Assembly: GCA_017561825.1 (NCBI GenBank)
Contig: JAFZBK010000005.1
Span: forward strand, 17,480 to 81,479
Length of the DNA stretch: 64,000 nt
Direction of reading: 5' to 3'
Source of the DNA: Prevotella sp.
Lineage (GTDB): Bacteria; Bacteroidota; Bacteroidia; Bacteroidales; Bacteroidaceae
Of this stretch, positions 1-64,000 are shown piece by piece. The notes beneath the pieces are model-generated. The model was not told the origin of the DNA. It made no database searches and saw only the letters and a program-made list of their open reading frames with translations. The position numbers were made by a program, and so were the translations under genes. The number at the start of each line of letters is the position of its first letter. Within the stretch, counting starts at the first letter, position 1.

Positions 1-1099
1 GCCGTTCGTTCACATAGCGCACACGGTAGTTCTGTGTGTGAAGCAGGTCCTCCGGACATGCCACACTGTCGTTCAACTTATTCCTAAGCTTGAAATAGTA
101 GAGTGCCTGGGAGTAGTTGCCCTTCGCTTCCTCGATCTTGTAATGAAGCTCGGCCACTTGTGCCTGATGCTCCAAGGAATGGATAGTGGTGGCGATGTCC
201 TGTGCTTGGTGCAGGTAACGCTGCGCCTCGTTCATGTCGCCTTTGGAGATATTCACATTGGCCAACGCAATGACTGCCTCTAACCAGTGCCATTGGTCGC
301 CCGACTTCTCCATCATCTCGTAGGCATGATTATATTCAGAGATGGCTTTATCCCATTGGTGGTTCTTCTCGTGGAGCTGTCCGAAGTGGATGTAGCACAG
401 ACTAACGCCCAGGTCTGACTTACCTTTCCGGTTGTATTCCATCGACTTCTGGTAATACACCCATGCCGAGTCGTTCTTGCCCTGCTGCTCAAAGATAGCC
501 CCGATGTTGGCGTAGTTGATGGCCTGTCCTACATCACTGTCCAAGATCTTCTCATCTACCAAAGCAAGACGGAACAAGCTGTCAGCCGTTACCAGGTCTT
601 TCATCGTGAGATACACGTTACCTAATCCGTTCAATGAGGTAACCCGGTTTTTCTTGGCTTCGAAAGATGTCTTGTCGGAGATTTGCTCGCAAAGCGTCAG
701 GGCTGCATAGTGGTAGGAGGCCGCATCATCGAGGATGCCCATACGACGGAAGTCGGTGGCGATATTGTTGTTGGCACGGATCATTTCAACGGTGTCCTTG
801 AGCATGGTTGCATAGAGCAATCCTTCCTTGTGATGATCCAACGCCTCAATGAAACAACTATTGTTGCGCAACTGTTTTCCTAACTGTTTCTCTAAGAAGA
901 TGAGCGATCCATGATCGCCTTCTTTCTCCAGACTGTCCTCTAAATGCCTAAGCACGTCAAGATCCTTAATCTCGCTATATACGCTGTCGGCATACTGACG
1001 GTGCTGTTCCAACAAACCGGTAGAGTGCTGACGACATGCGCAGAAGAAAGTGACGCACAGGATAGTAGAGATGATATGTAGAATGCGATAGGGTCTCAT
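1..1099 (-). CDS. TPR-repeat lipoprotein, probably a sensor/regulator (C-terminus beyond window)
   Basis: The frame is open from an ATG at 1099 down to the window edge, giving 366 codons without a stop. The N-terminus is a short hydrophobic signal ending in Phe-Cys-Ala-Cys, so lipidation at Cys22 is likely. The rest is a run of helical tetratricopeptide-like units (for example segments around AINYANIGAIFEQQGK and EYNHAYEMMEKSGD). In Bacteroidales such TPR lipoproteins often continue into a transmembrane helix and a histidine-kinase or HTH output domain; that part is not visible here, so the output is unknown. A TACCTTTG box lies 16 nt upstream. The gene is divergent from the exchanger at 1252. 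Confidence 0.8.
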   Translation of the reverse strand, partial: MRPYRILHIISTILCVTFFCACRQHSTGLLEQHRQYADSVYSEIKDLDVLRHLEDSLEKEGDHGSLIFLEKQLGKQLRNNSCFIEALDHHKEGLLYATMLKDTVEMIRANNNIATDFRRMGILDDAASYHYAALTLCEQISDKTSFEAKKNRVTSLNGLGNVYLTMKDLVTADSLFRLALVDEKILDSDVGQAINYANIGAIFEQQGKNDSAWVYYQKSMEYNRKGKSDLGVSLCYIHFGQLHEKNHQWDKAISEYNHAYEMMEKSGDQWHWLEAVIALANVNISKGDMNEAQRYLHQAQDIATTIHSLEHQAQVAELHYKIEEAKGNYSQALYYFKLRNKLNDSVACPEDLLHTQNYRVRYVNER

Positions 1100-1115
1100 A
1101 CGCTAAATTTCCATG

Positions 1116-1123
1116 CAAAGGTA
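1116..1123 (-). promoter_or_regulatory. -7 promoter box TACCTTTG of the TPR gene
   Basis: On the minus strand TACCTTTG fits TAnnTTTG, with TTG 20 nt upstream (1144-1146). It lies 16 nt before the ATG at 1099. Confidence 0.6.
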
Positions 1124-1162
1124 TAAAATAATGTGGAAAACTGCAAGAATTAACTAAAAAAT

Positions 1163-1247
1163 CGTAACTTTGGCTTCGCCGAAGATACTCCGTCTCGGCA
1201 AAAAAAGAAAAATTTCTTTGTTTTGCGCTCAACTTTTCGTATCTTTG
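1163..1247 (+). repeat. Repeated promoter module, copy 1
   Basis: The module begins CGTAACTTTGGCTTCG (1163-1183 are 21 nt identical to 29435-29455). It continues through a CTCGGC-purine tract and ATTTCTTTGTTTTGC (the latter shared with 29.57 kb), and ends in a working-looking -7 box just before the exchanger gene. The embedded GGCTTCGCC can fold back on itself. Copy 2 sits upstream of tamB. Confidence 0.6.
1217..1247 (+). promoter_or_regulatory. Promoter TTTG-N19-TATCTTTG for the exchanger/queuosine operon
   Basis: TTTG at 1217-1220 and TATCTTTG at 1240-1247 have ideal Bacteroidetes spacing. The box ends only 4 nt before the ATG at 1252, so transcription should start at or next to the start codon (leaderless mRNA). 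Confidence 0.75.
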
Positions 1248-1251
1248 CACC

Positions 1252-2184
1252 ATGATTAGTGTAGTATTCATTATTTTAGGTGCCGTATTGGTGCTCTGGG
1301 GGGCTGATCGTCTCACCGATGGTGCTACGGCATTGGCTCATCGGATGAATGTGCCCCAGATCGTGATCGGTCTCACCGTTGTGGCCATGGGTACGTCGAT
1401 GCCGGAGTTCTTCGTGTCGTTGATGTCTGCGATAAAGGGAACCTCCGATATGGCCGTGGGTAACATCATCGGTTCGAATGTGTTCAACACATTGATGATT
1501 GTAGGTGTGACCGCTATTGTGGCCCCGATGACCATCAGTAAGAACACCGTAAGGAAAGATATCCCGTTTGCCGTGGGGGCCGCTGTGGCCCTGACCTTGA
1601 TGTGCTTGGACGGGAGGATCTCGCGACTTGATGCCGCTATACTCTTCATCGGTTTCCTGCTCTTTATGTACTATACACTCCGTATGGCGAAGGCGGGTCG
1701 TCTTGAAAATCAAGAGGTAGTGAAGCTTGAGGATATGAATCCGTGGAAAGCCATAGGCTTGGTTGTCCTCGGTTTGGTGTGTTTAGTAGGTGGCAGTCAT
1801 GTATTTGTTGAAGGCGCCACCACCGTAGCCCGCACCCTTGGCGTGAGCGATGCAGTGATCGGTCTTACCATCGTGGCCTGCGGAACATCCCTGCCTGAGT
1901 TGGCTACCAGTGTGGTTGCGGCCAAGAAGGGGCGTTCGGCTATTGCCATCGGTAACGTGATAGGAAGCAATGTCTTCAATATTCTGATGATTCTTGGTGC
2001 AACAGGTTTGGTGTTGCCCATGCAGCTACACGGCATTTCCACCGTTGATCTGAGTGTGATGATGGGAGGCATTATCCTGCTGTGGTTGTTCTGTTACACA
2101 AAGTTTACGGTAGCCAGGTGGGAGGGAATTGTGCTCACCCTAATCTTTATAGGCTACATGACATGGCTGATTGTCAATAGTTAA
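1252..2184 (+). CDS. Calcium/sodium antiporter, CaCA family (YrbG-like)
   Basis: A 310-residue inner-membrane cation exchanger. It shows the two homologous alpha-repeats of the CaCA family. The first, near residues 45-82, has GTSMPEFFVS then GNIIGSNVFN. The second, near 205-245, has GTSLPELATS then GNVIGSNVFN. The acidic residue of each GTS.PE motif is the cation ligand. About ten hydrophobic segments are visible, as expected for YrbG. The next gene's ATG follows its stop codon with no gap, so it is the first gene of a unit with the queuosine transporter and queF. That link may be transcriptional rather than functional. Confidence 0.93.
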   Translation: MISVVFIILGAVLVLWGADRLTDGATALAHRMNVPQIVIGLTVVAMGTSMPEFFVSLMSAIKGTSDMAVGNIIGSNVFNTLMIVGVTAIVAPMTISKNTVRKDIPFAVGAAVALTLMCLDGRISRLDAAILFIGFLLFMYYTLRMAKAGRLENQEVVKLEDMNPWKAIGLVVLGLVCLVGGSHVFVEGATTVARTLGVSDAVIGLTIVACGTSLPELATSVVAAKKGRSAIAIGNVIGSNVFNILMILGATGLVLPMQLHGISTVDLSVMMGGIILLWLFCYTKFTVARWEGIVLTLIFIGYMTWLIVNS

Positions 2185-2874
2185 ATGGAAAAAGAAAGAC
2201 AAAAGGTCAGTGTGCTCTTTATGCTTTTCGGCACACTGTTCTGTGTCTGCCTGATCACGGCAAATGTATTGGAGACAAAGCAATTATCGTTTGGACCAGT
2301 CAACCTGACAGCTGGAATCATCGTGTTCCCCGTGAGCTACATTATCAACGATGTGGTCTGCGAGGTGTGGGGTTATCGCAGAACGCGCATGCTCATTTGG
2401 ATGGGCTTTGCAATGAACTTCTTTTTTGTCATTATGGGAGCCATCGCCGATTGGATACCAGGTGCTGACTACTGGAATGGTGATGAGGGTTTCCATATAA
2501 TTTTCGGTCTGGCACCACGTATTGCCGTTGCCTCGTTCATTGCCTTTATAGCAGGCTCGTTCACCAATGCCTATGTGATGTCACGCATGAAACTGAGCTC
2601 AGAAGGAAAGAACTTCTCCACACGAGCCGTCCTGAGTACGGTGTTTGGTGAGGGAGTGGATAGTATCATCTTTTTCCCGTTGGCACTGGGTGGCGTTATT
2701 CCTTGGGAGGAGATGCCTTCACTGATGATCTCACAGGTAACACTGAAAACGCTCTATGAGATTGCCGTGCTGCCTGTTACTATTCGTGTGGTGAAGTTCA
2801 CCAAGGCACACGATCACGAGGATGTCTTTGACCATGATATCAATTATAACATCTTTAAAATCTTTAAGATATGA
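2185..2874 (+). CDS. yhhQ: Queuosine precursor transporter (YhhQ/DUF165 family)
   Basis: A 229-residue membrane protein with about six hydrophobic segments and the YhhQ-family stretch [23 protein letters not shown] near residues 39-61. The family imports queuosine precursors such as preQ0/preQ1 across the inner membrane for tRNA wobble-base modification. The start codon directly abuts the stop of the exchanger, and its TGA overlaps the ATG of queF by 4 nt (ATGA), indicating translational coupling. Pairing with QueF supports the transport assignment. Confidence 0.92.
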
Positions 2875-3332
2875 GTAGAGAACAAGATGGCTTGCAAGCT
2901 CTCGGCAAGAAGACCGAGTATCGCATGGACTATGCACCCGAAGTGCTGGAGACTTTCCAGAACAAGCACCCGGAAAACGACTATTGGGTGCAGTTCAACT
3001 GTCCTGAGTTCACTTCGCTTTGTCCCATTACGGGTCAGCCCGACTTCGCGGAAATCAAGATTCTCTACATTCCAGGAGAGCGGATGGTAGAGAGCAAGAG
3101 TCTGAAGCTCTACCTCTTCAGTTTCCGTAACCATGGGGATTTCCATGAGGATTGTGTGAACATCATTATGAAAGATCTTGTCAAACTGATGGATCCAAAG
3201 TATATCGAGGTTACCGGACTGTTCACTCCCCGCGGTGGCATCAGCATCTATCCGTATGCCAACTACGGCAAGCCAGGCACTCGTTATGAGCAACTGGCCC
3301 AGCAGCGTTTCGCTCAATACCAACCCCGCTGA
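2871..3332 (+). CDS. queF: NADPH-dependent 7-cyano-7-deazaguanine reductase (preQ1 synthase)
   Basis: A 153-residue short-form QueF, which reduces the nitrile of preQ0 to the amine of preQ1 in the cytoplasm. The nucleophile Cys51 is in [12 protein letters not shown], followed by Asp58, and the family motif ESKSLKLY starts at residue 74 with [10 protein letters not shown] behind it. Length matches the unimodular QueF family. It overlaps yhhQ by 4 nt. No queC, queD or queE is present nearby; queG is 40 kb away. Confidence 0.96.
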
Positions 3333-3343
3333 TAATCTTCTGA

Positions 3344-4090
3344 TTAAGGTCTTCTGTAATAACCTTTCTCCCGATCCTTGAAACGTAGGCGGAGGGAGTC
3401 GCGGGTCATGAAGATGAAATCGGCTGTATCGTTAACAACTTCTCCTTTCACGGAATCATTCAACGGTCGGCTCTGTGAGGTCAGCACCAGCTGTCCGTTA
3501 ATCACATGCCATTGGGTGTAGTTCTTAATCTCGGGATAAACTACCGGACTGTCGTCTTCTTTTTGAGTACTTCTGCGCTGGCGGCCCACTGTTTGTGCCT
3601 GATAGTGACGTTTCAGAGAGAATCCCATCTCCACAGGCTTCATCATCGCCTGTATCAGGGAGTCCTGGATCTTCTTCATCTCCTCGTCAATGGCTATATC
3701 AACAGCACGTTCCTTTACAGTAGGGTAGGCCAGTTCCACCCAGGTGCCCTTCAGCTGATCCAGGTCGATCACCATATCCGCCACTGTTGTATCTTCTCCG
3801 TTGAGAATCACTGCGACCCAGTCGCCTACCATCGGATGACCGATGATGTGGCGTTTCTTGGTGGCCTCAAGGATATTATAAGTAATAGGATCACCACCTT
3901 TACCTGGTAAGAAGATTAAAACGGTATCGGTACAGCCGTCGCAAGCCAGGCCGTAGAGCGTGGAGTCGCCTTCAATGGAGGTGCTCGTACCTACGTTCAC
4001 CTGTTCCTCATCCAAAGGGCGACGTGAATGACAAGCAGCGATCAATCCTATAACTGTACTGATTATTACGATGTTCAATAGTTTTCTCAT
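3344..4090 (-). CDS. Hypothetical lipoprotein (lipocalin-like features)
   Basis: A 248-residue protein with a signal peptide and lipobox LIAAC (Cys20). The first half (GDSTLYGLACDGCTDTVLIFLP) has a Cys-x2-Cys pair. The C-terminal part reads like beta-strands (YTQWHVINGQLVLTS, ADFIFMTRDSLRLRFKD), which suggests a small barrel of the lipocalin type common in Bacteroidetes lipoproteins. No catalytic motif is recognised. It converges on queF with an 11-nt gap and has its own TATATTTG box. Confidence 0.75.
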   Translation of the reverse strand: MRKLLNIVIISTVIGLIAACHSRRPLDEEQVNVGTSTSIEGDSTLYGLACDGCTDTVLIFLPGKGGDPITYNILEATKKRHIIGHPMVGDWVAVILNGEDTTVADMVIDLDQLKGTWVELAYPTVKERAVDIAIDEEMKKIQDSLIQAMMKPVEMGFSLKRHYQAQTVGRQRRSTQKEDDSPVVYPEIKNYTQWHVINGQLVLTSQSRPLNDSVKGEVVNDTADFIFMTRDSLRLRFKDREKGYYRRP

Positions 4091-4113
4091 ATTAATAGGC
4101 TTTTTATCCGCTG

Positions 4114-4121
4114 CAAATATA
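4114..4121 (-). promoter_or_regulatory. -7 box TATATTTG of the 3.3-4.1 kb lipoprotein gene
   Basis: Minus-strand TATATTTG, 23 nt upstream of the ATG at 4090. Confidence 0.55.
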
Positions 4122-4185
4122 CAAGTTTTTTCCCGCTACCAAGAAAAAAGACAGGAAAAAATGCGGAGGTTTGGGAAAAAAGATA

Positions 4186-4193
4186 TATATTTG
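4186..4193 (+). promoter_or_regulatory. -7 box TATATTTG of the carboxyltransferase gene
   Basis: TATATTTG ends 53 nt before the ATG at 4247. The leader contains a duplicated AATAAATCAAACAA word at about 4211-4242. Confidence 0.55.
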
Positions 4194-4246
4194 CAAAATC
4201 AAAGTATAATTAATAAATCAAACAACATAATAAATCAAACAACAAT

Positions 4247-6019
4247 ATGAAAAAAAGAATCCAGTTTAGTCTTGTCTATCGTGACATGTGGCAGAGCTCA
4301 GGTAAGTTCCAGCCGCGTAAGGACCAGTTGGAGCGCATTGCGCCAGCCATCATCGACATGGGTGTGTTCGACCGTGTGGAGACCAATGGTGGTGCCTTCG
4401 AACAGGTGAACCTGCTGGCAGGTGAGAACCCCAACCATGCTGTTCGTGCTTTCTGTAAGCCGTTCAACGAGGTGGGCATCAAGACCCACATGCTCGATCG
4501 TGGTCTGAATGCGCTGCGTATGTATCCAGTGCCTGATGATGTACGTGAGTTGCAATACAAGGTGAAGCATGCGCAGGGTGTTGATATCCCGCGTATCTTC
4601 TGCGGCTTGAACGACGTGCGTAACATTATTCCTTCTGTGAAGTGGGCTAAGGCAGCGGGGATGACGCCGCAGGCTACCCTGTGTATCACCACTTCTCCTG
4701 TACATACCGTGGAGTACTATTCAGATATTGCTGATCAGGTGATTGCTGCAGGTGCAGAGGAAATCTGTTTGAAGGATATGGCCGGTATCGGTCAGCCCGC
4801 CCTTCTTGGCGCCTTGACGAAATCCATCAAGACCAAGCATCCTGATGTAATCGTTCAGTATCATGGACATTCAGGCCCTGGCTTGTCGATGGCTTCTATT
4901 CTGGAGGTATGTAACAACGGTGCCGATGTGATTGATACCGCCATCGAGCCTCTGTCATGGGGTAAGGTGCATCCGGATATCATCTCTGTACAGTCGATGC
5001 TCAAGCACGAGGGCTTTGAGGTGAAGGAGATCAACATGAATGCTTATATGCAGGCGCGTGCACTCACTCAGGAGTTCATTGACGACTGGCTCGGCTACTT
5101 CATCAACCCGGGTAACAAACTTATGTCATCGCTCCTGCTGGGCTGCGGACTGCCAGGCGGTATGATGGGATCCATGATGGCCGACCTCGCTGGTATCCAC
5201 AGTATCATCAACAAGACACTGAAAGCCAAGGGCGAGCCTGAGCTCTCTACCGATGATATGCTCGTGAAGCTGTTCGACGAGGTGGCTTACGTATGGCCGC
5301 GTGTGGGTTATCCACCACTGGTTACCCCGTTCAGTCAGTACGTGAAGAACATCGCCTTGATGAACCTGCTCACCATGGCACAGGGTAAGGGACGTTTCGT
5401 GATGATGGATGATGCCATGTGGGGCATGATCCTCGGTAAGAGCGGAAAGATTCCTGGAGCCATCGCACCCGAGATTGTTGAGCTTGCCAAGGAACAGGGT
5501 CGTGAGTTCACTGATGCTGATCCGCGTACGCTTATTCCCAATGCCCTTGATGACTTCCGTAAGGAGATGGACGAGAACGGATGGGAATATGGTCCTGATG
5601 ATGAAGAGCTCTATGAGTTGGCCATGCACCCAGAGCAGTACCGTCCGTTCAAGAGTGGTATGGCCAAGAAGAACCTCCTGGCTGACATCCAGAAGATCAA
5701 GGATTCCCGACTGGGTGCCACCCTCTCGCCTGAGAAGATCGCAGAGTTCAAGCATGCCAAGGCTGATGCCCTCGTTGCACCAGTCAAGGGACAGATCTAC
5801 TATGAGTTCAACGGCGACGGTGAGTGCGCACCTTGTGTGGAGCCGTTCATCGGACAAAAGTATGAGGAGGGTCAGACCTTCTGTTACATCCAGACCCCAT
5901 GGGGTGAAATCACAGAGATTCCCGCCGCTCTCGGTGGCAAACTCGTAGAGATTGCAGCCAAGCAGGGTGCAAAGGTGAACAAGGGTGACACCATCGCTTG
6001 GATTGAACGAGCTGAATGA
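4247..6019 (+). CDS. Carboxyltransferase of the OadA / pyruvate carboxylase subunit B type with degenerate biotinyl domain
   Basis: A 590-residue protein. The TIM-barrel carboxyltransferase has RD at 12-13, the active-site lysine in CLKDMAG (Lys176), the metal ligands in YHGHSG (His206, His208) and LPGGMMG, the equivalent of MPGG. The C-terminus (about 515-590) aligns with a biotinyl/lipoyl domain, but where AMKM should be it reads TPWG. Gly553 thus sits at the biotin-lysine position, 37 residues from the end as usual. The reaction should be carboxyl transfer to or from pyruvate/oxaloacetate or a related 2-oxo acid. Carboxybiotin must then come from another protein. The stop overlaps the HD gene by 4 nt. 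Confidence 0.88.
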   Translation: MKKRIQFSLVYRDMWQSSGKFQPRKDQLERIAPAIIDMGVFDRVETNGGAFEQVNLLAGENPNHAVRAFCKPFNEVGIKTHMLDRGLNALRMYPVPDDVRELQYKVKHAQGVDIPRIFCGLNDVRNIIPSVKWAKAAGMTPQATLCITTSPVHTVEYYSDIADQVIAAGAEEICLKDMAGIGQPALLGALTKSIKTKHPDVIVQYHGHSGPGLSMASILEVCNNGADVIDTAIEPLSWGKVHPDIISVQSMLKHEGFEVKEINMNAYMQARALTQEFIDDWLGYFINPGNKLMSSLLLGCGLPGGMMGSMMADLAGIHSIINKTLKAKGEPELSTDDMLVKLFDEVAYVWPRVGYPPLVTPFSQYVKNIALMNLLTMAQGKGRFVMMDDAMWGMILGKSGKIPGAIAPEIVELAKEQGREFTDADPRTLIPNALDDFRKEMDENGWEYGPDDEELYELAMHPEQYRPFKSGMAKKNLLADIQKIKDSRLGATLSPEKIAEFKHAKADALVAPVKGQIYYEFNGDGECAPCVEPFIGQKYEEGQTFCYIQTPWGEITEIPAALGGKLVEIAAKQGAKVNKGDTIAWIERAE

Positions 6020-6618
6020 TTAATATCATCAACAAGTATTATCCCGAGGAGAATGCGCTAAAACGCATTCTCCTCGTTCATAGCAGGGCGGTGGCAGATA
6101 AAGCCCTGCGGATTTGTGATGCTCATCCCGAACTGATGCTCGACCGTCAGTTTGTGGAGGAGGCGGCCATGGTGCACGATATTGGCATCTTCCGTTGCGA
6201 CGCACCTGGCATCCAATGCTTCGGCACGGAACCGTATGTCTGTCATGGACAGATCGGTGCAGCCATCATGCGAGCTGAGGGCTACCCCCGTCATGCACGG
6301 GTTTGTGAGCGCCATACTGGAGCCGGCTTAACCGTTGAAGAGGTCATCTCGCAGCATCTGCCCATCACAATCCCACCACCGCCAGCAGATCTCTCATCTT
6401 CCATCTCTCATCTCTCATCTCTCATCTCTCCTCTCTCCCCTTGGCAGCCTTTCCTGCCAGAAACCCTTGAGGAACAACTCATCTGCTATGCCGACAAGTT
6501 CTTCTCCAAAACCCGTTTGGAGATAGAGAAGACTGTTGAACAGGCGGAGCGTAGCCTCGCCAAGTTCGGCGAAGCCGGTGTTCTCCGCTTCCGTCAGTGG
6601 CATGCCCTCTTTGGGTAA
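6016..6618 (+). CDS. HD-domain phosphohydrolase (with heptad-encoded insert)
   Basis: A 200-residue HD-superfamily protein of the small Bacteroidales type. The metal-binding set is His22, His54-Asp55 (MVHDIG), the GHI-like HGQIGA and CERHTGAG, and ends with CYADKFFSKT. The substrate is unknown. A 4-nt ATGA overlap couples it to the carboxyltransferase. Between QHLPIT and FLPETLEEQ the protein carries about 24 extra Ser/Leu/Ile/Pro residues. These are encoded by seven 7-nt tandem units (6389-6437), so this loop looks acquired by repeat expansion rather than conserved. Confidence 0.88.
   Translation: MINIINKYYPEENALKRILLVHSRAVADKALRICDAHPELMLDRQFVEEAAMVHDIGIFRCDAPGIQCFGTEPYVCHGQIGAAIMRAEGYPRHARVCERHTGAGLTVEEVISQHLPITIPPPPADLSSSISHLSSLISPLSPWQPFLPETLEEQLICYADKFFSKTRLEIEKTVEQAERSLAKFGEAGVLRFRQWHALFG
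6389..6437 (+). repeat. Heptad array inside the HD gene (7 units, ATCTCTC type)
   Basis: Units are ATCTCTC, ATCTTCC, then four ATCTCTC, then CTCTCTC. The array is inside the reading frame and translates as a Ser/Leu/Ile-rich loop. Confidence 0.9.
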
Positions 6619-6696
6619 AGTCGCCTTACGAGTGCGAATAATCAATTAAATAAGTTAATAATCGGTTAACGGTTACTCTATCTCATTTCTTTTTCG

Positions 6697-6704
6697 TACT
6701 TTTG
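6697..6704 (+). promoter_or_regulatory. -7 box TACTTTTG of lptD
   Basis: TACTTTTG ends 39 nt before the lptD ATG at 6744. Confidence 0.6.
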
Positions 6705-6743
6705 CACCTTGAAACAGACAGATGTAGTCGTTTCTGATGGTTC

Positions 6744-9560
6744 ATGAGGAATAAGACACTGATAATTCTTCTCCTGTTCGTCATCATAGGCATGATGGCG
6801 AATAGGGTTTATGGTTTCCACGGTAACCATAGAGCCTATAGTTTCTCTATTCCTCAAGACAGCGATTCCATCAGTAATATCCCTGATACCCTTGCCATGG
6901 ATTCCTTACAGCTGGCCATCTATCGTCACAACAAGGCGGTGGATGATTCTATCCGTGCTGACAGTCTGAACAAAATGCGGAAGAATGCCATTGAGGCTCC
7001 CGTGAAATACACGGCCAAGGACTCTCTGATCTATGATGCCACGACAAAGACAGCTCATCTCTTTGGTGATGCCCATGTGGAGTATCAGATCATGGACCTC
7101 CAAAGTGACAAGATCTATATGAGTCTTGACAGTAACCTGGTGTATGCCACCCCTTCCTATGCGGATTCCACGATGACGGAACTGGTTGGCAAGCCGGTAT
7201 TCAAGATGGGACCAGACACGTACGAGAACGATACAATCTCGTTCAATATCAAGACGAAGAAAGGCTTCATCAAGGATGTATATACGGAGCAGGAAGACGG
7301 ATACCTGTTCAGTAAGCATGCCAAGCGCGATTCCACTGGCGTGCTCTATCTGGAGAAGGGACGTTATACTACCTGCGATGCCGATCATCCCGATTTCTAC
7401 ATCGCTCTGTCGCGAGCCAAGGTGCGTCCCAACAAGGATGTGGTGTTCGGTCCTGCCTACCTGGTGGTATGCGACGTACCCCTTCCCTTGGCTATTCCCT
7501 ATGGCTTCTTCCCCTTTACGAAGAGCTACAGCAGTGGTTTCATCATGCCTACCTACGGTGATGAGAGTTCCAGGGGATTCTATCTGCGCGACGGCGGTTA
7601 TTACCTCGCCCTGAGTGACAAATGGGACCTGAAACTCCTGGGAGAGATCTACACCAAGGGCTCATGGGGTGTGAGTGCTGCCAGTAACTATCGCAAGCGC
7701 TATAAGTACTCAGGTAGTTTCTATTTCAGTTATCAGGACACGAAGAATGGTGACAAGGGAATGCCAGACTTCACCGAAGCGGAGAGCTTTAAGATCCAAT
7801 GGAGTCATCGACAGGATGCCAAGGCGCATCCGTTCCACTCATTGTCGGCCAGCGTGAACTTCGCTACATCGAGCTACGAAAAGAACAACCTGTCGAGTTT
7901 GTATAACCCGCAGTCGATGACACAGAGTACGCGAACATCATCCGTTTCAATGAACACCACGTTCTCCAGTATCGGTATGACACTCACAGGAACGATGAAC
8001 CTGAACCAGAACATGCGCGACTCGACCATCGACCTGACCTTGCCCGACCTGAATATCTCCATCTCGCGATTCTATCCGTTCAAGCGGAAGAAAGCGGTGG
8101 GTGACGAGCGGTGGTACGAGAAGATTGCTGTGAGCTATACCGGTCAGATTTCCAACCGCATCTCTTCCAAGGAGAACATGATCATGCACTCGAGTCTGGT
8201 AAAGGACTGGCGGAACGGATTCAACCATTCTATTCCCATCCAAGCCAGCTTCACCTTGTTCAATGCCATCAACATAACTCCCTCGTTTAACTTCACCGAC
8301 CGTATGTACACCAATCGTGTGGAGAAGTCGTGGGACGCAGAAAAACAGGTCGAAGTGCGCGACACCACCTATGGTTTCTATAATGCCTACAACTGGAATA
8401 TGAGTCTGTCGGCATCCACGAAACTCTACGGCTTCTACCAACCATGGCAGAAACTATTCGGAAGTAAGGTTGGCCAGATCCGTCATGTGCTCACTCCTAC
8501 CGTATCGTTTAACTACATGCCTGATTTCAGTGCGGCTCGTTATGGGTTCTGGAAGACTTATCAGAAGACGGATGCGAACGGAAATGTGTCGCTGGTGCAG
8601 TATTCTCCTTATGAGAACGGAATGTTTGGTCATCCATCGAAAGGGAAGACGGGAAGCATCGGTTTCTCGTTACAGAACAACCTTGAGATGAAGATGAAGT
8701 CGGACAATGAGAAGGACTCAATAGGATCAGGATACAAGAAGATCTTCTTGATTGACGACCTCACGTTGAACATGTCGTATAACATGGCAGCCAAGGAACG
8801 ACCATGGAGTGACTTGGGTATGAACCTGCGCTTGAAGCTCTCCAAGAACTACACCTTCAACGTGAACTCCTCGTTCGCCACCTATGCGTATGAACTCGAT
8901 GAGAATGGTCATCCCTATGTGGGAACACATACAGAATACGGCTACGGTCGTTTCGGACGATTCCAGGGAATGACGCAGAACCTCTCCTTCACCCTTAACC
9001 CCGAGACCTTCAGAAAGTGGATGGACAAACTTCAGGGCATTGGTCATAGCAAAGACAGCGATGATTCACTCGATGATGACGAGGACAATGAGGTGGAGAC
9101 GAATATCGACAAAGACATGGAGCGAGGCAAACGGGGTGCGAAGAAGACAACGGGTAAGGCTGAGACAGATGCCGACGGCTATATGCTGTTCTCCTTGCCA
9201 TGGTCAATCTCTGTAGGTTATGGTGTCACCATGCGTGAGAATACGGGTGGTAAATTCAACACCAAGACGATGCGCTATCCGTATAAGTTCACACAGAATC
9301 TGAACTTCAGTGGTAATATCCGTATCAGTGACGGGTGGAACATCACGTTCTCCAGTGGTTACGATTTCGATGTGCATAAACTGAGTATGACAACGGCCTC
9401 GCTGTCGCGCGACCTCCATTGCTTCAACATGTCATGCTCGGTGGTGATTGCTCCTTATACCTCTTATAACTTCTCCTTCCGTTGTAATGCCGCCACACTT
9501 ACAGATGCTTTGAAATACGATAAGCGCAGCGGATATACTAATACCATTCAATGGTATTAG
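6744..9560 (+). CDS. lptD: LPS-assembly outer-membrane protein, LptD/OstA family
   Basis: A 938-residue protein with an N-terminal signal (MRNKTLIILLLFVIIGMMANRVYG). An OstA/LptA-like periplasmic jellyroll follows (TAKDSLIYDATTKTAHLFGD onward, about 90-250), then a long beta-barrel rich in aromatic strand ends, closing with a terminal Tyr. The stretch GPAYLVVCDVPLPLAIPYGFFPF is typical of Bacteroidetes LptD. It would insert lipopolysaccharide into the outer leaflet. An acidic low-complexity loop (DDSLDDDEDNEVETNIDKD, near 770-790) lies in the barrel. The stop codon is immediately followed by a heptad array shared with the convergent antiporter gene. Confidence 0.9.
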   Translation: MRNKTLIILLLFVIIGMMANRVYGFHGNHRAYSFSIPQDSDSISNIPDTLAMDSLQLAIYRHNKAVDDSIRADSLNKMRKNAIEAPVKYTAKDSLIYDATTKTAHLFGDAHVEYQIMDLQSDKIYMSLDSNLVYATPSYADSTMTELVGKPVFKMGPDTYENDTISFNIKTKKGFIKDVYTEQEDGYLFSKHAKRDSTGVLYLEKGRYTTCDADHPDFYIALSRAKVRPNKDVVFGPAYLVVCDVPLPLAIPYGFFPFTKSYSSGFIMPTYGDESSRGFYLRDGGYYLALSDKWDLKLLGEIYTKGSWGVSAASNYRKRYKYSGSFYFSYQDTKNGDKGMPDFTEAESFKIQWSHRQDAKAHPFHSLSASVNFATSSYEKNNLSSLYNPQSMTQSTRTSSVSMNTTFSSIGMTLTGTMNLNQNMRDSTIDLTLPDLNISISRFYPFKRKKAVGDERWYEKIAVSYTGQISNRISSKENMIMHSSLVKDWRNGFNHSIPIQASFTLFNAINITPSFNFTDRMYTNRVEKSWDAEKQVEVRDTTYGFYNAYNWNMSLSASTKLYGFYQPWQKLFGSKVGQIRHVLTPTVSFNYMPDFSAARYGFWKTYQKTDANGNVSLVQYSPYENGMFGHPSKGKTGSIGFSLQNNLEMKMKSDNEKDSIGSGYKKIFLIDDLTLNMSYNMAAKERPWSDLGMNLRLKLSKNYTFNVNSSFATYAYELDENGHPYVGTHTEYGYGRFGRFQGMTQNLSFTLNPETFRKWMDKLQGIGHSKDSDDSLDDDEDNEVETNIDKDMERGKRGAKKTTGKAETDADGYMLFSLPWSISVGYGVTMRENTGGKFNTKTMRYPYKFTQNLNFSGNIRISDGWNITFSSGYDFDVHKLSMTTASLSRDLHCFNMSCSVVIAPYTSYNFSFRCNAATLTDALKYDKRSGYTNTIQWY

Positions 9561-9588
9561 AATTGACAATTGACAATTGATAATTGAC
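9561..9588. repeat. Heptad array between lptD and the antiporter gene (4 units, AATTGAC type)
   Basis: Four units AATTGAC, AATTGAC, AATTGAT, AATTGAC directly follow the lptD TAG and run to within 2 nt of the convergent gene's stop codon (9591-9593). Confidence 0.9.
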
Positions 9589-9590
9589 AG

Positions 9591-11849
9591 TTAGGAGCGG
9601 GTAATGCGTTGAATATCCTCTATCTCTCCTACAATCCATAGGATGTCTCCCTTTTGGAAACGGTAGGTTGACTTCACCTGCGAAAGATTCTCCTTTCCTT
9701 CTTCTATACCCACAACCATACAATTGTACTGATCGCGGATACCGCTTTCCTGTAAGGTCTTGCCGATAAACGGACTGCTTCCGCTGATGATGATACTGCG
9801 TAGCTTCATCTCGCGCTTCTCCAGTTCATGATCCTCTTCCATCACCTCTTCTTGAATAGCTTGTTGGAAGGTGGTCAACTGGTCGTCGCTACCAATCACC
9901 TGGAGTATGTCACCTGGGAAGATGAGCGATTCTCCGTCGGGAATGTTCAGTCGGTGGTTTGCCCTGAGGATACTGCTCACATGAATCCCGTATTTCTTTC
10001 CTAAGTTCAGTTGCTTCAAGGTCTTACCCATCCAGAGCGAGCCGGCGGGAATCTCGAAGTCGGCTATATGGATATTACGGTCGAGCAGCTTCCCCTCATA
10101 CAATGGTCGTTTATGTCCATGCACCTGCGCCTCGATGTCGCGCGAGCGGAGGTTGAGGATGAACAGACGTTCCAGACCGATACTCCTTTTCTTGATCCAT
10201 CGTGAAAAGACCATGAGCATAACAGCGATGACTCCAATGGTGATCATGATGGCATTGCTGAACCGTGTGAGGTAGTTACAGATATAGAAGATGAAGGCTA
10301 CGGCGATAATTACGCGCACCAGAACAGTGAAGAGCAGGGGGATGCGGTTCACGTTACTCTCTGCCCATAGTGCCTTGAACTCCTCACTGTGGTTCTTCTT
10401 CATCACCATGGCACGTAGGAAAGGAGAGATGAAGAGCACGGTAAGTACTCCCGTGATGGCGTTGGCATACCAATGCAGTTCCCATCCCGGTAACAACTTT
10501 CGTGTAAAGGGTAGAACGAAGGTGAACATCAGGGTGATGGTGGCAGCTGATAAGATGCCATAAACCAAGGTAATCCGTCCCAACTGCAGGAGCAGTTTCT
10601 TCCATTTGCTTTGCTCGGTGGTGTTCGGATGACTCATAGTGAGATGATTCAACGAGCGCACCCATTTCGGAGGCAGTCGTTTCTCCAACTGATTATAGGC
10701 GGGTGTGGCCAACCGGATCATATACGGTGTAAGGAAGGTGGTGATGACACTCACGGCTACGACGACAGGGTAGAGGAACTTGCCGATAACTCCCAATGAT
10801 AATCCTAAGGATGCGATGATGAATGAGAACTCACCGATCTGTGCCATGGAGAAACCGCATTTCATGGCCGACTTCATCGTCTCGCCGCCCAGCATGAAGG
10901 CCAGTGAACCGAAGATGGCCTGACCAATGAGGATGGTCAAGACGAGGGTGATGATCGGCAGTGCATATTCCACTAGGATATGCGGATCAACGAGCATACC
11001 TACTGATACGAAGAAGATGGCTCCGAAGAGATTCTTCACCGGCTCCACCAATCGGATGATCTTATCCGCCTCGATGGTCTCTGCCAGAATGCTACCCATC
11101 ACAAAGGCACCGAAGGCACTACTGAATCCCACCTTCGTGGAGAACACAGCCATGGCGCAACAGAGTCCTAACGACACAATCAGTAGCATCTCGTTGTTCA
11201 TCTGCCTACGCATCCTGCGCAGGAACAGCGGGATGGCAAAGATACCCACCACGAACCACAGAATCAGGAAGAAGGTGATCTTGATGACCGATTGCAGCAT
11301 CTGTCCACCGTTCGGACTGTTTCCACTGGCAATGGCACTCAGCATCACCATCATGACGATGGCCAGGATGTCTTCGAGGATGAGCACGCTCATCACCCTT
11401 CCGGCGAACTGCTGCTGTCGCAGTCCGAGATCATCAAACGCCTTATAGATAATCGTTGTTGAGCTCATGGCGAGCATACCGCCCAGGAAGATGCAGTCCA
11501 TCTTCCCCCAACCGAAGAGATGCCCCGTCAGGATACCGAGCATCATCATGCAGAAGATGATGGTGACGGTGGAGATAATCGGCGATGCACCCATCCTCAG
11601 GATCTTCTTGAACGAGAAGTCAAGACCTAAGGAAAACAATAGGAACATCACACCGATATCAGCCCAGGTGTGGATATCGGCTGTATCAACGACAGAAGCC
11701 ACGTAGGGCATATGCGGACTCACCAGAAAACCGGCCACCACATACCCTAATACCAACGGTTGCTTGAGTCGTTTGAATACCAGCGTAACGATGCCGGCCA
11801 CCATGAGGATGAGGGCCAGGTCTTTGATCAGTGCGGGCAGCTCGTTCAT
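9591..11849 (-). CDS. Cation:proton antiporter, CPA2 (KefB-like) with C-terminal TrkA-C domains
   Basis: A 752-residue protein. About 12-13 hydrophobic segments (residues about 5-400) contain the CPA2 signature GFLVSPHMPY and FLLFSLGLDFSFKK. A second hydrophobic block lies at about 430-540. Two regulatory RCK-C/TrkA-C-like domains follow (about 575-645 and 680-750; FEIPAGSLWMGKTLKQLNL and RSIIISGSSPFIGKTLQESG). It is an inner-membrane Na+ or K+/H+ exchanger. Its ATG is 5 nt downstream of the pepT stop, so it is probably the last gene of the efflux/pepT operon. No Rossmann TrkA-N domain is seen. Confidence 0.88.
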   Translation of the reverse strand: MNELPALIKDLALILMVAGIVTLVFKRLKQPLVLGYVVAGFLVSPHMPYVASVVDTADIHTWADIGVMFLLFSLGLDFSFKKILRMGASPIISTVTIIFCMMMLGILTGHLFGWGKMDCIFLGGMLAMSSTTIIYKAFDDLGLRQQQFAGRVMSVLILEDILAIVMMVMLSAIASGNSPNGGQMLQSVIKITFFLILWFVVGIFAIPLFLRRMRRQMNNEMLLIVSLGLCCAMAVFSTKVGFSSAFGAFVMGSILAETIEADKIIRLVEPVKNLFGAIFFVSVGMLVDPHILVEYALPIITLVLTILIGQAIFGSLAFMLGGETMKSAMKCGFSMAQIGEFSFIIASLGLSLGVIGKFLYPVVVAVSVITTFLTPYMIRLATPAYNQLEKRLPPKWVRSLNHLTMSHPNTTEQSKWKKLLLQLGRITLVYGILSAATITLMFTFVLPFTRKLLPGWELHWYANAITGVLTVLFISPFLRAMVMKKNHSEEFKALWAESNVNRIPLLFTVLVRVIIAVAFIFYICNYLTRFSNAIMITIGVIAVMLMVFSRWIKKRSIGLERLFILNLRSRDIEAQVHGHKRPLYEGKLLDRNIHIADFEIPAGSLWMGKTLKQLNLGKKYGIHVSSILRANHRLNIPDGESLIFPGDILQVIGSDDQLTTFQQAIQEEVMEEDHELEKREMKLRSIIISGSSPFIGKTLQESGIRDQYNCMVVGIEEGKENLSQVKSTYRFQKGDILWIVGEIEDIQRITRS

Positions 11850-11854
11850 CTCAA

Positions 11855-13078
11855 TTAATCATTGTAGTTTGCCGTGAGCTCGCAGATCTTCACGATCACC
11901 TGCATGGCTTTCTCCATCACCTGAACGCTGACAAACTCAAACGGTCCGTGGAAGTTCACGCCACCGGCGAAGATGTTAGGACAGGGGAGTCCTTTGAAAG
12001 AGAGCTGTGCACCATCGGTACCTCCACGGATAGGACGGACACGTGGCGGAACGTCGCAAGCCTGCATGGCTTTCAGCACCACATCAATCACGTGCATGTT
12101 CGGGTCGATCTTCTCTTTCATGTTATAGTACTGGTCCTTGATATCAGCCGTTACCGTACCTTCCCCGTATTTCTCGTTCATCTTGTCGGTACAGAGCTGC
12201 ATCATACGCTTACGGTCCTCGAACTTTTCACGGTCGTGATCACGGATGATAAAGCTCAGCTTGGCACTCTCCGTACAACTCTCCATACCCGTGATATGAT
12301 AGAAGCCCTCATAGCCTTCCGTCTCCTCAGGTGTCTCTCCCTCGGGCAACAAGGCGATGAACTCAGCCGCCAGTCGGCTTGCATTGATCATCTTTCCCTT
12401 GGCATAGCCCGGATGCACGCTCACACCCTTGATTTGGATCTTCGCGCTGGCAGCGTTGAAGTTCTCAAACTCCAGTTCGCCCAGGTCACCACCATCGATG
12501 GTGTAGGCCCATTCGCAGCCGAACTTCTCCACATCGAAATGATGTGCGCCCATACCAATCTCCTCATCGGGGTTGAAGCCCATGCGGATATCGCCGTGCA
12601 GAATCTCCTTATGGTCGCGCAGCCAGCACATGGCCTGCACAATCTCAGCAATACCCGCCTTGTCATCTGCGCCCAACAGGGTAGTACCGTCGGTCACGAT
12701 CAGGTCTTCTCCCACATGTTGCAGTAGTTCGGGGAACTTCTGGGGTGATGAGATGATGCCCGGCGACAGCTCGATATCACTGCCGTTATAACCACTCACG
12801 ATACTCGGTTTGATGTCCGCTCCGCTACAATCTGGCGAGGTGTCATAATGAGAGATGAAGCCGATGGTAGGCACCTCTTTCTTGGTGTTCGACTTCAACG
12901 TAGCATAGATATAGCCCATCTCATCCATCTCCACATCGGCAAAGCCTTCGTGTTCCAACTCTTCTTTCAGATACTTGGCAAATACCAGCTGTTTGGATGT
13001 ACTGGGAACGGTTGTACTCTCTTCGCTCGACTGTGTGTCGAACTTCACGTAATTGAGAAATCTTTCAGTAATATTCAT
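11855..13078 (-). CDS. pepT: Peptidase T (tripeptide aminopeptidase)
   Basis: A 407-residue M20B metallopeptidase that removes the N-terminal residue of tripeptides in the cytoplasm. Zinc ligands and catalytic residues are recognisable in SHYDTSPD (His77, Asp79), [17 protein letters not shown] and the C-terminal [18 protein letters not shown] plus NFHGPFEF. Length equals the family norm. It lies 14 nt after the ABC permease gene and 5 nt before the antiporter gene, so it appears co-transcribed, without obvious functional link. Confidence 0.95.
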
Positions 13079-13092
13079 AGGATTGTTTTTTA

Positions 13093-14310
13093 TTATTCAT
13101 GACGGATAGCCTCGATAGGATCCATGTTGGCGGCTTTCTGCGCAGGGATGTAGCCGAAGAGCACACCGATGAATACACATACGAGGAAGGATACATAGAT
13201 GCTCCATGCGGGAACACTTGACGGCATGCCGAACGACGACATGAACATGCTGACGCCTATACCGACAAGCACGCCTATAAGACCGCCCGTTACGGATATG
13301 AGCACCGACTCGATGAGGAACTGCAGTGAGATAACTGGTCCTGTGGCACCTACAGCCATACGCAGACCGATCTCCTTGGTACGTTCCGTAACGCTCACGA
13401 GCATGATGTTCATGATGCCGATACCGGCCACGAGCAATGAGAAGGCGGCTGCCACCACGAGGATGATCGTCACAGTGTCCATCGTTGACGACATCGTCTC
13501 CATCATCTCTGCCTGGGAACGGATGGTGAAGTCATCTTCCGCATCGTCCTTCAGTTTATGGTTGTCGCGCAGGATCTGCGTGAGTTCCTCGATGGCGGCA
13601 TCCGACAGTTCCTCAGTAACCGCCGAGCAGACAATACTGGAGAAATAGGTCTGGGCGGCGATACGTTTCATCACTGTGGTATAGGGAGCGATGATCACGT
13701 TGTCCTGATCCATACCCCATGAGTTGTAACCCTTCGACTTCAGTACACCCACGATGCGCATGGGTATGCTTTTGAAGCGGATGGTCTTGCCGATGGGATC
13801 GGTGTTCTCGCCAAAGAGATCCTTCACAATGGTGGTACCCACCACACACACCTTTCCTGCTTTCTTGATGTCTTCCTCCGTGAAGCACTCGCCCTCATCG
13901 ATGGTCCATTGACGGATCTCGAGGTAATCGATGGATTCACCATACATCGAGGCATTGGTATTGTTGTTTCCATAGATGGCCTGTCCGCTGGCGGTTACCT
14001 CGGGCGACACCTTCGTTACGAACTTCTTCTCTTTCATGATCCGTTCATAATCAGCCATCTTCAGTGTCTGCATGCTCGACGGGTCTTGTCTTACACCACC
14101 TCGCATGTCGGCACCCGGACGGATGGTCAGCAGGTTGGTACCCATGGTGGACAGCTCCTTGCGGATGCTCTCTTTCGATCCCTGTCCGATGGCCATCATG
14201 ATGATGACCGCCGCCACGCCGATGATGATACCCAGCATGGAGAGGAACGACCGCATCTTGTTGTTGCCCACGGCCTTCAGACTCACCTTAAACAAATTCA
14301 GTATATTCAT
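13093..14310 (-). CDS. ABC transporter permease, MacB/FtsX type
   Basis: A 405-residue protein with an N-terminal transmembrane helix ([21 protein letters not shown]), a periplasmic MacB-PCD domain (about 45-260) and three C-terminal helices forming the FtsX domain ([40 protein letters not shown]). It forms the membrane part of a MacAB-like efflux or lipoprotein/peptide exporter with the adjacent separate ATPase. In E. coli MacB these two parts are fused. The start lies 11 nt past the ATPase stop. Confidence 0.92.
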
Positions 14311-14321
14311 TTCTTTGAACT

Positions 14322-15077
14322 TTAATCATCCTGCGGTGCAGGCAACTGAGCCAGTGCCTCGGCAGCCGACTTGATATTCGTATTGATGGTATCCTCGCGG
14401 ATCTTACCGTCGCGCAGGTTGATGTTCCTGCTCGAGTACTCGGCAATCTCCGGGTTGTGGGTCACGAAGATGATGGTGTTACCTTGCTTGTAGAGCTCCT
14501 GGAACAGCACCAGCATCTCGAACGAGGTGCGGGTATCGAGGTTACCCGTTGCCTCGTCGGCAAGGAGCACGGCAGGATCGTTCACCAGGGCACGGGCGAT
14601 GGCCACGCGCTGCATCTGTCCACCCGACATCTGGTTCGACTTATGGTACATACGGTCACCTAACCCTACAGCCTCCAGTGCTTTGATGGCCCGTTCCCGT
14701 CGCTCCGAAGCAGATATCTCCGAGTTATACATCAGGGGCAGCTCCACATTCTCAAGCGCGGTGGTCTTGGGAAGCAGGTTGTAGGTCTGGAACACAAAGC
14801 CGATCTTCCTGTTACGCAGACGGGCCCGCTGGGTCTTCGACATGGAGCGTACGGAGATACCGTCGAGGAAATACTCACCGCTGGTGGGCGTGTCAAGACA
14901 TCCCAACTGGTTCAGCAGGGTGGACTTGCCAGAACCCGAGGTACCTTGGATGGTGACAAACTCCCCCTCGTAGATCTTGAACGATACGCCACGCAGTGCC
15001 TTGACGGTCTCGCTACCCACCTGGAAGTAGCGTTTCACGTTCTGCAGTTCAATGACGACCTTTCTATTCTCTTCCAT
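14322..15077 (-). CDS. ABC transporter ATP-binding protein, MacB/LolD type
   Basis: A 251-residue nucleotide-binding subunit. It has Walker [10 protein letters not shown] (residues 45-53), signature [15 protein letters not shown], Walker [13 protein letters not shown] and the H-loop FVTHNPEIA. It is the LolD/MacB subclass that powers mechanotransmission through FtsX-fold permeases. It is 2 nt downstream of the adaptor gene and 11 nt upstream of its permease. Confidence 0.94.
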
Positions 15078-15079
15078 AA

Positions 15080-16288
15080 TTATTGCGGTCTTCTGTTTTG
15101 CTGACTGTTTCTGTTGTTGCTGCTTGGCGGTCTGGGCATGAACGGGTTGTTACTCTGCTCACCACTGGGCAACATCTCACTTTGTCCGCTGATAGAGAAG
15201 TCGGTCAACACCTCTGTCCCTTCCTTGATGCCGCTCAAGATCTCGGTGGTCACACCATTGGTGGTTCCGATCTCCACGGCATGTGCGACGAATGTTTCAC
15301 CTTCTTTTGTCCACAGCTTATGATCAGCATGACAGTCCTTGATCTCTTGTCCTTCCTTCAAGAGGGCTGCATTGGGTGTGAAGCGGAGTGCCTTGGCGGG
15401 AGCGGTGAGCACATTGTTCTTCTCCAAGGTGAAGATGGTGACGTTGGCGGTCAAACCCGGTTTCAGCTTGAGGTCGTTGTTCCTTGCGGAGATCACCACC
15501 TCGTAGGTCACCACATTACTTTCCGTGGTGGCCTCCTGACGTACCTGCTGTACGGCTCCGTTGAAGGTGTCATCAGGGAAGGCATCCACAGTGAACGACA
15601 CGCGCTGTCCTTCCTTCACACCACCGATATCAGCCTCGTCGATCTTGGCAATCACGCGCATGTCGGTCAGGTCCTTGGCGATCACGAACAGCTCAGGGGT
15701 GTTGAATGATGAGGCCACCGTCTGTCCTTCCTCCACTGATTTGGAGAGCACGACACCATCGATGGGTGAGGTGATGGTGGCATAGCCGAGGTTCGTCTGT
15801 GCCCTTCTCACGTTCTCGCGGGCCTGCGATACCTGTTGCTGTGCCTGCTGGTAGTTGAGTCGTGCACTCTCAAACTCATCCGCACTCACCAGTCCTTTGT
15901 CATACAGTGTCTTGAACCTGTTGAAGTTAGCGAGCTGGTAGTTGAGTGCGCTCTGTGTAGATGACAGGTTTGCCTTGGCGGTGTTGAGCTCACTCATCAG
16001 GTTCGTCTTGTCGAGTTCGGCAATCACCTGCCCCTTCTTCACCACGCTGTTGTAGTCAACATACAGCTTGCTCACGATACCTGACACCTGCGTACCTACT
16101 GTTACAGAGGTTACCGGTTCAATGGTTCCTGTGGCGGTAATGCTGGTATGGATATTTGCCACCTCCACTTTTGCGGTCTCGAACGACACCTCCTCTTTCT
16201 TCTTGTGGCCACCGAAGAGTAGCCAGGCGATGATGGCAGCCAACACGATGGCTCCCACCACATACCATAATTTCCTGTTCTTCTTCAT
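15080..16288 (-). CDS. Periplasmic adaptor subunit, MacA/HlyD type
   Basis: A 402-residue membrane-fusion protein. It has an N-terminal signal-anchor (LWYVVGAIVLAAIIAWLLFGG), lipoyl-like half domains (TGTIEPVTSVTVGTQVSG and ATITSPIDGVVLSKSVEEGQ) flanking a long coiled-coil hairpin (about 100-165) and beta-barrel/MP domains. The C-terminal tail is rich in Pro, Asn, Ser, Arg and Gln. It bridges the MacB-type ABC pump to the TolC homologue encoded just upstream. Confidence 0.93.
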   Translation of the reverse strand: MKKNRKLWYVVGAIVLAAIIAWLLFGGHKKKEEVSFETAKVEVANIHTSITATGTIEPVTSVTVGTQVSGIVSKLYVDYNSVVKKGQVIAELDKTNLMSELNTAKANLSSTQSALNYQLANFNRFKTLYDKGLVSADEFESARLNYQQAQQQVSQARENVRRAQTNLGYATITSPIDGVVLSKSVEEGQTVASSFNTPELFVIAKDLTDMRVIAKIDEADIGGVKEGQRVSFTVDAFPDDTFNGAVQQVRQEATTESNVVTYEVVISARNNDLKLKPGLTANVTIFTLEKNNVLTAPAKALRFTPNAALLKEGQEIKDCHADHKLWTKEGETFVAHAVEIGTTNGVTTEILSGIKEGTEVLTDFSISGQSEMLPSGEQSNNPFMPRPPSSNNRNSQQNRRPQ

Positions 16289-16300
16289 GCTATATCTTTG

Positions 16301-16391
16301 AACTTAATTTTTAATTTTTAATCTTTGAACTTTGAACTTTGATCTTTGAACTTTAATTCTTAATCTTTCATCTTTCATCTTTCATCTTTAA
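16301..16391 (-). repeat. Heptad array between tolC and macA (13 units, TCTTTGA/TCTTTCA type)
   Basis: On the plus strand the units run AACTTAA, TTTTTAA twice, TCTTTGA, ACTTTGA twice, TCTTTGA, ACTTTAA, TTCTTAA, TCTTTCA three times, TCTTTAA. Period 7 is kept throughout while the word drifts. The tolC-like gene's last codons and its stop (16375-16377) lie inside the array. Confidence 0.92.
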
Positions 16392-17727
16392 TTTGTCCGT
16401 CCTGATAGAACTTCAGCATCTCGATATTCAGGATCGTCATGTACTTGCTCTGCAGTTCGTTCTGTTGAGCTTGGAGCAGGTTCTGCTTACCGTTCAGCAG
16501 TTCGATGATGTTCTTCAGACCGAGACGGAACTGTTCACTCAGCAGCTCATAGCTGGTCTCCTGACTTGCCGTGGCCACCTTCGCGGCCTTGAACTTATTC
16601 TGGTTGGTCACCGCCTGCAGCCAGTAGTTCTCGATGGTGGAGTACAGACTGGTCTGCTTATCCTGCAGGTCGAGCAGGTAGTTCATCTTCTGGATGGTGG
16701 CCTTGTTTACCGCCGTCTTGGTGGAACGGTTGTCGAGCAGCGGGATGCTGACACTCACACCTGCGCCCAGGTTGAAGTTCGTCTTCAACTGTGTGCCCAG
16801 ACTGTTGTTACCCATCGAGGTGGTGTTGGTAACAGCACTACCGTTCAAGCCGATGGTAGGCAGCTTCTGTGCCTTGGCCAGCTTGATGTTCAGGTCGCTC
16901 GACTCAATACCGAGCTTCGCATTCTGAATCTCCGGTCGTGTAACAAGTGCCGACGCATACACGGTCTGCATCTGCGGGATGTCCTGCAAGGCCATCTCGT
17001 CGGTGGTGACGGGAACAACGATGTCGAACTCCTCATCATCGGTAATCTGCAAAAGTTGCTTCAGCTGTCGTTTGTAGTTCCTGAGGTTACTCTCCGCCTC
17101 CACGATATTGTACTCATCCTGCGCACGCTGCGAGGTGAGCTGTGAGAGGTCGGCCTTACTCATCTTCCCTACATTCACGAACTCCTGTCCGCGCTGTTCG
17201 TTCTTCTTACTGGTTTCCAGACTCGACTTATGTACGTTGATGGCCTCTGTTGAATAGAGGATCTGCACATAGAGCTGCGCAATCTGCTCCTGGATGGAGT
17301 TGGCCGTAGTGGCAGAGTCGAGTTCCGCCTGCAGGGCCGACAGCTCGTTCAGCTTCACCGTATTCCTATTGCGGTTACCGTTCCAAACGGTCCAGTTGCC
17401 GTTCACGGAGTAGGAACCGTTGAAATACACCTTATCCACGCTCGACACTGCATAACCGTTGGCCACAGTGGCCGCACCTGTTTCCGGCCAAGGACGGAAG
17501 GTGGCGTTCTGCGACGTGGATGCGTTGAGCGAGGGCAACAGGGCGGCCTTGCTTTGCAGGATATCCTCTTGTGCACTCAACTTGTTGAGTCTGTTCTTCT
17601 GTAGTGAGATGTTGTTCTGCAGGGCATAGTCGATACATTCTCTTAATGTCCACTGCTTGGCTATGCCTGTTTCCGGGATGAGCAGGAACACTACGCCTGC
17701 TACTATTGATTTCATTAATCTCCTCAT
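16375..17727 (-). CDS. Outer-membrane efflux protein, TolC family
   Basis: A 450-residue protein with a signal peptide (SIVAGVVFLLIPETGIA) followed by WTLRECIDYALQNNISL, the classic start of an OEP domain, and two OEP repeats rich in long coiled-coil helices. It is the outer-membrane duct for the adjacent MacA/MacB proteins and first gene of that unit. Its last residues (KDER) and stop codon are encoded by the heptad array, so the native C-terminus has probably been rewritten by repeat growth. Confidence 0.92.
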   Translation of the reverse strand: MRRLMKSIVAGVVFLLIPETGIAKQWTLRECIDYALQNNISLQKNRLNKLSAQEDILQSKAALLPSLNASTSQNATFRPWPETGAATVANGYAVSSVDKVYFNGSYSVNGNWTVWNGNRNRNTVKLNELSALQAELDSATTANSIQEQIAQLYVQILYSTEAINVHKSSLETSKKNEQRGQEFVNVGKMSKADLSQLTSQRAQDEYNIVEAESNLRNYKRQLKQLLQITDDEEFDIVVPVTTDEMALQDIPQMQTVYASALVTRPEIQNAKLGIESSDLNIKLAKAQKLPTIGLNGSAVTNTTSMGNNSLGTQLKTNFNLGAGVSVSIPLLDNRSTKTAVNKATIQKMNYLLDLQDKQTSLYSTIENYWLQAVTNQNKFKAAKVATASQETSYELLSEQFRLGLKNIIELLNGKQNLLQAQQNELQSKYMTILNIEMLKFYQDGQIKDER

Positions 17728-17781
17728 GTGCTATCTTTTGTTTATATATACTTTATAACGTACATTTACCGTTCTTTATTG

Positions 17782-17797
17782 TTTCCCTAAAGGGAAA
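17782..17797. promoter_or_regulatory. Perfect palindrome TTTCCCT-AA-AGGGAAA between divergent genes
   Basis: Two 7-nt arms with a 2-nt centre lie 55 nt upstream of the tolC-type ATG and 16 nt upstream of the -33 element of the pyridoxamine kinase gene. The position suits an operator or activator site for the efflux operon. This is inferred from symmetry only. Confidence 0.4.
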
Positions 17798-17812
17798 AAA
17801 CGGGTGTTGTCT

Positions 17813-17843
17813 TTTGTTTTGTCATCAAATCTTATTAACTTTG
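17813..17843 (+). promoter_or_regulatory. Promoter TTTG-N19-TAACTTTG of the pyridoxamine kinase gene
   Basis: TTTG 17813-17816 and TAACTTTG 17836-17843. The box ends 8 nt before the chosen ATG at 17852, which rules against the upstream in-frame ATG at 17804. Confidence 0.7.
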
Positions 17844-17851
17844 CAGCCGAA

Positions 17852-18679
17852 ATGGAGAAAAAGCAGATATTACTCATCAACGATTTGGCTGGCTACGGTA
17901 AGGTGGCCACAGCAGCGATGCTCCCGATCCTGTCGTATCTGGGACATCCAGTGTATAACCTCCCAACAGCACTTGTGTCGAACACGCTCGACTACGGGAA
18001 GTTCAATATCATGGACACCACCGACTATATCCAAGGGGTCTTTCCTGTGTGGAAGGAACTCGGTTTCAGTTTTGATGCCATCGCCACGGGCTTCATTGCC
18101 AGTGAGCATCAGGCGCGGATCGTTTCGGCCTATTGTCGTGAGCAGGCCGCCAACGGTACGGTGATCTTCGTGGATCCCATCATGGGCGACGAGGGTAAGC
18201 TGTACAACGGCGTTACCGAGGAGGCTGTGCAGAGCATGCGCGAGATGATCAGTGTGGCTCACCTCATCTTCCCCAACTATACCGAGGCATGTTACCTTAC
18301 CGACACTCCTTATAACCCGTCGGGCATCACCTGGCAGGAGGCCAAGGAGTTGTTGGATAAGCTCCGTCAGCTGGGCACCCGCTCGGCACTGATCACCAGT
18401 CTGCTGGTCGATGGTCAGTGTACGGTGGTAGGATATAACCACTTCACCGACGAGTATTTCCTGCTTCCTTATACCGAGATCCCTGTGCACTTCCCAGGTA
18501 CAGGCGATATGTTCTCTGCCGTGTTGATCGGTCATCTGCTCAAGGATGAACCGCTGAAGCCCAGTACCCGCAAGGCCATGGATGCGCTCTATCGCTTGAT
18601 AGAAGCCAACAAGGATAATACCGATAAGAACCGGGGTATCCCTGTAGAGAACTGGCTCTCGCTGCTCGACAACCTTTAA
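17852..18679 (+). CDS. Pyridoxamine/pyridoxal kinase (PdxY-like, ribokinase fold)
   Basis: A 275-residue PfkB/ThiD-fold kinase that phosphorylates B6 vitamers in the cytoplasm. It has the substrate-side motif INDLAGYGKVA at the N-terminus, FVDPIMGDEGKLY, HLIFPNYTEACYLT and the anion-hole motif PGTGDMFSAVL. Asp in GTGD is the catalytic base. The start at 17852 is chosen because the -7 box lies just upstream. An ATG 48 nt earlier would lie before the promoter. Its TAA abuts the stop of the convergent pseudouridine synthase gene with no spacer. Confidence 0.85.
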   Translation: MEKKQILLINDLAGYGKVATAAMLPILSYLGHPVYNLPTALVSNTLDYGKFNIMDTTDYIQGVFPVWKELGFSFDAIATGFIASEHQARIVSAYCREQAANGTVIFVDPIMGDEGKLYNGVTEEAVQSMREMISVAHLIFPNYTEACYLTDTPYNPSGITWQEAKELLDKLRQLGTRSALITSLLVDGQCTVVGYNHFTDEYFLLPYTEIPVHFPGTGDMFSAVLIGHLLKDEPLKPSTRKAMDALYRLIEANKDNTDKNRGIPVENWLSLLDNL

Positions 18680-20344
18680 TTAGAACGGAGCCGACTCTCT
18701 GAACGTGAGTAGCTCACCCGTCTTGGGATGAATGAACGAGAGTGTCTCTGCATGCAAGTAGAGACGGTCGGCGCGTTGTCCGTAGAGAGCATCACCCCAT
18801 ATCGGCACACCTAATCCTTGCTGATGGGCGCAGTGGATGCGCAACTGGTGTGTGCGTCCCGTCTTCGGACGAAGCACCACGCGCGGATGCTTGTCTCCTA
18901 ATCCCTCCAAGATTTCATATTCCGTCACGGCATCTTTGCCGTTGGTGTTGTCCACCATTTGTCGCGGACGGTCGTAGATATCAGGTCGTAAGGGTAGGGT
19001 GATGGTACCCTTGAACGGCTTGTCTTCAGGCATGCGCTCCAGCAATGCCACATATGACTTCTGCACCTGATGTGTCAGGAACTCCTTTTGCAGTTCCGTA
19101 TATGCCCATTTGTTCTTCGCCACCACCATCAGTCCTGAGGTATCCATATCGAGTCGGTGCACGATTAGCGGGTTCACCTCATCGTGCAACCGTTCCCTGA
19201 TGATGCTCTCCACCGACTCCTCACCACTCTTCCCTGGCACACTCAGCATTCCTGCGGGCTTGTTCAGCACAATGAGATAGTCATCCTCGTAAAGATAATT
19301 ATCTGGAGTAAGTTGTTTTGTGGACTTCCACATTCCACATTGGCTTTCCCCGTAGGCGCCGACCGTTGGTTCCTCATTCCTCAAAATCATCCACGTCAGA
19401 ATCGGGAGACACTTCCCCCGACAGGCGGGGTAGTAGTGCAGGTGATGACGGATCTCCATCTTGGGCGACTCGCCCCACCAGAACTCAGCCATGCACAAGG
19501 GCTTGAGGTGGTGCTCAAAGGCATATTGCAGCAACTTCGGTGCACAGCAGTCACCAGCCCCTGCTGGGGGTAGCTGACCGTTATAGTCGGCAAAGATATC
19601 CAGTATATCCTTCTGCTCCCCTTCCGCATTCCGCATCTTGTACTGCGAGAACAGCCAGCGCTGCAACTCGTCAGACGACTCCTTGCGGAGCTTCTTCAGT
19701 TGTACGATATTCTCTCTTAGCGACTGCTCCTTCTCCTTCCACGGACGGGCCATCTCCTCGCAGCGTTTCTTGATGCGGCGCATCTCAGCCTTCATAAACT
19801 GACTCTCTCGCACCAGTTCCGCATGTTCCTCGGGCGAGATGTTCCGTTGCAGGCGTTTCATGTCACGCAACGCCTTGGCTGACTTCATCTTCCGCTCATG
19901 CTCACTGAGCAGGTTTTCCACGGTTTGCTGCATCTTGAGGTAGTCAGCGCTGTTGAGCAATTTGTTTAACTGCTTCTCCAACGCTTCCACCTCACGGTTC
20001 ATCTTCGTGAGTCTGCTCTCGTTTCTCTTGAAGTAGCCAAAGCGCTTCTGCGCATTATACACGGGTGGCACGAACCACGACCAACTGTTCTTCCCCGCGA
20101 GCAGTCCGCTATACGCTGCCAGGAACCCCAATCTCTCATCTCTCTTCCGATAAGGTGCCTCCACCACCAGTACACCGAACATCTTCCCTTTGTCGGCATC
20201 CTCCTTGATTTCAGCATTCTCAGTGATGTATCGCTGCACCTCCTCTGCCGCCAAGATACTCAGCGGATGTGGCTCGTAGCAGAACGGGTTGTTGAACTGC
20301 TCCGGCTTACCAATCTCTGTTTGGAGAGGGTGGAACGGTTTCAT
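18680..20344 (-). CDS. RluA-family pseudouridine synthase with long N-terminal extension
   Basis: A 554-residue protein. The C-terminal 220 residues are a standard RluA catalytic domain: YEDDYLIVLNKPAGMLSVPG, HRLDMDTSGLM with the catalytic Asp, then RTHQLRIH. The N-terminal 330 residues are unlike the E. coli enzymes. They comprise a globular start, a charged coiled coil (about 115-230), then a Cys/Trp/His-rich stretch (GDCCAPKLLQYAFEHHLKPLCMAEFWWG) that could bind metal. Related long forms occur across Bacteroidetes; the RNA target is not evident. The -7 box is only 5 nt from the ATG, so the mRNA is probably leaderless. Confidence 0.88.
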   Translation of the reverse strand: MKPFHPLQTEIGKPEQFNNPFCYEPHPLSILAAEEVQRYITENAEIKEDADKGKMFGVLVVEAPYRKRDERLGFLAAYSGLLAGKNSWSWFVPPVYNAQKRFGYFKRNESRLTKMNREVEALEKQLNKLLNSADYLKMQQTVENLLSEHERKMKSAKALRDMKRLQRNISPEEHAELVRESQFMKAEMRRIKKRCEEMARPWKEKEQSLRENIVQLKKLRKESSDELQRWLFSQYKMRNAEGEQKDILDIFADYNGQLPPAGAGDCCAPKLLQYAFEHHLKPLCMAEFWWGESPKMEIRHHLHYYPACRGKCLPILTWMILRNEEPTVGAYGESQCGMWKSTKQLTPDNYLYEDDYLIVLNKPAGMLSVPGKSGEESVESIIRERLHDEVNPLIVHRLDMDTSGLMVVAKNKWAYTELQKEFLTHQVQKSYVALLERMPEDKPFKGTITLPLRPDIYDRPRQMVDNTNGKDAVTEYEILEGLGDKHPRVVLRPKTGRTHQLRIHCAHQQGLGVPIWGDALYGQRADRLYLHAETLSFIHPKTGELLTFRESAPF

Positions 20345-20349
20345 GAAGT

Positions 20350-20381
20350 CAAAGGTACGGTTTTTACTTCAAAAAACCAAA
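20350..20381 (-). promoter_or_regulatory. Promoter TTTG-N20-TACCTTTG of the long RluA gene
   Basis: On the minus strand TTTG is at 20378-20381 and TACCTTTG at 20350-20357, ending 5 nt before the ATG at 20344. Confidence 0.7.
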
Positions 20382-20405
20382 TCTAATAGCACTTTTTTGC
20401 GGAAG

Positions 20406-20909
20406 TTAATCAAGTATCAAATTACCATAATACGAAATACGTTCTCGCTTACGGGGGTACACACTGATGTATGAATTACCGTTGGCGGCCACATCAATCA
20501 AAAATGTATAGGAGTCCTCCTCATTTTCTACCCCTATTTCTATATGCCGTCTGCCTTTCTTTGTCAGTACCTCTTGGTAACTGCCGATGGGCTCAAAGAG
20601 TATCAGGCCCCTCTGACCTAATATATTCATGATCATATTATATCCGTTCCTCGGTAGAAATGAGATCAGCGAGTCGTTTCTCACCTCTAACCTATATGGT
20701 TGTGGTAAAAGCTGATTTACTTTTTCTTCGGTTTCGCTCGGGTCGATCATCATATTCACTGCAATCTTGTAGTGCCTTTCAGCCAATGCAGCCTCCACTC
20801 TATCTGCCTGTTCAGTCTTCCTCGCGGTCTTCTCCTTTGATGTCGCACATCCCATGAGCACGATCAAAGTCAATAGTACACACGCCATTGAAATCAGATT
20901 CCTCTTCAT
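20406..20909 (-). CDS. DUF4251-family lipoprotein
   Basis: A 167-residue protein with signal peptide and lipobox VLMGC (Cys21). The body matches the Bacteroidetes DUF4251 pattern: a charged linker (KEKTARKTEQADRVEAALAE), then PQPYRLEVRNDSLISFLPRNGY, RRHIEIGVENEEDSYTF and NGNSYISVYPRKRERISYYG, predicted mostly beta. Function unknown; expected on the periplasmic or outer-membrane face. Confidence 0.85.
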   Translation of the reverse strand: MKRNLISMACVLLTLIVLMGCATSKEKTARKTEQADRVEAALAERHYKIAVNMMIDPSETEEKVNQLLPQPYRLEVRNDSLISFLPRNGYNMIMNILGQRGLILFEPIGSYQEVLTKKGRRHIEIGVENEEDSYTFLIDVAANGNSYISVYPRKRERISYYGNLILD

Positions 20910-20969
20910 AATTGAACGATTATAGTGATTAGCGCCGTAAATTTATACATTTTTTTACTGCGAACATGG

Positions 20970-21001
20970 GGGAAATCCCTAAATAACGATAGGGGATTCC
21001 C
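20970..21001. other. Bulged inverted repeat in the DUF4251/LUD intergenic region
   Basis: CCCTA (20977-20981) pairs with TAGGG (20990-20994). The pairing extends through AAT/ATT and GGG/CCC with one-base bulges to 20970/21001, about 11 base pairs in all. The rest of the 223-nt divergent gap is AT-rich and holds the LUD promoter. Confidence 0.5.
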
Positions 21002-21057
21002 TATTATGTTGCGAAAGAACAATAATTACATATATCACAAACTATATTCATGTTTTT

Positions 21058-21089
21058 TTTGGTGGTTTGTAGTATTTGTTGTATCTTCG
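21058..21089 (+). promoter_or_regulatory. Promoter TTTG-N20-TATCTTCG of the LUD gene
   Basis: TTTG at 21058-21061 and TATCTTCG at 21082-21089, one mismatch from TAnnTTTG. It lies upstream of the ATG at 21133 but downstream of the alternative ATG at 21076, supporting the later start. Confidence 0.5.
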
Positions 21090-21132
21090 CAAACGATTAT
21101 TCATTAGCTTGATAACCAATAGATATTTTGAT

Positions 21133-21768
21133 ATGACACCTAAGGAAATGAGGAATAAACGACTGGCGGAGCGGATGATCAAGAATCTGAAGCGTCGTCA
21201 TATAGAAGCCTTCTACTGTGAGACAGCAGCAGAGGCTGTGAACAAAGTATCTGAACTGATTGCCGATGGCAGTAGCGTGACATGGGGTGGCACTATGACC
21301 ATCCGCGACATGGGCATTCCGCAGGCGCTGAAGGAACGTTGCACATTAGAGGTGCTCGACCGCGACTTGGTGGAAGGGAACGAGGAGAAACTGCAGATGT
21401 ATGTCCGCGCCTTCACTACCGATGTCTATCTATCAAGTGCCAATGCTATCTCGGAGGACGGCGTGATTGTGAATATCGATGGCAATGGCAACCGCGTGGC
21501 TGCCATCACCTGGGGACCGAAGAAGGTGATCTTCGTCATCGGTCTGAACAAGGTGGCACAGAATGTTGAGGCTGCTTTAGCCCGTGCCCGTTCTACGGCT
21601 TCGCCCATCAATGCCGCCCGTTTTAATATCGACACGCCTTGTCAGCAGGATGGCGTCTGTCATAACTGCAACTCGCCCGAGAGCATCTGCAACTACGTGC
21701 ATTTCCTCCGTAACTCGCCCAAGGGCAGACATACGGTGGTGCTCGTCGGTGAAGACTTCGGCTATTAA
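21133..21768 (+). CDS. LUD-domain protein (LutC/DUF162 family)
   Basis: A 211-residue protein with the LUD pattern: SSVTWGGTMTIRDMGI, a YLSSANAISEDGVIVNIDGNGNRVA stretch, then a Cys-containing tail (DTPCQQDGVCHNCNSPESIC) with four cysteines that could bind metal or an Fe-S cluster. LUD proteins take part in lactate oxidation with LutA/LutB, but these partners are absent here, so the substrate is open. The alternative upstream ATG at 21076 precedes the probable promoter. The stop codon lies in a nonamer tandem array that leads to the phosphatase gene. Confidence 0.82.
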   Translation: MTPKEMRNKRLAERMIKNLKRRHIEAFYCETAAEAVNKVSELIADGSSVTWGGTMTIRDMGIPQALKERCTLEVLDRDLVEGNEEKLQMYVRAFTTDVYLSSANAISEDGVIVNIDGNGNRVAAITWGPKKVIFVIGLNKVAQNVEAALARARSTASPINAARFNIDTPCQQDGVCHNCNSPESICNYVHFLRNSPKGRHTVVLVGEDFGY

Positions 21769-21799
21769 CCCCATTAACCCCATTAAGCCCATCAAGCCT
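21764..21799 (+). repeat. Nonamer tandem array ATTAACCCC (4 units)
   Basis: Units ATTAACCCC twice, ATTAAGCCC, ATCAAGCCT. The LUD stop codon is inside the first unit. Period 9, the only array here not based on 7. Confidence 0.8.
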
Positions 21800-21822
21800 A
21801 TAACAATCAAAACAATACAACA

Positions 21823-22572
21823 ATGAAAAAGAAAAACCTTTGGATGCTGATTGTCATCCTTCTCTTCTGTGGCATGACTGTTCAGGCCCAGAAAGATGTC
21901 AAAGATGAGATGAAACCTTATTTGTCAATGAGGAAATTGCCCGACATGCTGAAATGGCTGCCAGCACCTCCTGACACCACGAGCGAAGAGTTTGTCCATG
22001 ACATCATGCGCTACATGTGGGGCAAGAAACAGCGTCTTAACCCCGAGCGTGCTGCCATTGCCATTCGCGATGCTGTGTGGAACATCGATTCCACCCTTGC
22101 AGAGTACTTCGTGCCGTTTGGCTTGGAACTATCCTTCGAGAAAACACCCGAGTTATACACCTTCATGGTAAGAAGTATCAAGACCTGCGATCAGATGGGC
22201 ACTCGCGCCAAGTGGTTCTACAAAAGAAAGCGACCTTTCATGCGGATGAATGAGCACATGCTCACACGCAATGAGGAGGAAGGACTGATCAACAACGGTT
22301 CCTATCCCTCTGGTCATACCATCCGCGGTTGGAGTGCTGCCTTGTTGCTAGCAGAGCTCAATCCCGCCGCTGCCGACACCATCTTGGCCCGTGGCATGAT
22401 GTACGGCGACAGTCGTGTCATCGTAGGCGCCCACTGGCAGAGCGATGTCGATGCGGGTCGTCTGGCTGGTAGTGCAGCCGTCGTAGCCCTCCACACCTGT
22501 CCTGAATTCATGGAACAGTTAGAAAAGGCACGGGCGGAGTTCAAACGACTCACCGAAGCGAGAAAAGAATAA
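21823..22572 (+). CDS. Class A non-specific acid phosphatase (PAP2 superfamily, PhoN-like)
   Basis: A 249-residue secreted phosphatase with a cleavable signal ending near VQAQ. All three motifs of the class are present: K130-x6-R137-P138, PSGH at 162-165 and S197-R198-x5-H204-x3-D208. It would release phosphate from broad organic phosphoesters in the periplasm. It follows the LUD gene by 54 nt without a promoter box of its own that I can see, so co-transcription is likely. Confidence 0.93.
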   Translation: MKKKNLWMLIVILLFCGMTVQAQKDVKDEMKPYLSMRKLPDMLKWLPAPPDTTSEEFVHDIMRYMWGKKQRLNPERAAIAIRDAVWNIDSTLAEYFVPFGLELSFEKTPELYTFMVRSIKTCDQMGTRAKWFYKRKRPFMRMNEHMLTRNEEEGLINNGSYPSGHTIRGWSAALLLAELNPAAADTILARGMMYGDSRVIVGAHWQSDVDAGRLAGSAAVVALHTCPEFMEQLEKARAEFKRLTEARKE

Positions 22573-22579
22573 GTATTAC

Positions 22580-23293
22580 TCAACCCTCTGTTGTCAAGTG
22601 CTTGTCGGTATCAACCATGGCAAGCACTTTTTTGCGTGCATAGATATGGAGTTTGTAAGTCAGGTACACGGCACCGAAGAAGCAGATGCCGCCAAGTGCC
22701 GCATTCACCTCCCCTGTCATGAGCAGTGCATCATACAATCCATGCGCCAACACAGGTGCCACGAGAACCATCGCACCTGTCCTGAGAGAATGATCCACAA
22801 AGTGGTATTTGGAGTAATAAAAACCCATTAGAACGGCAAAGGCGTAATGACCGGGAACGGCCATCAACGAGCGAAGGAAGGCCACCGAAAGCCAGTCCTC
22901 TGCATTATCAAAGAGATAAAAGATGTTCTCCAGACCAGCAAATCCTAGTCCCACACATACAGCATAGACGATGCCGTCGAAGTGCTCGTCGAAATACGGA
23001 TTCTTTTTCAGAACCCATCGTAATGCCAGCAGTTTGAAAGTCTCTTCCGGGATGGCAGCCACCATGAAGGCATCAGCCGTTGTTCCTATGATGGTGGAAG
23101 GACCTCCGGAATCAAAGAGCACAGAACTGATCATCGATTCCACGAAGGCAACAGGGAAACATATCAGCACGCCATAGAACGTTGCTTTGACGAGCCATTT
23201 AGTGGGTTCTTTCTTCTGGTCCTTTTTCCAGATGTACCCCCACAACAATAATGCGGGCAGTATTGCAGCCGCGAGTATAATCAGCATTTCCAT
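22580..23293 (-). CDS. PrsW-family intramembrane metalloprotease
   Basis: A 237-residue protein with about seven hydrophobic segments. The PrsW glutamate motif is in PEETFKLLALRW, followed by GFAGLENIFYLF and the His-containing MAVPGHYAFAVLMGFYYSK and LVAPVLAHGLYDALL. The family cleaves membrane proteins such as anti-sigma factors, which is notable next to the sigma/anti-sigma genes at 23.5 kb, but a link is only suggested by proximity. It converges with the phosphatase gene, 7 nt apart. Confidence 0.88.
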   Translation of the reverse strand: MEMLIILAAAILPALLLWGYIWKKDQKKEPTKWLVKATFYGVLICFPVAFVESMISSVLFDSGGPSTIIGTTADAFMVAAIPEETFKLLALRWVLKKNPYFDEHFDGIVYAVCVGLGFAGLENIFYLFDNAEDWLSVAFLRSLMAVPGHYAFAVLMGFYYSKYHFVDHSLRTGAMVLVAPVLAHGLYDALLMTGEVNAALGGICFFGAVYLTYKLHIYARKKVLAMVDTDKHLTTEG

Positions 23294-23309
23294 ATCCTTT
23301 TACAGTTTG

Positions 23310-23317
23310 CAAAGATA
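23310..23317 (-). promoter_or_regulatory. -7 box TATCTTTG of the prsW-like gene
   Basis: TATCTTTG on the minus strand, 16 nt before the ATG at 23293, with TTG 20 nt upstream (23338-23340). Confidence 0.6.
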
Positions 23318-23446
23318 CAACCTTTTTTGTAAACCACCAATGATCTGCTACAAATTCTCCATAAAGGTGAAGATGAAGGTCACATGATCAAAGTTGTAAC
23401 CGTGACCATTTTGATTGCCTCTCCATAGCAACTTAGACTGTATTAT

Positions 23447-23478
23447 TTTGTGGTTTTCGAAAAAAAGTTGTATTTTTG
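23447..23478 (+). promoter_or_regulatory. Promoter TTTG-N20-TATTTTTG of the ECF sigma gene
   Basis: TTTG 23447-23450 and TATTTTTG 23471-23478. This is the housekeeping type, so basal expression does not need the ECF factor itself. A GGCGG/CCGCC hairpin (about 23517-23535) sits just before the start codon. Confidence 0.65.
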
Positions 23479-23539
23479 CTTAGGAAAATGAAGTGTCGGA
23501 TTGTATATAGGAAAAAGGCGGCTGAAAAATCCGCCATGA

Positions 23540-24067
23540 ATGACAAGACAGATGACAGACAAACGAGAATTTGAAACGGTTTTCAGACGTTATTACGACG
23601 GGATGTTCCGACTGGCATGGAGAATGCTGGGCGACGAGGCCGAGAGCAAGGATGTGGTGAGCGATGTGTTCGCCCATCTGCTGAATAAGGTGCGTCGTGA
23701 CGAGTTTGAGATCCGTAACAACGACACGCTTCAGGCTTATTTGCAGACCAGCGTCCGCAACCGCTGCATCAATCTGTTAGTGCACAAGCAGAAAGAGCTG
23801 CAGATGCAGCAGGCCGTGGTGGTGGAGATGGCCACTCCTGAACAAACGGCGGAACAGGAGCAGCTGCAGATGCTTCATCACTACATCGATGGGCGCATGC
23901 CTAAGCTGTCGCAACAGATTCTCCGCCTGCGCTACCAGCAAGGCTTGAAGTATCGCGAGATTGCCGATGTGCTGCAAGTGAGCGAAGTAACTGTTCACAA
24001 CCATCTGTCACAGTCGCTTAAACAATTAAAGGACCATTTTAAATCATTAGGTTATGGAGTCAAATGA
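23540..24067 (+). CDS. ECF-type RNA polymerase sigma factor
   Basis: A 175-residue sigma-70 family protein. Region 2 is FETVFRRYYDGMFRLAWRMLGDEAESKDVVSDVFAHLL. Region 4 is QILRLRYQQGLKYREIADVLQVSEVTVHNHLSQSLKQLK with its helix-turn-helix. It belongs to the Bacteroidetes FecI-like group. ATG codons at 23540 and 23552 are both possible. The last 14 nt overlap the anti-sigma gene, and the TonB receptor gene follows, the standard cell-surface signalling order. Confidence 0.95.
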   Translation: MTRQMTDKREFETVFRRYYDGMFRLAWRMLGDEAESKDVVSDVFAHLLNKVRRDEFEIRNNDTLQAYLQTSVRNRCINLLVHKQKELQMQQAVVVEMATPEQTAEQEQLQMLHHYIDGRMPKLSQQILRLRYQQGLKYREIADVLQVSEVTVHNHLSQSLKQLKDHFKSLGYGVK

Positions 24068-24605
24068 CAATCTGGAACAGCTCCTCAAGCAGATGTATGC
24101 GCAGGAATCGCATTACAACGAGGATATAGACACTTCGGACATCATCAATGAAGAGTGGACGAAGTTCGAGGCTGAGCACTTCAAGCATGAGAAAAACTTC
24201 AGCTTTTTGAAGAAGATCGCTGCCTTTATAGGAATACTAATCCTGTCGGGAATCACCTATGCCGCTATCCACATGATCAGCAGCAACACGCAAAGCGCAC
24301 ATGATCAGCAGACAGTAGCGGTGGAGAATGCTCAACCCTCAACCCTCAACCCTCAACAATCCGAGCCCGCCGATTCAACGGTATTAAAGCCCGTGGTGTT
24401 CGAGAATGCCGAACTGGGCACGATACTCCGTGAGGTGGCCACGTACTATCAGTGTGAGGTTGTCTATAAGAAAGAGAAGGCCAAGCGCGTACGTCTTTTC
24501 TTTACATGGGACAAGAAGCAGTCGTTGGACGAGGTTATTGAGATGTTCAACAAGTTCGAACGTTTCCACATCCGTCAAGAGAACAATAAACTGATTATTG
24601 AATAG
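24054..24605 (+). CDS. Compact FecR-like anti-sigma factor (TM helix plus DUF4974, no FecR barrel)
   Basis: A 183-residue protein. The acidic cytoplasmic N-terminus (1-45) would bind the sigma factor. One transmembrane helix follows (KKIAAFIGILILSGITYAAI, near 50-70), then a short linker and a C-terminal DUF4974/STN-like domain (VFENAELGTILREVATYYQCEVVY... to the end). The roughly 100-residue FecR domain normally between helix and DUF4974 is missing. The linker carries QPSTLNP encoded by exactly three TCAACCC heptads. It overlaps the sigma gene by 14 nt. Confidence 0.85.
   Translation: MESNDNLEQLLKQMYAQESHYNEDIDTSDIINEEWTKFEAEHFKHEKNFSFLKKIAAFIGILILSGITYAAIHMISSNTQSAHDQQTVAVENAQPSTLNPQQSEPADSTVLKPVVFENAELGTILREVATYYQCEVVYKKEKAKRVRLFFTWDKKQSLDEVIEMFNKFERFHIRQENNKLIIE
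24332..24352 (+). repeat. Heptad array in the anti-sigma linker (3 perfect TCAACCC units)
   Basis: Three identical units (21 nt) followed by a partial TCAACAA. The 21 nt encode exactly seven residues, keeping the frame. Confidence 0.9.
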
Positions 24606-24608
24606 TAC

Positions 24609-24733
24609 TGAAAGAAATTGGAATAATTTGAATAATTCATCCCATAATAACATTATTATTTCAACAAGTGACGATTCATTACTCATTAAAGATAATTAGT
24701 AGATAATTATTCCTATTATTCTGATTTCTTTCA
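24609..24733. repeat. Element bounded by about 30-nt imperfect terminal inverted repeats
   Basis: The left end TGAAAGAAATTGGAATAAT (24609-24627) and the right end (24715-24733, complement TGAAAGAAATCAGAATAAT) match at 17 of 19. Pairing continues past a 2-nt mismatch through GAATAATT. The AT-rich centre is about 65 nt. It lies between the anti-sigma and receptor genes, so it is either a large mRNA stem-loop or a small MITE-like insertion. No clear target duplication is seen. Confidence 0.6.
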
Positions 24734-24749
24734 AATAAATTGATAAGCA

Positions 24750-27293
24750 ATGAAAAGATATTTCTATATCATATTATTCTGTATTTGTGCCGTGAGTGTA
24801 CAGGCACAGAAGATCAGCAGACATTATCAGAACCAGTCGCTTTCGAAGGTGCTCGAGGACTTGAATACCGCCACCAGCGACAAGACGATTTTCTTTATCT
24901 ACGACGAGTTGGAGGACTTCACCGTCACCACCAACTTCCAGAACCTCCCGCTTGAAGATGCTATCCGACAGGTGATCAGTTTCTATCCGATGAAGGTGAC
25001 CTACGATGGTAACAACATCTTCGTGGAGTGTACGCAGAAGGAGAGTGCAAAGGTGATAGGTAGAGTAGTGGACGAGAAAGGTCAGCCCCTGGAGTTTGCC
25101 AACGTATCGCTGCTCAAGGACACCGTCTTTATCAACGGTAGCGTGAGTAATGAGAATGGCGACTTCGTGATTCCCTGTCAGGCGAAGAACGTTACGGTGA
25201 AGGTGACCTGCATCGGATACAAGACCGTGACGCAGGCGGTTAGCGTAGGTGAGATCGGTACCATAGCCATGCATCCCGAGACCTATACCATCAACGGTGT
25301 GGTGGTGAAAGGTCAGATTCCGCAGTACAAGATGACATCAGGTGGTATGACCGTGGAGGTGCAGCACTCGCTGCTCCATGATATAGGCAATGCCGATGAT
25401 CTGCTGTCGCTGATCCCCATGGTGCAGGGCAAAGACGGAAAGTTCGAGGTGCTGGCCAAGGGCGAGCCCGAGATCTACATCAATAATAAGAAGGTGCGCG
25501 ACATGGGCGATCTGAAGCGATTGAAGTCGGCTGACGTGAAGAGCGTGGATGTGATCACTGCCCCTGGCGCGAAGTACAATGCCGAGGTGAATGCTGTGAT
25601 CTGCATCAAGACGTTAAAGCCTCAGGGCGACGGATTCAGTCTGATGGCCACCAGTGATAACTGGCGTAACAACAAGTGGAACACCTACGATGATCTGACG
25701 CTGAAGTTCCGCACCGGTGGACTGGAGGTTTTTGGTAACGTGGCACTCGACAACGGTCACTATAGCAATGATCAGGATGTCGATCAGGAGCTGCATATCA
25801 GCAAGGACCTGTTTAATGTTCACGCCGCTCTCCCCGTTAGGAGTTCGTGGACGGAGATTCAGTATCAGGCTGGTCTGAGTTACGATTTCAACACAGATCA
25901 TTCCATAGGTTTGAGTTTCTCTTCGCAAAAGAACCTCTATAACTGTTTCAAGTCGAACATGAACCAGCGCTATCTGAAAAACGGAGCTTTCGATGGTGAT
26001 GTCTGTCTTACAACGGATATCCGCGAACAAGACAAGCCCGTATGGGAAATGAATACCTACTATGTAGGTAAGGTGGGGAAACTGGACATTGACCTTAACG
26101 CCACTTTATTGCAACGTGAATCAGAGAGTGATAACAATCAGCAAGAGATAAGTGATGAATACGGCAACCGCACCATCACTACCCTGACCAATGAGGATCG
26201 TAAGATGATGGCAGGTAAACTGGTGCTGACCTATCCCGTCTGGAAAGGTGAGTTGAGCGCAGGATCAGAGGCGACGAGCACGAAGAGCAGCGGCGGTAAC
26301 GTAAACCAGGAGAATATCATACCTGAAAGTGACAACGAGATGAAAGAAAAGAACATCGCCGGGTTTGCGGAATACGAATTGCAACTGGGTGAGTGGCACT
26401 TGAATGCAGGACTGCGTTATGAGCACGTGAAGACGGACTACACCTCGTTTGGCATCACGCAGTCGGAGCCCAGTCGCACCTATAACGACTGGTTCCCCAA
26501 CCTCTCCGCAGCCTGGCAGAAAGGCAAGTGGGGTGCGCAGTTAAGCTACAGCAAGCGCATTACGCGTCCGCCCTATCAGATGCTGACTTCAATGATCGTT
26601 TACGACAGTCGAATCCTTTACGAAGGCGGAAATCCGCTGCTACGCCCCTCGGTAAGGCAGAGCATCGACTTCAACCTGACCTATTCGTGGCTGACCTTCG
26701 TGACGGGATTTACCCGCGAGAACGACTTCTTTACTCACGTTGGTAATGTATATGACGAGGAGAATGATATTGCGATCTTTCAACCTGATAACTTCGACCA
26801 TCAGGATCGTGTCTATGCCACCCTCGTAGCCTCACCGAAACTCGGATGGTGGCAGCCACAAGTAACGCTGCACTACTATCAGCAGATGTTCGATGCAGAG
26901 AAATACGGTGCTCCGAAGAAACTGAACAAGCCCGAGTTCAGCTTTAACGTGAACAGTTGGTTTGTCATCAATCCCACCACGAAAGCCTTGGTGCGTGTTA
27001 ACTATACCGGTAGCAACCATTGGGGATTCATGTATCGCGGCAGTAGTTTTACCACGAGTGCCCGTGTGCAGAAAACTTTCTGGAATGGACGACTGACAGC
27101 TGCGCTCTATGCCAACGATATCTTCCGCACAGGCAGTACAAAGACAACCTTTTACTACAAGATAGGCAAGACCTCACAGACCGAATACGGCTATACACAG
27201 ACTGTAGGTCTTACGCTGAGCTATAACTTCAACGTTACGGGCTCGAAGTATAAAGGTACGGGTGCAGGTAACGAAGAGAAGAACCGATTGTAA
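24750..27293 (+). CDS. TonB-dependent outer-membrane receptor/transducer (STN + CarboxypepD_reg-like + OMP barrel)
   Basis: An 847-residue protein. The order is signal peptide (ends VQAQ), an STN/secretin-like domain (about 20-92, ISRHYQNQSLSKVLEDLN), a carboxypeptidase-regulatory-like beta-sandwich (about 97-175, VIGRVVDEKGQPLEFANVSLL), a plug (about 185-290) and a barrel of the OMP_b-brl_3 type ending LSYNFNVTGSKYKGTG. The STN domain marks it as a transducer able to signal to the anti-sigma factor encoded just upstream. The ligand is unknown; no SusD partner is present, so it is not a typical glycan-utilisation pair. Confidence 0.92.
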   Translation: MKRYFYIILFCICAVSVQAQKISRHYQNQSLSKVLEDLNTATSDKTIFFIYDELEDFTVTTNFQNLPLEDAIRQVISFYPMKVTYDGNNIFVECTQKESAKVIGRVVDEKGQPLEFANVSLLKDTVFINGSVSNENGDFVIPCQAKNVTVKVTCIGYKTVTQAVSVGEIGTIAMHPETYTINGVVVKGQIPQYKMTSGGMTVEVQHSLLHDIGNADDLLSLIPMVQGKDGKFEVLAKGEPEIYINNKKVRDMGDLKRLKSADVKSVDVITAPGAKYNAEVNAVICIKTLKPQGDGFSLMATSDNWRNNKWNTYDDLTLKFRTGGLEVFGNVALDNGHYSNDQDVDQELHISKDLFNVHAALPVRSSWTEIQYQAGLSYDFNTDHSIGLSFSSQKNLYNCFKSNMNQRYLKNGAFDGDVCLTTDIREQDKPVWEMNTYYVGKVGKLDIDLNATLLQRESESDNNQQEISDEYGNRTITTLTNEDRKMMAGKLVLTYPVWKGELSAGSEATSTKSSGGNVNQENIIPESDNEMKEKNIAGFAEYELQLGEWHLNAGLRYEHVKTDYTSFGITQSEPSRTYNDWFPNLSAAWQKGKWGAQLSYSKRITRPPYQMLTSMIVYDSRILYEGGNPLLRPSVRQSIDFNLTYSWLTFVTGFTRENDFFTHVGNVYDEENDIAIFQPDNFDHQDRVYATLVASPKLGWWQPQVTLHYYQQMFDAEKYGAPKKLNKPEFSFNVNSWFVINPTTKALVRVNYTGSNHWGFMYRGSSFTTSARVQKTFWNGRLTAALYANDIFRTGSTKTTFYYKIGKTSQTEYGYTQTVGLTLSYNFNVTGSKYKGTGAGNEEKNRL

Positions 27294-27307
27294 AATAACA
27301 TTAATTA

Positions 27308-27339
27308 TTTGCTGATGATGTAATAAAGGACTACCTTTG
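27308..27339 (+). promoter_or_regulatory. Promoter TTTG-N20-TACCTTTG of the secreted hydrolase gene
   Basis: TTTG 27308-27311 and TACCTTTG 27332-27339, 41 nt before the ATG at 27381. Confidence 0.7.
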
Positions 27340-27380
27340 CACATCTAAAAGTATAAAAATAAAGAAAAGATTATATAGAT

Positions 27381-28652
27381 ATGAAAAAAAGATTCATTAC
27401 TAGTTTTCGGGGTATCATGCTCCCCCTCCTCGCCCTTGTCGCAATGACAGGGCGAGCTCAGGTTAATCCAACCACCGCTCTGATTGGCTCATGGTCGGGT
27501 AAGCTCAATGCAGGTATGGTTTCGCTGACACTGGTGCTCAATCTGGAACAGGCCGACGGCTATGTTGTAGTAACGCTCGACAGTCCTGACCAAGGTGCCA
27601 AGGGTATTCCTGCCGTTAAGGAGTATCTGAGCGATGACTCAATAGCCATCAAGATTGATAACCTCAGGATGACCTATCGCGCCCGACTGAAAGACGGGAA
27701 GCTCGACGGTACGTTCACCCAGATGGGACAGTCGATACCGCTCGTGCTGACAAGGGGAGAGGTGGCCAAGGCGAAGCGGCCGCAGATGCCGCAACCGCCA
27801 TTTCCTTACGAGACAGAGGAGGTGACGTTCAGGAATGAGGCTGATGGTGCCACATTGGCAGGCACCATCACCTATCCTGTGGGCTACGACAAGAAAAAGA
27901 AGCCGATGGTGGTGTTGCTGGTGACGGGTAGCGGACAGCAGAACCGCGACGAGGAACTGTTTGAGCATAAGCCGTTCCTGGTCATTGCCGACTATCTGGC
28001 GCGTCAGGGTATCGCCACGCTGCGCTATGATGATCGTGGTACGGGGATGTCAAGGGGTGGTGACGTGACAAATGCCACCTCGCTCGACTTTATGCGCGAT
28101 GCTGCAGCAGGACTTGACTACCTGCGCAGCAGGAAGGCTTTCAAGAAGGTAGGACTGCTCGGTCATAGCGAGGGTGGTCTCATCGCGTTCTTGCTGAGCG
28201 CACGTAAGAAGACGGATTTCATCGTTTCCCTGGCAGGTCCTGGCGTGAAGGGTGACACCTTGCTCGTTGCACAGAGCAATCGTATCCTGGAACTCTCTGG
28301 TCAGCCTGCCGTTATGACCGTTGAGAATTATCGTCAGCAGAAGGAGGTGCAGGAGATGGCGTGGCTGCAGTGGTTCATCGATTATGATCCGTCGGCTGAC
28401 ATCCGCAATACCCGCTGTCCTGTGTTCGCTTTGAATGGTGATCATGACTGTCAGGTAATCGCTTCGCAGAACCTCACGGCCATCCGTCAACTGTTGCCCA
28501 AATCAAAGAAGAACCTCACCAAGGTATATCCCGAACTGAACCACCTCTTCCAGCACAGTCCTACCGGTCTTCCCACCGAGTACGGACAGATTGAGGAAAC
28601 CATCTCGCCCGAGGTGCTGCAGGATATTGCCAGTTGGATCAACGGACTTTGA
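27381..28652 (+). CDS. Secreted alpha/beta hydrolase with N-terminal lipocalin-like domain
   Basis: A 423-residue protein with signal peptide (cleavage near GRAQ). A beta-rich domain lies at about 30-130 (LIGSWSGKLNAGMVSLTLVLNL). The alpha/beta-hydrolase domain is at about 145-423, with the oxyanion-side GSGQQNRD, RYDDRGTG, nucleophile elbow GHSEGG, an acid in LNGDHDCQV and a His in PELNHLFQH. It is expected to be an ester or peptide hydrolase in the periplasm. The substrate is not predictable. It follows the TonB receptor but has its own promoter. Confidence 0.85.
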   Translation: MKKRFITSFRGIMLPLLALVAMTGRAQVNPTTALIGSWSGKLNAGMVSLTLVLNLEQADGYVVVTLDSPDQGAKGIPAVKEYLSDDSIAIKIDNLRMTYRARLKDGKLDGTFTQMGQSIPLVLTRGEVAKAKRPQMPQPPFPYETEEVTFRNEADGATLAGTITYPVGYDKKKKPMVVLLVTGSGQQNRDEELFEHKPFLVIADYLARQGIATLRYDDRGTGMSRGGDVTNATSLDFMRDAAAGLDYLRSRKAFKKVGLLGHSEGGLIAFLLSARKKTDFIVSLAGPGVKGDTLLVAQSNRILELSGQPAVMTVENYRQQKEVQEMAWLQWFIDYDPSADIRNTRCPVFALNGDHDCQVIASQNLTAIRQLLPKSKKNLTKVYPELNHLFQHSPTGLPTEYGQIEETISPEVLQDIASWINGL

Positions 28653-28663
28653 TTCTTATTGCT

Positions 28664-29356
28664 ATGCAGGTAGTTTACGAAGACAACCATATCATCATCG
28701 TTAACAAGGAGAGCGGTGAGATTGTGCAAGGTGACAAGACAGGTGATGTACCGCTGTCAGAGTCGGTAAAGGCTTACATCAAGGAGAAATATGCTAAGCC
28801 CGGTGCCGTATTTCTGGGTGTGGTACATCGTTTGGATCGTCCCGTTAGCGGTCTGGTAGTCTTTGCCCGCACCTCCAAAGCCTTGGCACGTCTGAACGAT
28901 ATGTTTCGTAACAATGAGGTGCATAAAACCTATTGGGCGATTGTTAAAAGACAAGAAACAAAGGGGGAGCGTTTGGAGGTGAACGCTGAGGAATGGACAA
29001 CATTGGAGCATTGGCTCACTCGCAATGAGAAACAGAATAAGAGTTATGCTTATGACCATGAGGTTCCCCATTCTAAGAAAGCTGTGTTGAAGTATAGGGT
29101 GATAGGTGTTTCCGACCGTTATATGCTCTTGGAGGTGAACCTGCTAACGGGGCGTCATCATCAGATACGTTGTCAGCTGGCCAAGATTGGCTGTCCGATC
29201 AAGGGTGACCTGAAATATGGCGCACAGCGAAGCAATTCCGATGGAAGCATTTCTCTCTTGTCTCGTCGTGTGGAGTTCGTCCACCCCGTCAGTAAGATAC
29301 AGATTACCGTTGAGGCTCCGTTGCCCAATGACAATCTGTGGCAGTCGTTCCAATAA
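28664..29356 (+). CDS. RluA-family RNA pseudouridine synthase
   Basis: A 230-residue enzyme starting YEDNHIIIVNKESGEIVQGDK. The catalytic Asp is in VHRLDRPVSGLVVFARTSKA, then NEKQNKSYAYD and GRHHQIRCQLA. It isomerises uridine in rRNA or tRNA. The start at 28664 is chosen because the earlier in-frame ATG (28634) lies inside the preceding hydrolase gene and adds non-conserved residues. A stretch rich in Glu, Lys and Thr (RQETKGERLEVNAEEW) sits before the conserved NEKQNKSY region and seems to be an insertion. Confidence 0.9.
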   Translation: MQVVYEDNHIIIVNKESGEIVQGDKTGDVPLSESVKAYIKEKYAKPGAVFLGVVHRLDRPVSGLVVFARTSKALARLNDMFRNNEVHKTYWAIVKRQETKGERLEVNAEEWTTLEHWLTRNEKQNKSYAYDHEVPHSKKAVLKYRVIGVSDRYMLLEVNLLTGRHHQIRCQLAKIGCPIKGDLKYGAQRSNSDGSISLLSRRVEFVHPVSKIQITVEAPLPNDNLWQSFQ

Positions 29357-29393
29357 AAATGCTTTTCTAAAGAACTTTTCACCCAATTATTCT

Positions 29394-29415
29394 AAAGAAA
29401 AACACGCTTTTCTTT
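29394..29415 (+). terminator. Weak A/T stem-loop after the pseudouridine synthase gene
   Basis: AAAGAAAA (29394-29401) can pair with TTTTCTTT (29408-29415) across an ACACGC loop, followed by TTG. It is only A-T pairs, so termination is tentative. Confidence 0.25.
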
Positions 29416-29434
29416 TGAATTGTGCATACTAATC

Positions 29435-29622
29435 CGTAACTTTGGCTTCGCCGAACTTACTTCCGTTAACTTTGACTTCGTCGAACTTACTCACGTTCGG
29501 AAAAACCCAAATAAATTTGGACCTACGGTCTTATTTTGTAGCATCTTAACAAATGAAATGCAAGCATTTCTTTGTTTTGCTGCCACAAAATTTGTTTTTT
29601 CGCTCACTTAATCGTAACTTTG
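29435..29622 (+). repeat. Repeated promoter module, copy 2 (tandemly duplicated and interrupted)
   Basis: 29435-29455 is identical to 1163-1183. A second, diverged unit (GTTAACTTTGACTTCGTCGAA) follows at about 29465 with a 30-nt period. The later ATTTCTTTGTTTTGC block and the final TCGTAACTTTGCA promoter also resemble copy 1. An extra stretch between them (AAACCCAAATAAATTTGGAC and onward) breaks the module. Confidence 0.65.
29591..29622 (+). promoter_or_regulatory. Promoter TTTG-N20-TAACTTTG of tamB
   Basis: TTTG 29591-29594 and TAACTTTG 29615-29622, 21 nt before the ATG cluster at 29642. Two more TAACTTTG boxes lie at 29437-29444 and 29467-29474. Confidence 0.7.
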
Positions 29623-29641
29623 CAGTTAGAATCAGAGAAAC

Positions 29642-32600
29642 GTGATGAAGAAAGCGTTGAAATGGACGGCCATAGCCGTTGCCATACCCATTCTGCTGAT
29701 CGTATTGTTAGCGGTACTGCTTTATCTGCCCCCAGTACAGAACTGGGCGGTAAGGCAGGTGGCACGCGTAGCCTCAGAGAAGACGGGTATGGAGATCACG
29801 GTGGAGCATGTCAACCTGGAGTTTCCGCTGAATCTCGGCGTGGAAGGTCTGCGTGTGTTGCAGCCTAACGATTCCCTTCCTGAGCAGAAAGACACAGTAG
29901 CTGATGTTCGTAAACTGGTTGTCAACGTGCAACTGTGGCCCTTGTTCAAGAAACAGGTGGAGATCGATGCTTTGGATTTCACCGACCTCACCTTTAACAC
30001 TACACATTTCGTTCCCGAGGCCAGGGTGAAAGGTAAGGCGGGCAGTCTGCACCTGGCCAGTCATGGCATCGACCTGAAAGGCTCTCTGTTGCGCGTCAAC
30101 GAGGCTCAGTTGACGGATGCGAAGATCGATGTGCAACTGAGTGATACCGTTCCGCCTGATACCACGAAGAGTGAGAACTTCTGGAAGATCACTGTTGACC
30201 AGTTGAATATCGAACGCAGTGATGTGACGGTCCGCATGCCTGGCGACACCCTGCGGATGGCTGCCCATCTGGGAAAGGTGGCGGCCGAGGAGGGCTTCTT
30301 CGATTTATATAAAGGTGAATACAAGGTGAAGAAGCTCGACTGGAACGATGGTGCCCTGACCTATGATGACCGTTCGGCACCCAAGGTGAAAGGTCTTGAC
30401 TACAACCACCTGAACGTAAGTAACATCCAGTTGGGTGTTGACTCCCTTTCGTACAGTTCCCCCAAACTGAGTCTGAACGTTCGTAACTGTTCTCTGAAGG
30501 AGCAGAGCGGACTGGAGGTGACGGAACTGCAAGGTGGGTTCGCCATGGACGACAAGAAATTCTATCTGCCCGACCTGAAGCTGCGCACCCCGGAATCTAG
30601 TCTGGATGCGCATGTGGTGATGGATCAGAACGCCTTTGACGATAAAGCGCCGGGAAAGATTCATCTCTCGGCCGACGGTTCCTTGGGGAAGCAGGACATC
30701 ATGCGCTTCTTAGGCGGTATGCCTACCAAGTTCATCCGTCAGTGGCCGAACCAACCGCTGACCATCAAGACGGTGCTTTCGGGTAACATGAACCGTATAG
30801 AGTTTACCGGTCTGAACGCCAAGCTGCCTTCTGCCTTCAATATCAATGCCAGCGGTTATGTGATGAATCCCATGGATCCTGATAAGATGGTGGCTGACCT
30901 GAACCTGGAGGGGAAGTCGTATAACATCAATTTCCTCACCTCCCTGATGGATCCGAAGACACTCGAGGGAATCCGCATCCCGCAAGGTATCGGCGTGAAA
31001 GGAAACTTCAAGGTCGATGGCAGCAGGTATCGTGCAAACTTCACCGCCACCGAAGGGAAGGGTAGTGTGAAGGGGAAGGCTGATATCGACACGAAGACCA
31101 TGCGGTATCAGACCACCATGACGGTGAACAATCTTCAGATCGGTCATTTCCTCCCTGGATATGAGATGGGTGCCTTTACGGGCGATATCGACCTCAAGGG
31201 TTATGGCACCGATTTCCTCTCACCCAAGACCAACCTGCAGGCCAAGGCACGCATCAAGAAGTTCCAGTATGGACAGTATAACCTTGATGGCATGAATGCC
31301 ACGGCAACAGTGAACAACGGAAGGATGCGGGCGGATATCGATGCGAACAACCCCTTGCTGAAAGGTCAGTTCACCGTGGATGCCCTGACCAGTAAAAAGA
31401 ATATCAAAGCTACGATAGCCGCTGATGTGCTGCATGCCGACCTCCATAAGCTGCATCTGACCGAGGAACCCATGACGGTGACGATGTGCGGACATTTCGA
31501 TGTGGCTACCGACATGAACGACTTCTACCAGGTGCAGGGCATGTCTTCTGATATCACCGTGAAGGACAAGACACAGCAATACCGTCCTGACGATATCGTG
31601 CTGGATGTGCTGACGCGTCGTGACACGACACATGCTGTGGTGGATTGCGGTGACTTCCACCTCGACATGGATGCGAGTGGCGGCTACAAACAGTTGATGA
31701 AGGTAGGCGACCAACTGATGACCGAGGTGAATAAACAGGCGAAGGAGAAGCATATCGACCAGATGGCTTTGCGCCGCAGATTCCCCACGGCACGCATCCG
31801 ACTGCATACGGGTAATGACAACTTCTTTGTACGACTGCTGGAGCGCGAGGGCTATACGTTTGCCAATGCCGATATCGACATGGTGACATCTCCTGAGGAA
31901 GGACTGAACGGAAAGATGCGCATTCTGTCGCTGATGGCTGATAGTGTGCAGTTGGATACCATACGACTGAACTTTGTATCAGACAGCACGAATATCACCT
32001 TCAACGGTCAGGTGCGGAACAACAACAAGAATCCGCAGTTCGTGTTCAACACTTTGTTTGACGGTTATCTCTTAGAGAAAGGTGCTGGCGTGAACCTGCG
32101 CTATTATGATGAACAGGATCGGTTGGGTGTGCGCCTCGGTGCTGAGGCTGCCATGGAGGATAACGGCATCCGTCTGCACCTGCTCTCGAAGGATGCGGTC
32201 ATCGCCTACCGTCCTGCACGTATCAATGATGATAACTATGTGTTCCTGGCGGATAACCGAAGGGTGTCTGCCCAGTTGGAAATCCTCGCAGATGACGGTA
32301 CCGGTTTGAAGGTCTATTCCAATGATGAGAACGTAGATGCCCTGCAGGATATCACGCTTTCACTGAACAAGCTGAACCTTGAGGAACTGGTGTCGGTGAT
32401 TCCTTATATGCCTGACATCAAGGGATTCCTCAATGGTGACTTCCACTATGTGCAGGATGGTGATCACTTTACTGTTTCTTCTTCGATGGAAGGCAACGGA
32501 CTGTACTACGAGGGTAATAAGATGGGTAACCTGGGTACGGAGTTTGTGTATATGCCCATGGAAGACGGGTCGCACTTCGTGGACGGAACCTTGGCCGTGG

Positions 32601-34309
32601 AAGGCATGGAGGTGGGAACGATTTCGGGAACTTATCAGCCGAAGGGTAAGGAGAACATGGATCTGGTGGTGAACCTGGCCCGTTTGCCGATATCTCTCGT
32701 CAACGGCTTTATTCCTGATCAACTGTTCGGCTTCAAGGGTTATGGCGAAGGAGAGCTGACCGTAAAGGGCTCGCTTGATAAGCCCAGGGTGGATGGTGAG
32801 GTGTTCCTCGACTCCTGTCATCTGGTAAGCGTACCGTATGGCATGGATCTGCGCTTCAGTAACGACCCGGTACGAATCGTAGGCAGTCATCTGCTCCTGG
32901 AGAACTTCGAGATGTACGCCCATAACGAGAACCCGCTGAACCTGGCAGGAAACATCGATTTCTCTGATCTCAACAGGATGACCATGAACGTCAGGATGCG
33001 GGCCGACAACTATGAGATTATCAATGCCAAGGAACAGCCGAACAGCGTGGCCTTCGGTAAGGCCTTCGTGAACTTCTTCGGCACACTGAGCGGTCCGCTG
33101 GAGAACCTGAGCATGCGCGGAAAGCTGGATGTGCTGGGTACGACGGATCTGAGTTATGTGCTGCGCGACTCCCCATTGACCACCGATAACCAGTTGGATG
33201 AACTGGTGAAGTTCACCGATTTTACGGATACTACAGAGACCATCGTGACGCGTCCGCCGCTGAACGGCTTCCGTATGGATCTCACCATGGATGTGGCCAA
33301 GGGTGCTCATATCATGGCTTACCTGAATGCTGACCACTCGAACTACATCGACTTGATGGGTGGTGGTAACCTGCGCATGCAGTATAATACGGCAGATAAC
33401 CTCCGACTGACGGGTCGTTATACGCTCGACAATGGTGAGATGAAGTACTCACTGCCTATCATCCCGTTGAAGACCTTTACCATCCAGGATGGTAGCTATA
33501 TCGAGTTCACGGGTGATCCGATGAATCCTACCCTGAATATCACGGCCATGGAGACCACCAAGGCCACTGTGTCGAATGCCAATGGCGTGGGACGTGGCGT
33601 GAACTTCGAATGTGGCGTGATCATCACCAAGACACTGAACGATATGGGACTCGAGTTCACGCTCGATGCACCTGAGGACATGGCGCTGCACAACGAACTG
33701 CAGCAGATGAGTGTGGAGCAGCGGGGTAAGTTGGCGGTTACGATGCTTACCACGGGTATGTACTTGGCTGACGGTAACACGAGCGGCTTCTCGATGAACG
33801 GTGCCCTGAGCAGTTTCCTCGAGAACGAGATCAATAATATTACGGGTAATGCCCTGCGCACGCTCGACCTCTCTATCGGTCTGGATAATGCCACGGATGC
33901 TTCGGGGACTATGCACACCGACTACTCCTTCCGCTTTGCCAAGCGGTTCTGGAACAACCGTGTGAAGGTATCAGTGGGTGGAAAGGTGTCAACAGGTGCG
34001 CAGAACACCTATGGCAACGAGTCGTTCTTCGACAATGTCACCCTCGAATACCGTTTGGATGACACGGCGAACAAATACGTCAAGTTGTTCTTCGATAACA
34101 ACAGTTACGACTGGCTCGAAGGGTACACCCAGGAATACGGAGGTGGTTTCATCTGGCGTCGCACGCTGCAACACTTCAAGGACATCTTCCGCTTCAAGAG
34201 TGATGAGCAGCAGATGATACCGCTGATGGAAACGCAACCTAGGGATACACTGAGGATTGTGGGTACGAAGACCGAGGAAGGAGTAGGGAGTACGGAGGAA
34301 GGAGAATAG
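29642..34309 (+). CDS. tamB: Translocation/assembly module protein TamB (DUF490, AsmA-like)
   Basis: A 1555-residue envelope-spanning protein. It has an N-terminal membrane anchor (ALKWTAIAVAIPILLIVLLAVLLYLP, near 5-30), an AsmA-like start (VRQVARVASEKTGMEITVEHVNLEF) and very long repetitive beta-strand regions. The C-terminal DUF490/TamB domain (about 1190-1500) has the YTLDNGEMKYSLPIIPLKTFTIQDGSYIEFTGDPMNP motif. The family forms a groove that moves lipids or assists outer-membrane protein assembly with a TamA partner, encoded 30 nt downstream. The last residues (EEGVGSTEEGE) and the stop come from a heptad array, so the C-terminal tail is variable sequence. Confidence 0.93.
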   Translation: MMKKALKWTAIAVAIPILLIVLLAVLLYLPPVQNWAVRQVARVASEKTGMEITVEHVNLEFPLNLGVEGLRVLQPNDSLPEQKDTVADVRKLVVNVQLWPLFKKQVEIDALDFTDLTFNTTHFVPEARVKGKAGSLHLASHGIDLKGSLLRVNEAQLTDAKIDVQLSDTVPPDTTKSENFWKITVDQLNIERSDVTVRMPGDTLRMAAHLGKVAAEEGFFDLYKGEYKVKKLDWNDGALTYDDRSAPKVKGLDYNHLNVSNIQLGVDSLSYSSPKLSLNVRNCSLKEQSGLEVTELQGGFAMDDKKFYLPDLKLRTPESSLDAHVVMDQNAFDDKAPGKIHLSADGSLGKQDIMRFLGGMPTKFIRQWPNQPLTIKTVLSGNMNRIEFTGLNAKLPSAFNINASGYVMNPMDPDKMVADLNLEGKSYNINFLTSLMDPKTLEGIRIPQGIGVKGNFKVDGSRYRANFTATEGKGSVKGKADIDTKTMRYQTTMTVNNLQIGHFLPGYEMGAFTGDIDLKGYGTDFLSPKTNLQAKARIKKFQYGQYNLDGMNATATVNNGRMRADIDANNPLLKGQFTVDALTSKKNIKATIAADVLHADLHKLHLTEEPMTVTMCGHFDVATDMNDFYQVQGMSSDITVKDKTQQYRPDDIVLDVLTRRDTTHAVVDCGDFHLDMDASGGYKQLMKVGDQLMTEVNKQAKEKHIDQMALRRRFPTARIRLHTGNDNFFVRLLEREGYTFANADIDMVTSPEEGLNGKMRILSLMADSVQLDTIRLNFVSDSTNITFNGQVRNNNKNPQFVFNTLFDGYLLEKGAGVNLRYYDEQDRLGVRLGAEAAMEDNGIRLHLLSKDAVIAYRPARINDDNYVFLADNRRVSAQLEILADDGTGLKVYSNDENVDALQDITLSLNKLNLEELVSVIPYMPDIKGFLNGDFHYVQDGDHFTVSSSMEGNGLYYEGNKMGNLGTEFVYMPMEDGSHFVDGTLAVEGMEVGTISGTYQPKGKENMDLVVNLARLPISLVNGFIPDQLFGFKGYGEGELTVKGSLDKPRVDGEVFLDSCHLVSVPYGMDLRFSNDPVRIVGSHLLLENFEMYAHNENPLNLAGNIDFSDLNRMTMNVRMRADNYEIINAKEQPNSVAFGKAFVNFFGTLSGPLENLSMRGKLDVLGTTDLSYVLRDSPLTTDNQLDELVKFTDFTDTTETIVTRPPLNGFRMDLTMDVAKGAHIMAYLNADHSNYIDLMGGGNLRMQYNTADNLRLTGRYTLDNGEMKYSLPIIPLKTFTIQDGSYIEFTGDPMNPTLNITAMETTKATVSNANGVGRGVNFECGVIITKTLNDMGLEFTLDAPEDMALHNELQQMSVEQRGKLAVTMLTTGMYLADGNTSGFSMNGALSSFLENEINNITGNALRTLDLSIGLDNATDASGTMHTDYSFRFAKRFWNNRVKVSVGGKVSTGAQNTYGNESFFDNVTLEYRLDDTANKYVKLFFDNNSYDWLEGYTQEYGGGFIWRRTLQHFKDIFRFKSDEQQMIPLMETQPRDTLRIVGTKTEEGVGSTEEGE

Positions 34310-34329
34310 CTAAAGGCTAATGGCCAAAG
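34274..34329 (+). repeat. Heptad array across the tamB stop codon (8 units, GAGGAAG to GCTAAAG)
   Basis: Units GAGGAAG, GAGTAGG, GAGTACG, GAGGAAG, GAGAATA, GCTAAAG, GCTAATG, GCCAAAG. The TAG stop (34307-34309) is inside, and the array fills most of the 30-nt gap to the next gene. Confidence 0.8.
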
Positions 34330-34339
34330 TATAGAATAG

Positions 34340-36817
34340 ATGAGGAATGATATATATAATAGGATGAGGAAGGGATGGCGATGGCTGTTCGTATGCTGCT
34401 GCACCTTGGTATGGTGCTCCTGTTCTACTACGAAGGGAGTGCCTGAGGGGGATCAACTGTTTATCGGACTGACCAAGATCGACTACCAGGACTACGAGCG
34501 CAATGATAACTTCATCGATACGCAGGTGGAGGTGGAGGCAGCGTTGGCCACAGCACCCAACGGCGCCCTGTTCGGCAGTAGTTACTATCGTACTCCGTTC
34601 CCTTACGGCTTATGGATATGGAACGCGTTCAACGACAAGGAGAGCGCCTTTGCCAAATGGATGACGAAGTCGTTTGGTAAGCAGCCAGTACTGATGAGTT
34701 GGGTGAATCCCGCCCTGCGTGCTTCTGTGGCACAGTCGGTACTGCGCAAATACGGCTATTTCCGTGGCTCCGTCAGCTACGACACCATTCCCCGTCGTAA
34801 TCCCAAGAAAGCGAAGATCGGCTATACGGTGAAGATGGATCATCTTTTCACTGTTGACAGTATCGACTATGTGAACTTCCCAGGTGATGCTGACAGTCTG
34901 ATACGCTCCACTATGGATGAGGCCTTGATCCGTACAGGGGATGCCTTTACCGTGCCTGCCCTGGATGCGGAGCGTACACGTATCACCAACCTGTTCCGCA
35001 ATAACGGCTATTACTATTTCCAGAATAGTTATGCATCGTATCTGGCGGATACGCTTGCTGTTCCGGGTAAGGTGCAACTGCGTTTGCAGGCAGCTGATGA
35101 TCTCCCGGAAGAGGCAACGCATAAGTGGTATATCGGGAAGGTAACCATCGATCTAAGAAGACAGTTCATGCAGGAGCTGACTGACTCCATGGGTCGTCGC
35201 TCCTTCAAGGTGCGCTTCCACGGTCGTCGTCCGCCTGTCCGTCTGAGTGTCATCATGAACAACCTGAAACTGCGTCACGGACAACCCTATAGCTATGATA
35301 AGTACTTGGAATCGGTAGCGAAGATGAACAGTACGGGTATCTTTGGTATGGTTGACTTCAACTTCACTCCTCGTGTCTCAACGCCTCATACCGCATCTCT
35401 CCTCACTCCTCTCTCCGCGCTCCTCCCTCCACAGGATACCTTGGACCTGAGTCTTGACTGCGTGCTCGACAAGCCGTATGATTGCTATATCGAGACAAAC
35501 CTGAAGAACAAGACATCTGGCAGGATAGGACCGGAGGTGGTGCTGGGTTTCACCAAGCGTAACGCCTTCAGAGGTGGAGAGCTGCTTGACATCAACCTGC
35601 ACGGTTCTTACGAGTGGCAAAGGGCGCAAGGTGCTGAGGGTAGTAAACGACTGAACTCGTATGAGTATGGTATCAGTGCTTCGCTGGAGTTCCCCCGTAT
35701 CGTATTACCTTGGCGTGAATGGTTGGAGCAGAAGGCAAGTAGGAGAAGGGAGGCGGCCCTCAGGGACACCACCATGCACCACCAGCGAACAACCCACCGT
35801 CGTCCTGTACAGCGTTACTACAGTACACCGTCAACGCTTGCCCAGATATCACGCAACACCTTGAACCGTCCCAGTTATTTCAAGATGGTGAACTTCAGCG
35901 GTGAATGGACCTACCGTTGGCAGAAGACGCAGAACAGACGACATGAACTGAGTCCGCTGACCATCACCTATCAGCATCTGGTACATACTACCCATAGTTT
36001 CGACAGCATCGTGAGCAGTAATCCTTACCTCACCGCCACGATGCATGATGTGTTCATCCCCAAGATGCGCTACACCCATTACTATGCGAGTCCTTCATCC
36101 ATGCACCATCCGATCACATGGGAGACAACGGTGTCTGAGGCAGGTAACCTATCCTCGTTGGCCTACATGGCCTTCGGTAAGAAATGGGATACTGAGGACA
36201 AGGAGATGTTCAACAATCCCTATTCGCAGTTCGTGAAGATCGAGACCGATTTTACGAAGTATTGGCGAGTGAGTAGTACGAGTCATCTGGTAGGACATAT
36301 TAATGCGGGCGTGATCTATGCCTATGGTAACAGCAGTAAGGCTCCGTTCAGTGAGATGTTCTATGTGGGCGGTGCCAACAGCATCCGTGCCTTCACCGTA
36401 AGGAGTATCGGTCCGGGTAACTTCAAACCCATGGAGGAGGCGGGCTTCTCGTATCTGTTCCAGAATGGTGATATCAAGCTGTTGGGGAACCTCGAATACC
36501 GCACCCGACTGTTCAGTGGCTTATACGGTGCCATCTTCCTCGATGGCGGAAACGTGTGGAGCATGAAGGAGCATTATGGTGATGCCACTACAGATGCTGT
36601 AATGGATGGCACAGCATTCAAGTTCGACAGGTTCTATCGTCAGATGGCGTTGGGTACGGGTATCGGACTGCGGTACGATCTTGATTTCCTCGTGCTTCGT
36701 CTCGACTGGGGTATCGGTCTGCATGTGCCCTACGACACAGGTAAGAGCGGATTCTATAATATCCGTCGCTTTGGTGATGGACAGGCGTTGCATATCGCCG
36801 TGGGCTATCCTTTCTAA
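34340..36817 (+). CDS. BamA/TamA-family outer-membrane protein, lipoprotein form (TamL)
   Basis: An 825-residue protein. A hydrophobic N-terminus ends WCSC, so lipidation at Cys28 is likely, the Bacteroidetes TamL variant. POTRA-like domains cover about 45-350 (HLFTVDSIDYVNFPGD, THKWYIGKVTIDL). The C-terminal surface-antigen barrel (about 480-825) has GGANSIRAFTVRSIGPG, an equivalent of the VRGF region, and ends IAVGYPF. It partners TamB from the gene upstream. Five heptads in frame (35394-35428) add a Leu/Pro/Ser/Thr loop after FTPR, where relatives go directly into DTLDL. Confidence 0.92.
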   Translation: MRNDIYNRMRKGWRWLFVCCCTLVWCSCSTTKGVPEGDQLFIGLTKIDYQDYERNDNFIDTQVEVEAALATAPNGALFGSSYYRTPFPYGLWIWNAFNDKESAFAKWMTKSFGKQPVLMSWVNPALRASVAQSVLRKYGYFRGSVSYDTIPRRNPKKAKIGYTVKMDHLFTVDSIDYVNFPGDADSLIRSTMDEALIRTGDAFTVPALDAERTRITNLFRNNGYYYFQNSYASYLADTLAVPGKVQLRLQAADDLPEEATHKWYIGKVTIDLRRQFMQELTDSMGRRSFKVRFHGRRPPVRLSVIMNNLKLRHGQPYSYDKYLESVAKMNSTGIFGMVDFNFTPRVSTPHTASLLTPLSALLPPQDTLDLSLDCVLDKPYDCYIETNLKNKTSGRIGPEVVLGFTKRNAFRGGELLDINLHGSYEWQRAQGAEGSKRLNSYEYGISASLEFPRIVLPWREWLEQKASRRREAALRDTTMHHQRTTHRRPVQRYYSTPSTLAQISRNTLNRPSYFKMVNFSGEWTYRWQKTQNRRHELSPLTITYQHLVHTTHSFDSIVSSNPYLTATMHDVFIPKMRYTHYYASPSSMHHPITWETTVSEAGNLSSLAYMAFGKKWDTEDKEMFNNPYSQFVKIETDFTKYWRVSSTSHLVGHINAGVIYAYGNSSKAPFSEMFYVGGANSIRAFTVRSIGPGNFKPMEEAGFSYLFQNGDIKLLGNLEYRTRLFSGLYGAIFLDGGNVWSMKEHYGDATTDAVMDGTAFKFDRFYRQMALGTGIGLRYDLDFLVLRLDWGIGLHVPYDTGKSGFYNIRRFGDGQALHIAVGYPF
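35394..35428 (+). repeat. Heptad array inside the tamL gene (5 units, CCTCACT type)
   Basis: Units CATCTCT, CCTCACT, CCTCTCT, CCGCGCT, CCTCCCT encode an extra Leu/Pro/Ser-rich loop in the periplasmic part of the protein. Confidence 0.8.
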
Positions 36818-36864
36818 GGAATGTTAATTTGTCGTGTCTATGGCAGATTCTGCCCAAAATGTAT

Positions 36865-36872
36865 TACTTTTG
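36865..36872 (+). promoter_or_regulatory. -7 box TACTTTTG of the nucleotidyltransferase gene
   Basis: TACTTTTG ends 35 nt before the ATG at 36908. No clear -33 element. Confidence 0.5.
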
Positions 36873-36907
36873 CATCAACAATACAAATAGATTAACAATA
36901 GAAGAAG

Positions 36908-37849
36908 ATGAAACCAACTCTTTTTTTGCTTGCTGCAGGCATGGGAAGTCGTTATGGCGGACTGAAGCAGCTCGATGGTCTGGGACCTAATGGCGAGACC
37001 ATCATGGACTATAGTATATACGATGCCATCCAGGCTGGATTCGGTAAGGTGGTATGGGTAATCCGTAAGGACTTCGAAGAGCAGTTCCGTACGCAGATCC
37101 TGTCGAAATATGAGGATAAGATTCCTTGTGAGCTGTGCTTCCAAGGTCTTGATGCCCTGCCCGAGGGATTCACCGTTCCTGAAGGTCGTGTGAAGCCGTG
37201 GGGTACCAACCATGCCGTACTCATGGGCAAGGATGTGATCAAGGAACCCTTCCTGGTCATTAACTGTGATGATTTCTATAACCGTGATGCCTTTATGGTT
37301 ATCGGTAAGTTCCTGAGTGAACTGCCCGAGGGTGCTCGTAACCAGTATGCCATGGTGGGCTTCCGCGTAGGAAACACCCTGTCGGAGAACGGTACGGTGG
37401 CTCGTGGCATCTGTTCAAAGGATGAGCAGGATCACCTCACCACCGTTGTGGAGCGTACGGAGATTGTGCGTTGCACCGAGGATGGTTCGAATGCAGGTGC
37501 TGCCAACGAGCCCATCCGCTACAAGGACGAGGAAGGCAAGTGGGTGTCTGTGGATGATACAACACCCGTGTCCATGAATATGTGGGGATTCACACCCGAC
37601 TACTTCGAGTACTCTGAGGCTTATTTCAAGGAGTTCCTCAGCGATCCGAAGAATATGACGAACCTCAAGGCTGAGTTCTTCATCCCGCTGATGGTGAACA
37701 AACTCATCAACGAGAAGACTGCCACCGTGAAGGTGCTTGATACAACGAGCAAGTGGTTTGGTGTTACCTACGCCGCTGACCGTCAGTCAACCGTTGACCG
37801 CATCCAGCAGTTGGTGGATGAGGGTGTGTATCCAGCGAAGCTGTTTTAA
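36908..37849 (+). CDS. Sugar-phosphate nucleotidyltransferase (NTP_transferase family)
   Basis: A 313-residue cytoplasmic enzyme. It has the nucleotide-binding start LFLLAAGMGSRYGGLKQLDGLGPNGE (a G-x-G-x-R variant), PWGTNHAVLMGKDVI and the metal-binding INCDDFYNRDAF. Such proteins couple a sugar 1-phosphate to NTP. The particular sugar cannot be told. The stop is followed within 10 nt by a heptad array that runs into the next gene's start. Confidence 0.85.
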   Translation: MKPTLFLLAAGMGSRYGGLKQLDGLGPNGETIMDYSIYDAIQAGFGKVVWVIRKDFEEQFRTQILSKYEDKIPCELCFQGLDALPEGFTVPEGRVKPWGTNHAVLMGKDVIKEPFLVINCDDFYNRDAFMVIGKFLSELPEGARNQYAMVGFRVGNTLSENGTVARGICSKDEQDHLTTVVERTEIVRCTEDGSNAGAANEPIRYKDEEGKWVSVDDTTPVSMNMWGFTPDYFEYSEAYFKEFLSDPKNMTNLKAEFFIPLMVNKLINEKTATVKVLDTTSKWFGVTYAADRQSTVDRIQQLVDEGVYPAKLF

Positions 37850-37858
37850 GCTTCGCTG

Positions 37859-37900
37859 AATTGATAATTGATAATTGACAATTGAGAATTGAAAATTGAG
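37859..37900 (+). repeat. Heptad array that contains the next gene's start codon (6 units, AATTGAT type)
   Basis: Units AATTGAT twice, AATTGAC, AATTGAG, AATTGAA, AATTGAG. The TTG at 37889 and codons 2-4 of the DHH gene are part of the array. Confidence 0.92.
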
Positions 37901-38914
37901 ATTCTTTCTGCAGCGCAATGTGAACAACTGCGCCTATTGATTGAAGAGGCGCAGCACATCATTGTATGCTGTCATCAGAACCCTGACGGTGACGCCATTG
38001 GCTCCTGTCTGGCATGGGCAGAGTATCTTCGGATGCATGACAAGGATCCGATGATTGCCGTGCCAGATAAGTTCCCCGACTTCCTTCAGTGGATGCCGGG
38101 AACGGAGCGGATTGTGCGCTACGACAAGCATACGGAACGGGTGGAAGAGGCATTCGCGCAGGCAGATCTGGTGTTCTGTCTCGACTTCAACCGTCCTGAG
38201 CGTATGGAGAAGATGGGGGAGGTGATGGTGGCCTCGTCAGCAAAGAAGGTGATGATCGATCATCATCCTGATCCTACCATCGACACGGTTCTTTGTATCT
38301 CTCATCCCGAGATGAGTAGCACGAGTGAACTGCTCTTCAGGGTAATCTGGCAACTGGGTGGTTTCGAAGAGATGACGCGTAAGATTGCCGTACCCATCTA
38401 CTGCGGAATGATGACGGATACGGGTGGCTTTACCTATAACTCCAACCGTCCAGAAATCTATTTCATTATCAGTCAGTTGCTCACCAAGGGGTTCGACAAA
38501 GACAAGATCTACAGAAATGTGTATAACAACTATAGCGAATGGCGACTCCGTCTGATTGGCTATGTGCTGTACCAGAAACTGAATGTGATTCCCGAGAAAC
38601 ATGCCTCGTACTTCTGTCTGACACGGCGTGACCTGAAACGCTTCCATTACCTCAAAGGCGATGCGGAAGGCTTGGTGAATATGCCGCTACAGATCAAGGG
38701 GATGAAGCTGAGTATCTCCCTCCGCGAGGATACTGAACGTGATAACCTGATATGGGTGAGTCTGCGCAGCGTGGATGATTTCTCGTGTACAAAAGTGGCG
38801 GAAACCTATTTCAATGGCGGTGGACATCTCAATGCTTCAGGCGGACGACTGGAATGCTCCATGGAGGAAGCGGAGAAGATTGCACAGCAGGCTATCAGGG
38901 AGTTGGAAGAGTAG
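37889..38914 (+). CDS. DHH-family phosphoesterase (NrnA-like: nanoRNase / pAp phosphatase)
   Basis: A 341-residue protein with the DHH core NPDGDAIGSCLAWAEYL, FCLDFNRPERM, the signature MIDHHPDP and MTDTGGFTYNS, and a DHHA1 end with FNGGGHLNASGGRLE. It would degrade short RNA oligonucleotides and 3',5'-pAp. No ATG is available near the conserved start. An in-frame TGA at 37883 limits the N-terminus, and TTG at 37889 is the best initiator, giving the usual distance to the DHH motif. That TTG lies inside the heptad array. Confidence 0.88.
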   Translation: MKIEILSAAQCEQLRLLIEEAQHIIVCCHQNPDGDAIGSCLAWAEYLRMHDKDPMIAVPDKFPDFLQWMPGTERIVRYDKHTERVEEAFAQADLVFCLDFNRPERMEKMGEVMVASSAKKVMIDHHPDPTIDTVLCISHPEMSSTSELLFRVIWQLGGFEEMTRKIAVPIYCGMMTDTGGFTYNSNRPEIYFIISQLLTKGFDKDKIYRNVYNNYSEWRLRLIGYVLYQKLNVIPEKHASYFCLTRRDLKRFHYLKGDAEGLVNMPLQIKGMKLSISLREDTERDNLIWVSLRSVDDFSCTKVAETYFNGGGHLNASGGRLECSMEEAEKIAQQAIRELEE

Positions 38915-38936
38915 GAGATTTATTAAGTAATCCTAA

Positions 38937-38964
38937 TTTCTCATCTCTCATCTCTTATTTCTCG
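38937..38964 (+). repeat. Heptad array upstream of the DUF4827 gene (4 units, TCTCTCA type)
   Basis: Units TTTCTCA, TCTCTCA, TCTCTTA, TTTCTCG, ending 11 nt before the -7 box and covering the place where the -33 element should be. Confidence 0.85.
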
Positions 38965-38975
38965 TTTTTTCTCTA

Positions 38976-38983
38976 TATCTTTG
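38976..38983 (+). promoter_or_regulatory. -7 box TATCTTTG of the DUF4827 gene
   Basis: TATCTTTG, 22 nt before the ATG at 39006. The region where -33 would fall is occupied by the heptad array. Confidence 0.55.
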
Positions 38984-39005
38984 CACCCGAATAATAAAAC
39001 TGAAG

Positions 39006-39638
39006 ATGAAAAGAACAATTATAGCAGTATTCTCGATGGTCGCTCTGTTACTCGTGACCAGTTGCAGTCATTACGAAACGTATGCTGAGCAGACCGAGAA
39101 AGAGCGTAATGCCATACGGGAGTTCCTCACAGAGCGTAAGATTAACGTGATCAGCGAGGCTACCTTCAAGGCACAGAACTATACCACGGATGTGAGCAAG
39201 AACGAGTTCGTGCTCTTCGACAACACGGGTGTCTATCTCCAGATCGTTCGCAAGGGCTGTGGCTCTCCCATTGCCAATGGCGAGACGACCAGTGTGCTCT
39301 GCCGCTTCAAGGAGTATAATATCCTCACCGACTCCCTCATCCTCACCAACGAGGTGATGAAGTTATCGTATCTGGTGGATAAGATGAATGTGACGCGTAC
39401 CAGCGATTCCTTTACAGCCTCATTTGTGGAGGGTGCGATGTTGACACAGTATAATAATGCTTCTGTTCCTGCCGGCTGGTTGGTACCGTTGCTCTATATC
39501 AATGTGGGACGTCTGGAGAAGGAAGAGGATGAGATTGCGAAGGTGAACATCATCGTTCCCCATTCACAAGGACATCAGTCGTCTATGACAGGTGTCTATC
39601 CGTGCTATTATGAAATAACCTATCAAAAAGGAAGATAA
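39006..39638 (+). CDS. DUF4827-family lipoprotein
   Basis: A 210-residue protein with lipobox LLVTSC (Cys20). The body (YAEQTEKERNAIREFLTERKINVISEATFKAQ, then GVYLQIVRKGCGSPIANGETTSVLCRFKEYNI) matches Bacteroidetes DUF4827 and has an FKBP-like arrangement near the C-terminus (GWLVPLLYINVGR, YPCYYEITYQ). Its biochemical role is not established. It precedes the phosphohexose mutase gene by 2 nt, so the two are translated from one transcript. Confidence 0.85.
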   Translation: MKRTIIAVFSMVALLLVTSCSHYETYAEQTEKERNAIREFLTERKINVISEATFKAQNYTTDVSKNEFVLFDNTGVYLQIVRKGCGSPIANGETTSVLCRFKEYNILTDSLILTNEVMKLSYLVDKMNVTRTSDSFTASFVEGAMLTQYNNASVPAGWLVPLLYINVGRLEKEEDEIAKVNIIVPHSQGHQSSMTGVYPCYYEITYQKGR

Positions 39639-39640
39639 TT

Positions 39641-41026
39641 ATGACTTTGATAAAATCCATATCTGGTATCCGCGGAACCATCGGCGGATCAACTGGTGAT
39701 ACCCTGAACCCGTTAGACATTGTGAAGTTCGTAACGGCCTACGCCACGTTTATTAACAAGAATGCAAAAAGCAAGAAGATCGTGGTTGGTCGCGATGCCC
39801 GCATCTCTGGCGAGATGGTGAAGAATGTGGTATGCGGCACCCTGATGGGTTACGGCTTTGATGTGATCAATATAGGACTGGCTACAACGCCTACCACAGA
39901 GCTGGCTGTACGCATGAGCGGCGCCGATGGTGGTATCATTATCACCGCCAGTCATAACCCCCGTCAGTGGAACGCCTTGAAGCTGCTCAACAGTGAGGGT
40001 GAGTTCCTGAACAAGGAGGAGGGTAATGAGGTGCTGGCCATTGCTGAGGCTGAGGCTTTCGAGTATGCCGACGTGGATCATCTGGGTCATTATATCGAGG
40101 ACAACTCATTTGATAAACGACATATCGACAGCGTGCTTGCTCTCCAATTGGTGGATGTGGATGTCATCAAGAAGGCGCATTTCCGCGTTTGTGCTGATAC
40201 CATCAACAGCGTGGGTGGCGTGATCCTTCCTGAACTGTTCAAGGCTTTGGGTGTTGACTATGAGATCTTGAACGGTGAGCCCAATGGCGACTTTGCTCAT
40301 AACCCCGAGCCGCTGGAGAAGAACCTCACGGGTATCATGGATAAGATGCGCGAGGGTGGCTTTGATTTAGGTATTGTGGTGGATCCCGATGTTGACCGTC
40401 TGGCTTTTATCTGCGAGGACGGTAAGATGTTCGGTGAGGAATACACCCTTGTCAGTGTTGCCGACTATGTGCTTTCTCATACAAAGGGAAACACTGTTTC
40501 CAACCTCAGTTCCACCCGTGCCCTTCGTGATGTCACAGAGAAGCATGGCGGTGCTTATGCTGCCGCAGCAGTAGGTGAGGTGAATGTAACCACCAAGATG
40601 AAGGAGGTTGGTGCCGTTATCGGTGGTGAAGGTAATGGCGGCGTGATCTATCCTGAGAGTCATTACGGTCGTGATGCCCTCGTAGGTATCGCCCTGTTCC
40701 TCTCATCCCTGGCTCAGAAAGGCTGTAAGGTATCTGAACTGCGAGCCACCTTCCCCAACTATTTCATTGCAAAGAACCGCATCGACCTCACTCCTTCTAC
40801 CGACGTGGATGCCATTCTGGTGAAGGTGAAGGAGATGTATGCAGGACAGGAAGGTGTTGCCGTGAACGATATCGACGGTGTGAAGATCGACTTCCCCGAC
40901 CAATGGGTACACCTCCGCAAGAGCAATACTGAGCCCATCATCCGTGTCTATAGCGAGGCAGCCACCATGGAAGCTGCTGATGCATTGGGAAAGAAGATCA
41001 TGCAGGTTGTTTACGATATGCAGTAG
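39641..41026 (+). CDS. glmM: Phosphoglucosamine mutase / phosphomannomutase family enzyme
   Basis: A 461-residue alpha-D-phosphohexomutase. It has the N-terminal SISGIRGTIGG, the phosphoserine loop TASHNPRQWNALK with catalytic Ser104, the metal loop DPDVDRLAF, a sugar-specificity loop GGEGNGGVI and the phosphate-binding RKSNTEPIIRVYSEA. The family isomerises hexosamine or hexose 6-/1-phosphates for cell-wall and surface sugars. GlmM is favoured over ManB from general resemblance, not proven. It is tightly linked to the upstream DUF4827 gene. Confidence 0.9.
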   Translation: MTLIKSISGIRGTIGGSTGDTLNPLDIVKFVTAYATFINKNAKSKKIVVGRDARISGEMVKNVVCGTLMGYGFDVINIGLATTPTTELAVRMSGADGGIIITASHNPRQWNALKLLNSEGEFLNKEEGNEVLAIAEAEAFEYADVDHLGHYIEDNSFDKRHIDSVLALQLVDVDVIKKAHFRVCADTINSVGGVILPELFKALGVDYEILNGEPNGDFAHNPEPLEKNLTGIMDKMREGGFDLGIVVDPDVDRLAFICEDGKMFGEEYTLVSVADYVLSHTKGNTVSNLSSTRALRDVTEKHGGAYAAAAVGEVNVTTKMKEVGAVIGGEGNGGVIYPESHYGRDALVGIALFLSSLAQKGCKVSELRATFPNYFIAKNRIDLTPSTDVDAILVKVKEMYAGQEGVAVNDIDGVKIDFPDQWVHLRKSNTEPIIRVYSEAATMEAADALGKKIMQVVYDMQ

Positions 41027-41080
41027 GATTAGCATCTAAGACCTCAACAAACAAATATTAACTACTAATAGAGTGATTAT

Positions 41081-41554
41081 ATGGAAACTGAAGAACTGAA
41101 AAACCAAACTGAGGAAGTAACTGAGCAGGTTGCTGAGGAAGTGAAAGAGCAGGCTGAAGAGACTGCTGGTAACTTCATCGATTCTGCTGAGGATCTGCTG
41201 AAGAACGTGAAGGAAAAGGCAGAGGACGTAATCAACGACATCAGTGAGAACGAGACCGTGAAGGCTATCCGCGAGAAAGTAGAGGACTTCGTAAGCGAGG
41301 AGAACCTGAAGAACATGAAAGAGAAGGTGGAAGGTGTGATCAACGATATCAACGAGAACGAGACCGTCAAGGCGGTGCGTGAGAAGATTGAGGATACCGT
41401 GGAGCAACTCACCTCAAACGAGACTGTTCAGCAGGCGAAGGAGTTCGTGAGTGAACAGACGGATCGTGCTGGGGAGTTCGTGAAGGAGAGTGCTGAGTGC
41501 ATCGAGAAGAGCAGCTTCATGCAGAAACTGAAGAGTCTGTTCGGACTGAAGTAA
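41081..41554 (+). CDS. Small amphipathic-helix repeat protein (LEA/apolipoprotein-like)
   Basis: A 157-residue, highly charged, almost entirely helical protein without signal peptide. Two related blocks, VINDISENETVKAIREKVED and VINDINENETVKAVREKIED, are about 40 residues apart, and a third shorter copy (SNETVQQAKEFVSEQ) follows, so it grew by internal duplication. Codon bias suggests strong expression. Proteins of this kind resemble LEA or YtxH-like stress proteins; no function can be assigned. It lies 54 nt after glmM. Confidence 0.75.
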   Translation: METEELKNQTEEVTEQVAEEVKEQAEETAGNFIDSAEDLLKNVKEKAEDVINDISENETVKAIREKVEDFVSEENLKNMKEKVEGVINDINENETVKAVREKIEDTVEQLTSNETVQQAKEFVSEQTDRAGEFVKESAECIEKSSFMQKLKSLFGLK

Positions 41555-41557
41555 TCA

Positions 41558-42043
41558 TCAAGAGAAAAGGGAGAAGATGTATTGTCCTGCCCAGATAACC
41601 ACCTTTACCATGAGGTAAAGGAGGAAACAGAGACAGACGAAGATGATGATGCTGTAGGTGGCCTTGCGGTTCACGGTGCGGATCGTCTCTTCGTCACCCT
41701 CTACGAATCCTCGTATCAGGTTCATGTTCTGCTGGTTGGAACGATGGAACACATCAATGATATCGCCTACATAGAAGGGTATCATACCGAGTAGCACATC
41801 CCGCAGGGTGTTGTTGATAACTGCCAAGGTGAGTGGGAACGAACGGATCTTCACGGCTGTGAAGGCGATATACACAACGGAGATAAGGGCAGCAATGGCA
41901 TCACCGATACCACCAGGTATGGCAAAGCCCAAGGCCGCATCCACATAATAGCGGTCCATGATATCTGATGCCCGTTGAAGCCAACCGTAGGTACGACTGT
42001 TCTCCAAACGCTGTCGTGTGATCTGTCTTTTCTCTTCGTTCAC
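41558..42043 (-). CDS. DUF4112-family membrane protein
   Basis: A 161-residue protein with the DUF4112 pattern ALGFAIPGGIGDAIAALISVVYIAF and LLGMIPFYVGDIIDVFHRSNQQNM, with a hydrophobic C-terminal helix (YSIIIFVCLCFLLYLMVKVVIW). An inner-membrane protein of unknown role. It converges on the amphipathic-helix gene with a 3-nt gap. Confidence 0.85.
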   Translation of the reverse strand: MNEEKRQITRQRLENSRTYGWLQRASDIMDRYYVDAALGFAIPGGIGDAIAALISVVYIAFTAVKIRSFPLTLAVINNTLRDVLLGMIPFYVGDIIDVFHRSNQQNMNLIRGFVEGDEETIRTVNRKATYSIIIFVCLCFLLYLMVKVVIWAGQYIFSLFS

Positions 42044-42066
42044 GTGTGCAAAATAACAATAAACCC

Positions 42067-42097
42067 TTGACTATTCAAAATCTTTTTTGTATTTTTG
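42067..42097 (+). promoter_or_regulatory. Promoter TTG-N20-TATTTTTG of the hexosaminidase gene
   Basis: TTG 42067-42069 and TATTTTTG 42090-42097, 20 nt before the ATG at 42118. Confidence 0.6.
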
Positions 42098-42117
42098 TCA
42101 CCAAATAACATTTAGAA

Positions 42118-43782
42118 ATGAAAAACTATTGTATGAATTGGTTGACATGGTTGACATGTCTTTTCTTTGCTCTTTCTGTCCAAGCTGCGAATACAGATTG
42201 GCCGAAGGCAGACTATCAGGTAGTACCGCTACCCAGTAAGATTACCCTGTTGCAGAAAGACGGGTTCGTGTTGAATGCCCAGACGCTGATTGTTGTCAGT
42301 ACCGACAATGAGGACATGCAGCGAAACGGTCGTTTCCTTCAGCAGTATATTGAGGAGGAAACAGGACTGAAGGTGTCTTTTTCTGCCAAGGTGGAGAAGG
42401 GTAGGAGTATCGTGCTTCGTCTGAACCCGAAGATGGTGGAGAAGGAAGGGTATCGAATGACTGTCGATAAGAAAGGTGTGACGATAGAGGGCTTGACACC
42501 GCAGGGGGTGTTCTACGGAATACAGACGCTGAGGAAATCACTGATCCTTTCGGATGAAGTGCGAAAGGCGCAAGTTGACGCTGTAGCGTTACCTGCCGTG
42601 GAGATTACAGATGCGCCACGGTTCAGTTATCGAGGTATGCACCTTGATGTGGCACGCCATCTGTTCTCGCTCGACTTCGTCAGGGAGTACATCGATATGA
42701 TGGTGCTGCACAATATGAATACCTTCCATTGGCACCTGACTGATGATCAGGGGTGGCGCGTGGAGATCAAACGGTATCCCAAGTTGGCCGAAAAGGGTGG
42801 ATGGCGAAACTATACTACATTGGGAAGAAACTCAGTCATTGACGACCGTACCCGCTATGGTGGTTACTATACGCAGGAGGAGATGAAGGAGATTGTGCAG
42901 TATGCGAAGGATCGTTATATCACAGTGATTCCTGAGATCGATATGCCTGGTCATATGTTGGGTGCGCTGACTGCCTATCCTGAACTGGGCTGTACTGGAG
43001 GACCATATGAGGTGGAAGGTCACTGGGGAATCTTCGATGATATCCTATGTGCTGGTAAGGAAGAGACATTCCGTTTTGTGGAGGGCGTACTGGAGGAAGT
43101 GATGGAGATCTTCCCATCTGACTATATCCATATCGGTGGCGATGAGGCTCCTCGTACCCGTTGGGAAAAATGTCCGTTGTGTCAGGAACGAATCAAGAAA
43201 GAACATCTGACGGCCAAGGGTGACCAATCACCAGAGGCTCGTCTGCAGGGCTATTTCACTAAACGAGTGGAAGCGTTCGTGCAGTCGAAAGGCAGAAAGC
43301 TGATTGGTTGGGATGAGCTGCTTGACAGTGATGTGAACCCCAGTGCAACCATCATGAGTTGGCGCGGTGTGGAAGGTGGACTGACGGCTTCTGGGAAAGG
43401 GCATGATGTGATCATGTCGCCTACCTCTCACTGCTACTTCAACTTCTATATGGTGGAGGATTATGAGTGGGGTGAGCCATACGCCTTTGCTGAGGTGATC
43501 ACGATTGATAAGACTTACTCGTTTGATCCTGCACCCGATTCCTTGAGCGAGCAGGCCAAGAAGCATATCTTAGGTGCACAAGGTAACCTATGGTCGGAGT
43601 ATATTCACTATGACTCTGAGGCTGAATACCAGGTACTGCCGCGTATGGGTGCCTTGAGTGAGGTACAGTGGATGCAGCCCTCGCAGAAGGACTTCAAAGC
43701 ATGGGTAGAACGTGAGCGTCGTCTCACCTTATTATATAATAGGAAGGGCTGGGCGTTTGCGAAACACGCTTTCTCTAATTGA
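42118..43782 (+). CDS. Beta-N-acetylhexosaminidase, GH20
   Basis: A 554-residue secreted glycosidase. It has a signal peptide (ends VQAA), a GH20b N-terminal domain (about 30-160) and a TIM-barrel catalytic domain. FSYRGMHLDVARHLFSLDFV and NTFHWHLTDDQGWRVEIKRYP lead into the catalytic pair Asp342-Glu343 in IHIGGDEAP, and Trp-rich GAQGNLWSEYIH closes the pocket. It releases terminal GlcNAc/GalNAc by substrate-assisted catalysis, probably from host or microbial glycans. The final Asn codon and stop are in a heptad array. Confidence 0.95.
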   Translation: MKNYCMNWLTWLTCLFFALSVQAANTDWPKADYQVVPLPSKITLLQKDGFVLNAQTLIVVSTDNEDMQRNGRFLQQYIEEETGLKVSFSAKVEKGRSIVLRLNPKMVEKEGYRMTVDKKGVTIEGLTPQGVFYGIQTLRKSLILSDEVRKAQVDAVALPAVEITDAPRFSYRGMHLDVARHLFSLDFVREYIDMMVLHNMNTFHWHLTDDQGWRVEIKRYPKLAEKGGWRNYTTLGRNSVIDDRTRYGGYYTQEEMKEIVQYAKDRYITVIPEIDMPGHMLGALTAYPELGCTGGPYEVEGHWGIFDDILCAGKEETFRFVEGVLEEVMEIFPSDYIHIGGDEAPRTRWEKCPLCQERIKKEHLTAKGDQSPEARLQGYFTKRVEAFVQSKGRKLIGWDELLDSDVNPSATIMSWRGVEGGLTASGKGHDVIMSPTSHCYFNFYMVEDYEWGEPYAFAEVITIDKTYSFDPAPDSLSEQAKKHILGAQGNLWSEYIHYDSEAEYQVLPRMGALSEVQWMQPSQKDFKAWVERERRLTLLYNRKGWAFAKHAFSN

Positions 43783-43797
43783 TAGTTGACAGTTGAT
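43777..43797 (+). repeat. Heptad array across the GH20 stop codon (3 units, AGTTGAC type)
   Basis: Units AATTGAT, AGTTGAC, AGTTGAT. The TGA stop (43780-43782) is inside the first unit. Confidence 0.85.
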
Positions 43798-43820
43798 AGT
43801 TCTTCGCAAGCCGAGCGGAT

Positions 43821-43848
43821 AATTTTCAATTTTCAATTTTCAATTTGC
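43821..43848 (-). repeat. Heptad array across the queG stop codon (4 units, AATTTTC type)
   Basis: Plus-strand units AATTTTC three times, then AATTTGC. On the minus strand they encode the last queG residues (KLKIEN) and the stop at 43826-43828. Only 23 nt separate it from the GH20 array. Confidence 0.9.
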
Positions 43849-44782
43849 CTACGGTTTGAATGTTTCGTTTCAGTCCGCTGTACTTAGCACGTTTCACGGC
43901 ACTGCCCTTGAAGAGGCGTTGGTAGTCCTCTTCAGTGAGTTGTTGCCATTTCTCCTTGGTCATCTCCAGCAGTTCCTCCTTGGGCTGCAGCAAGGGCTCA
44001 TCGGTAGGCTGAGCGAAACGGTTCCAAGGACAAGCCTGCAGACAACGGTCGCAACCGTAGATGGAATCACCCATCTTCTCGGCAAGTGACGGAGGAATGT
44101 CTCCCCTATTCTCAATGGTTTGGTAGGAGAGGCATTTCTCTGCGTTGAATGTAGGCACAGCACGGTCTGATGTGAGGGCGAGGGCGCCTGTAGGACAGGC
44201 ATCGATGCATTGCCTACAGTTCCCACATCTATTGTCAATGGGTTCATCGTATTCCAACTCAATGTCGAGAAAAAGTTCACCTAAGAAGAACATGTTACCT
44301 GCATGAGGAATGATAAGTAGGTGGTTACGACCAATCCAACCTAATCCTGCCTGTACAGCCCAGTAGCGTTCCAGAATGGGGGCACTGTCGGAGAAGGCTC
44401 TGTAATGAAGTTCTTCCTTGTTTACTTGTTGGGAGATAAAGGTTGCGAGGGCATGCAACTTCTGTTTCACAATGTCGTGGTAGTCTTGTCCGTAGGCGTA
44501 TGCCGCTATCTGGTATTCGGAATCGGGAATGCGTTGTTGTGGAGCGTAGTTCAACGCCACGCAGACAATACTCTTCAGGTTATCCATCAGCAAGCGCGGA
44601 TCCAGTCGTTTATCCAGATGGTTCTCCATGTAATGCATCTCCGCATGATTCCCCTTTGCCAGCCATTCACGGAACGAGCTGGCGGTCGTCTCATCTACAG
44701 CATCCGCACGGGCAATGCCGCAGGTGAAAAAGCCGAGACGTTGAGCCTCGGCTTTGATATCATGGGAAAGTCTTGAATGCAT
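43826..44782 (-). CDS. queG: Epoxyqueuosine reductase
   Basis: A 318-residue cobalamin-dependent Fe-S enzyme that converts epoxyqueuosine to queuosine in tRNA. The N-terminal reductase-like domain includes YAYGQDYHDIVKQKL, the active-site Asp in FSDSAPILERYWAVQAGLGWIGRN, and two [4Fe-4S] motifs, CGNCRQCIDACPTGAL and CDRCLQACPWN. The C-terminus ends just after the helical repeat, with the last six residues supplied by a heptad array. The start overlaps the deacetylase gene by 23 nt. Confidence 0.95.
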   Translation of the reverse strand: MHSRLSHDIKAEAQRLGFFTCGIARADAVDETTASSFREWLAKGNHAEMHYMENHLDKRLDPRLLMDNLKSIVCVALNYAPQQRIPDSEYQIAAYAYGQDYHDIVKQKLHALATFISQQVNKEELHYRAFSDSAPILERYWAVQAGLGWIGRNHLLIIPHAGNMFFLGELFLDIELEYDEPIDNRCGNCRQCIDACPTGALALTSDRAVPTFNAEKCLSYQTIENRGDIPPSLAEKMGDSIYGCDRCLQACPWNRFAQPTDEPLLQPKEELLEMTKEKWQQLTEEDYQRLFKGSAVKRAKYSGLKRNIQTVGKLKIEN

Positions 44783-45371
44783 AACCTTGTTCTTGTAGCC
44801 ACCTTAACGACTCAGGTAGTGCTGTTTGTAACTTGTCAATGCTCTTGAGGGAGTCGTGGAAGGTGATGATGGAGCCGTTTCGTGTAAGTGACTTCACATT
44901 CTCCACCACATCCTCTGCCGTCATCCATTTGGAATAGTCGCGAGTAAGCACATCCCACATCACCACACGGAAATACTTCTTCAGCCAGTAATACACGCTA
45001 TGTCGCATCCAGCCATGTGGCGGACGGAACAGATGGGCGTGCACCAGCTCATTGGCCTGAAAGGTGTTGATGATATAAGTGGTTGTCCAGTGCTTGAAAC
45101 TGCTGATGTGGTTCATGGTGTGGTTGCCTACCTGATGACCTCCATCAATGATCTGCTGGAAGAGTTCAGGGTGTTTCCTCACATTGTCACCTACCACGAA
45201 GAAGGTTGCCTTGGCACCAAACGCTTCGAGTGTCTTGAGAATGAACGGCGTAGCCTCGGGGATGGGTCCGTCATCGAAGGTCAGATAGACTGCTTTCTCG
45301 TTCGGATCCATCCTCCAAGTGGCGTGTGGGTAAAACCACCTGATATATCTGGCTGGTCGTTCAATAATCAT
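44760..45371 (-). CDS. Polysaccharide deacetylase (NodB-homology family, CE4)
   Basis: A 203-residue protein with the NodB motifs VYLTFDDGPIPEATPFIL (motif 1, Asp-Asp), GHQVGNHTMNHI (motif 2, metal His residues), LFRPPHGW (motif 3), WDVLTRDYSKW and IITFHDSL (motif 5). It would remove acetyl groups from a GlcNAc-type glycan. No signal peptide is evident. Its ATG directly follows the stop of the DUF2723 gene, and its end overlaps queG, so it is the middle gene of an operon. Confidence 0.9.
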   Translation of the reverse strand: MIIERPARYIRWFYPHATWRMDPNEKAVYLTFDDGPIPEATPFILKTLEAFGAKATFFVVGDNVRKHPELFQQIIDGGHQVGNHTMNHISSFKHWTTTYIINTFQANELVHAHLFRPPHGWMRHSVYYWLKKYFRVVMWDVLTRDYSKWMTAEDVVENVKSLTRNGSIITFHDSLKSIDKLQTALPESLRWLQEQGYAFKTFP

Positions 45372-48300
45372 TTACTCTGGCTGTTGCATGAGTTGTCCGC
45401 CCTTCGATTGATAGACTCTGGCTACCGTCTCCAGTTTCTTGAACATCTCGTCGGCATACTTCGTATCAATGGCATCTGCCACCTCCACGCAGTGCTGCAT
45501 GATGTAAATCTGCATCATACAGTCTTGCTGGTAGCCTGACATGGTGTAGTTGTCGAGCGATGTGTAGTAGTTCATGTACTGCAGGGAGTTGTTGAACACC
45601 TCGTCGAGAATCTTACGGGCATTGTCTTTCTTGCCCATGGTGGCATAGGCCTTGGCAAAGTCAAGACCACCACTCAAATAGTTATACGGTACGTTGTACA
45701 AAGGAATCACCTTCTCAGCATAAGCCAATGCCTTCAGTGCCTTATCGTCCTTATTCTCGGCAATGAGATGAAGAGCCAGCTGACCGAACAGACGACGGTG
45801 GGTGTAGCACATACGCATCACGGTCTCATCAAGATAGATGCCTTTCTTCTCAAGACCGCCAAACTTGAAGCGGGTCATCATGTTGTTATATACCTTCTCT
45901 GAATCGAAGTTCTTCGCACCGTCACTGATGGTGGTGAACGGAGTGATACGGTTAGCCAAGCCTTCCTGTACGAAATTGTCACCCAGATTCATGTAGTTCT
46001 CTTCACCCACGGTGATGGCTACATAGATAGGACGAACCCAGTTGCACTGTGAGATCATCTCAAGCATCATGAGATCACCCTTATACAAGGCGTTCTTTCC
46101 CTTCAGGGAGATCACCATCTTGTCGGGGATGGAATCCTTGGCCATCATCATACCGCTCTTGCGAACAGCTTCCTTGTCGATGGTGACATAGACAGTATCT
46201 GTGGGGATGAAATGCAGATCTGGATTATTGGAGCGTACCCAATACTGCAGGATGTTCTTCAACTCAAACGGATCCTCACCAAACTGCTTCTTGGCTTCCT
46301 CTGGATTCTCCTTATAGTAATCCAGTACTCCTTGTTTCGCACTTGCCTCAATCTCCACATACTCATTCGTGCCGGAGCAGTAGTCGAGACGTGGCCATGT
46401 GATAGGCACTGACGGTGAGTCGTAGGCAGGACGACGCATCTGGTCGATGTACCAGTCGGTCTGCAGGTAACTCAGGTTACAAACACGAGAATCAGTGCGC
46501 ACGCCTTCTACCTCCTGGTTGTACCACAAGGGGAAGGTATCGTTATCACCATTGGTGAAGATAATCGGGTTTCCTTCATCCTGCAACGACATGAGGTAGT
46601 TCTGACCGAAGTCACGACAGGTGTAACGACCAGAGCGGTCGTGGTCATCCCATGTCTGACTGGCCATCTGAATGGGTACAATCAAACAGGCAGCACCTAC
46701 AACGGCAGCAATAACTGTTCCATTTACCTTCTTCAGACGCTTCTTCAGCAGGTCATATATAGCAGCCACGCCCATACCGCACCAGATGGCGAAAGCATAG
46801 AACGAACCCGCATAGGCGTAGTCGCGTTCACGGGGCTGCAACGGGGTTTGGTTCAGATAAGCTACGATGGCCAAACCTGTCATGAAGAACAGGAAGAATA
46901 CTACCCAGAACTGCTGGATACCGCGCTTGCCACGATAGGCTTGCCAGAACAGACCGATCAGGCCGAGCAGCAAAGGAAGACAGTAGAACACGTTATGTCC
47001 CTTGTTGTTCTTCAGCTCGTCGGGCAACTTACTCTGGTTACCCAGTCGCATATTGTCAAAGAACGGAATACCTGTAATCCAGTTACCATGTTCCAGTTCT
47101 CCATGTCCTTGGATGTCGTTCTGTCTTCCAGCGAAGTTCCACATGAAGTAACGCCAGTACATGAAGTTACACTGATAGGAAAGGAAGAAGAAGATATTCT
47201 GCAACTGCGAGGGCATATGGATAAGAACCTGCTCTCCACAACGGTCGTAAGGCTCATCATGTCCTTTGGGCAACCAACTAGGAGCACCTTCCATCCAGTT
47301 ATTGTAAGCGGCCGCATGACCGGAATCGTACATTCTGGGGAAGAACATATTCTGGGCATAGACATAGTTGGTCTTACGTCGAACGATGAAGTAGGAATCC
47401 TTCTCGTCTTCTGTTGCTTTCTCCTTGCGCTGATAAATCGGAGCCCCTTCGTTGACACGCGGCTTGCAATACTCGCCATCGCGGTCAAACTGTACCTGTG
47501 AGGTATAGGCTTGTCCGTAGAACAACGGACGGTCGCCATATTGCTCACGACTCAGATAACTTCCCAGCGTGAAGATATCCTCAGGTGAGTTCTGGTCCAT
47601 GGGTGTATTGGCAGAAGAGCGAATGACAATCAGGGCATAGCTGGAGTAACCGATCATCATCATCAACATACACAGGAGGATAGTGTTTTTGGCATGTGCT
47701 GTAACCAAGAAATCCTTTTTCCTCCGAATCTTGAGGACGAACCAGAGGGCTACCAGTACGATAACACCAATGATGAAGGCCTTGATGCCATACCCATAGA
47801 ATGGAATACCCAACATGGCCACTGCAGCGAGGAACGCGATGTTCTGCCGGTTCAGATGATCCTTGTATGTCTCATAGATAGCCCAGATAACGATGGCTAC
47901 CAACAAGATGATATAGATGATCTCGCCTGTGTTGAACGGCATTCCCAAGGTGTTTACGAAGAAGAGCTCGAACCATCCGCCGACAGTAATGATACCTGGC
48001 ACAATGCCATAGAGGATGGCTACGAATATCACTCCAGAAATCAGCAAGGCAATCAGTGAGCCTTTCAGGTCGGCATCGGGGAACCGCTTGTAGTAATATA
48101 CCAGCACGATAGCGGGTACACACAGCAAGTTCAGCAGGTGGACACCGATAGAAAGACCAGTGATGTAAGTAATCAGAATCAGCCAGCGGTCGGAATGGGG
48201 CTCATCAGCATGGTCCTCCCATTTCAGGATGAGCCAGAATACCAAGGCTGTCAGCGCGGATGAGTAGGCATATACCTCACCTTCCACGGCACTGAACCAG

Positions 48301-48710
48301 AAGGTATCACTGAACGTGTAGATCAAGGCACCTACCATACCGGATGCCTCAATGGCAATCAGTTTCTGCATCGAAAGTTCGCTCCAGTCCTTTAAGATCA
48401 GTTTGCGCACCAGATGGGTGATACTCCAGAAAAGGAACAGAATACACGAGGCCGAAAGGAGGGCACTCATCGTGTTCACCATCCGTGCTACCTGACTCGG
48501 ATCGCTGACGAACTGCGAGAACAGGTTGGCGGTGAGCATGAAGAAGGGGGCACCTGGTGGGTGACCAATCTCCAGTTTGTAACCGGTAACGATAAACTCA
48601 GGACAGTCCCAGAACGAGGCTGTCGGCTCGATGGTGCTGCAATATACGAAGGCTGCAATGAGGAATGCCACCCAACCCAGTATATTATCTACTAACCTAA
48701 ACTGTTTCAT
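45372..48710 (-). CDS. DUF2723 membrane glycosyltransferase-like protein (protein O-mannosyltransferase type)
   Basis: A 1112-residue protein from the preferred start at 48710 (MKQFRLVDNILGWVAFLIAAF). An in-frame ATG at 48833 would add 41 residues and precedes the -7 box, so it is rejected. The N-terminal DUF2723 part has STIEPTASFWDCPEFIVTGYKLEIGHPPGAPFFML with the Asp-Cys-Pro-Glu motif, and a dozen transmembrane helices to about residue 700. A soluble C-terminal region with TPR-like helices (KALKALAYAEKVIPLYNVPY) follows. It probably transfers a lipid-linked sugar at the periplasmic face, in keeping with the Bacteroidetes general O-glycosylation system. Confidence 0.88.
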   Translation of the reverse strand: MKQFRLVDNILGWVAFLIAAFVYCSTIEPTASFWDCPEFIVTGYKLEIGHPPGAPFFMLTANLFSQFVSDPSQVARMVNTMSALLSASCILFLFWSITHLVRKLILKDWSELSMQKLIAIEASGMVGALIYTFSDTFWFSAVEGEVYAYSSALTALVFWLILKWEDHADEPHSDRWLILITYITGLSIGVHLLNLLCVPAIVLVYYYKRFPDADLKGSLIALLISGVIFVAILYGIVPGIITVGGWFELFFVNTLGMPFNTGEIIYIILLVAIVIWAIYETYKDHLNRQNIAFLAAVAMLGIPFYGYGIKAFIIGVIVLVALWFVLKIRRKKDFLVTAHAKNTILLCMLMMMIGYSSYALIVIRSSANTPMDQNSPEDIFTLGSYLSREQYGDRPLFYGQAYTSQVQFDRDGEYCKPRVNEGAPIYQRKEKATEDEKDSYFIVRRKTNYVYAQNMFFPRMYDSGHAAAYNNWMEGAPSWLPKGHDEPYDRCGEQVLIHMPSQLQNIFFFLSYQCNFMYWRYFMWNFAGRQNDIQGHGELEHGNWITGIPFFDNMRLGNQSKLPDELKNNKGHNVFYCLPLLLGLIGLFWQAYRGKRGIQQFWVVFFLFFMTGLAIVAYLNQTPLQPRERDYAYAGSFYAFAIWCGMGVAAIYDLLKKRLKKVNGTVIAAVVGAACLIVPIQMASQTWDDHDRSGRYTCRDFGQNYLMSLQDEGNPIIFTNGDNDTFPLWYNQEVEGVRTDSRVCNLSYLQTDWYIDQMRRPAYDSPSVPITWPRLDYCSGTNEYVEIEASAKQGVLDYYKENPEEAKKQFGEDPFELKNILQYWVRSNNPDLHFIPTDTVYVTIDKEAVRKSGMMMAKDSIPDKMVISLKGKNALYKGDLMMLEMISQCNWVRPIYVAITVGEENYMNLGDNFVQEGLANRITPFTTISDGAKNFDSEKVYNNMMTRFKFGGLEKKGIYLDETVMRMCYTHRRLFGQLALHLIAENKDDKALKALAYAEKVIPLYNVPYNYLSGGLDFAKAYATMGKKDNARKILDEVFNNSLQYMNYYTSLDNYTMSGYQQDCMMQIYIMQHCVEVADAIDTKYADEMFKKLETVARVYQSKGGQLMQQPE

Positions 48711-48732
48711 TCTATGTAAGTGATTATTTTTG

Positions 48733-48740
48733 CAAAGGTA
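48733..48740 (-). promoter_or_regulatory. -7 box TACCTTTG of the DUF2723 operon
   Basis: Minus-strand TACCTTTG, 22 nt upstream of the ATG at 48710. It fixes the start choice. Confidence 0.6.
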
Positions 48741-48796
48741 CGAATAAGTGGGGGAAGTACAAAATAAATTAAATAATTTTACGGAACGATTCTCAT

Positions 48797-49249
48797 TTAT
48801 AAGAGCAGGGATGCGCCGTAAATGAGTAGCCAATAGCGCAGAATCTTTCCGATGCTTATACTCAGCAGGGAGATAGGGATATTGGCTCGCATGAGTCCTA
48901 AGAGGATGGTGATGGCACTGCCGATAAAGGGGAGGAAAGCAAAGAATCCCATCCAGGCTCCATGACCAGCCATGAATCGTTGCGCCTTGTCCAGATCTGA
49001 TTTCTTTACATGCAGATATTTCTCAATCCAATCCAGTCGTCCCATCCTTCCTACACCATAGTTGAACATCGAACCGAGGATATTCCCGATAGAACCATAG
49101 ATGATGAGCTTCCACCCATCGAGTCCTGTGGCCAGCAGACCTAACATCACCGCCTCACTGCTAAATGGGAAGAAACTTCCTGCAAGGAAGGCTGCCACCA
49201 GCATTCCCCCATAGCCGTATTGACTGAGGAAGGCAATCAGGGTATCCAT
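48797..49249 (-). CDS. YqaA-family VTT/SNARE-associated (DedA-like) membrane protein
   Basis: A 150-residue inner-membrane protein with the VTT-domain pattern LAGSFFPFSSEAVMLGLL, GNILGSMFNYGVGRMGR and FFAFLPFIGSAITILLGLMRANI. Related DedA/YqaA proteins move lipids between leaflets. It is the last gene of the cysE-purD unit and overlaps the upstream gene by 13 nt. Confidence 0.88.
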   Translation of the reverse strand: MDTLIAFLSQYGYGGMLVAAFLAGSFFPFSSEAVMLGLLATGLDGWKLIIYGSIGNILGSMFNYGVGRMGRLDWIEKYLHVKKSDLDKAQRFMAGHGAWMGFFAFLPFIGSAITILLGLMRANIPISLLSISIGKILRYWLLIYGASLLL

Positions 49250-50160
49250 AGGTTATAGGCTGTGATGAACAGGATGAGGAAGATCAGTGCATAGAATGTG
49301 AGATTGGTCAGTCGGGTATGTGTCAAGGCAAGGAAATGCCCGATAAACGGACTCGTATTGACAATCATAATTCCTAACAGGATCTCAAAGTGCTGGGGTT
49401 GCAGGATGATGAATATCACTGTAAACAGGTTCATCCACATCAGCAACTCGTAGATCATCTGCGTGCGAATCTTGTCCATATGACTGGTACGAAGGTAATG
49501 AATCATTCCGATGATAGCTACCAGACAGACGAAGGCGAAGGTGATGTAATGGTGATCGTTGAACTGTCCGTATTGGAACAGCGGCTGGAAGTAGGCGATA
49601 CCCGTGATGTGAGCGATGAATGACTCGAAGTGCCCCGTAAAATAGCTCAACGGTGCGAGGAACCAATAAGGGGTGATCAGTCCAACGATGGATGCGCAGA
49701 ACATACGGAAACTGAAAGCCATCATCTTGAATCCGATGAGCACCCAGAGTAATGGTACAAAATAGAGTATTTGTATAAACAGTACGCTGGCAATGCCCAG
49801 ACAAAGGAACGCGTAGAACATCAGTCCTGGTGAATCCTTGTCCTGATAAATATGGAAGATAATCGTATAAGAGGTGATCAGACACAATTGTACGATGCTT
49901 TCCCGCAGCGAAGGGAACAGGAAGGTAGCCATGGAGGTGAGGGCGAGGAACGAACAAGACACCATCCTGCTATAGATGCGGATAAGGGCATTGCTGTTGT
50001 TCAACTCCATCATCAGATAGGTGGATACAGTAAGGAAAGCCAACTGTAGGTACAGTCGGCTTTCCACCAGTCCCCCCAGATACCATACACCAACGGCATA
50101 GATTGCCATTAGTGTCAGGGCATAACGACTCTCAGCTACCTTGTTCTGGAAACGCTTCAT
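49237..50160 (-). CDS. Polytopic membrane protein of unknown function
   Basis: A 307-residue protein with about nine hydrophobic segments and few charges. Recognisable pieces are ELNNSNALIRIYSRMVSCSFLAL near the N-terminus, IYQDKDSPGLMFYAFLCLGIAS and a C-terminal AYNLWIP. I recognise the style (Bacteroidetes-only integral membrane proteins) but no named family with certainty. It lies 2 nt after purD and overlaps yqaA by 13 nt. Confidence 0.75.
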   Translation of the reverse strand: MKRFQNKVAESRYALTLMAIYAVGVWYLGGLVESRLYLQLAFLTVSTYLMMELNNSNALIRIYSRMVSCSFLALTSMATFLFPSLRESIVQLCLITSYTIIFHIYQDKDSPGLMFYAFLCLGIASVLFIQILYFVPLLWVLIGFKMMAFSFRMFCASIVGLITPYWFLAPLSYFTGHFESFIAHITGIAYFQPLFQYGQFNDHHYITFAFVCLVAIIGMIHYLRTSHMDKIRTQMIYELLMWMNLFTVIFIILQPQHFEILLGIMIVNTSPFIGHFLALTHTRLTNLTFYALIFLILFITAYNLWIP

Positions 50161-50162
50161 CC

Positions 50163-51515
50163 TTATTTCAAGTCAGCACCGATATCCGAACGGAAGTATT
50201 TGTCTGTAAACTGAATCTTCTGAGCCTCCTCGAAGGATTTCTTCAAGGCCTCTTCTTTATCGGCTCCGTAGCTGCTCACGGCAATCACACGACCGCCAGC
50301 TGTTACCACTTCACCATCTTTCTGGGCTGTTCCCATGTGGAAGACGATGCTGCCCTCCACTTGATCAAGACCCGTGATGGGATAACCTTTCTTATAGGCT
50401 TGTGGATAACCGCCGCTGACCAATACCACGCAGACAGCAGCACGCTCATCAAATTCCACGGTCTTTGTATCAAGATCTCCATTGGCCACACCAACAAACA
50501 GATCCACGATATCACTCTTCAGACGAAGCATCACACTCTCTGTCTCAGGATCGCCCATACGACAGTTGTATTCGATGACCATCGGTTCACCGTTCACGTT
50601 GATTAGTCCGAAGAAGATGAATCCTTTGTAGTCGATATGTTCTTCTGCCAGTCCTTCCACGGTAGGACGGATTATGCGGTCTTCCACCTTCTGCATCCAC
50701 TCCTTGGTGGCAAAGGTGACAGGTGTAACGCTACCCATACCGCCCGTGTTCAAGCCTGTATCATGCTCACCAATACGTTTGTAGTCCTTGGCCTCAGGCA
50801 GGATCTTGTAGTGCTGACCGTCAGTAAGAACGAACACAGAACACTCAATACCACTCAGGAACTCCTCGATAACCACCTGTGAGGAGGCATTGCCGAACAT
50901 ACCGCCGAGCATCTCTTGGAACTCCTTCTTGGCCTCTTCGAGGGTGGGGAGGATCAACACGCCCTTACCAGCACACAGACCGTCGGCCTTTAATACATAG
51001 GGAGGCTGTAAGGTCTCAAGGAAGGCCAAACCTTCCTTTACCTGTTCACCGTTGAACGTCTGGTAACGAGCAGTGGGGATGTTATGACGCTGCATGAATC
51101 CCTTGGCGAAATCCTTGCTGCCTTCGAGTACGGCACCTTGCTTCGAAGGACCGATAACGGGTATATGACTGGTGCGCTCATCCCTGAGGAACTCATCGTA
51201 GATACCTTTTACCAGCGGGTCCTCAGGACCAACAACTACCATGTCAATCAGGTTGTCAACGACAAAGTCTTTCAGCTTGTCGAACTCATTCACGCCGATG
51301 GGAACGTTCTCTCCTACATTGGAGGTTCCTGCGTTACCTGGGGCAATAAACAGTTTCTCACATTTCTTGCTCTGAGCAATCTTCCAGGCCAGTGCGTGCT
51401 CACGACCGCCGCTGCCTAACAATAAGATTCTCAAACTCTTCCTGAGCTCAATACCAGGAAAAACTGCTGTTTTCTTCTTTGCCGGAAATTCCGGAACAAT
51501 TGCATTTATACGCAT
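50163..51515 (-). CDS. purD: Phosphoribosylamine-glycine ligase (GAR synthetase)
   Basis: Purine-pathway ATP-grasp enzyme. It has the start motif [46 protein letters not shown], the ATP-grasp segments [17 protein letters not shown] and [47 protein letters not shown] and the C-terminal VVLVSGGYP. From the ATG at 51515 the protein has 450 residues, with 27 before the conserved start. A TTG at 51434, preceded by purine-rich AGGAAGAG, would give 423 residues, the family norm, so the true start may be there. It lies 9 nt after the peptidase gene. Confidence 0.95.
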
Positions 51516-51524
51516 GGTGTTGTG

Positions 51525-53720
51525 TTATTTAAGATAGTCTTCAAAATACTGTGTAATCCTTTCATGGAGATGAACACTCTGATGTCCCCGCATGTTATGA
51601 GGCTCACCGGGATAGACGAAGAAGTCGGGCTGTGTGCCAGCCTTGATGCACTCGGCAAGGAACGACAGACAATTCTGCGGCACCACGGTGGCATCATTAT
51701 AGCCTGTGATGATCTGCAGCTTGCCCTTCAGGTTCTTGGCTTTGCTGAGCAGACTCGTCTTCTTGTATCCCTCAGGGTTCGACTGTGGCGTATCCATATA
51801 GCGTTCACCATACATCACCTCGTACCAGCTCCAGTCGATGACTGGTCCGCCAGCTACACCCACCTTGAACACATCAGGGTAGTTGGTCATCAGCGAGATG
51901 GTCATGAATCCGCCGAAGCTCCATCCATGCACACCCATCCGGTCAGCATCCACATAAGGCAGGGATTTCAGGTATTCCACGCCTTTCATCTGGTCCTGCA
52001 TCTCTATCTGTCCCAATTGTTGGAAGGTAGCTTGTTCAAAGTCGCGCCCTCTGTTCTCCGATCCTCTATTGTCGAGGATGAAGAGCAGGTAGCCTTTCTG
52101 TGCCATGTAGGTCTCCCACGACCTGCTACCCCAGTGCCATGAGGCCTCCACATTATGGGCATGCGGACCGCCATAGACATAGATCACGGTGGGGTATTTC
52201 TTCTCTGGGTTGAAGTCTGCGGGTTTCACCATTCTGTAATAGAGGTCGGTGATGCCGTCTGCGGCCTTGATCGTACCACACTCGAAGATGGGCTGCTGAT
52301 AGCCTTTCCATGGGTCTTCATTGGTCATCAAACGATTGGCCTTAGCTGTCTTCACCTCCACCACCTCAATGTTACGGGGCACATCAGGCTCTGTATATTT
52401 GTCATAGAAATACTGTCCGCTCTTTGATAAAACGCCACGGTGCGAGCCTTTCCCGTTGTCGAGCAACTTCCGTTTTCCTGAGGCGATGTTCACGCTGTAG
52501 ATATTACATTGGATAGGACTAACCTCGTTGGAAGCAATGATAATCGACTTATCCTTCTCGTTGAAGCCAAGCACATCCATCACCACCCATTTCCCTTTGG
52601 TCAGCTGCTTGATCTCCTTCCCATTCACATCATAGAGGTAGAGGTGGTTATAGCCGTCCTTCTGACTCTGCATGATAAACTGGTTCTTGTTCCAAGGAAT
52701 AAACTGAATAGGATGCAGCGGCTCCACATATTTCTCACTCGTCTCGCGATAAATCTCCTTGATCCTTGCGCCAGTTACTGCATCATAAGCAACAAGACGA
52801 CAGTCGTTTTGGTCGCGGTTGAGCTCGAAGATATAAACAGTCTTCGAATCAGGACTCCAGGCGATATTCGTGAAGTAGCATGTCTGTTGCAAGGCGTCTG
52901 CTTCCACCGATACGGCAGGTGTCTGCAGATAGATGGTCTTGTTCGTTTGGATGTCATACACCCCAACGGTCACCACATGTGTATTGGTTCCTGCCATGGG
53001 GTATTTGTCGGGATCCACCTTGGCAATACCCTTTTCCACATACGGATTGAGATCCACTTGGGGATAGTCGGTTACCATACTCTGATCCATGCGGTAGAAA
53101 GCAAGACGCTGACCGTCAGGACTCCAGAAGGTACCCTTTTCTATGCCGAACTCGTTACGATGGACGCTCTGGCCATAGACAATCTCCCTGCTACCATCAT
53201 TGGTAATCTGACGCTCTTGTCCATTACCATCAGTCACATACAACTGATTACCCTTGATGTAGGTCGTAGCTCTTGATGCAGGACACCAGTCGTTCTCATC
53301 CTGTCCTGAGATGCTGTCCTGCCACACCAGTTGCTTGGCTTTGAAGTCAACCAACACATAGGCATGACGGTTACCCATGGCAGCCAATGGCTTGTCAGGG
53401 TAGGGGAAGGTGACATTCATCAGGTGGCGCACATAGCGTTCATCATCGCTCTTGATCCATTTGTTCACATCATCAAGTGTGAAGAGCACCTCCTTCTTTC
53501 CTGTCTTGGCATCTATAGTGTAGCATTCCTCCACGTCGGTCTGAATCAACTGGTCGCCCCACCATGTGAGCCACATGTTCTTGGGCGACAGGTTGTGGTA
53601 GTTCTTACCGCCGTAGTTCAGGTCTTCCAGCGTGAATAGTTGCTGGGCGTTCATAGATATTGGAATCATGAGGAAGGATAGGAGAGTGGATAATACAATA
53701 CTCCTGCGATTAATCATCAT
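51525..53720 (-). CDS. S9 family peptidase, dipeptidyl-peptidase IV-like
   Basis: A 731-residue secreted serine peptidase from the chosen start at 53720 (or 53717), with a signal peptide ending near NAQQL. A beta-propeller (about 30-470) precedes the alpha/beta-hydrolase domain, with YGGPHAHNVEASW, nucleophile GWSFGGFM, Asp in GYNDATVVPQN and His in GEPHNMRGHQ. It would cleave Xaa-Pro dipeptides from peptides in the periplasm. The frame stays open far upstream (to 54104), but that stretch is the antisense of codon-biased methyltransferase sequence read in another frame. The start overlaps the methyltransferase gene by 11 nt. Confidence 0.9.
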   Translation of the reverse strand: MMINRRSIVLSTLLSFLMIPISMNAQQLFTLEDLNYGGKNYHNLSPKNMWLTWWGDQLIQTDVEECYTIDAKTGKKEVLFTLDDVNKWIKSDDERYVRHLMNVTFPYPDKPLAAMGNRHAYVLVDFKAKQLVWQDSISGQDENDWCPASRATTYIKGNQLYVTDGNGQERQITNDGSREIVYGQSVHRNEFGIEKGTFWSPDGQRLAFYRMDQSMVTDYPQVDLNPYVEKGIAKVDPDKYPMAGTNTHVVTVGVYDIQTNKTIYLQTPAVSVEADALQQTCYFTNIAWSPDSKTVYIFELNRDQNDCRLVAYDAVTGARIKEIYRETSEKYVEPLHPIQFIPWNKNQFIMQSQKDGYNHLYLYDVNGKEIKQLTKGKWVVMDVLGFNEKDKSIIIASNEVSPIQCNIYSVNIASGKRKLLDNGKGSHRGVLSKSGQYFYDKYTEPDVPRNIEVVEVKTAKANRLMTNEDPWKGYQQPIFECGTIKAADGITDLYYRMVKPADFNPEKKYPTVIYVYGGPHAHNVEASWHWGSRSWETYMAQKGYLLFILDNRGSENRGRDFEQATFQQLGQIEMQDQMKGVEYLKSLPYVDADRMGVHGWSFGGFMTISLMTNYPDVFKVGVAGGPVIDWSWYEVMYGERYMDTPQSNPEGYKKTSLLSKAKNLKGKLQIITGYNDATVVPQNCLSFLAECIKAGTQPDFFVYPGEPHNMRGHQSVHLHERITQYFEDYLK

Positions 53721-55248
53721 ATCTTTTGTTATTCTTTTTGAAATTCCTACCACCAGTTTTGTCAAAGCGCTTACCGCCTTTTCCTTTGAAGTCACCCTTG
53801 GCATTTCTGCCATCGCGGAAGTCACGTTTGCCCTTGAAGCCGTCCTTTCCTCTGAATGGTCGTCCATCCTGTGCCCCTTCTTCATTGTCACGACTACGGC
53901 GGAACGGTCGTTCCTCCTTGCGGTTGAACATTCTTTCATCAAAGGCAGGATGGTGCTTATGGAAGACGAACGAGCGGATGTCGCCTGTCTCATTGGCCTC
54001 ACCCTCATCGATACGTTTCTTGAACTCCCTTTCTTTCTTGAAACGGTGCTTCTCGGCCATGGCCTTCTTCTCCTCTTCCGTCTTGAGGATGTTTCCTTCG
54101 CCACGGAACTCCTTCAGTTTCCCTTGGAACATCTGGTACTTGCGGAACTCGCATTCCAGAGAGCCATTGAACACAGGAATCTTGATGCTTGGGCGCAGTC
54201 CGATCTGCTCGAAGCACTCCTCACGATAACTGAGAATCCACGCATTATTTCCTTGGAACTCATGCTTCAGCTTCTCACCGATCATCTTATAGGTGGCCAG
54301 CAGGTTGGGCGTGGAGATCCTTTCGCCATAGGGCGGATTGGTGATGATGATGGCTTCCTCGGCAGGTTGCTTGAAGTCGGCGAAGTCGAGTTGCTCCACG
54401 GTGATATCCTTGGTCAGACCAGCAGCGCGGACATTCATCCTTGCGGTGTTCACGGCCTTCATGTCGATATCGTAACCGTAGATGTGATGGTCGAATTCGC
54501 GTTCCTGCGAATCATCATTATAGATATTGTCGAACAGTTCCTTGTCGAAGTCGGGCCATTTCTCGAAAGCATATTCCTTGCGGAAAACACCAGGTGACAT
54601 ATTCCGTGCTATCAGCGCAGCCTCAATCAATAGCGTACCGCTTCCGCACATCGGGTCGATGAAGTCGGTCTCGCCTTTCCAGCCACTCATCAGGATCATG
54701 CCAGCAGCCAGCACCTCGTTCAGGGGAGCCTCTACTGATTCCTGACGGTAGCCCCTGCGGTGCAGACTCTCACCGCTGGAATCCAGACACAGTGTGGCCT
54801 TGTCGTCAGCAATATGGATATGCAGTCGGATATCAGGATTGGATACGGATACGTTAGGACGGATACCCGTGTTCTCCCTGAACTGATCCACGATGGCATC
54901 CTTCACCTTGTATGCCACGAATTTCGAATGACGGAACTCTTCCGAGAACACCACGGAATCCACCGCGAAGGTATTCTTGCTGGTCAGATAGTCACTCCAG
55001 TCGATCTTCTTCACTTCCTCATAGACATCGTCAGCCGATAAAGCTTTGAAGTGTTTGATGGGTTTGAGGATGCGTATGGCTGTATGCAGTTGGAAGTTGG
55101 CGCGGTACATCATCTCCTTGTTACCGGTGAATGACACCATTCGCCTACCGATCTGCACATTATCTGCTCCCAGTTCTGTCAGCTCTTGTGCCAAGATGGG
55201 CTCCAGTCCCATAAAGGTCTTGGCAATGAGTTCAAATGCCTGTTCCAT
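53710..55248 (-). CDS. THUMP-domain class I methyltransferase acting on RNA (RlmL N-domain/YpsC type) with basic tail
   Basis: A 512-residue protein. A THUMP domain (about 1-165) is followed by a Rossmann methyltransferase with DPMCGSGTLLIEAA, YGYDIDMKAVNTARMN and the catalytic TNPPYGERI. The family makes N2-methylguanosine in 23S rRNA. The last 110 residues are a low-complexity basic/RG-rich tail (FRGKDGFKGKRDFRDGRN, KGKGGKRFDKTGGRNFKK) resembling eukaryotic RNA-binding tails and likely disordered. Its start overlaps cysE by 17 nt and its end overlaps the peptidase gene. Confidence 0.92.
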   Translation of the reverse strand: MEQAFELIAKTFMGLEPILAQELTELGADNVQIGRRMVSFTGNKEMMYRANFQLHTAIRILKPIKHFKALSADDVYEEVKKIDWSDYLTSKNTFAVDSVVFSEEFRHSKFVAYKVKDAIVDQFRENTGIRPNVSVSNPDIRLHIHIADDKATLCLDSSGESLHRRGYRQESVEAPLNEVLAAGMILMSGWKGETDFIDPMCGSGTLLIEAALIARNMSPGVFRKEYAFEKWPDFDKELFDNIYNDDSQEREFDHHIYGYDIDMKAVNTARMNVRAAGLTKDITVEQLDFADFKQPAEEAIIITNPPYGERISTPNLLATYKMIGEKLKHEFQGNNAWILSYREECFEQIGLRPSIKIPVFNGSLECEFRKYQMFQGKLKEFRGEGNILKTEEEKKAMAEKHRFKKEREFKKRIDEGEANETGDIRSFVFHKHHPAFDERMFNRKEERPFRRSRDNEEGAQDGRPFRGKDGFKGKRDFRDGRNAKGDFKGKGGKRFDKTGGRNFKKNNKRYDD

Positions 55249-56173
55249 GATTGAATTCGATATCTAAATTATCAGTCTTTTCTTGTTTGTACTTCTTGGT
55301 ATTCGGCTTCATATCGCGGGTAATCCAGAGGTTGGCACCTACTACACAGCCTTTGCCGATGGTGATACGACCTAAGATGGTGGCGTTGGAATACACGATC
55401 ACGTCGTCTTCCAGGATTGGATGACGGGGAATGCCCTTGATGGGGTTCCCATGTTCATCCAGCGGGAAACTCTTGGCACCTAAGGTCACACCCTGATAGA
55501 GCTTCACGTTATTACCGATGATACAGGTGGCTCCAATCACCACACCTGTTCCATGGTCGATGGTGAAATGATGACCGATCTGTGCGCCTGGATGGATGTC
55601 GATACCTGTCTCTGAGTGAGCCATCTCAGTAATAATCCTTGGGATGAGGGGAACACCCAGTACCAGCAGTTCATGGGCAATGCGGTAGTTCACCAATGTC
55701 TTGATGATGGGATAGCAGGAGATGATCTCCCCGTAGTTCTCTGCTGCGGGGTCGCCATTATAGGCAGCCACCACGTCGGTGGCAAGTATCTTTCTGATCT
55801 TGGGATATCGCGAGATCAACTCCAAGGCCAACTGCTCGGCATTCATCCTGCATGCTGTGCGCTCCTCAAAACTCTCTGTTGTGTTGCCATTGGCAAAACA
55901 GAGTCCTGCCTGGATCTGATCAGCCAGGAGTTTGTGAAGTCGTTCGATGTTCACGCCGATATGGTATCTGATGGTGTTGATGTTGACGGTTGACTTTCCA
56001 AAATAACCAGGAAAGAGAATCGATCGTGACAGGTCAATAATTTCTTCCAACGCCTTACTTGAGGGCAACGGGTCACCATCGCGGTGCTCGTGGAATAATC
56101 CTTGCAATGACTCCTTCTCAGACAGTTCCTCTACTGTCTTTGTCAGAATCTGGGTCATGTTTTCTGTACTCAT
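55232..56173 (-). CDS. cysE: Serine O-acetyltransferase (EpsC/SatA-type)
   Basis: A 313-residue cytoplasmic enzyme that acetylates serine for cysteine synthesis. The helical N-terminal domain (about 1-190) precedes a left-handed beta-helix with hexapeptide repeats: GIDIHPGAQIGHHFTIDHGTGVVIGATCIIGNNVKLYQGVTLGA, in which the His in the IDHG motif is catalytic. The C-terminal tail (KKYKQEKTDNLDIEFNHGTGI) is longer than in E. coli CysE. It is the first gene of a six-gene overlapping unit with its own strong promoter. Confidence 0.93.
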   Translation of the reverse strand: MSTENMTQILTKTVEELSEKESLQGLFHEHRDGDPLPSSKALEEIIDLSRSILFPGYFGKSTVNINTIRYHIGVNIERLHKLLADQIQAGLCFANGNTTESFEERTACRMNAEQLALELISRYPKIRKILATDVVAAYNGDPAAENYGEIISCYPIIKTLVNYRIAHELLVLGVPLIPRIITEMAHSETGIDIHPGAQIGHHFTIDHGTGVVIGATCIIGNNVKLYQGVTLGAKSFPLDEHGNPIKGIPRHPILEDDVIVYSNATILGRITIGKGCVVGANLWITRDMKPNTKKYKQEKTDNLDIEFNHGTGI

Positions 56174-56201
56174 TACAATGCTGTGTCAATAAAACTGGGG
56201 A

Positions 56202-56232
56202 CAAAGATACGAAAAAACGAGAGCAAAACAAA
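56202..56232 (-). promoter_or_regulatory. Promoter TTTG-N19-TATCTTTG of the cysE operon
   Basis: On the minus strand TTTG is at 56229-56232 and TATCTTTG at 56202-56209, leaving a 28-nt leader region before the ATG at 56173. Confidence 0.7.
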
Positions 56233-56264
56233 ACAATTTATTGTTTTTTTGCTGAGATAAAATC

Positions 56265-57152
56265 TCATCTTCCCACGACAAAGGCATTGACCACAAAGAA
56301 GACGGCAATGACGATAAAATAGAACACACTGAAGATGAGGGATGCGAGGATGGATCGCCAGATGGTCTGCCAATAGCTGTAGCCCGACAGCTGCTTCAGG
56401 GGGATGATGGTCAGCACAGGAAGAATCGTCTCGTAGTAGGGGTTCATACAGAAGAACGAGGCAACGATGGAATAGATATACCACATGTTCGTGAAATAGA
56501 CGATCGCCACGAAAAACTCGGAATACCGCATGTCGGGTATTCTGGGACAATGGCGGAAGAAAAGGTATAGCGGACCAGAGAGGAGCAGCAGTATTACCAG
56601 TAGCACGATCGACATATGCGAGTTGATCCACATGGTTGCCTGCTTGGATTTTTGCATGAAGTCGGCTGTCATTTGTTTCTCTTTTTCGTCCATCTCTTGT
56701 GTCTTTTCCATTTCCTTGTTTTGCAGTTCGATCTTGTCAAATACCTCCAGACTCTGCTCGAAGCGGTTCACGCCTTTGATGTTAAAGCCTGATTCTACCA
56801 GGAATGACAGGGCGATGAGCAGGAAGAACATCTTGAACGGGGGGAAATAGGCCATCATCATACCTTTCAGGTAGTCGTACACCATGTAACCTGGTCTGAG
56901 AATCAGGTCGCGAATGGTGCGGAACATACCTCTGTTGCCCAAGCCCCATACGTCGAGGAACAACAGAAAAGCGTTCTTGAAGGAATATCTGCCGAGTTTA
57001 GACGACTGTCCGCAGCGGGGACAGTAGTTACCCTGAAACTTCGTCTCGCAGGTTGCGCACACATGCTCCTCTTCCGACAGCTGCTTCACCTGATGAGGTT
57101 GCCGTTGCCACTCCTTGAATTGTCTGTATTTTTCCTTTATTCCTTCAAACAT
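56265..57152 (-). CDS. DUF3667-family membrane protein with N-terminal zinc ribbon
   Basis: A 295-residue protein. A Cys4 ribbon at about 32-50 (CATCETKFQGNYCPRCGQ) is followed by the DUF3667 stretch FLDVWGLGNRGMFRTIRDLILRPGYMVYDYLKG and four hydrophobic segments. A charged helical region (ELQNKEMEKTQEMDEKEKQM) lies between TM segments. Role unknown. The promoter box sits 5 nt before the ATG, so the message is probably leaderless. Confidence 0.87.
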   Translation of the reverse strand: MFEGIKEKYRQFKEWQRQPHQVKQLSEEEHVCATCETKFQGNYCPRCGQSSKLGRYSFKNAFLLFLDVWGLGNRGMFRTIRDLILRPGYMVYDYLKGMMMAYFPPFKMFFLLIALSFLVESGFNIKGVNRFEQSLEVFDKIELQNKEMEKTQEMDEKEKQMTADFMQKSKQATMWINSHMSIVLLVILLLLSGPLYLFFRHCPRIPDMRYSEFFVAIVYFTNMWYIYSIVASFFCMNPYYETILPVLTIIPLKQLSGYSYWQTIWRSILASLIFSVFYFIVIAVFFVVNAFVVGR

Positions 57153-57157
57153 CGTGA

Positions 57158-57165
57158 CAAAGGTA
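57158..57165 (-). promoter_or_regulatory. -7 box TACCTTTG of the DUF3667 gene
   Basis: TACCTTTG on the minus strand ends 5 nt before the ATG at 57152; leaderless transcript expected. Confidence 0.6.
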
Positions 57166-57230
57166 CAAAAATTCTGAGTAAGTGAGAAGAAAACTATTAT
57201 AATTTTTCTCTCCAGGACGCGTCAGGCGGA

Positions 57231-57283
57231 TCGCAAACGACGGTTTTTCAGACAACCCTATCCTATAAATCCAACGTTTGCGA
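57231..57283. other. Long-spaced 9-nt inverted repeat TCGCAAACG / CGTTTGCGA
   Basis: Perfect arms at 57231-57239 and 57275-57283, separated by 35 nt, in the 170-nt gap downstream of the GNAT gene. The right arm continues TTGCGAAATCT, a word that recurs at about 58865. Confidence 0.5.
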
Positions 57284-57322
57284 AATCTTGCATCTGAAAT
57301 AATTAATGATTGTTAATCCTGC

Positions 57323-58231
57323 TTACAAAGTAGTAAGAGGTTTTTCACCCATCATATAATAGGTGCAGATCTGATAACCGGAATAGCCATACATGTGATC
57401 AAGACCAGAGTATGTATAGCTGAGCGTGGCAGTTTGCAAACCTGCATCTTTCAGACTTCTGGTGCCGATCATCACCATGTTCACACCGATATGGCGACCT
57501 CTTTGGAAGGGCTTTACGGTGGTACAGCCCACGCAACCCTGACCTTTCCCTTCTGTTTCGAAACCAACGATGAGTGTTCCTACGATTTCATGATTGACAA
57601 TGGCCACCAGTACACGCTCCTGCCCACCTGGAACATAAAGATCCGGATTACGATAGTATGCTACGAAGTCATCTTCTGCCTCCTGCACACATTTGATGAT
57701 TCCTTCCACATCACTTTTGTTTGCCCATCTGTAGTGGCATCCGTTGATGGTATCGCCTACGTTGGGACTTTCGTTCGGGAAGCCTTTCAACGACATGCGC
57801 ATATCGAAACAATTCGAATCGTGCCAGCTGTGCTTGTAGCCTCGTCGCTCAAAGAAATCGCTCGCTTCTGTATTCAGGAAGTGGTACAGGTTCTCGTGCT
57901 CTGCTGGGAAATAGCGCTTACTCGTCGGTACGCCAGGCATCAGGTAATCATCACCAACACCCAATACCACCTTGTCGTATCCTTGTTGACGGATGATCTC
58001 TTCGGTTTCGCGTAGCAGATGGCTTCCGATACCCTGTCGTCGATAGTCTTCCCTCACCACCAACAACAGGATAGTGTTTTTACGGATGAGGCTGACGGCA
58101 ATCAGTTCATGACCGTCGTTCCTTTTCTCAATCCTGATATTGCTATCATGACCGATGATTTCTCTCAGTGTTTCTTCCTCCCTGCAGATATAGGGAAACA
58201 CTTCTCTGAAAAGTTTGTAAACCTCTTCCAT
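57323..58231 (-). CDS. Tandem GNAT acetyltransferase
   Basis: A 302-residue protein with two GNAT folds. The first (1-150) has the acetyl-CoA loop RRQGIGSHLLRETEEII. The second (about 165-302) has TTVKPFQRGRHIGVNMVMIGTRSLKDAG, a slightly altered R-x-x-G-x-G loop. Both halves look complete. The substrate is unknown. It is transcribed divergently from the phosphatase gene from a shared 101-nt region. Confidence 0.87.
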   Translation of the reverse strand: MEEVYKLFREVFPYICREEETLREIIGHDSNIRIEKRNDGHELIAVSLIRKNTILLLVVREDYRRQGIGSHLLRETEEIIRQQGYDKVVLGVGDDYLMPGVPTSKRYFPAEHENLYHFLNTEASDFFERRGYKHSWHDSNCFDMRMSLKGFPNESPNVGDTINGCHYRWANKSDVEGIIKCVQEAEDDFVAYYRNPDLYVPGGQERVLVAIVNHEIVGTLIVGFETEGKGQGCVGCTTVKPFQRGRHIGVNMVMIGTRSLKDAGLQTATLSYTYSGLDHMYGYSGYQICTYYMMGEKPLTTL

Positions 58232-58262
58232 CGTTGTTGGGAATCGCTTCCTTATTCGTTAG

Positions 58263-58270
58263 CAAAGATA
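58263..58270 (-). promoter_or_regulatory. -7 box TATCTTTG of the GNAT gene
   Basis: Minus-strand TATCTTTG, 31 nt upstream of the ATG at 58231. Confidence 0.6.
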
Positions 58271-58312
58271 ATACTTTTTCTTGTTTTTCTTGTTGACATC
58301 GGCAAAAAACGT

Positions 58313-58320
58313 TATCTTTG
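58313..58320 (+). promoter_or_regulatory. -7 box TATCTTTG of the LMW-PTP gene
   Basis: TATCTTTG, 12 nt before the ATG at 58333, back to back with the GNAT promoter. Confidence 0.6.
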
Positions 58321-58332
58321 CGCTCTAATTGA

Positions 58333-58812
58333 ATGAAGAAGAACATGAAAAGGATACTCTTTATCTGTTTGGGGAACATCTGTCGATCGCCGGCTGCTGA
58401 CGGGATTATGCAACATCTCGTGGCGGAGCGGGGATTGGAGGATGAGTTCTATATCGATTCTGCTGGTATTGGCTCATGGCACGTGGGTCAGCTGCCAGAT
58501 TATCGTATGCGCCAATGTGGTCAGCGACATGGGTACACCTTTGATCATCGAGCCCGTCAGTTCTCTTCGAAAGACTTTGCTCGTTTCGACCTGATTGCTG
58601 TAATGGATCAGGAGAACTATCATGATGTTGCCCGACAGGCTCAAACGCAAGCCGATCTCCAAAAGATTATCCGCATGAGCGACTACCTGCGCCATCATCC
58701 AGGGCAAAAGACTGTCCCTGATCCTTATTATGGTGGCACTCGCGACTTTGAATTCGCCCTTGAATTGCTCGAAGATGCATGTGAGGGCTTGCTTGACGAG
58801 TTGACGAAATAA
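58333..58812 (+). CDS. Low-molecular-weight protein-tyrosine phosphatase
   Basis: A 159-residue cytoplasmic phosphatase. The P-loop CLGNICRSP provides nucleophile Cys12 and Arg18, and the general-acid loop is VPDPYYGG. Length is standard. ATG codons at 58333 and 58345 are both possible; the second leaves the usual four residues before the P-loop strand. In other bacteria such enzymes act on tyrosine kinases of capsule export or on stress proteins; no such partner is next to it here. Confidence 0.94.
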   Translation: MKKNMKRILFICLGNICRSPAADGIMQHLVAERGLEDEFYIDSAGIGSWHVGQLPDYRMRQCGQRHGYTFDHRARQFSSKDFARFDLIAVMDQENYHDVARQAQTQADLQKIIRMSDYLRHHPGQKTVPDPYYGGTRDFEFALELLEDACEGLLDELTK

Positions 58813-59293
58813 TTTCAATGCGCTTAAGCTTCAATGTTTTGAACCGGTCGCAATTTGCGACCAGTTGCGAAATCTCAAACACTCAGGGTGTTAACCCTCA
58901 GACTTTTACGCAAGAAGGGGTGGCCCCACCGACACATCCTACTTCGTCATTACAAACTCCAAATTGAACGAATGCAGTCTAAGGATTGGAGGATTTAGAG
59001 GATTAGGGTACCAGAGACTTGGTACCCCCTGATGTCATTGACCTGTCCCTTGCCATCTCCCTTGCCATTTCTTGCCATCTCCCGGTAATTGCCCAGCCAA
59101 TAGAACCCGACAAGCCCCTCGACGATGCTCAAATGTGCGGGTCGTTTTATCTTTGTTCATTTATTTGTTTATCTGCCCTTTTATCTGCCCTTTCGTAACT
59201 GCTGATATTCAGAACGTTAGACTCGTTTTTGATACTATTTTCCTTATTTGTTTGTTTACTTATCCGCCCTTTTATCCGCCCTTTCAAAGAACC
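58813..59293. other. 481-nt gene-free tract rich in inverted and direct repeats
   Basis: No coding frame is convincing. It contains an 11-bp palindrome (58843-58865, one mismatch, 1-nt centre), GGGG/CCCC around 58917-58926, a perfect 8-bp stem GGGTACCA/TGGTACCC (59005-59026), three spaced copies of TTGCCAT (about 59047-59080) and two copies of a 35-45-nt block (about 59160-59195 and 59245-59285). Each block holds ATCTGCCC or ATCCGCCC twice with 12-nt period. It marks the boundary between the conserved operons and the accessory genes to the right. Confidence 0.6.
59160..59285. repeat. Two direct copies of a TTATYYGCCCTTT block
   Basis: Copy 1 has TTATCTGCCCTTT twice, copy 2 TTATCCGCCCTTT twice. 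Each is preceded by a TTATTTGTTT stretch. The about 45 nt between them are unrelated. Confidence 0.7.
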
Positions 59294-61057
59294 TTATATC
59301 TCACCCTTTTCTTTGAGTTCTTTTAGCCCAATAGCAATGGCCTTGTTGATTAGGCTGTTGTTGGCAGTATATGAGTCACCCAAGTAATAGACAGTGTTCC
59401 TTTTCTCCCCTTCTGTTCTCAGGAAATCATGGGCTTTGAATATATCTAGAAATCTTCTTAATTGTTTCTCAGAAAGATGCCCACCAACGATTTTTGCAAG
59501 ATCTGCACGTTTGGCCTTACCATATTTCTGTAAGAAAGGAAGAATTACCGCCCATACCTGATTGATGTCCCAGTCTGTCGCCAATGAGTATGCAGCCATG
59601 TCACCCGCTAACTCATAGTATCGTCGTGGGAGGATGTAATAGATGGCATTTGTCTTTCCATGCTTCTCTATATAGCCCATTTGTTCTAGTTTATGTGTAA
59701 TCGCTTTATCGCTAGGTTTCTTTTGGCCATCTCTTATCTCACAAAGGGCCATTACCTCAAAGACTGTCAGTTTCTTGTCTTCAGGCAAACTGTCCTGTAT
59801 TCCTTGAACGTACATAGCAAAGGCTTTATCTTTCACAGTTGCCAGCAGTATGGCAATCACGGTGAAGTCATCACTCTTTGAATAATCAGGCTCGGGCTTA
59901 CCCTCTGACAATGTAAGTAGGAAGATCTTATCAATACCTTGACCAGAACGTTCAACGATACCTGTTTTTGAAAGCACGTCTGCTAAAAGTCTGTTCCTTG
60001 GTGTACTTGGTACAGTCAGAAGGGTGTCAACGGTAACACCATTCGGAAAACCGCCAGCATTCAGCACTTCAAGTCTCGTTGGGTATTGCTTTACGACTAT
60101 TTCACTATTCTTCCGATAATCACGATGCGCAAAAGCATTGTTTACCAGTTCTCTAATAACATCCTCATTGAAGAAAGGTATATCAAAGATATATGATTCC
60201 TCCCTGATGGGTACAGAGCCATTACGAAGATTAATAGCTTCCCACAGTTTGTCAATCAGGATAAAGAATGGCTGCCCGAATTGGAGACGATTGTCAAAAT
60301 GGATTTGAGCCTCAGTATTGCGATATTCCAACATGACCTTGGCTTGTGGGAATACCTTACTAATGAAAGATTCTTTGCCAACGAGTAGAACTGCAGCGTT
60401 TGTGACTTTGTTCCCACTTATTAAATGCAAGTCACTTAGTGCCTGCCTGTCATCCAGAGATTTAAATGTAGGATTCTTTTGCTTCTTAGCATACTTTTCT
60501 TTCATCACCTTGATGGCTTCTGGGTCCAAATCGTCAAAGGTTGCTCCATCACAGAATTGCTCAGAGAAATCAGGTTCCTGTTCTTGAAGAATTGACAAAA
60601 GAACCTTGTCGTCCATTGGCAGCAAGTCTTCACCAACCCTCATTAAAGCCACATCTTCAAACTTATATACCTTGCCAATTGGTCTTGAAGGAATCTCTAT
60701 CACTACTACTCGTCCTGTCTTGTTCGCCTCATCTTCAAACAGCTCATATACTTCAGGCCGAATACCTGTATCGCGATAGATATTACTCTCCAATTCGCCT
60801 AAGGAATTCTCATTTTGCTTAGTCCCCGTCACCTTATGAGGATAGTCATCGTGCATACCTATGACCATCCTTCCACCACCTTCATTGCAGAGAGCTGTAA
60901 CATATCCAAGGATACATTTGCGTCGGTCTTTGGGCTTTGCTTTATCACCCCCATTGAAAGAGACGTTCCCTTGCTCGCCTTTCTTGAACTCCACATGGTC
61001 TTCTGACTCACGCATCTGCTGTAGTTCTGCTAAAGTATATCTCTTCATTATTGTCAT
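59294..61057 (-). CDS. AlbA_2 (Schlafen-type) and GHKL-ATPase domain protein, putative regulator
   Basis: A 587-residue protein. The AlbA_2 domain (about 15-140) has EDHVEFKKG and ALCNEGGGRMVIGMHDD. An HATPase_c_4-like domain (about 290-400) contains IRELVNNAFAHRDYR, LEVLNAGGFPNG and GIVERSGQGIDKIF. The C-terminal 180 residues look like winged helices. Such proteins are often annotated as RecG-like or transcriptional regulators and are common in defence and mobile regions. Function is unproven. It has its own TATCTTTG box 10 nt upstream of the ATG at 61057 (a second ATG lies at 61048). Confidence 0.87.
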   Translation of the reverse strand: MTIMKRYTLAELQQMRESEDHVEFKKGEQGNVSFNGGDKAKPKDRRKCILGYVTALCNEGGGRMVIGMHDDYPHKVTGTKQNENSLGELESNIYRDTGIRPEVYELFEDEANKTGRVVVIEIPSRPIGKVYKFEDVALMRVGEDLLPMDDKVLLSILQEQEPDFSEQFCDGATFDDLDPEAIKVMKEKYAKKQKNPTFKSLDDRQALSDLHLISGNKVTNAAVLLVGKESFISKVFPQAKVMLEYRNTEAQIHFDNRLQFGQPFFILIDKLWEAINLRNGSVPIREESYIFDIPFFNEDVIRELVNNAFAHRDYRKNSEIVVKQYPTRLEVLNAGGFPNGVTVDTLLTVPSTPRNRLLADVLSKTGIVERSGQGIDKIFLLTLSEGKPEPDYSKSDDFTVIAILLATVKDKAFAMYVQGIQDSLPEDKKLTVFEVMALCEIRDGQKKPSDKAITHKLEQMGYIEKHGKTNAIYYILPRRYYELAGDMAAYSLATDWDINQVWAVILPFLQKYGKAKRADLAKIVGGHLSEKQLRRFLDIFKAHDFLRTEGEKRNTVYYLGDSYTANNSLINKAIAIGLKELKEKGEI

Positions 61058-61067
61058 ATTTTGTTTG

Positions 61068-61075
61068 CAAAGATA
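61068..61075 (-). promoter_or_regulatory. -7 box TATCTTTG of the AlbA_2 gene
   Basis: Minus-strand TATCTTTG ends 10 nt before the ATG at 61057. Confidence 0.6.
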
Positions 61076-61086
61076 ATCATTTTCTT

Positions 61087-62277
61087 TTATAAAAGAGTTT
61101 CACAATATGTCTTATTAACAACCCTATCGCGCATTAATTTCATATCCGTAAAGTTCCTGCTGATGTTTTGAACGACTTCAATGTAGTTGTCTGTTCCATC
61201 TTTCTTAATATAATAATAGGGTTTGATAGAGATACAATTCTTATGTTCAAATAGAGTGTTGAGAAGTGTGCGGTCAGAGTTGCCGCAAGAATGCCCCATA
61301 ATATATACTTGGAATGGTGCAGACTCAATGAATGCCAAAACATTTCTGTAATGATTAGACTCCAGATAGTTTATTGATTTAATATTTCTCCGACATTCAT
61401 TGTCGTTCAGTTCTTTTAATCTCTTGAAGCTTTCTTCAAGTTCATCTCCATAACCAAATATTATGCTTTCAGGCTTTTCTAGTTCACCATGAATATAATT
61501 AATTGAGAAGTTGGGGTTATGATACATTTTTGCTGTTTTTGAATAATTAAAACTCAACAGCATGATATCGTCAGGTAACATAAATGGTCGTGGGTATTCT
61601 TCGCGAAAGATATCTTTCTGTTTTCTTTTGTAATCATCTATATCCGCAAGAGAAAGTTCATCACCATATTTTCTCATTATAGGTTCCCAATATTCTTTTT
61701 CTTGCTCTCTGCACCAATTGATATAATTGTTGAATTCTTTTCTTCCTTCAATAGATATATCAGATGGTTTTATAGCAGAGTATATTTTACTAATTATGGA
61801 ACTATTGATTTTTATTTCTGTTTTATTTACTATAGCTAAATACTCTATCAAAAGGTCTTGCAAATACTGCAATTGCATATTTAATGCTTTCAGATTGTCG
61901 TCTGAAGGTCTTTCTAATGCATATTCTTTTAGTAGAGCATAGTACTCATTCTCTATATCTACCCATCCTTTCGTTTCAATACTTTTGCAGATGTTTTCAA
62001 AGAAAGGAGAATATCTAAACCTGAAACGATCTTTGTTCTCTTTCAATTCTTTTATTATAGCTTTCCCGTTATAACCATAATACGAATTAACATACAATGG
62101 TTGATTCGTCAAGTCTTCGATGGAGCATAAGGCATCAGATGATATGCTCTTTTCCTCGTTATCAAATCCATTAACTCTATAGTCCCAATACCAATTTATG
62201 AAATCTTCATATCTGGTTTTGAGCCCATGAGCCAAGTCAAAGCCATTGCCTATGAGTACGATTCTGTTCATCTTCAT
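61087..62277 (-). CDS. AbiH-family phage abortive-infection protein
   Basis: A 396-residue protein with the AbiH signature. The N-terminus is RIVLIGNGFDLAHGLKTRYEDFINWYW, followed by MLLSFNYSKTAKMY, INYIHGELEKPESIIFGYGDE and MGHSCGNSDRTLLNTLFEH. Lactococcal AbiH blocks phage late in infection by an unknown mechanism. Base composition is clearly more AT-rich than the operons to the left, and Ile/Asn/Lys/Tyr codons dominate, which indicates acquisition by transfer. It begins 3 nt after a 54-codon ORF and seems to share its promoter. Confidence 0.9.
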   Translation of the reverse strand: MKMNRIVLIGNGFDLAHGLKTRYEDFINWYWDYRVNGFDNEEKSISSDALCSIEDLTNQPLYVNSYYGYNGKAIIKELKENKDRFRFRYSPFFENICKSIETKGWVDIENEYYALLKEYALERPSDDNLKALNMQLQYLQDLLIEYLAIVNKTEIKINSSIISKIYSAIKPSDISIEGRKEFNNYINWCREQEKEYWEPIMRKYGDELSLADIDDYKRKQKDIFREEYPRPFMLPDDIMLLSFNYSKTAKMYHNPNFSINYIHGELEKPESIIFGYGDELEESFKRLKELNDNECRRNIKSINYLESNHYRNVLAFIESAPFQVYIMGHSCGNSDRTLLNTLFEHKNCISIKPYYYIKKDGTDNYIEVVQNISRNFTDMKLMRDRVVNKTYCETLL

Positions 62278-62280
62278 TTC

Positions 62281-62445
62281 TTAGGTGTATTTTGATGGAT
62301 ATAACAATGTTCCTGTGTTGCTTGTTATTGCTTCTACATTCAGGATATGCTCCTTTATGGCATCTGCAACTCTATTTTGAGATTGACCATCGTATAAGTC
62401 TTTGCCTATTGGCATGTTTGATAGAAAACCTGCAATTTGGTTCAT
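62281..62445 (-). CDS. Small 54-residue protein upstream of abiH
   Basis: ATG at 62445 to TAA at 62281-62283. The sequence starts MNQIAGFLSNMPIGKDLYDG and continues QSQNRVADAIKEHILNVEAI. It is preceded by a TATATTTG box (62464-62471) at 18 nt, and its stop lies 3 nt before the abiH ATG, exactly as a coupled operon gene would. From memory, the DLYDGQSQNRVADAI segment resembles the region ahead of the Walker A motif in large KAP-like P-loop NTPases of defence loci. It may thus be a stand-alone partner or the leftover N-terminus of such a gene. That resemblance is unverified. Confidence 0.6.
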   Translation of the reverse strand: MNQIAGFLSNMPIGKDLYDGQSQNRVADAIKEHILNVEAITSNTGTLLYPSKYT

Positions 62446-62463
62446 ATAACTTCATTTTTCTGG

Positions 62464-62471
62464 CAAATATA
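62464..62471 (-). promoter_or_regulatory. -7 box TATATTTG of the small ORF/abiH unit
   Basis: Minus-strand TATATTTG, 18 nt before the small ORF's ATG. No such box lies directly in front of abiH itself. Confidence 0.6.
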
Positions 62472-62613
62472 AAGAAAATAATCGAAGAATCCAAATTTTT
62501 ATTCAAATCTTAAAATATTCCTAAGGTATTAGGTTGTAGGTTGCCATTTTAGCAAATTATGTCTAAAAACGCATATTTTTTTGCTTTAATTCGTTCAATT
62601 AAAATAATATGTA

Positions 62614-62621
62614 TATCTTTG
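62614..62621 (+). promoter_or_regulatory. -7 box TATCTTTG driving the long leader of the BspA-like gene
   Basis: TATCTTTG lies 265 nt before the ATG at 62887, implying a 5' leader of about 260 nt, by far the longest in the window. No good -33 element. Confidence 0.55.
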
Positions 62622-62626
62622 CAATG

Positions 62627-62886
62627 CATTGAGGCGAGAATGCCATCTTTGCAAGACATATTGAAAAAACGAAGCGTTATGCTTTTCTTGTAATCGGAAA
62701 CGTGAGAAACTTCCAAAGTCAGCAAGAAAGTGTGACGGTTCGCGCTAATAGCGTGGACTGGTTACTACATCTGCTGACAGGGTTATTCTCACGACCTCCG
62801 ATTGAAGAAGTGGTATATCAGCGCCACGCTTTATTGTTGTCCAATATAGTAATCTTTCCTGAAGTTTAATCAAATACACTACAATT
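62627..62886 (+). ncRNA. Structured 5' leader RNA with nested stems and a possible pseudoknot
   Basis: Pairings read by eye are: P1a ATCGGA/TCCGAT (62693-62698 with 62797-62802) and P1b CGTGAGAA/TTCTCACG (62701-62708 with 62786-62793). P2 is GTCAGCA/TGCTGAC (62718-62724 with 62772-62778), and P3 is GTGAC/GTTAC with one G-U. P4 is a 9-10 bp hairpin (62738-62746 with 62750-62758) capped by AAT. In addition AGCGTGG (62750-62756), in the 3' arm of P4, is fully complementary to CCACGCT (62824-62830) outside P1, allowing a pseudoknot or a switch. No small ORF explains the region. Confidence 0.6.
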
Positions 62887-63543
62887 ATGAATAATAGAGT
62901 CGGAATCCTGTTTACCATCCTTTTGTGCATGGTCGGAACAAAAGCGTTTGCTCATGATATAGCAGTAGTGAATGCTGATGGTATGACAATCTACTACAAT
63001 TACATAAATGATGGCAGAGAGTTGGAGGTAACATATATTGATAATTATTTTGGAATTTATTCTGGAGATGTTGTCATACCTGAGGAAGTAACATTTATGA
63101 ATAGGACTCGAAAAGTGACATCAATCGGTGAAGGGGCTTTTATATATTGCAAGGCTCTTACCTCTGTCACAATACCCAATAGTGTGAATAAAATTGGAGG
63201 GAATGCTTTCGCTGATTGTGATAATCTTACCTCAGTCCATATCTCAAATTTGGAGGCGTGGTGCAACATTTCTTTCAGGAATGAGAGTTCTAATCCTCTT
63301 AGTTGGGCTAATTCTTTTTTCTTGAATGGGGAAAAGATTACCGATTTAATGATACCCAACAACGTGACATCGATTGGCGATTATGTTTTTTTTGGTTGGA
63401 GCGGCCTTAACTCCGTAACCATTCCCAACAATGTGACATCTATTGGCAAGGCTGCTTTCGCATATTGCATCAATCTGACCTTTGTCGCCATCTCCAATTC
63501 TGTGACGTTCATTGGAAATAAAGCTTTCTATTCTTGTATTTAG
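62887..63543 (+). CDS. BspA-like leucine-rich-repeat (LRR_5) surface protein, probably truncated
   Basis: A 218-residue protein with a signal peptide (ILFTILLCMVGTKAFA). An N-terminal beta region (DGMTIYYNYINDGRELEVTYIDN, VVIPEEVTFMNRTRKVTSIGEGAF) is followed by LRR_5 repeats of about 23 residues: LTSVTIPNSVNKIGGNAFADCDN, LNSVTIPNNVTSIGKAAFAYCIN and a last one ending FIGNKAFYSC. It stops abruptly in mid-repeat (TAG at 63541) without the cap or sorting/adhesion domains of full BspA-like proteins. No further repeats follow in any frame. Relatives bind host matrix or other bacteria. It is either a short form or a fragment cut by a rearrangement. Confidence 0.8.
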   Translation: MNNRVGILFTILLCMVGTKAFAHDIAVVNADGMTIYYNYINDGRELEVTYIDNYFGIYSGDVVIPEEVTFMNRTRKVTSIGEGAFIYCKALTSVTIPNSVNKIGGNAFADCDNLTSVHISNLEAWCNISFRNESSNPLSWANSFFLNGEKITDLMIPNNVTSIGDYVFFGWSGLNSVTIPNNVTSIGKAAFAYCINLTFVAISNSVTFIGNKAFYSCI

Positions 63544-63891
63544 AGTTACCTAAACTACCATGAATAATGAAAACTAACCAAGCTTAAATCGCTGTATTAC
63601 AGATACTTTCAGATTTTAACACTTCAGAAGCTGTTTTTGGTCGCTTCGGAAATTCCCTATAAATTTGCAACGTATTTCTACCGCAGGGAATTTACGGGGC
63701 TTTATTTTTGCCACATCGTGAACGAAGTTGACAAGGGTTTCTGACAGGTTACGAAAGTTGACAGATTCCAACTCCGATTTTGAGAAACGGAACATCGTGG
63801 CGAAAGGCGACAAGGGATGTCGAAGGTTTACCTGTGATGACTTGCGGAGAGGTACAACAAAGAATATGTTGAACCCATAAATTTCGCAAGT
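63544..63891. other. 348-nt region between the LRR gene and the zinc-finger gene
   Basis: No convincing gene. An 8-bp inverted repeat AAATTCCC/GGGAATTT spans about 63650-63695. The words GTTGACA and CGACAAGGG recur between 63722 and 63815. A 65-codon minus-strand frame (63616-63813) has no promoter and is judged doubtful. A near-consensus TAAATTTC lies at 63878-63885, just before the next gene. Confidence 0.5.
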
Positions 63892-64000
63892 ATGACAAAG
63901 ACCAGAAAATGCGCTTACTGTGGCAAGGTGTTCGCCACGAACAGCGGAATGCAGAAGTATTGCTCCGAGGAATGTGCCACGGCAGCAAAGGAATCCAAGA
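63892..64000 (+). CDS. N-terminus of a small zinc-finger protein (runs off the window)
   Basis: The frame starts MTKTRKCAYCGKVFATNSGM and is open for 36 codons to the edge. Cys7-x2-Cys10 and Cys24-x3-Cys28 form a treble-clef/zinc-ribbon type site, and the tail is Lys/Ala rich. Such short fingers open several Bacteroidetes mobile-element proteins, but the rest of the gene is needed to say which. Confidence 0.65.
   Translation, partial: MTKTRKCAYCGKVFATNSGMQKYCSEECATAAKESK

Follow-up and report, generated by a model that had tools for sequence, protein, structure and literature searches.

Several described classes of bacterial RNA share some of their features with the leader analysed here. The DUF805b RNA (RF02914, clan CL00115), a cis-regulatory motif of 35 nt, is likewise a leader, though a small one, located close 5' of start codons in the Bacteroidales loci examined. 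Orphan riboswitch candidates and leader RNAs likewise combine a conserved non-coding structure in the 5' UTR, a gene on the same strand and exclusive folds towards the 3' end. In attenuator leaders of the terminator type, a terminator pairing competes with an antiterminator pairing, and 6S RNA, including 6S-flavo, is a long rod-like RNA. Few large RNAs are known to be conserved among bacteria, and little is known of how Bacteroidetes control their genes through RNA.

The leader at positions 62627-62886 of the window (the whole 64,000-nt stretch of Prevotella DNA that was analysed) is composed of a 5' hairpin, a long conserved core and a tail that reaches the start codon of the next gene. The components of the locus are as follows.

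62590-62593, + strand: -33-like element TTCG, weak, one mismatch, 20 nt 5' of the -7 box
62614-62621, + strand: -7 box TATCTTTG (TAnnTTTG)
62625-62653, + strand: 5' hairpin, adjoining the predicted transcript start; segment 62624-62669 folds with -11.3 kcal/mol
62654-62669, + strand: single-stranded linker AGACATATTGAAAAAA; many copies are GACATATTGAAA-like, by eye
62670-62834, + strand: conserved core (G000:C48:80149-80313), 158 bits with model R1, which includes the window copy
62671-62677, + strand: 5' strand of P1, partner 62826-62832
62691-62698, + strand: 5' strand of P4, partner 62797-62804, 80.9% of cells paired
62701-62708, + strand: 5' strand of P5, partner 62786-62793, 96.5% of cells paired
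62718-62723, + strand: 5' strand of P7, partner 62773-62778
62737-62746, + strand: strand A, 5' side of the apical hairpin, partner B (apical stem 62737-62746/62750-62759)
62750-62760, + strand: strand B, common to both exclusive pairings
62786-62793, + strand: 3' strand of P5
62797-62804, + strand: 3' strand of P4
62817-62830, + strand: strand C, pairs with B (pseudoknot) or, via ACGCTT, with P1
62835-62886, + strand: tail up to the start codon, its first 45 nt folding with -0.1 kcal/mol
62887-63543, + strand: downstream gene for a 218-aa BspA-type LRR protein (LRR_5, E 4e-32), signal-peptide-like start by eye

The sequence and coordinates of the leader agree with those of the preliminary description, and its location between a -7 box (62614-62621) and the ATG of a BspA-like gene (62887) was found as stated there. 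The same description regarded the region as free of ORFs, which needs correction, as a very short ORF (ATG CTT TTC TTG TAA) lies at 62679-62693. The whole leader folds with a minimum free energy of -81.8 kcal/mol (z -4.9), and its inner 121 nt (62690-62810) fold with -54.6 kcal/mol (z -8.5), energies that were equalled by 0 of 200 dinucleotide shuffles in either case. The long-range complementarity beyond chance that had been noted in this region thus holds, and the stems are properly nested. The pairing probability of P1 is around 0.8 in the core alone and around 0.2 within the 260-nt leader, as estimated by a method that is blind to B:C because B:C is a pseudoknot.

The perfect 7-nt complement reported previously is present, with AGCGTGG (62750-62756) facing CCACGCT (62824-62830), and is lengthened by three pairs past a small internal loop (CTG 62758-62760 with CAG 62819-62821). 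Since nucleotides 62750-62759 are used by both the apical hairpin and B:C, the two pairings are mutually exclusive, as had been proposed. The RNAduplex energies of the two pairings in the window copy are -15.9 kcal/mol for A:B versus -15.3 kcal/mol for B:C, so nearly equal that neither is a clear winner. Many relatives show, by eye, a 3' hairpin that cannot be made out in the tail of the window copy (62835-62886).

Comparison with the known systems revealed both likenesses and differences. The covariance model of the core comprises 167 positions as against the 35 nt of DUF805b, and the two have no core in common. In contrast to orphan riboswitch candidates, the downstream genes here are unrelated and do not belong to one pathway. 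Strand C is followed by a run of at least five T in 41 of 126 copies, of which 38 do not belong to the genus of the window, and in the likeness to attenuators B:C takes the part of the terminator and A:B that of the antiterminator; the rival pairing here is, however, a long-range pseudoknot over an intact rod, and the window copy is without a T-run. The rod shape is shared with 6S RNA, but no Rfam 6S match was found in the sequence scanned, and the leader often has several copies per genome and usually stands before a gene. A known Rfam 15 family was ruled out, as no match to the leader was found in window positions 60000-64000, where the only match was a chance SNORD26 (E 5.9) off the core, and no match to the core was found on 33 homologue loci (12 + 14 + 9; L092 and L100 counted once). 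The literature search, which covered titles and the openings of abstracts, listed no paper describing the leader, and a fragment of it may have been reported earlier, e.g. among the 3161 candidates of PMC8040213. Judged by comparison of sequences, the element is a widespread structured leader with two exclusive folds kept in evolution, which is not in Rfam 15 and not tied to LRR genes, and whose mechanism we infer.

A BLAST search with positions 62560-62890 gave matches in 14 of 60 genomes, including the window's own. A covariance model of the core with 55 pairs was built from 14 aligned copies, that of the window among them. With the own genome counted each time, this model matched 205 of 299 genomes in a sample of the genus (89 of 130 when limited to good quality), 55 of 198 in a sample of the order (44 of 151 genera, up to 12 copies per genome) and 10 of 198 in a sample of the phylum. 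Among the matches listed, the scores range from 171 to 30 bits, all with E at or below 0.001, and the genome of the window showed one copy in the searches of the three samples. The covariance search of Bacteroidales genomes suggested in the preliminary description therefore yielded homologues, and compensatory changes were found in their stems. No match was obtained in 94 of the 299 genus genomes under strict filters, with nine candidates scored per genome, and the leader may accordingly be dispensable. The copies compared below are the best-scoring matches plus extras from hand-chosen genomes and form a non-random sample in which several share a genome, so that counts over them are not independent.

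A pattern scan of named genomes found at least 117 stretches; many of the 80 listed come from Bacteroidales of the ruminant or horse gut, and a few come from named isolates, e.g. Prevotella sp. AGR2160 and Phocaeicola faecicola. A further cultured carrier is oral taxon 299 F0039. The core was also present in a plasmid collection (four records, one of 1.77 Mb), on six contigs labelled as virus and on one record labelled as phage, and all 11 copies score 111-132 bits with the model. One of them (L302 2627-2798) lies on a 16-kb Bacteroides finegoldii plasmid, 5' of a row of hypothetical genes ending in a NERD protein, and another (L305 6025-6191) lies on a Parabacteroides distasonis plasmid record, 5' of a gene for a DarT-type ADP-ribosyltransferase. 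At L113, two leaders (301-471 and 1750-1917) stand 1.5 kb apart, each 5' of a gene for a small lipoprotein-like product. The two leaders agree letter for letter in the 5' half; the 3' half of the second copy has diverged, with P5 broken, as if by partial gene conversion.

Covariation was analysed in a MAFFT alignment of 104 of the 126 copies. Before alignment, the set was cleared of an identical core and of L098, L068b, L091 and L096, which were divergent or misaligned, and 17 further copies, mostly near-duplicates, were removed by hand. All 16 pairs of P4 and P5 (8 of 8 in each) show changes on both sides. The 23 pairs of P1, P4 and P5 together contain 425 double-change cells versus 136.8 ± 14.6 in shuffled controls, and this signal was lost when the partners were slid. 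P1 is paired in 98% of cells and nearly invariant, with double changes in its outermost pair only; covariation therefore says little about P1, which rests on conservation. B:C is paired in 93.9% of cells of this alignment, which was not fitted to it, and shows 12 double-change cells versus 2.8 ± 1.5 in shuffled controls (0 of 500). The pairs of B:C having any double change are in mild excess (4 versus 2.0 shuffled; 35 of 500). Slid versions of B:C are paired in 28-61% of cells and contain 7-16 double-change cells, similar to the 12 of the true pairing, so on the MAFFT alignment the case for B:C is carried by pairing rather more than by covariation. In 102 of 126 copies, none of the 30 mononucleotide shuffles pairs as well as the best local B:C.

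As the alignment is loose at B:C, an alignment-free test was used, in which the strand of a copy was paired with its own partner and with the partners of other copies (n = 125; L097 was excluded because its strand B could not be parsed). The own partner exceeded the mean of the foreign ones in 124 of 125 copies for P4/P5, 118 for A:B, 112 for B:C and 84 for P1, whereas the negative controls A:C and 5' end:B gave 66 and 68. Against these controls, the values of A:B and B:C indicate that B has retained its pairing with each of the two rival partners. The two exclusive folds claimed for the window copy, and with them the 62750/62824 pairing, are hence recovered in its relatives. Furthermore, the third base of CUN in strand B forms a standard pair with its partner in NAG of strand C in 100 of 115 parsed copies (GC 76, UA 9, GU 6, UG 1, AU 4, CG 4; 20 of 135 copies could not be parsed), where a hand calculation from the marginals gives an expectation of about 75. 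The CG type is that of four class-level copies (L296, L297, L299 and L301), and distant copies such as L091 and L098 keep B:C with different letters. Collectively, the comparison of copies supports the view that both competing pairings have been kept by evolution. Strand B itself is nearly invariant across copies, so a protein site could also explain its conservation, and some letters of the internal loops are near-invariant across distant families.

A contact of strand C with the loop of the 3' hairpin, which is striking by eye, was set aside as weakly supported. It beats all shuffles in 12 of 126 copies, and the own partner exceeds the foreign mean in 80 of 125, close to the controls (66 and 68); the window copy is without this hairpin. 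The folding of the 45 nt 3' of the core exceeds chance by little, with a mean z of -0.64 and z below -1.5 in 24 of 126 copies.

The promoter consensus of Bacteroidetes is TTTG-N19-21-TAnnTTTG. A TAnnTTTG box was found within 140 nt upstream of 114 of 125 copies, mostly 33-54 nt 5' of the core, compared with 12 of 125 in an antisense and 11 of 124 in a downstream control search. The 5' hairpin between box and core varies in its letters. Over 93 copies its z averages -1.9 and falls below -1.5 in 53, and in 74 of them the copy's own halves give a better fold than chimeric ones. In the 58 copies flanked by some 600 nt upstream and no less than 500 nt downstream, a sense ORF of at least 100 aa starts within 110 nt downstream in 50, and an antisense ORF lies just upstream in 2. 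The distance from the end of the core to the chosen ATG has a median of 54 nt. A box upstream and a sense gene downstream make up the anatomy of a 5' UTR, so we infer that the element is very probably a leader RNA transcribed behind a promoter. In Bacteroides thetaiotaomicron, the 5' UTR is reported to have a median length of 32 nt and to exceed 100 nt in 13.5% of cases (PMC7366714), by which measure the present leader would be unusually long. The upstream neighbours of the window copy face away from it; they encode an AbiH abortive-infection-like protein (61087-62277, - strand) and a protein with Schlafen AlbA_2 and HATPase_c_4 domains (59294-61057, - strand), and the leader thus adjoins possible defence genes.

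The 122 proteins encoded downstream of the copies fall into 74 BLAST clusters, 55 of which are singletons. The largest cluster, with 11 members by single linkage, unites LRR and other proteins. Other clusters comprise a small secreted-looking family without Pfam match, TerB-like, DnaJ-domain and HSDR_N-like proteins, a sigma-70 region 2 protein, zinc-ribbon proteins and lipoprotein-like ones. The Pfam scan, which took in 109 of the 122 proteins, identified 125 families, headed by LRR_5 in 7 of 109. The earlier impression that similar leaders precede other Prevotella LRR genes was not borne out in that form: LRR_5 is the commonest downstream family, but at 7 of 109 the leader is not an LRR feature, and a leader specific to LRR genes was ruled out. 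A crude heuristic called signal peptides in 73 of the 122 proteins behind the leader versus 73 of 183 other ORFs of the same loci. No single pathway emerges among the 122 clustered and 109 Pfam-scanned proteins. A regulon of defence genes was likewise rejected, as the PADLOC matches were few: one clear ZorA, three MzaA-like proteins and, for the rest, mostly shared domains, e.g. trypsin. In L021, L026 and L030, the leader lies 5' of a sigma-70 region 2 protein with a weak PD-(D/E)XK nuclease match (L021 scanned), and the tails are different, longer and without the 3' hairpin. The copies L296, L297, L299 and L301, from other orders of the class, have CUC:GAG in B:C and a T-run after C, and by eye three of them are followed by TonB-receptor-like genes and one by a sigma-factor-like gene.

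The reading we favour, with reasonable though not high confidence, is a cis-acting leader RNA with its own promoter, in which A and C alternate as partners of strand B. A transcript of around 200-260 nt would start from a vegetative-type promoter of its own and form the 5' UTR of the next gene, with the 5' hairpin followed by a long imperfect rod (P4, P5 and the inner stems) that carries strand B near its tip. B can either pair with its neighbour A in the apical hairpin or reach back to C at the foot of the rod in a pseudoknot. C sits about 55 nt before the start codon, and the exchange may alter C and the nucleotides following it and thereby set the output. Where a T-run follows C, B:C has the look of an intrinsic terminator, and its rival A:B that of an antiterminator. 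At C, the window copy shows no run of four or more T and hence lacks the mark of an intrinsic terminator, so an effect on translation start or mRNA stability would be expected for it. According to PMC3155529, start regions of Bacteroidetes are generally without Shine-Dalgarno sequences, and structure near the start codon strongly lowers translation in Prevotella bryantii, whereas a hairpin 20 nt upstream does not. Given such an effect of distance, a leader that ends where this one does might do no harm in one state and exert its effect via the tail in the other. Since the genes under its putative control are unrelated, the trigger would be a general one, such as a signalling metabolite or an RNA-binding protein, rather than the product of a pathway.

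Two features expected of a riboswitch were found: a covarying structure in a predicted 5' UTR position, and two exclusive folds that both covary, between which switching is predicted. The leader is probably a general genetic switch. That roughly two in three genomes sampled from the genus carry it, and that the genes behind it are unrelated, speaks for a general regulator not yet named, and the exclusive pairings are defined to the base, which makes switching directly testable.

An unlikely, though serious, alternative to a switch is a constitutive stabiliser or translation part, in which terminal hairpin and rod shield the mRNA, the start codon is kept free of structure and the ambiguity among A, B and C is incidental. 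The kept pairing of the 5' hairpin (74 of 93), the unrelated downstream genes and the harmless P. bryantii hairpin 20 nt upstream (PMC3155529), set beside a median of 54 nt between the end of the core and the ATG, would all suit such a part; a passive one, however, would not need the covariation of both exclusive pairings, and some internal-loop letters are near-invariant over distant families. The sense ORF of at least 100 aa within 110 nt in 50 of 58 copies and the missing T-run (four or more) at C of the window copy speak against a trans-acting sRNA, freed by termination or processing at C, with the downstream gene incidental, a reading of low probability. Such an sRNA would agree with the five or more T after C in 41 of 126 copies, and with L296, L297, L299 and L301, where no sense ORF of at least 80 aa begins within 100 nt and the sequence runs out in at least four T; these four are possibly stand-alone RNAs. 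Among the regulatory-RNA readings offered in the preliminary description, that of a conserved leader is upheld by compensatory changes, and a stand-alone sRNA has become less likely for the window copy, as a same-strand gene follows it.

Control by a leader peptide, in which translation of a short ORF starting from GTTATG in the core would set the fold, deserves very little credence. This start, which the ORF at 62679-62693 of the window has too, occurs in 85 of 126 copies, with an ORF of 4 codons in 30 and of 8 codons in 46, but it is missing from the other 41; the length and codons of the ORF may merely follow the conserved letters of the stem, and no run of regulatory codons was seen in the copies examined. 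A DNA hairpin, either a palindromic mobile element or a recombination site as also envisaged previously, is hardly credible. The core is near-palindromic, and its antisense strand is weakly scored by the model in some copies; several copies may share a genome, plasmid-, phage- and virus-labelled records carry it, and G-U and A-C mismatches are about equal in P4/P5 (54 versus 41). Against this, the promoter (114 of 125 versus 12 of 125) and the gene (50 of 58 versus 2 of 58) are one-sided, the sense strand folds better than the antisense strand in 120 of 126 copies, and G-U exceeds A-C in P1 (38 versus 6) and B:C (46 versus 21), mismatches all counted in the larger set; the ratio of 120 versus 31 in the 14-sequence set is biased, as its structure was predicted by RNA rules. 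RNA rather than a DNA hairpin is likely the functional form. With its relation to promoter and gene strand fixed, a mobile palindromic DNA element was rejected.

DUF805b was found 10-34 nt 3' of the core in 4 of 14 loci, in L092 with 41.7 bits (cut-off 35.6) and in L095, L090 and L094 below the cut-off, and two further tandems of core and DUF805b (L157 and L163) were found from the DUF805b side. DUF805b mostly stands alone, with the R1 core in 2 of 30 of its loci. In the order sample it occurs in 137 of 198 genomes at E 0.001 and in 92 of 198 above the cut-off. It is absent, with its AGAGUAGG tail, from the window leader in the Rfam 15 scan and from the genome of the window. DUF805b and the present core are therefore separate leaders able to stand in tandem and not one family, and the unexplained motif DUF805b gains a partner. 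It is conceivable, yet on balance doubtful, that these large, bistable, pseudoknotted leaders form a phylum-wide, portable sensor of a general signal (a second messenger or a global RNA-binding protein), placed before dozens of genes that are unrelated to one another, with surface, regulatory and accessory roles, and set in tandem with DUF805b in some lineages. If so, the tandems would suggest that two unexplained leader motifs of Bacteroidota constitute one control layer.

A guess that RF02913 is a sister motif of DUF805 was abandoned, as this family proved to be pemK. In the DUF805b loci L139-L168, a loop GCC or TCC matches GGC or GGA after AGAGTA, the two co-changing by eye, and from these letters DUF805b itself appears to contain a very small pseudoknot. 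At L154 (G484:C65:83627-85758), four DUF805b copies lie within about 2 kb, and the two examined precede small basic proteins that look like peptide precursors.
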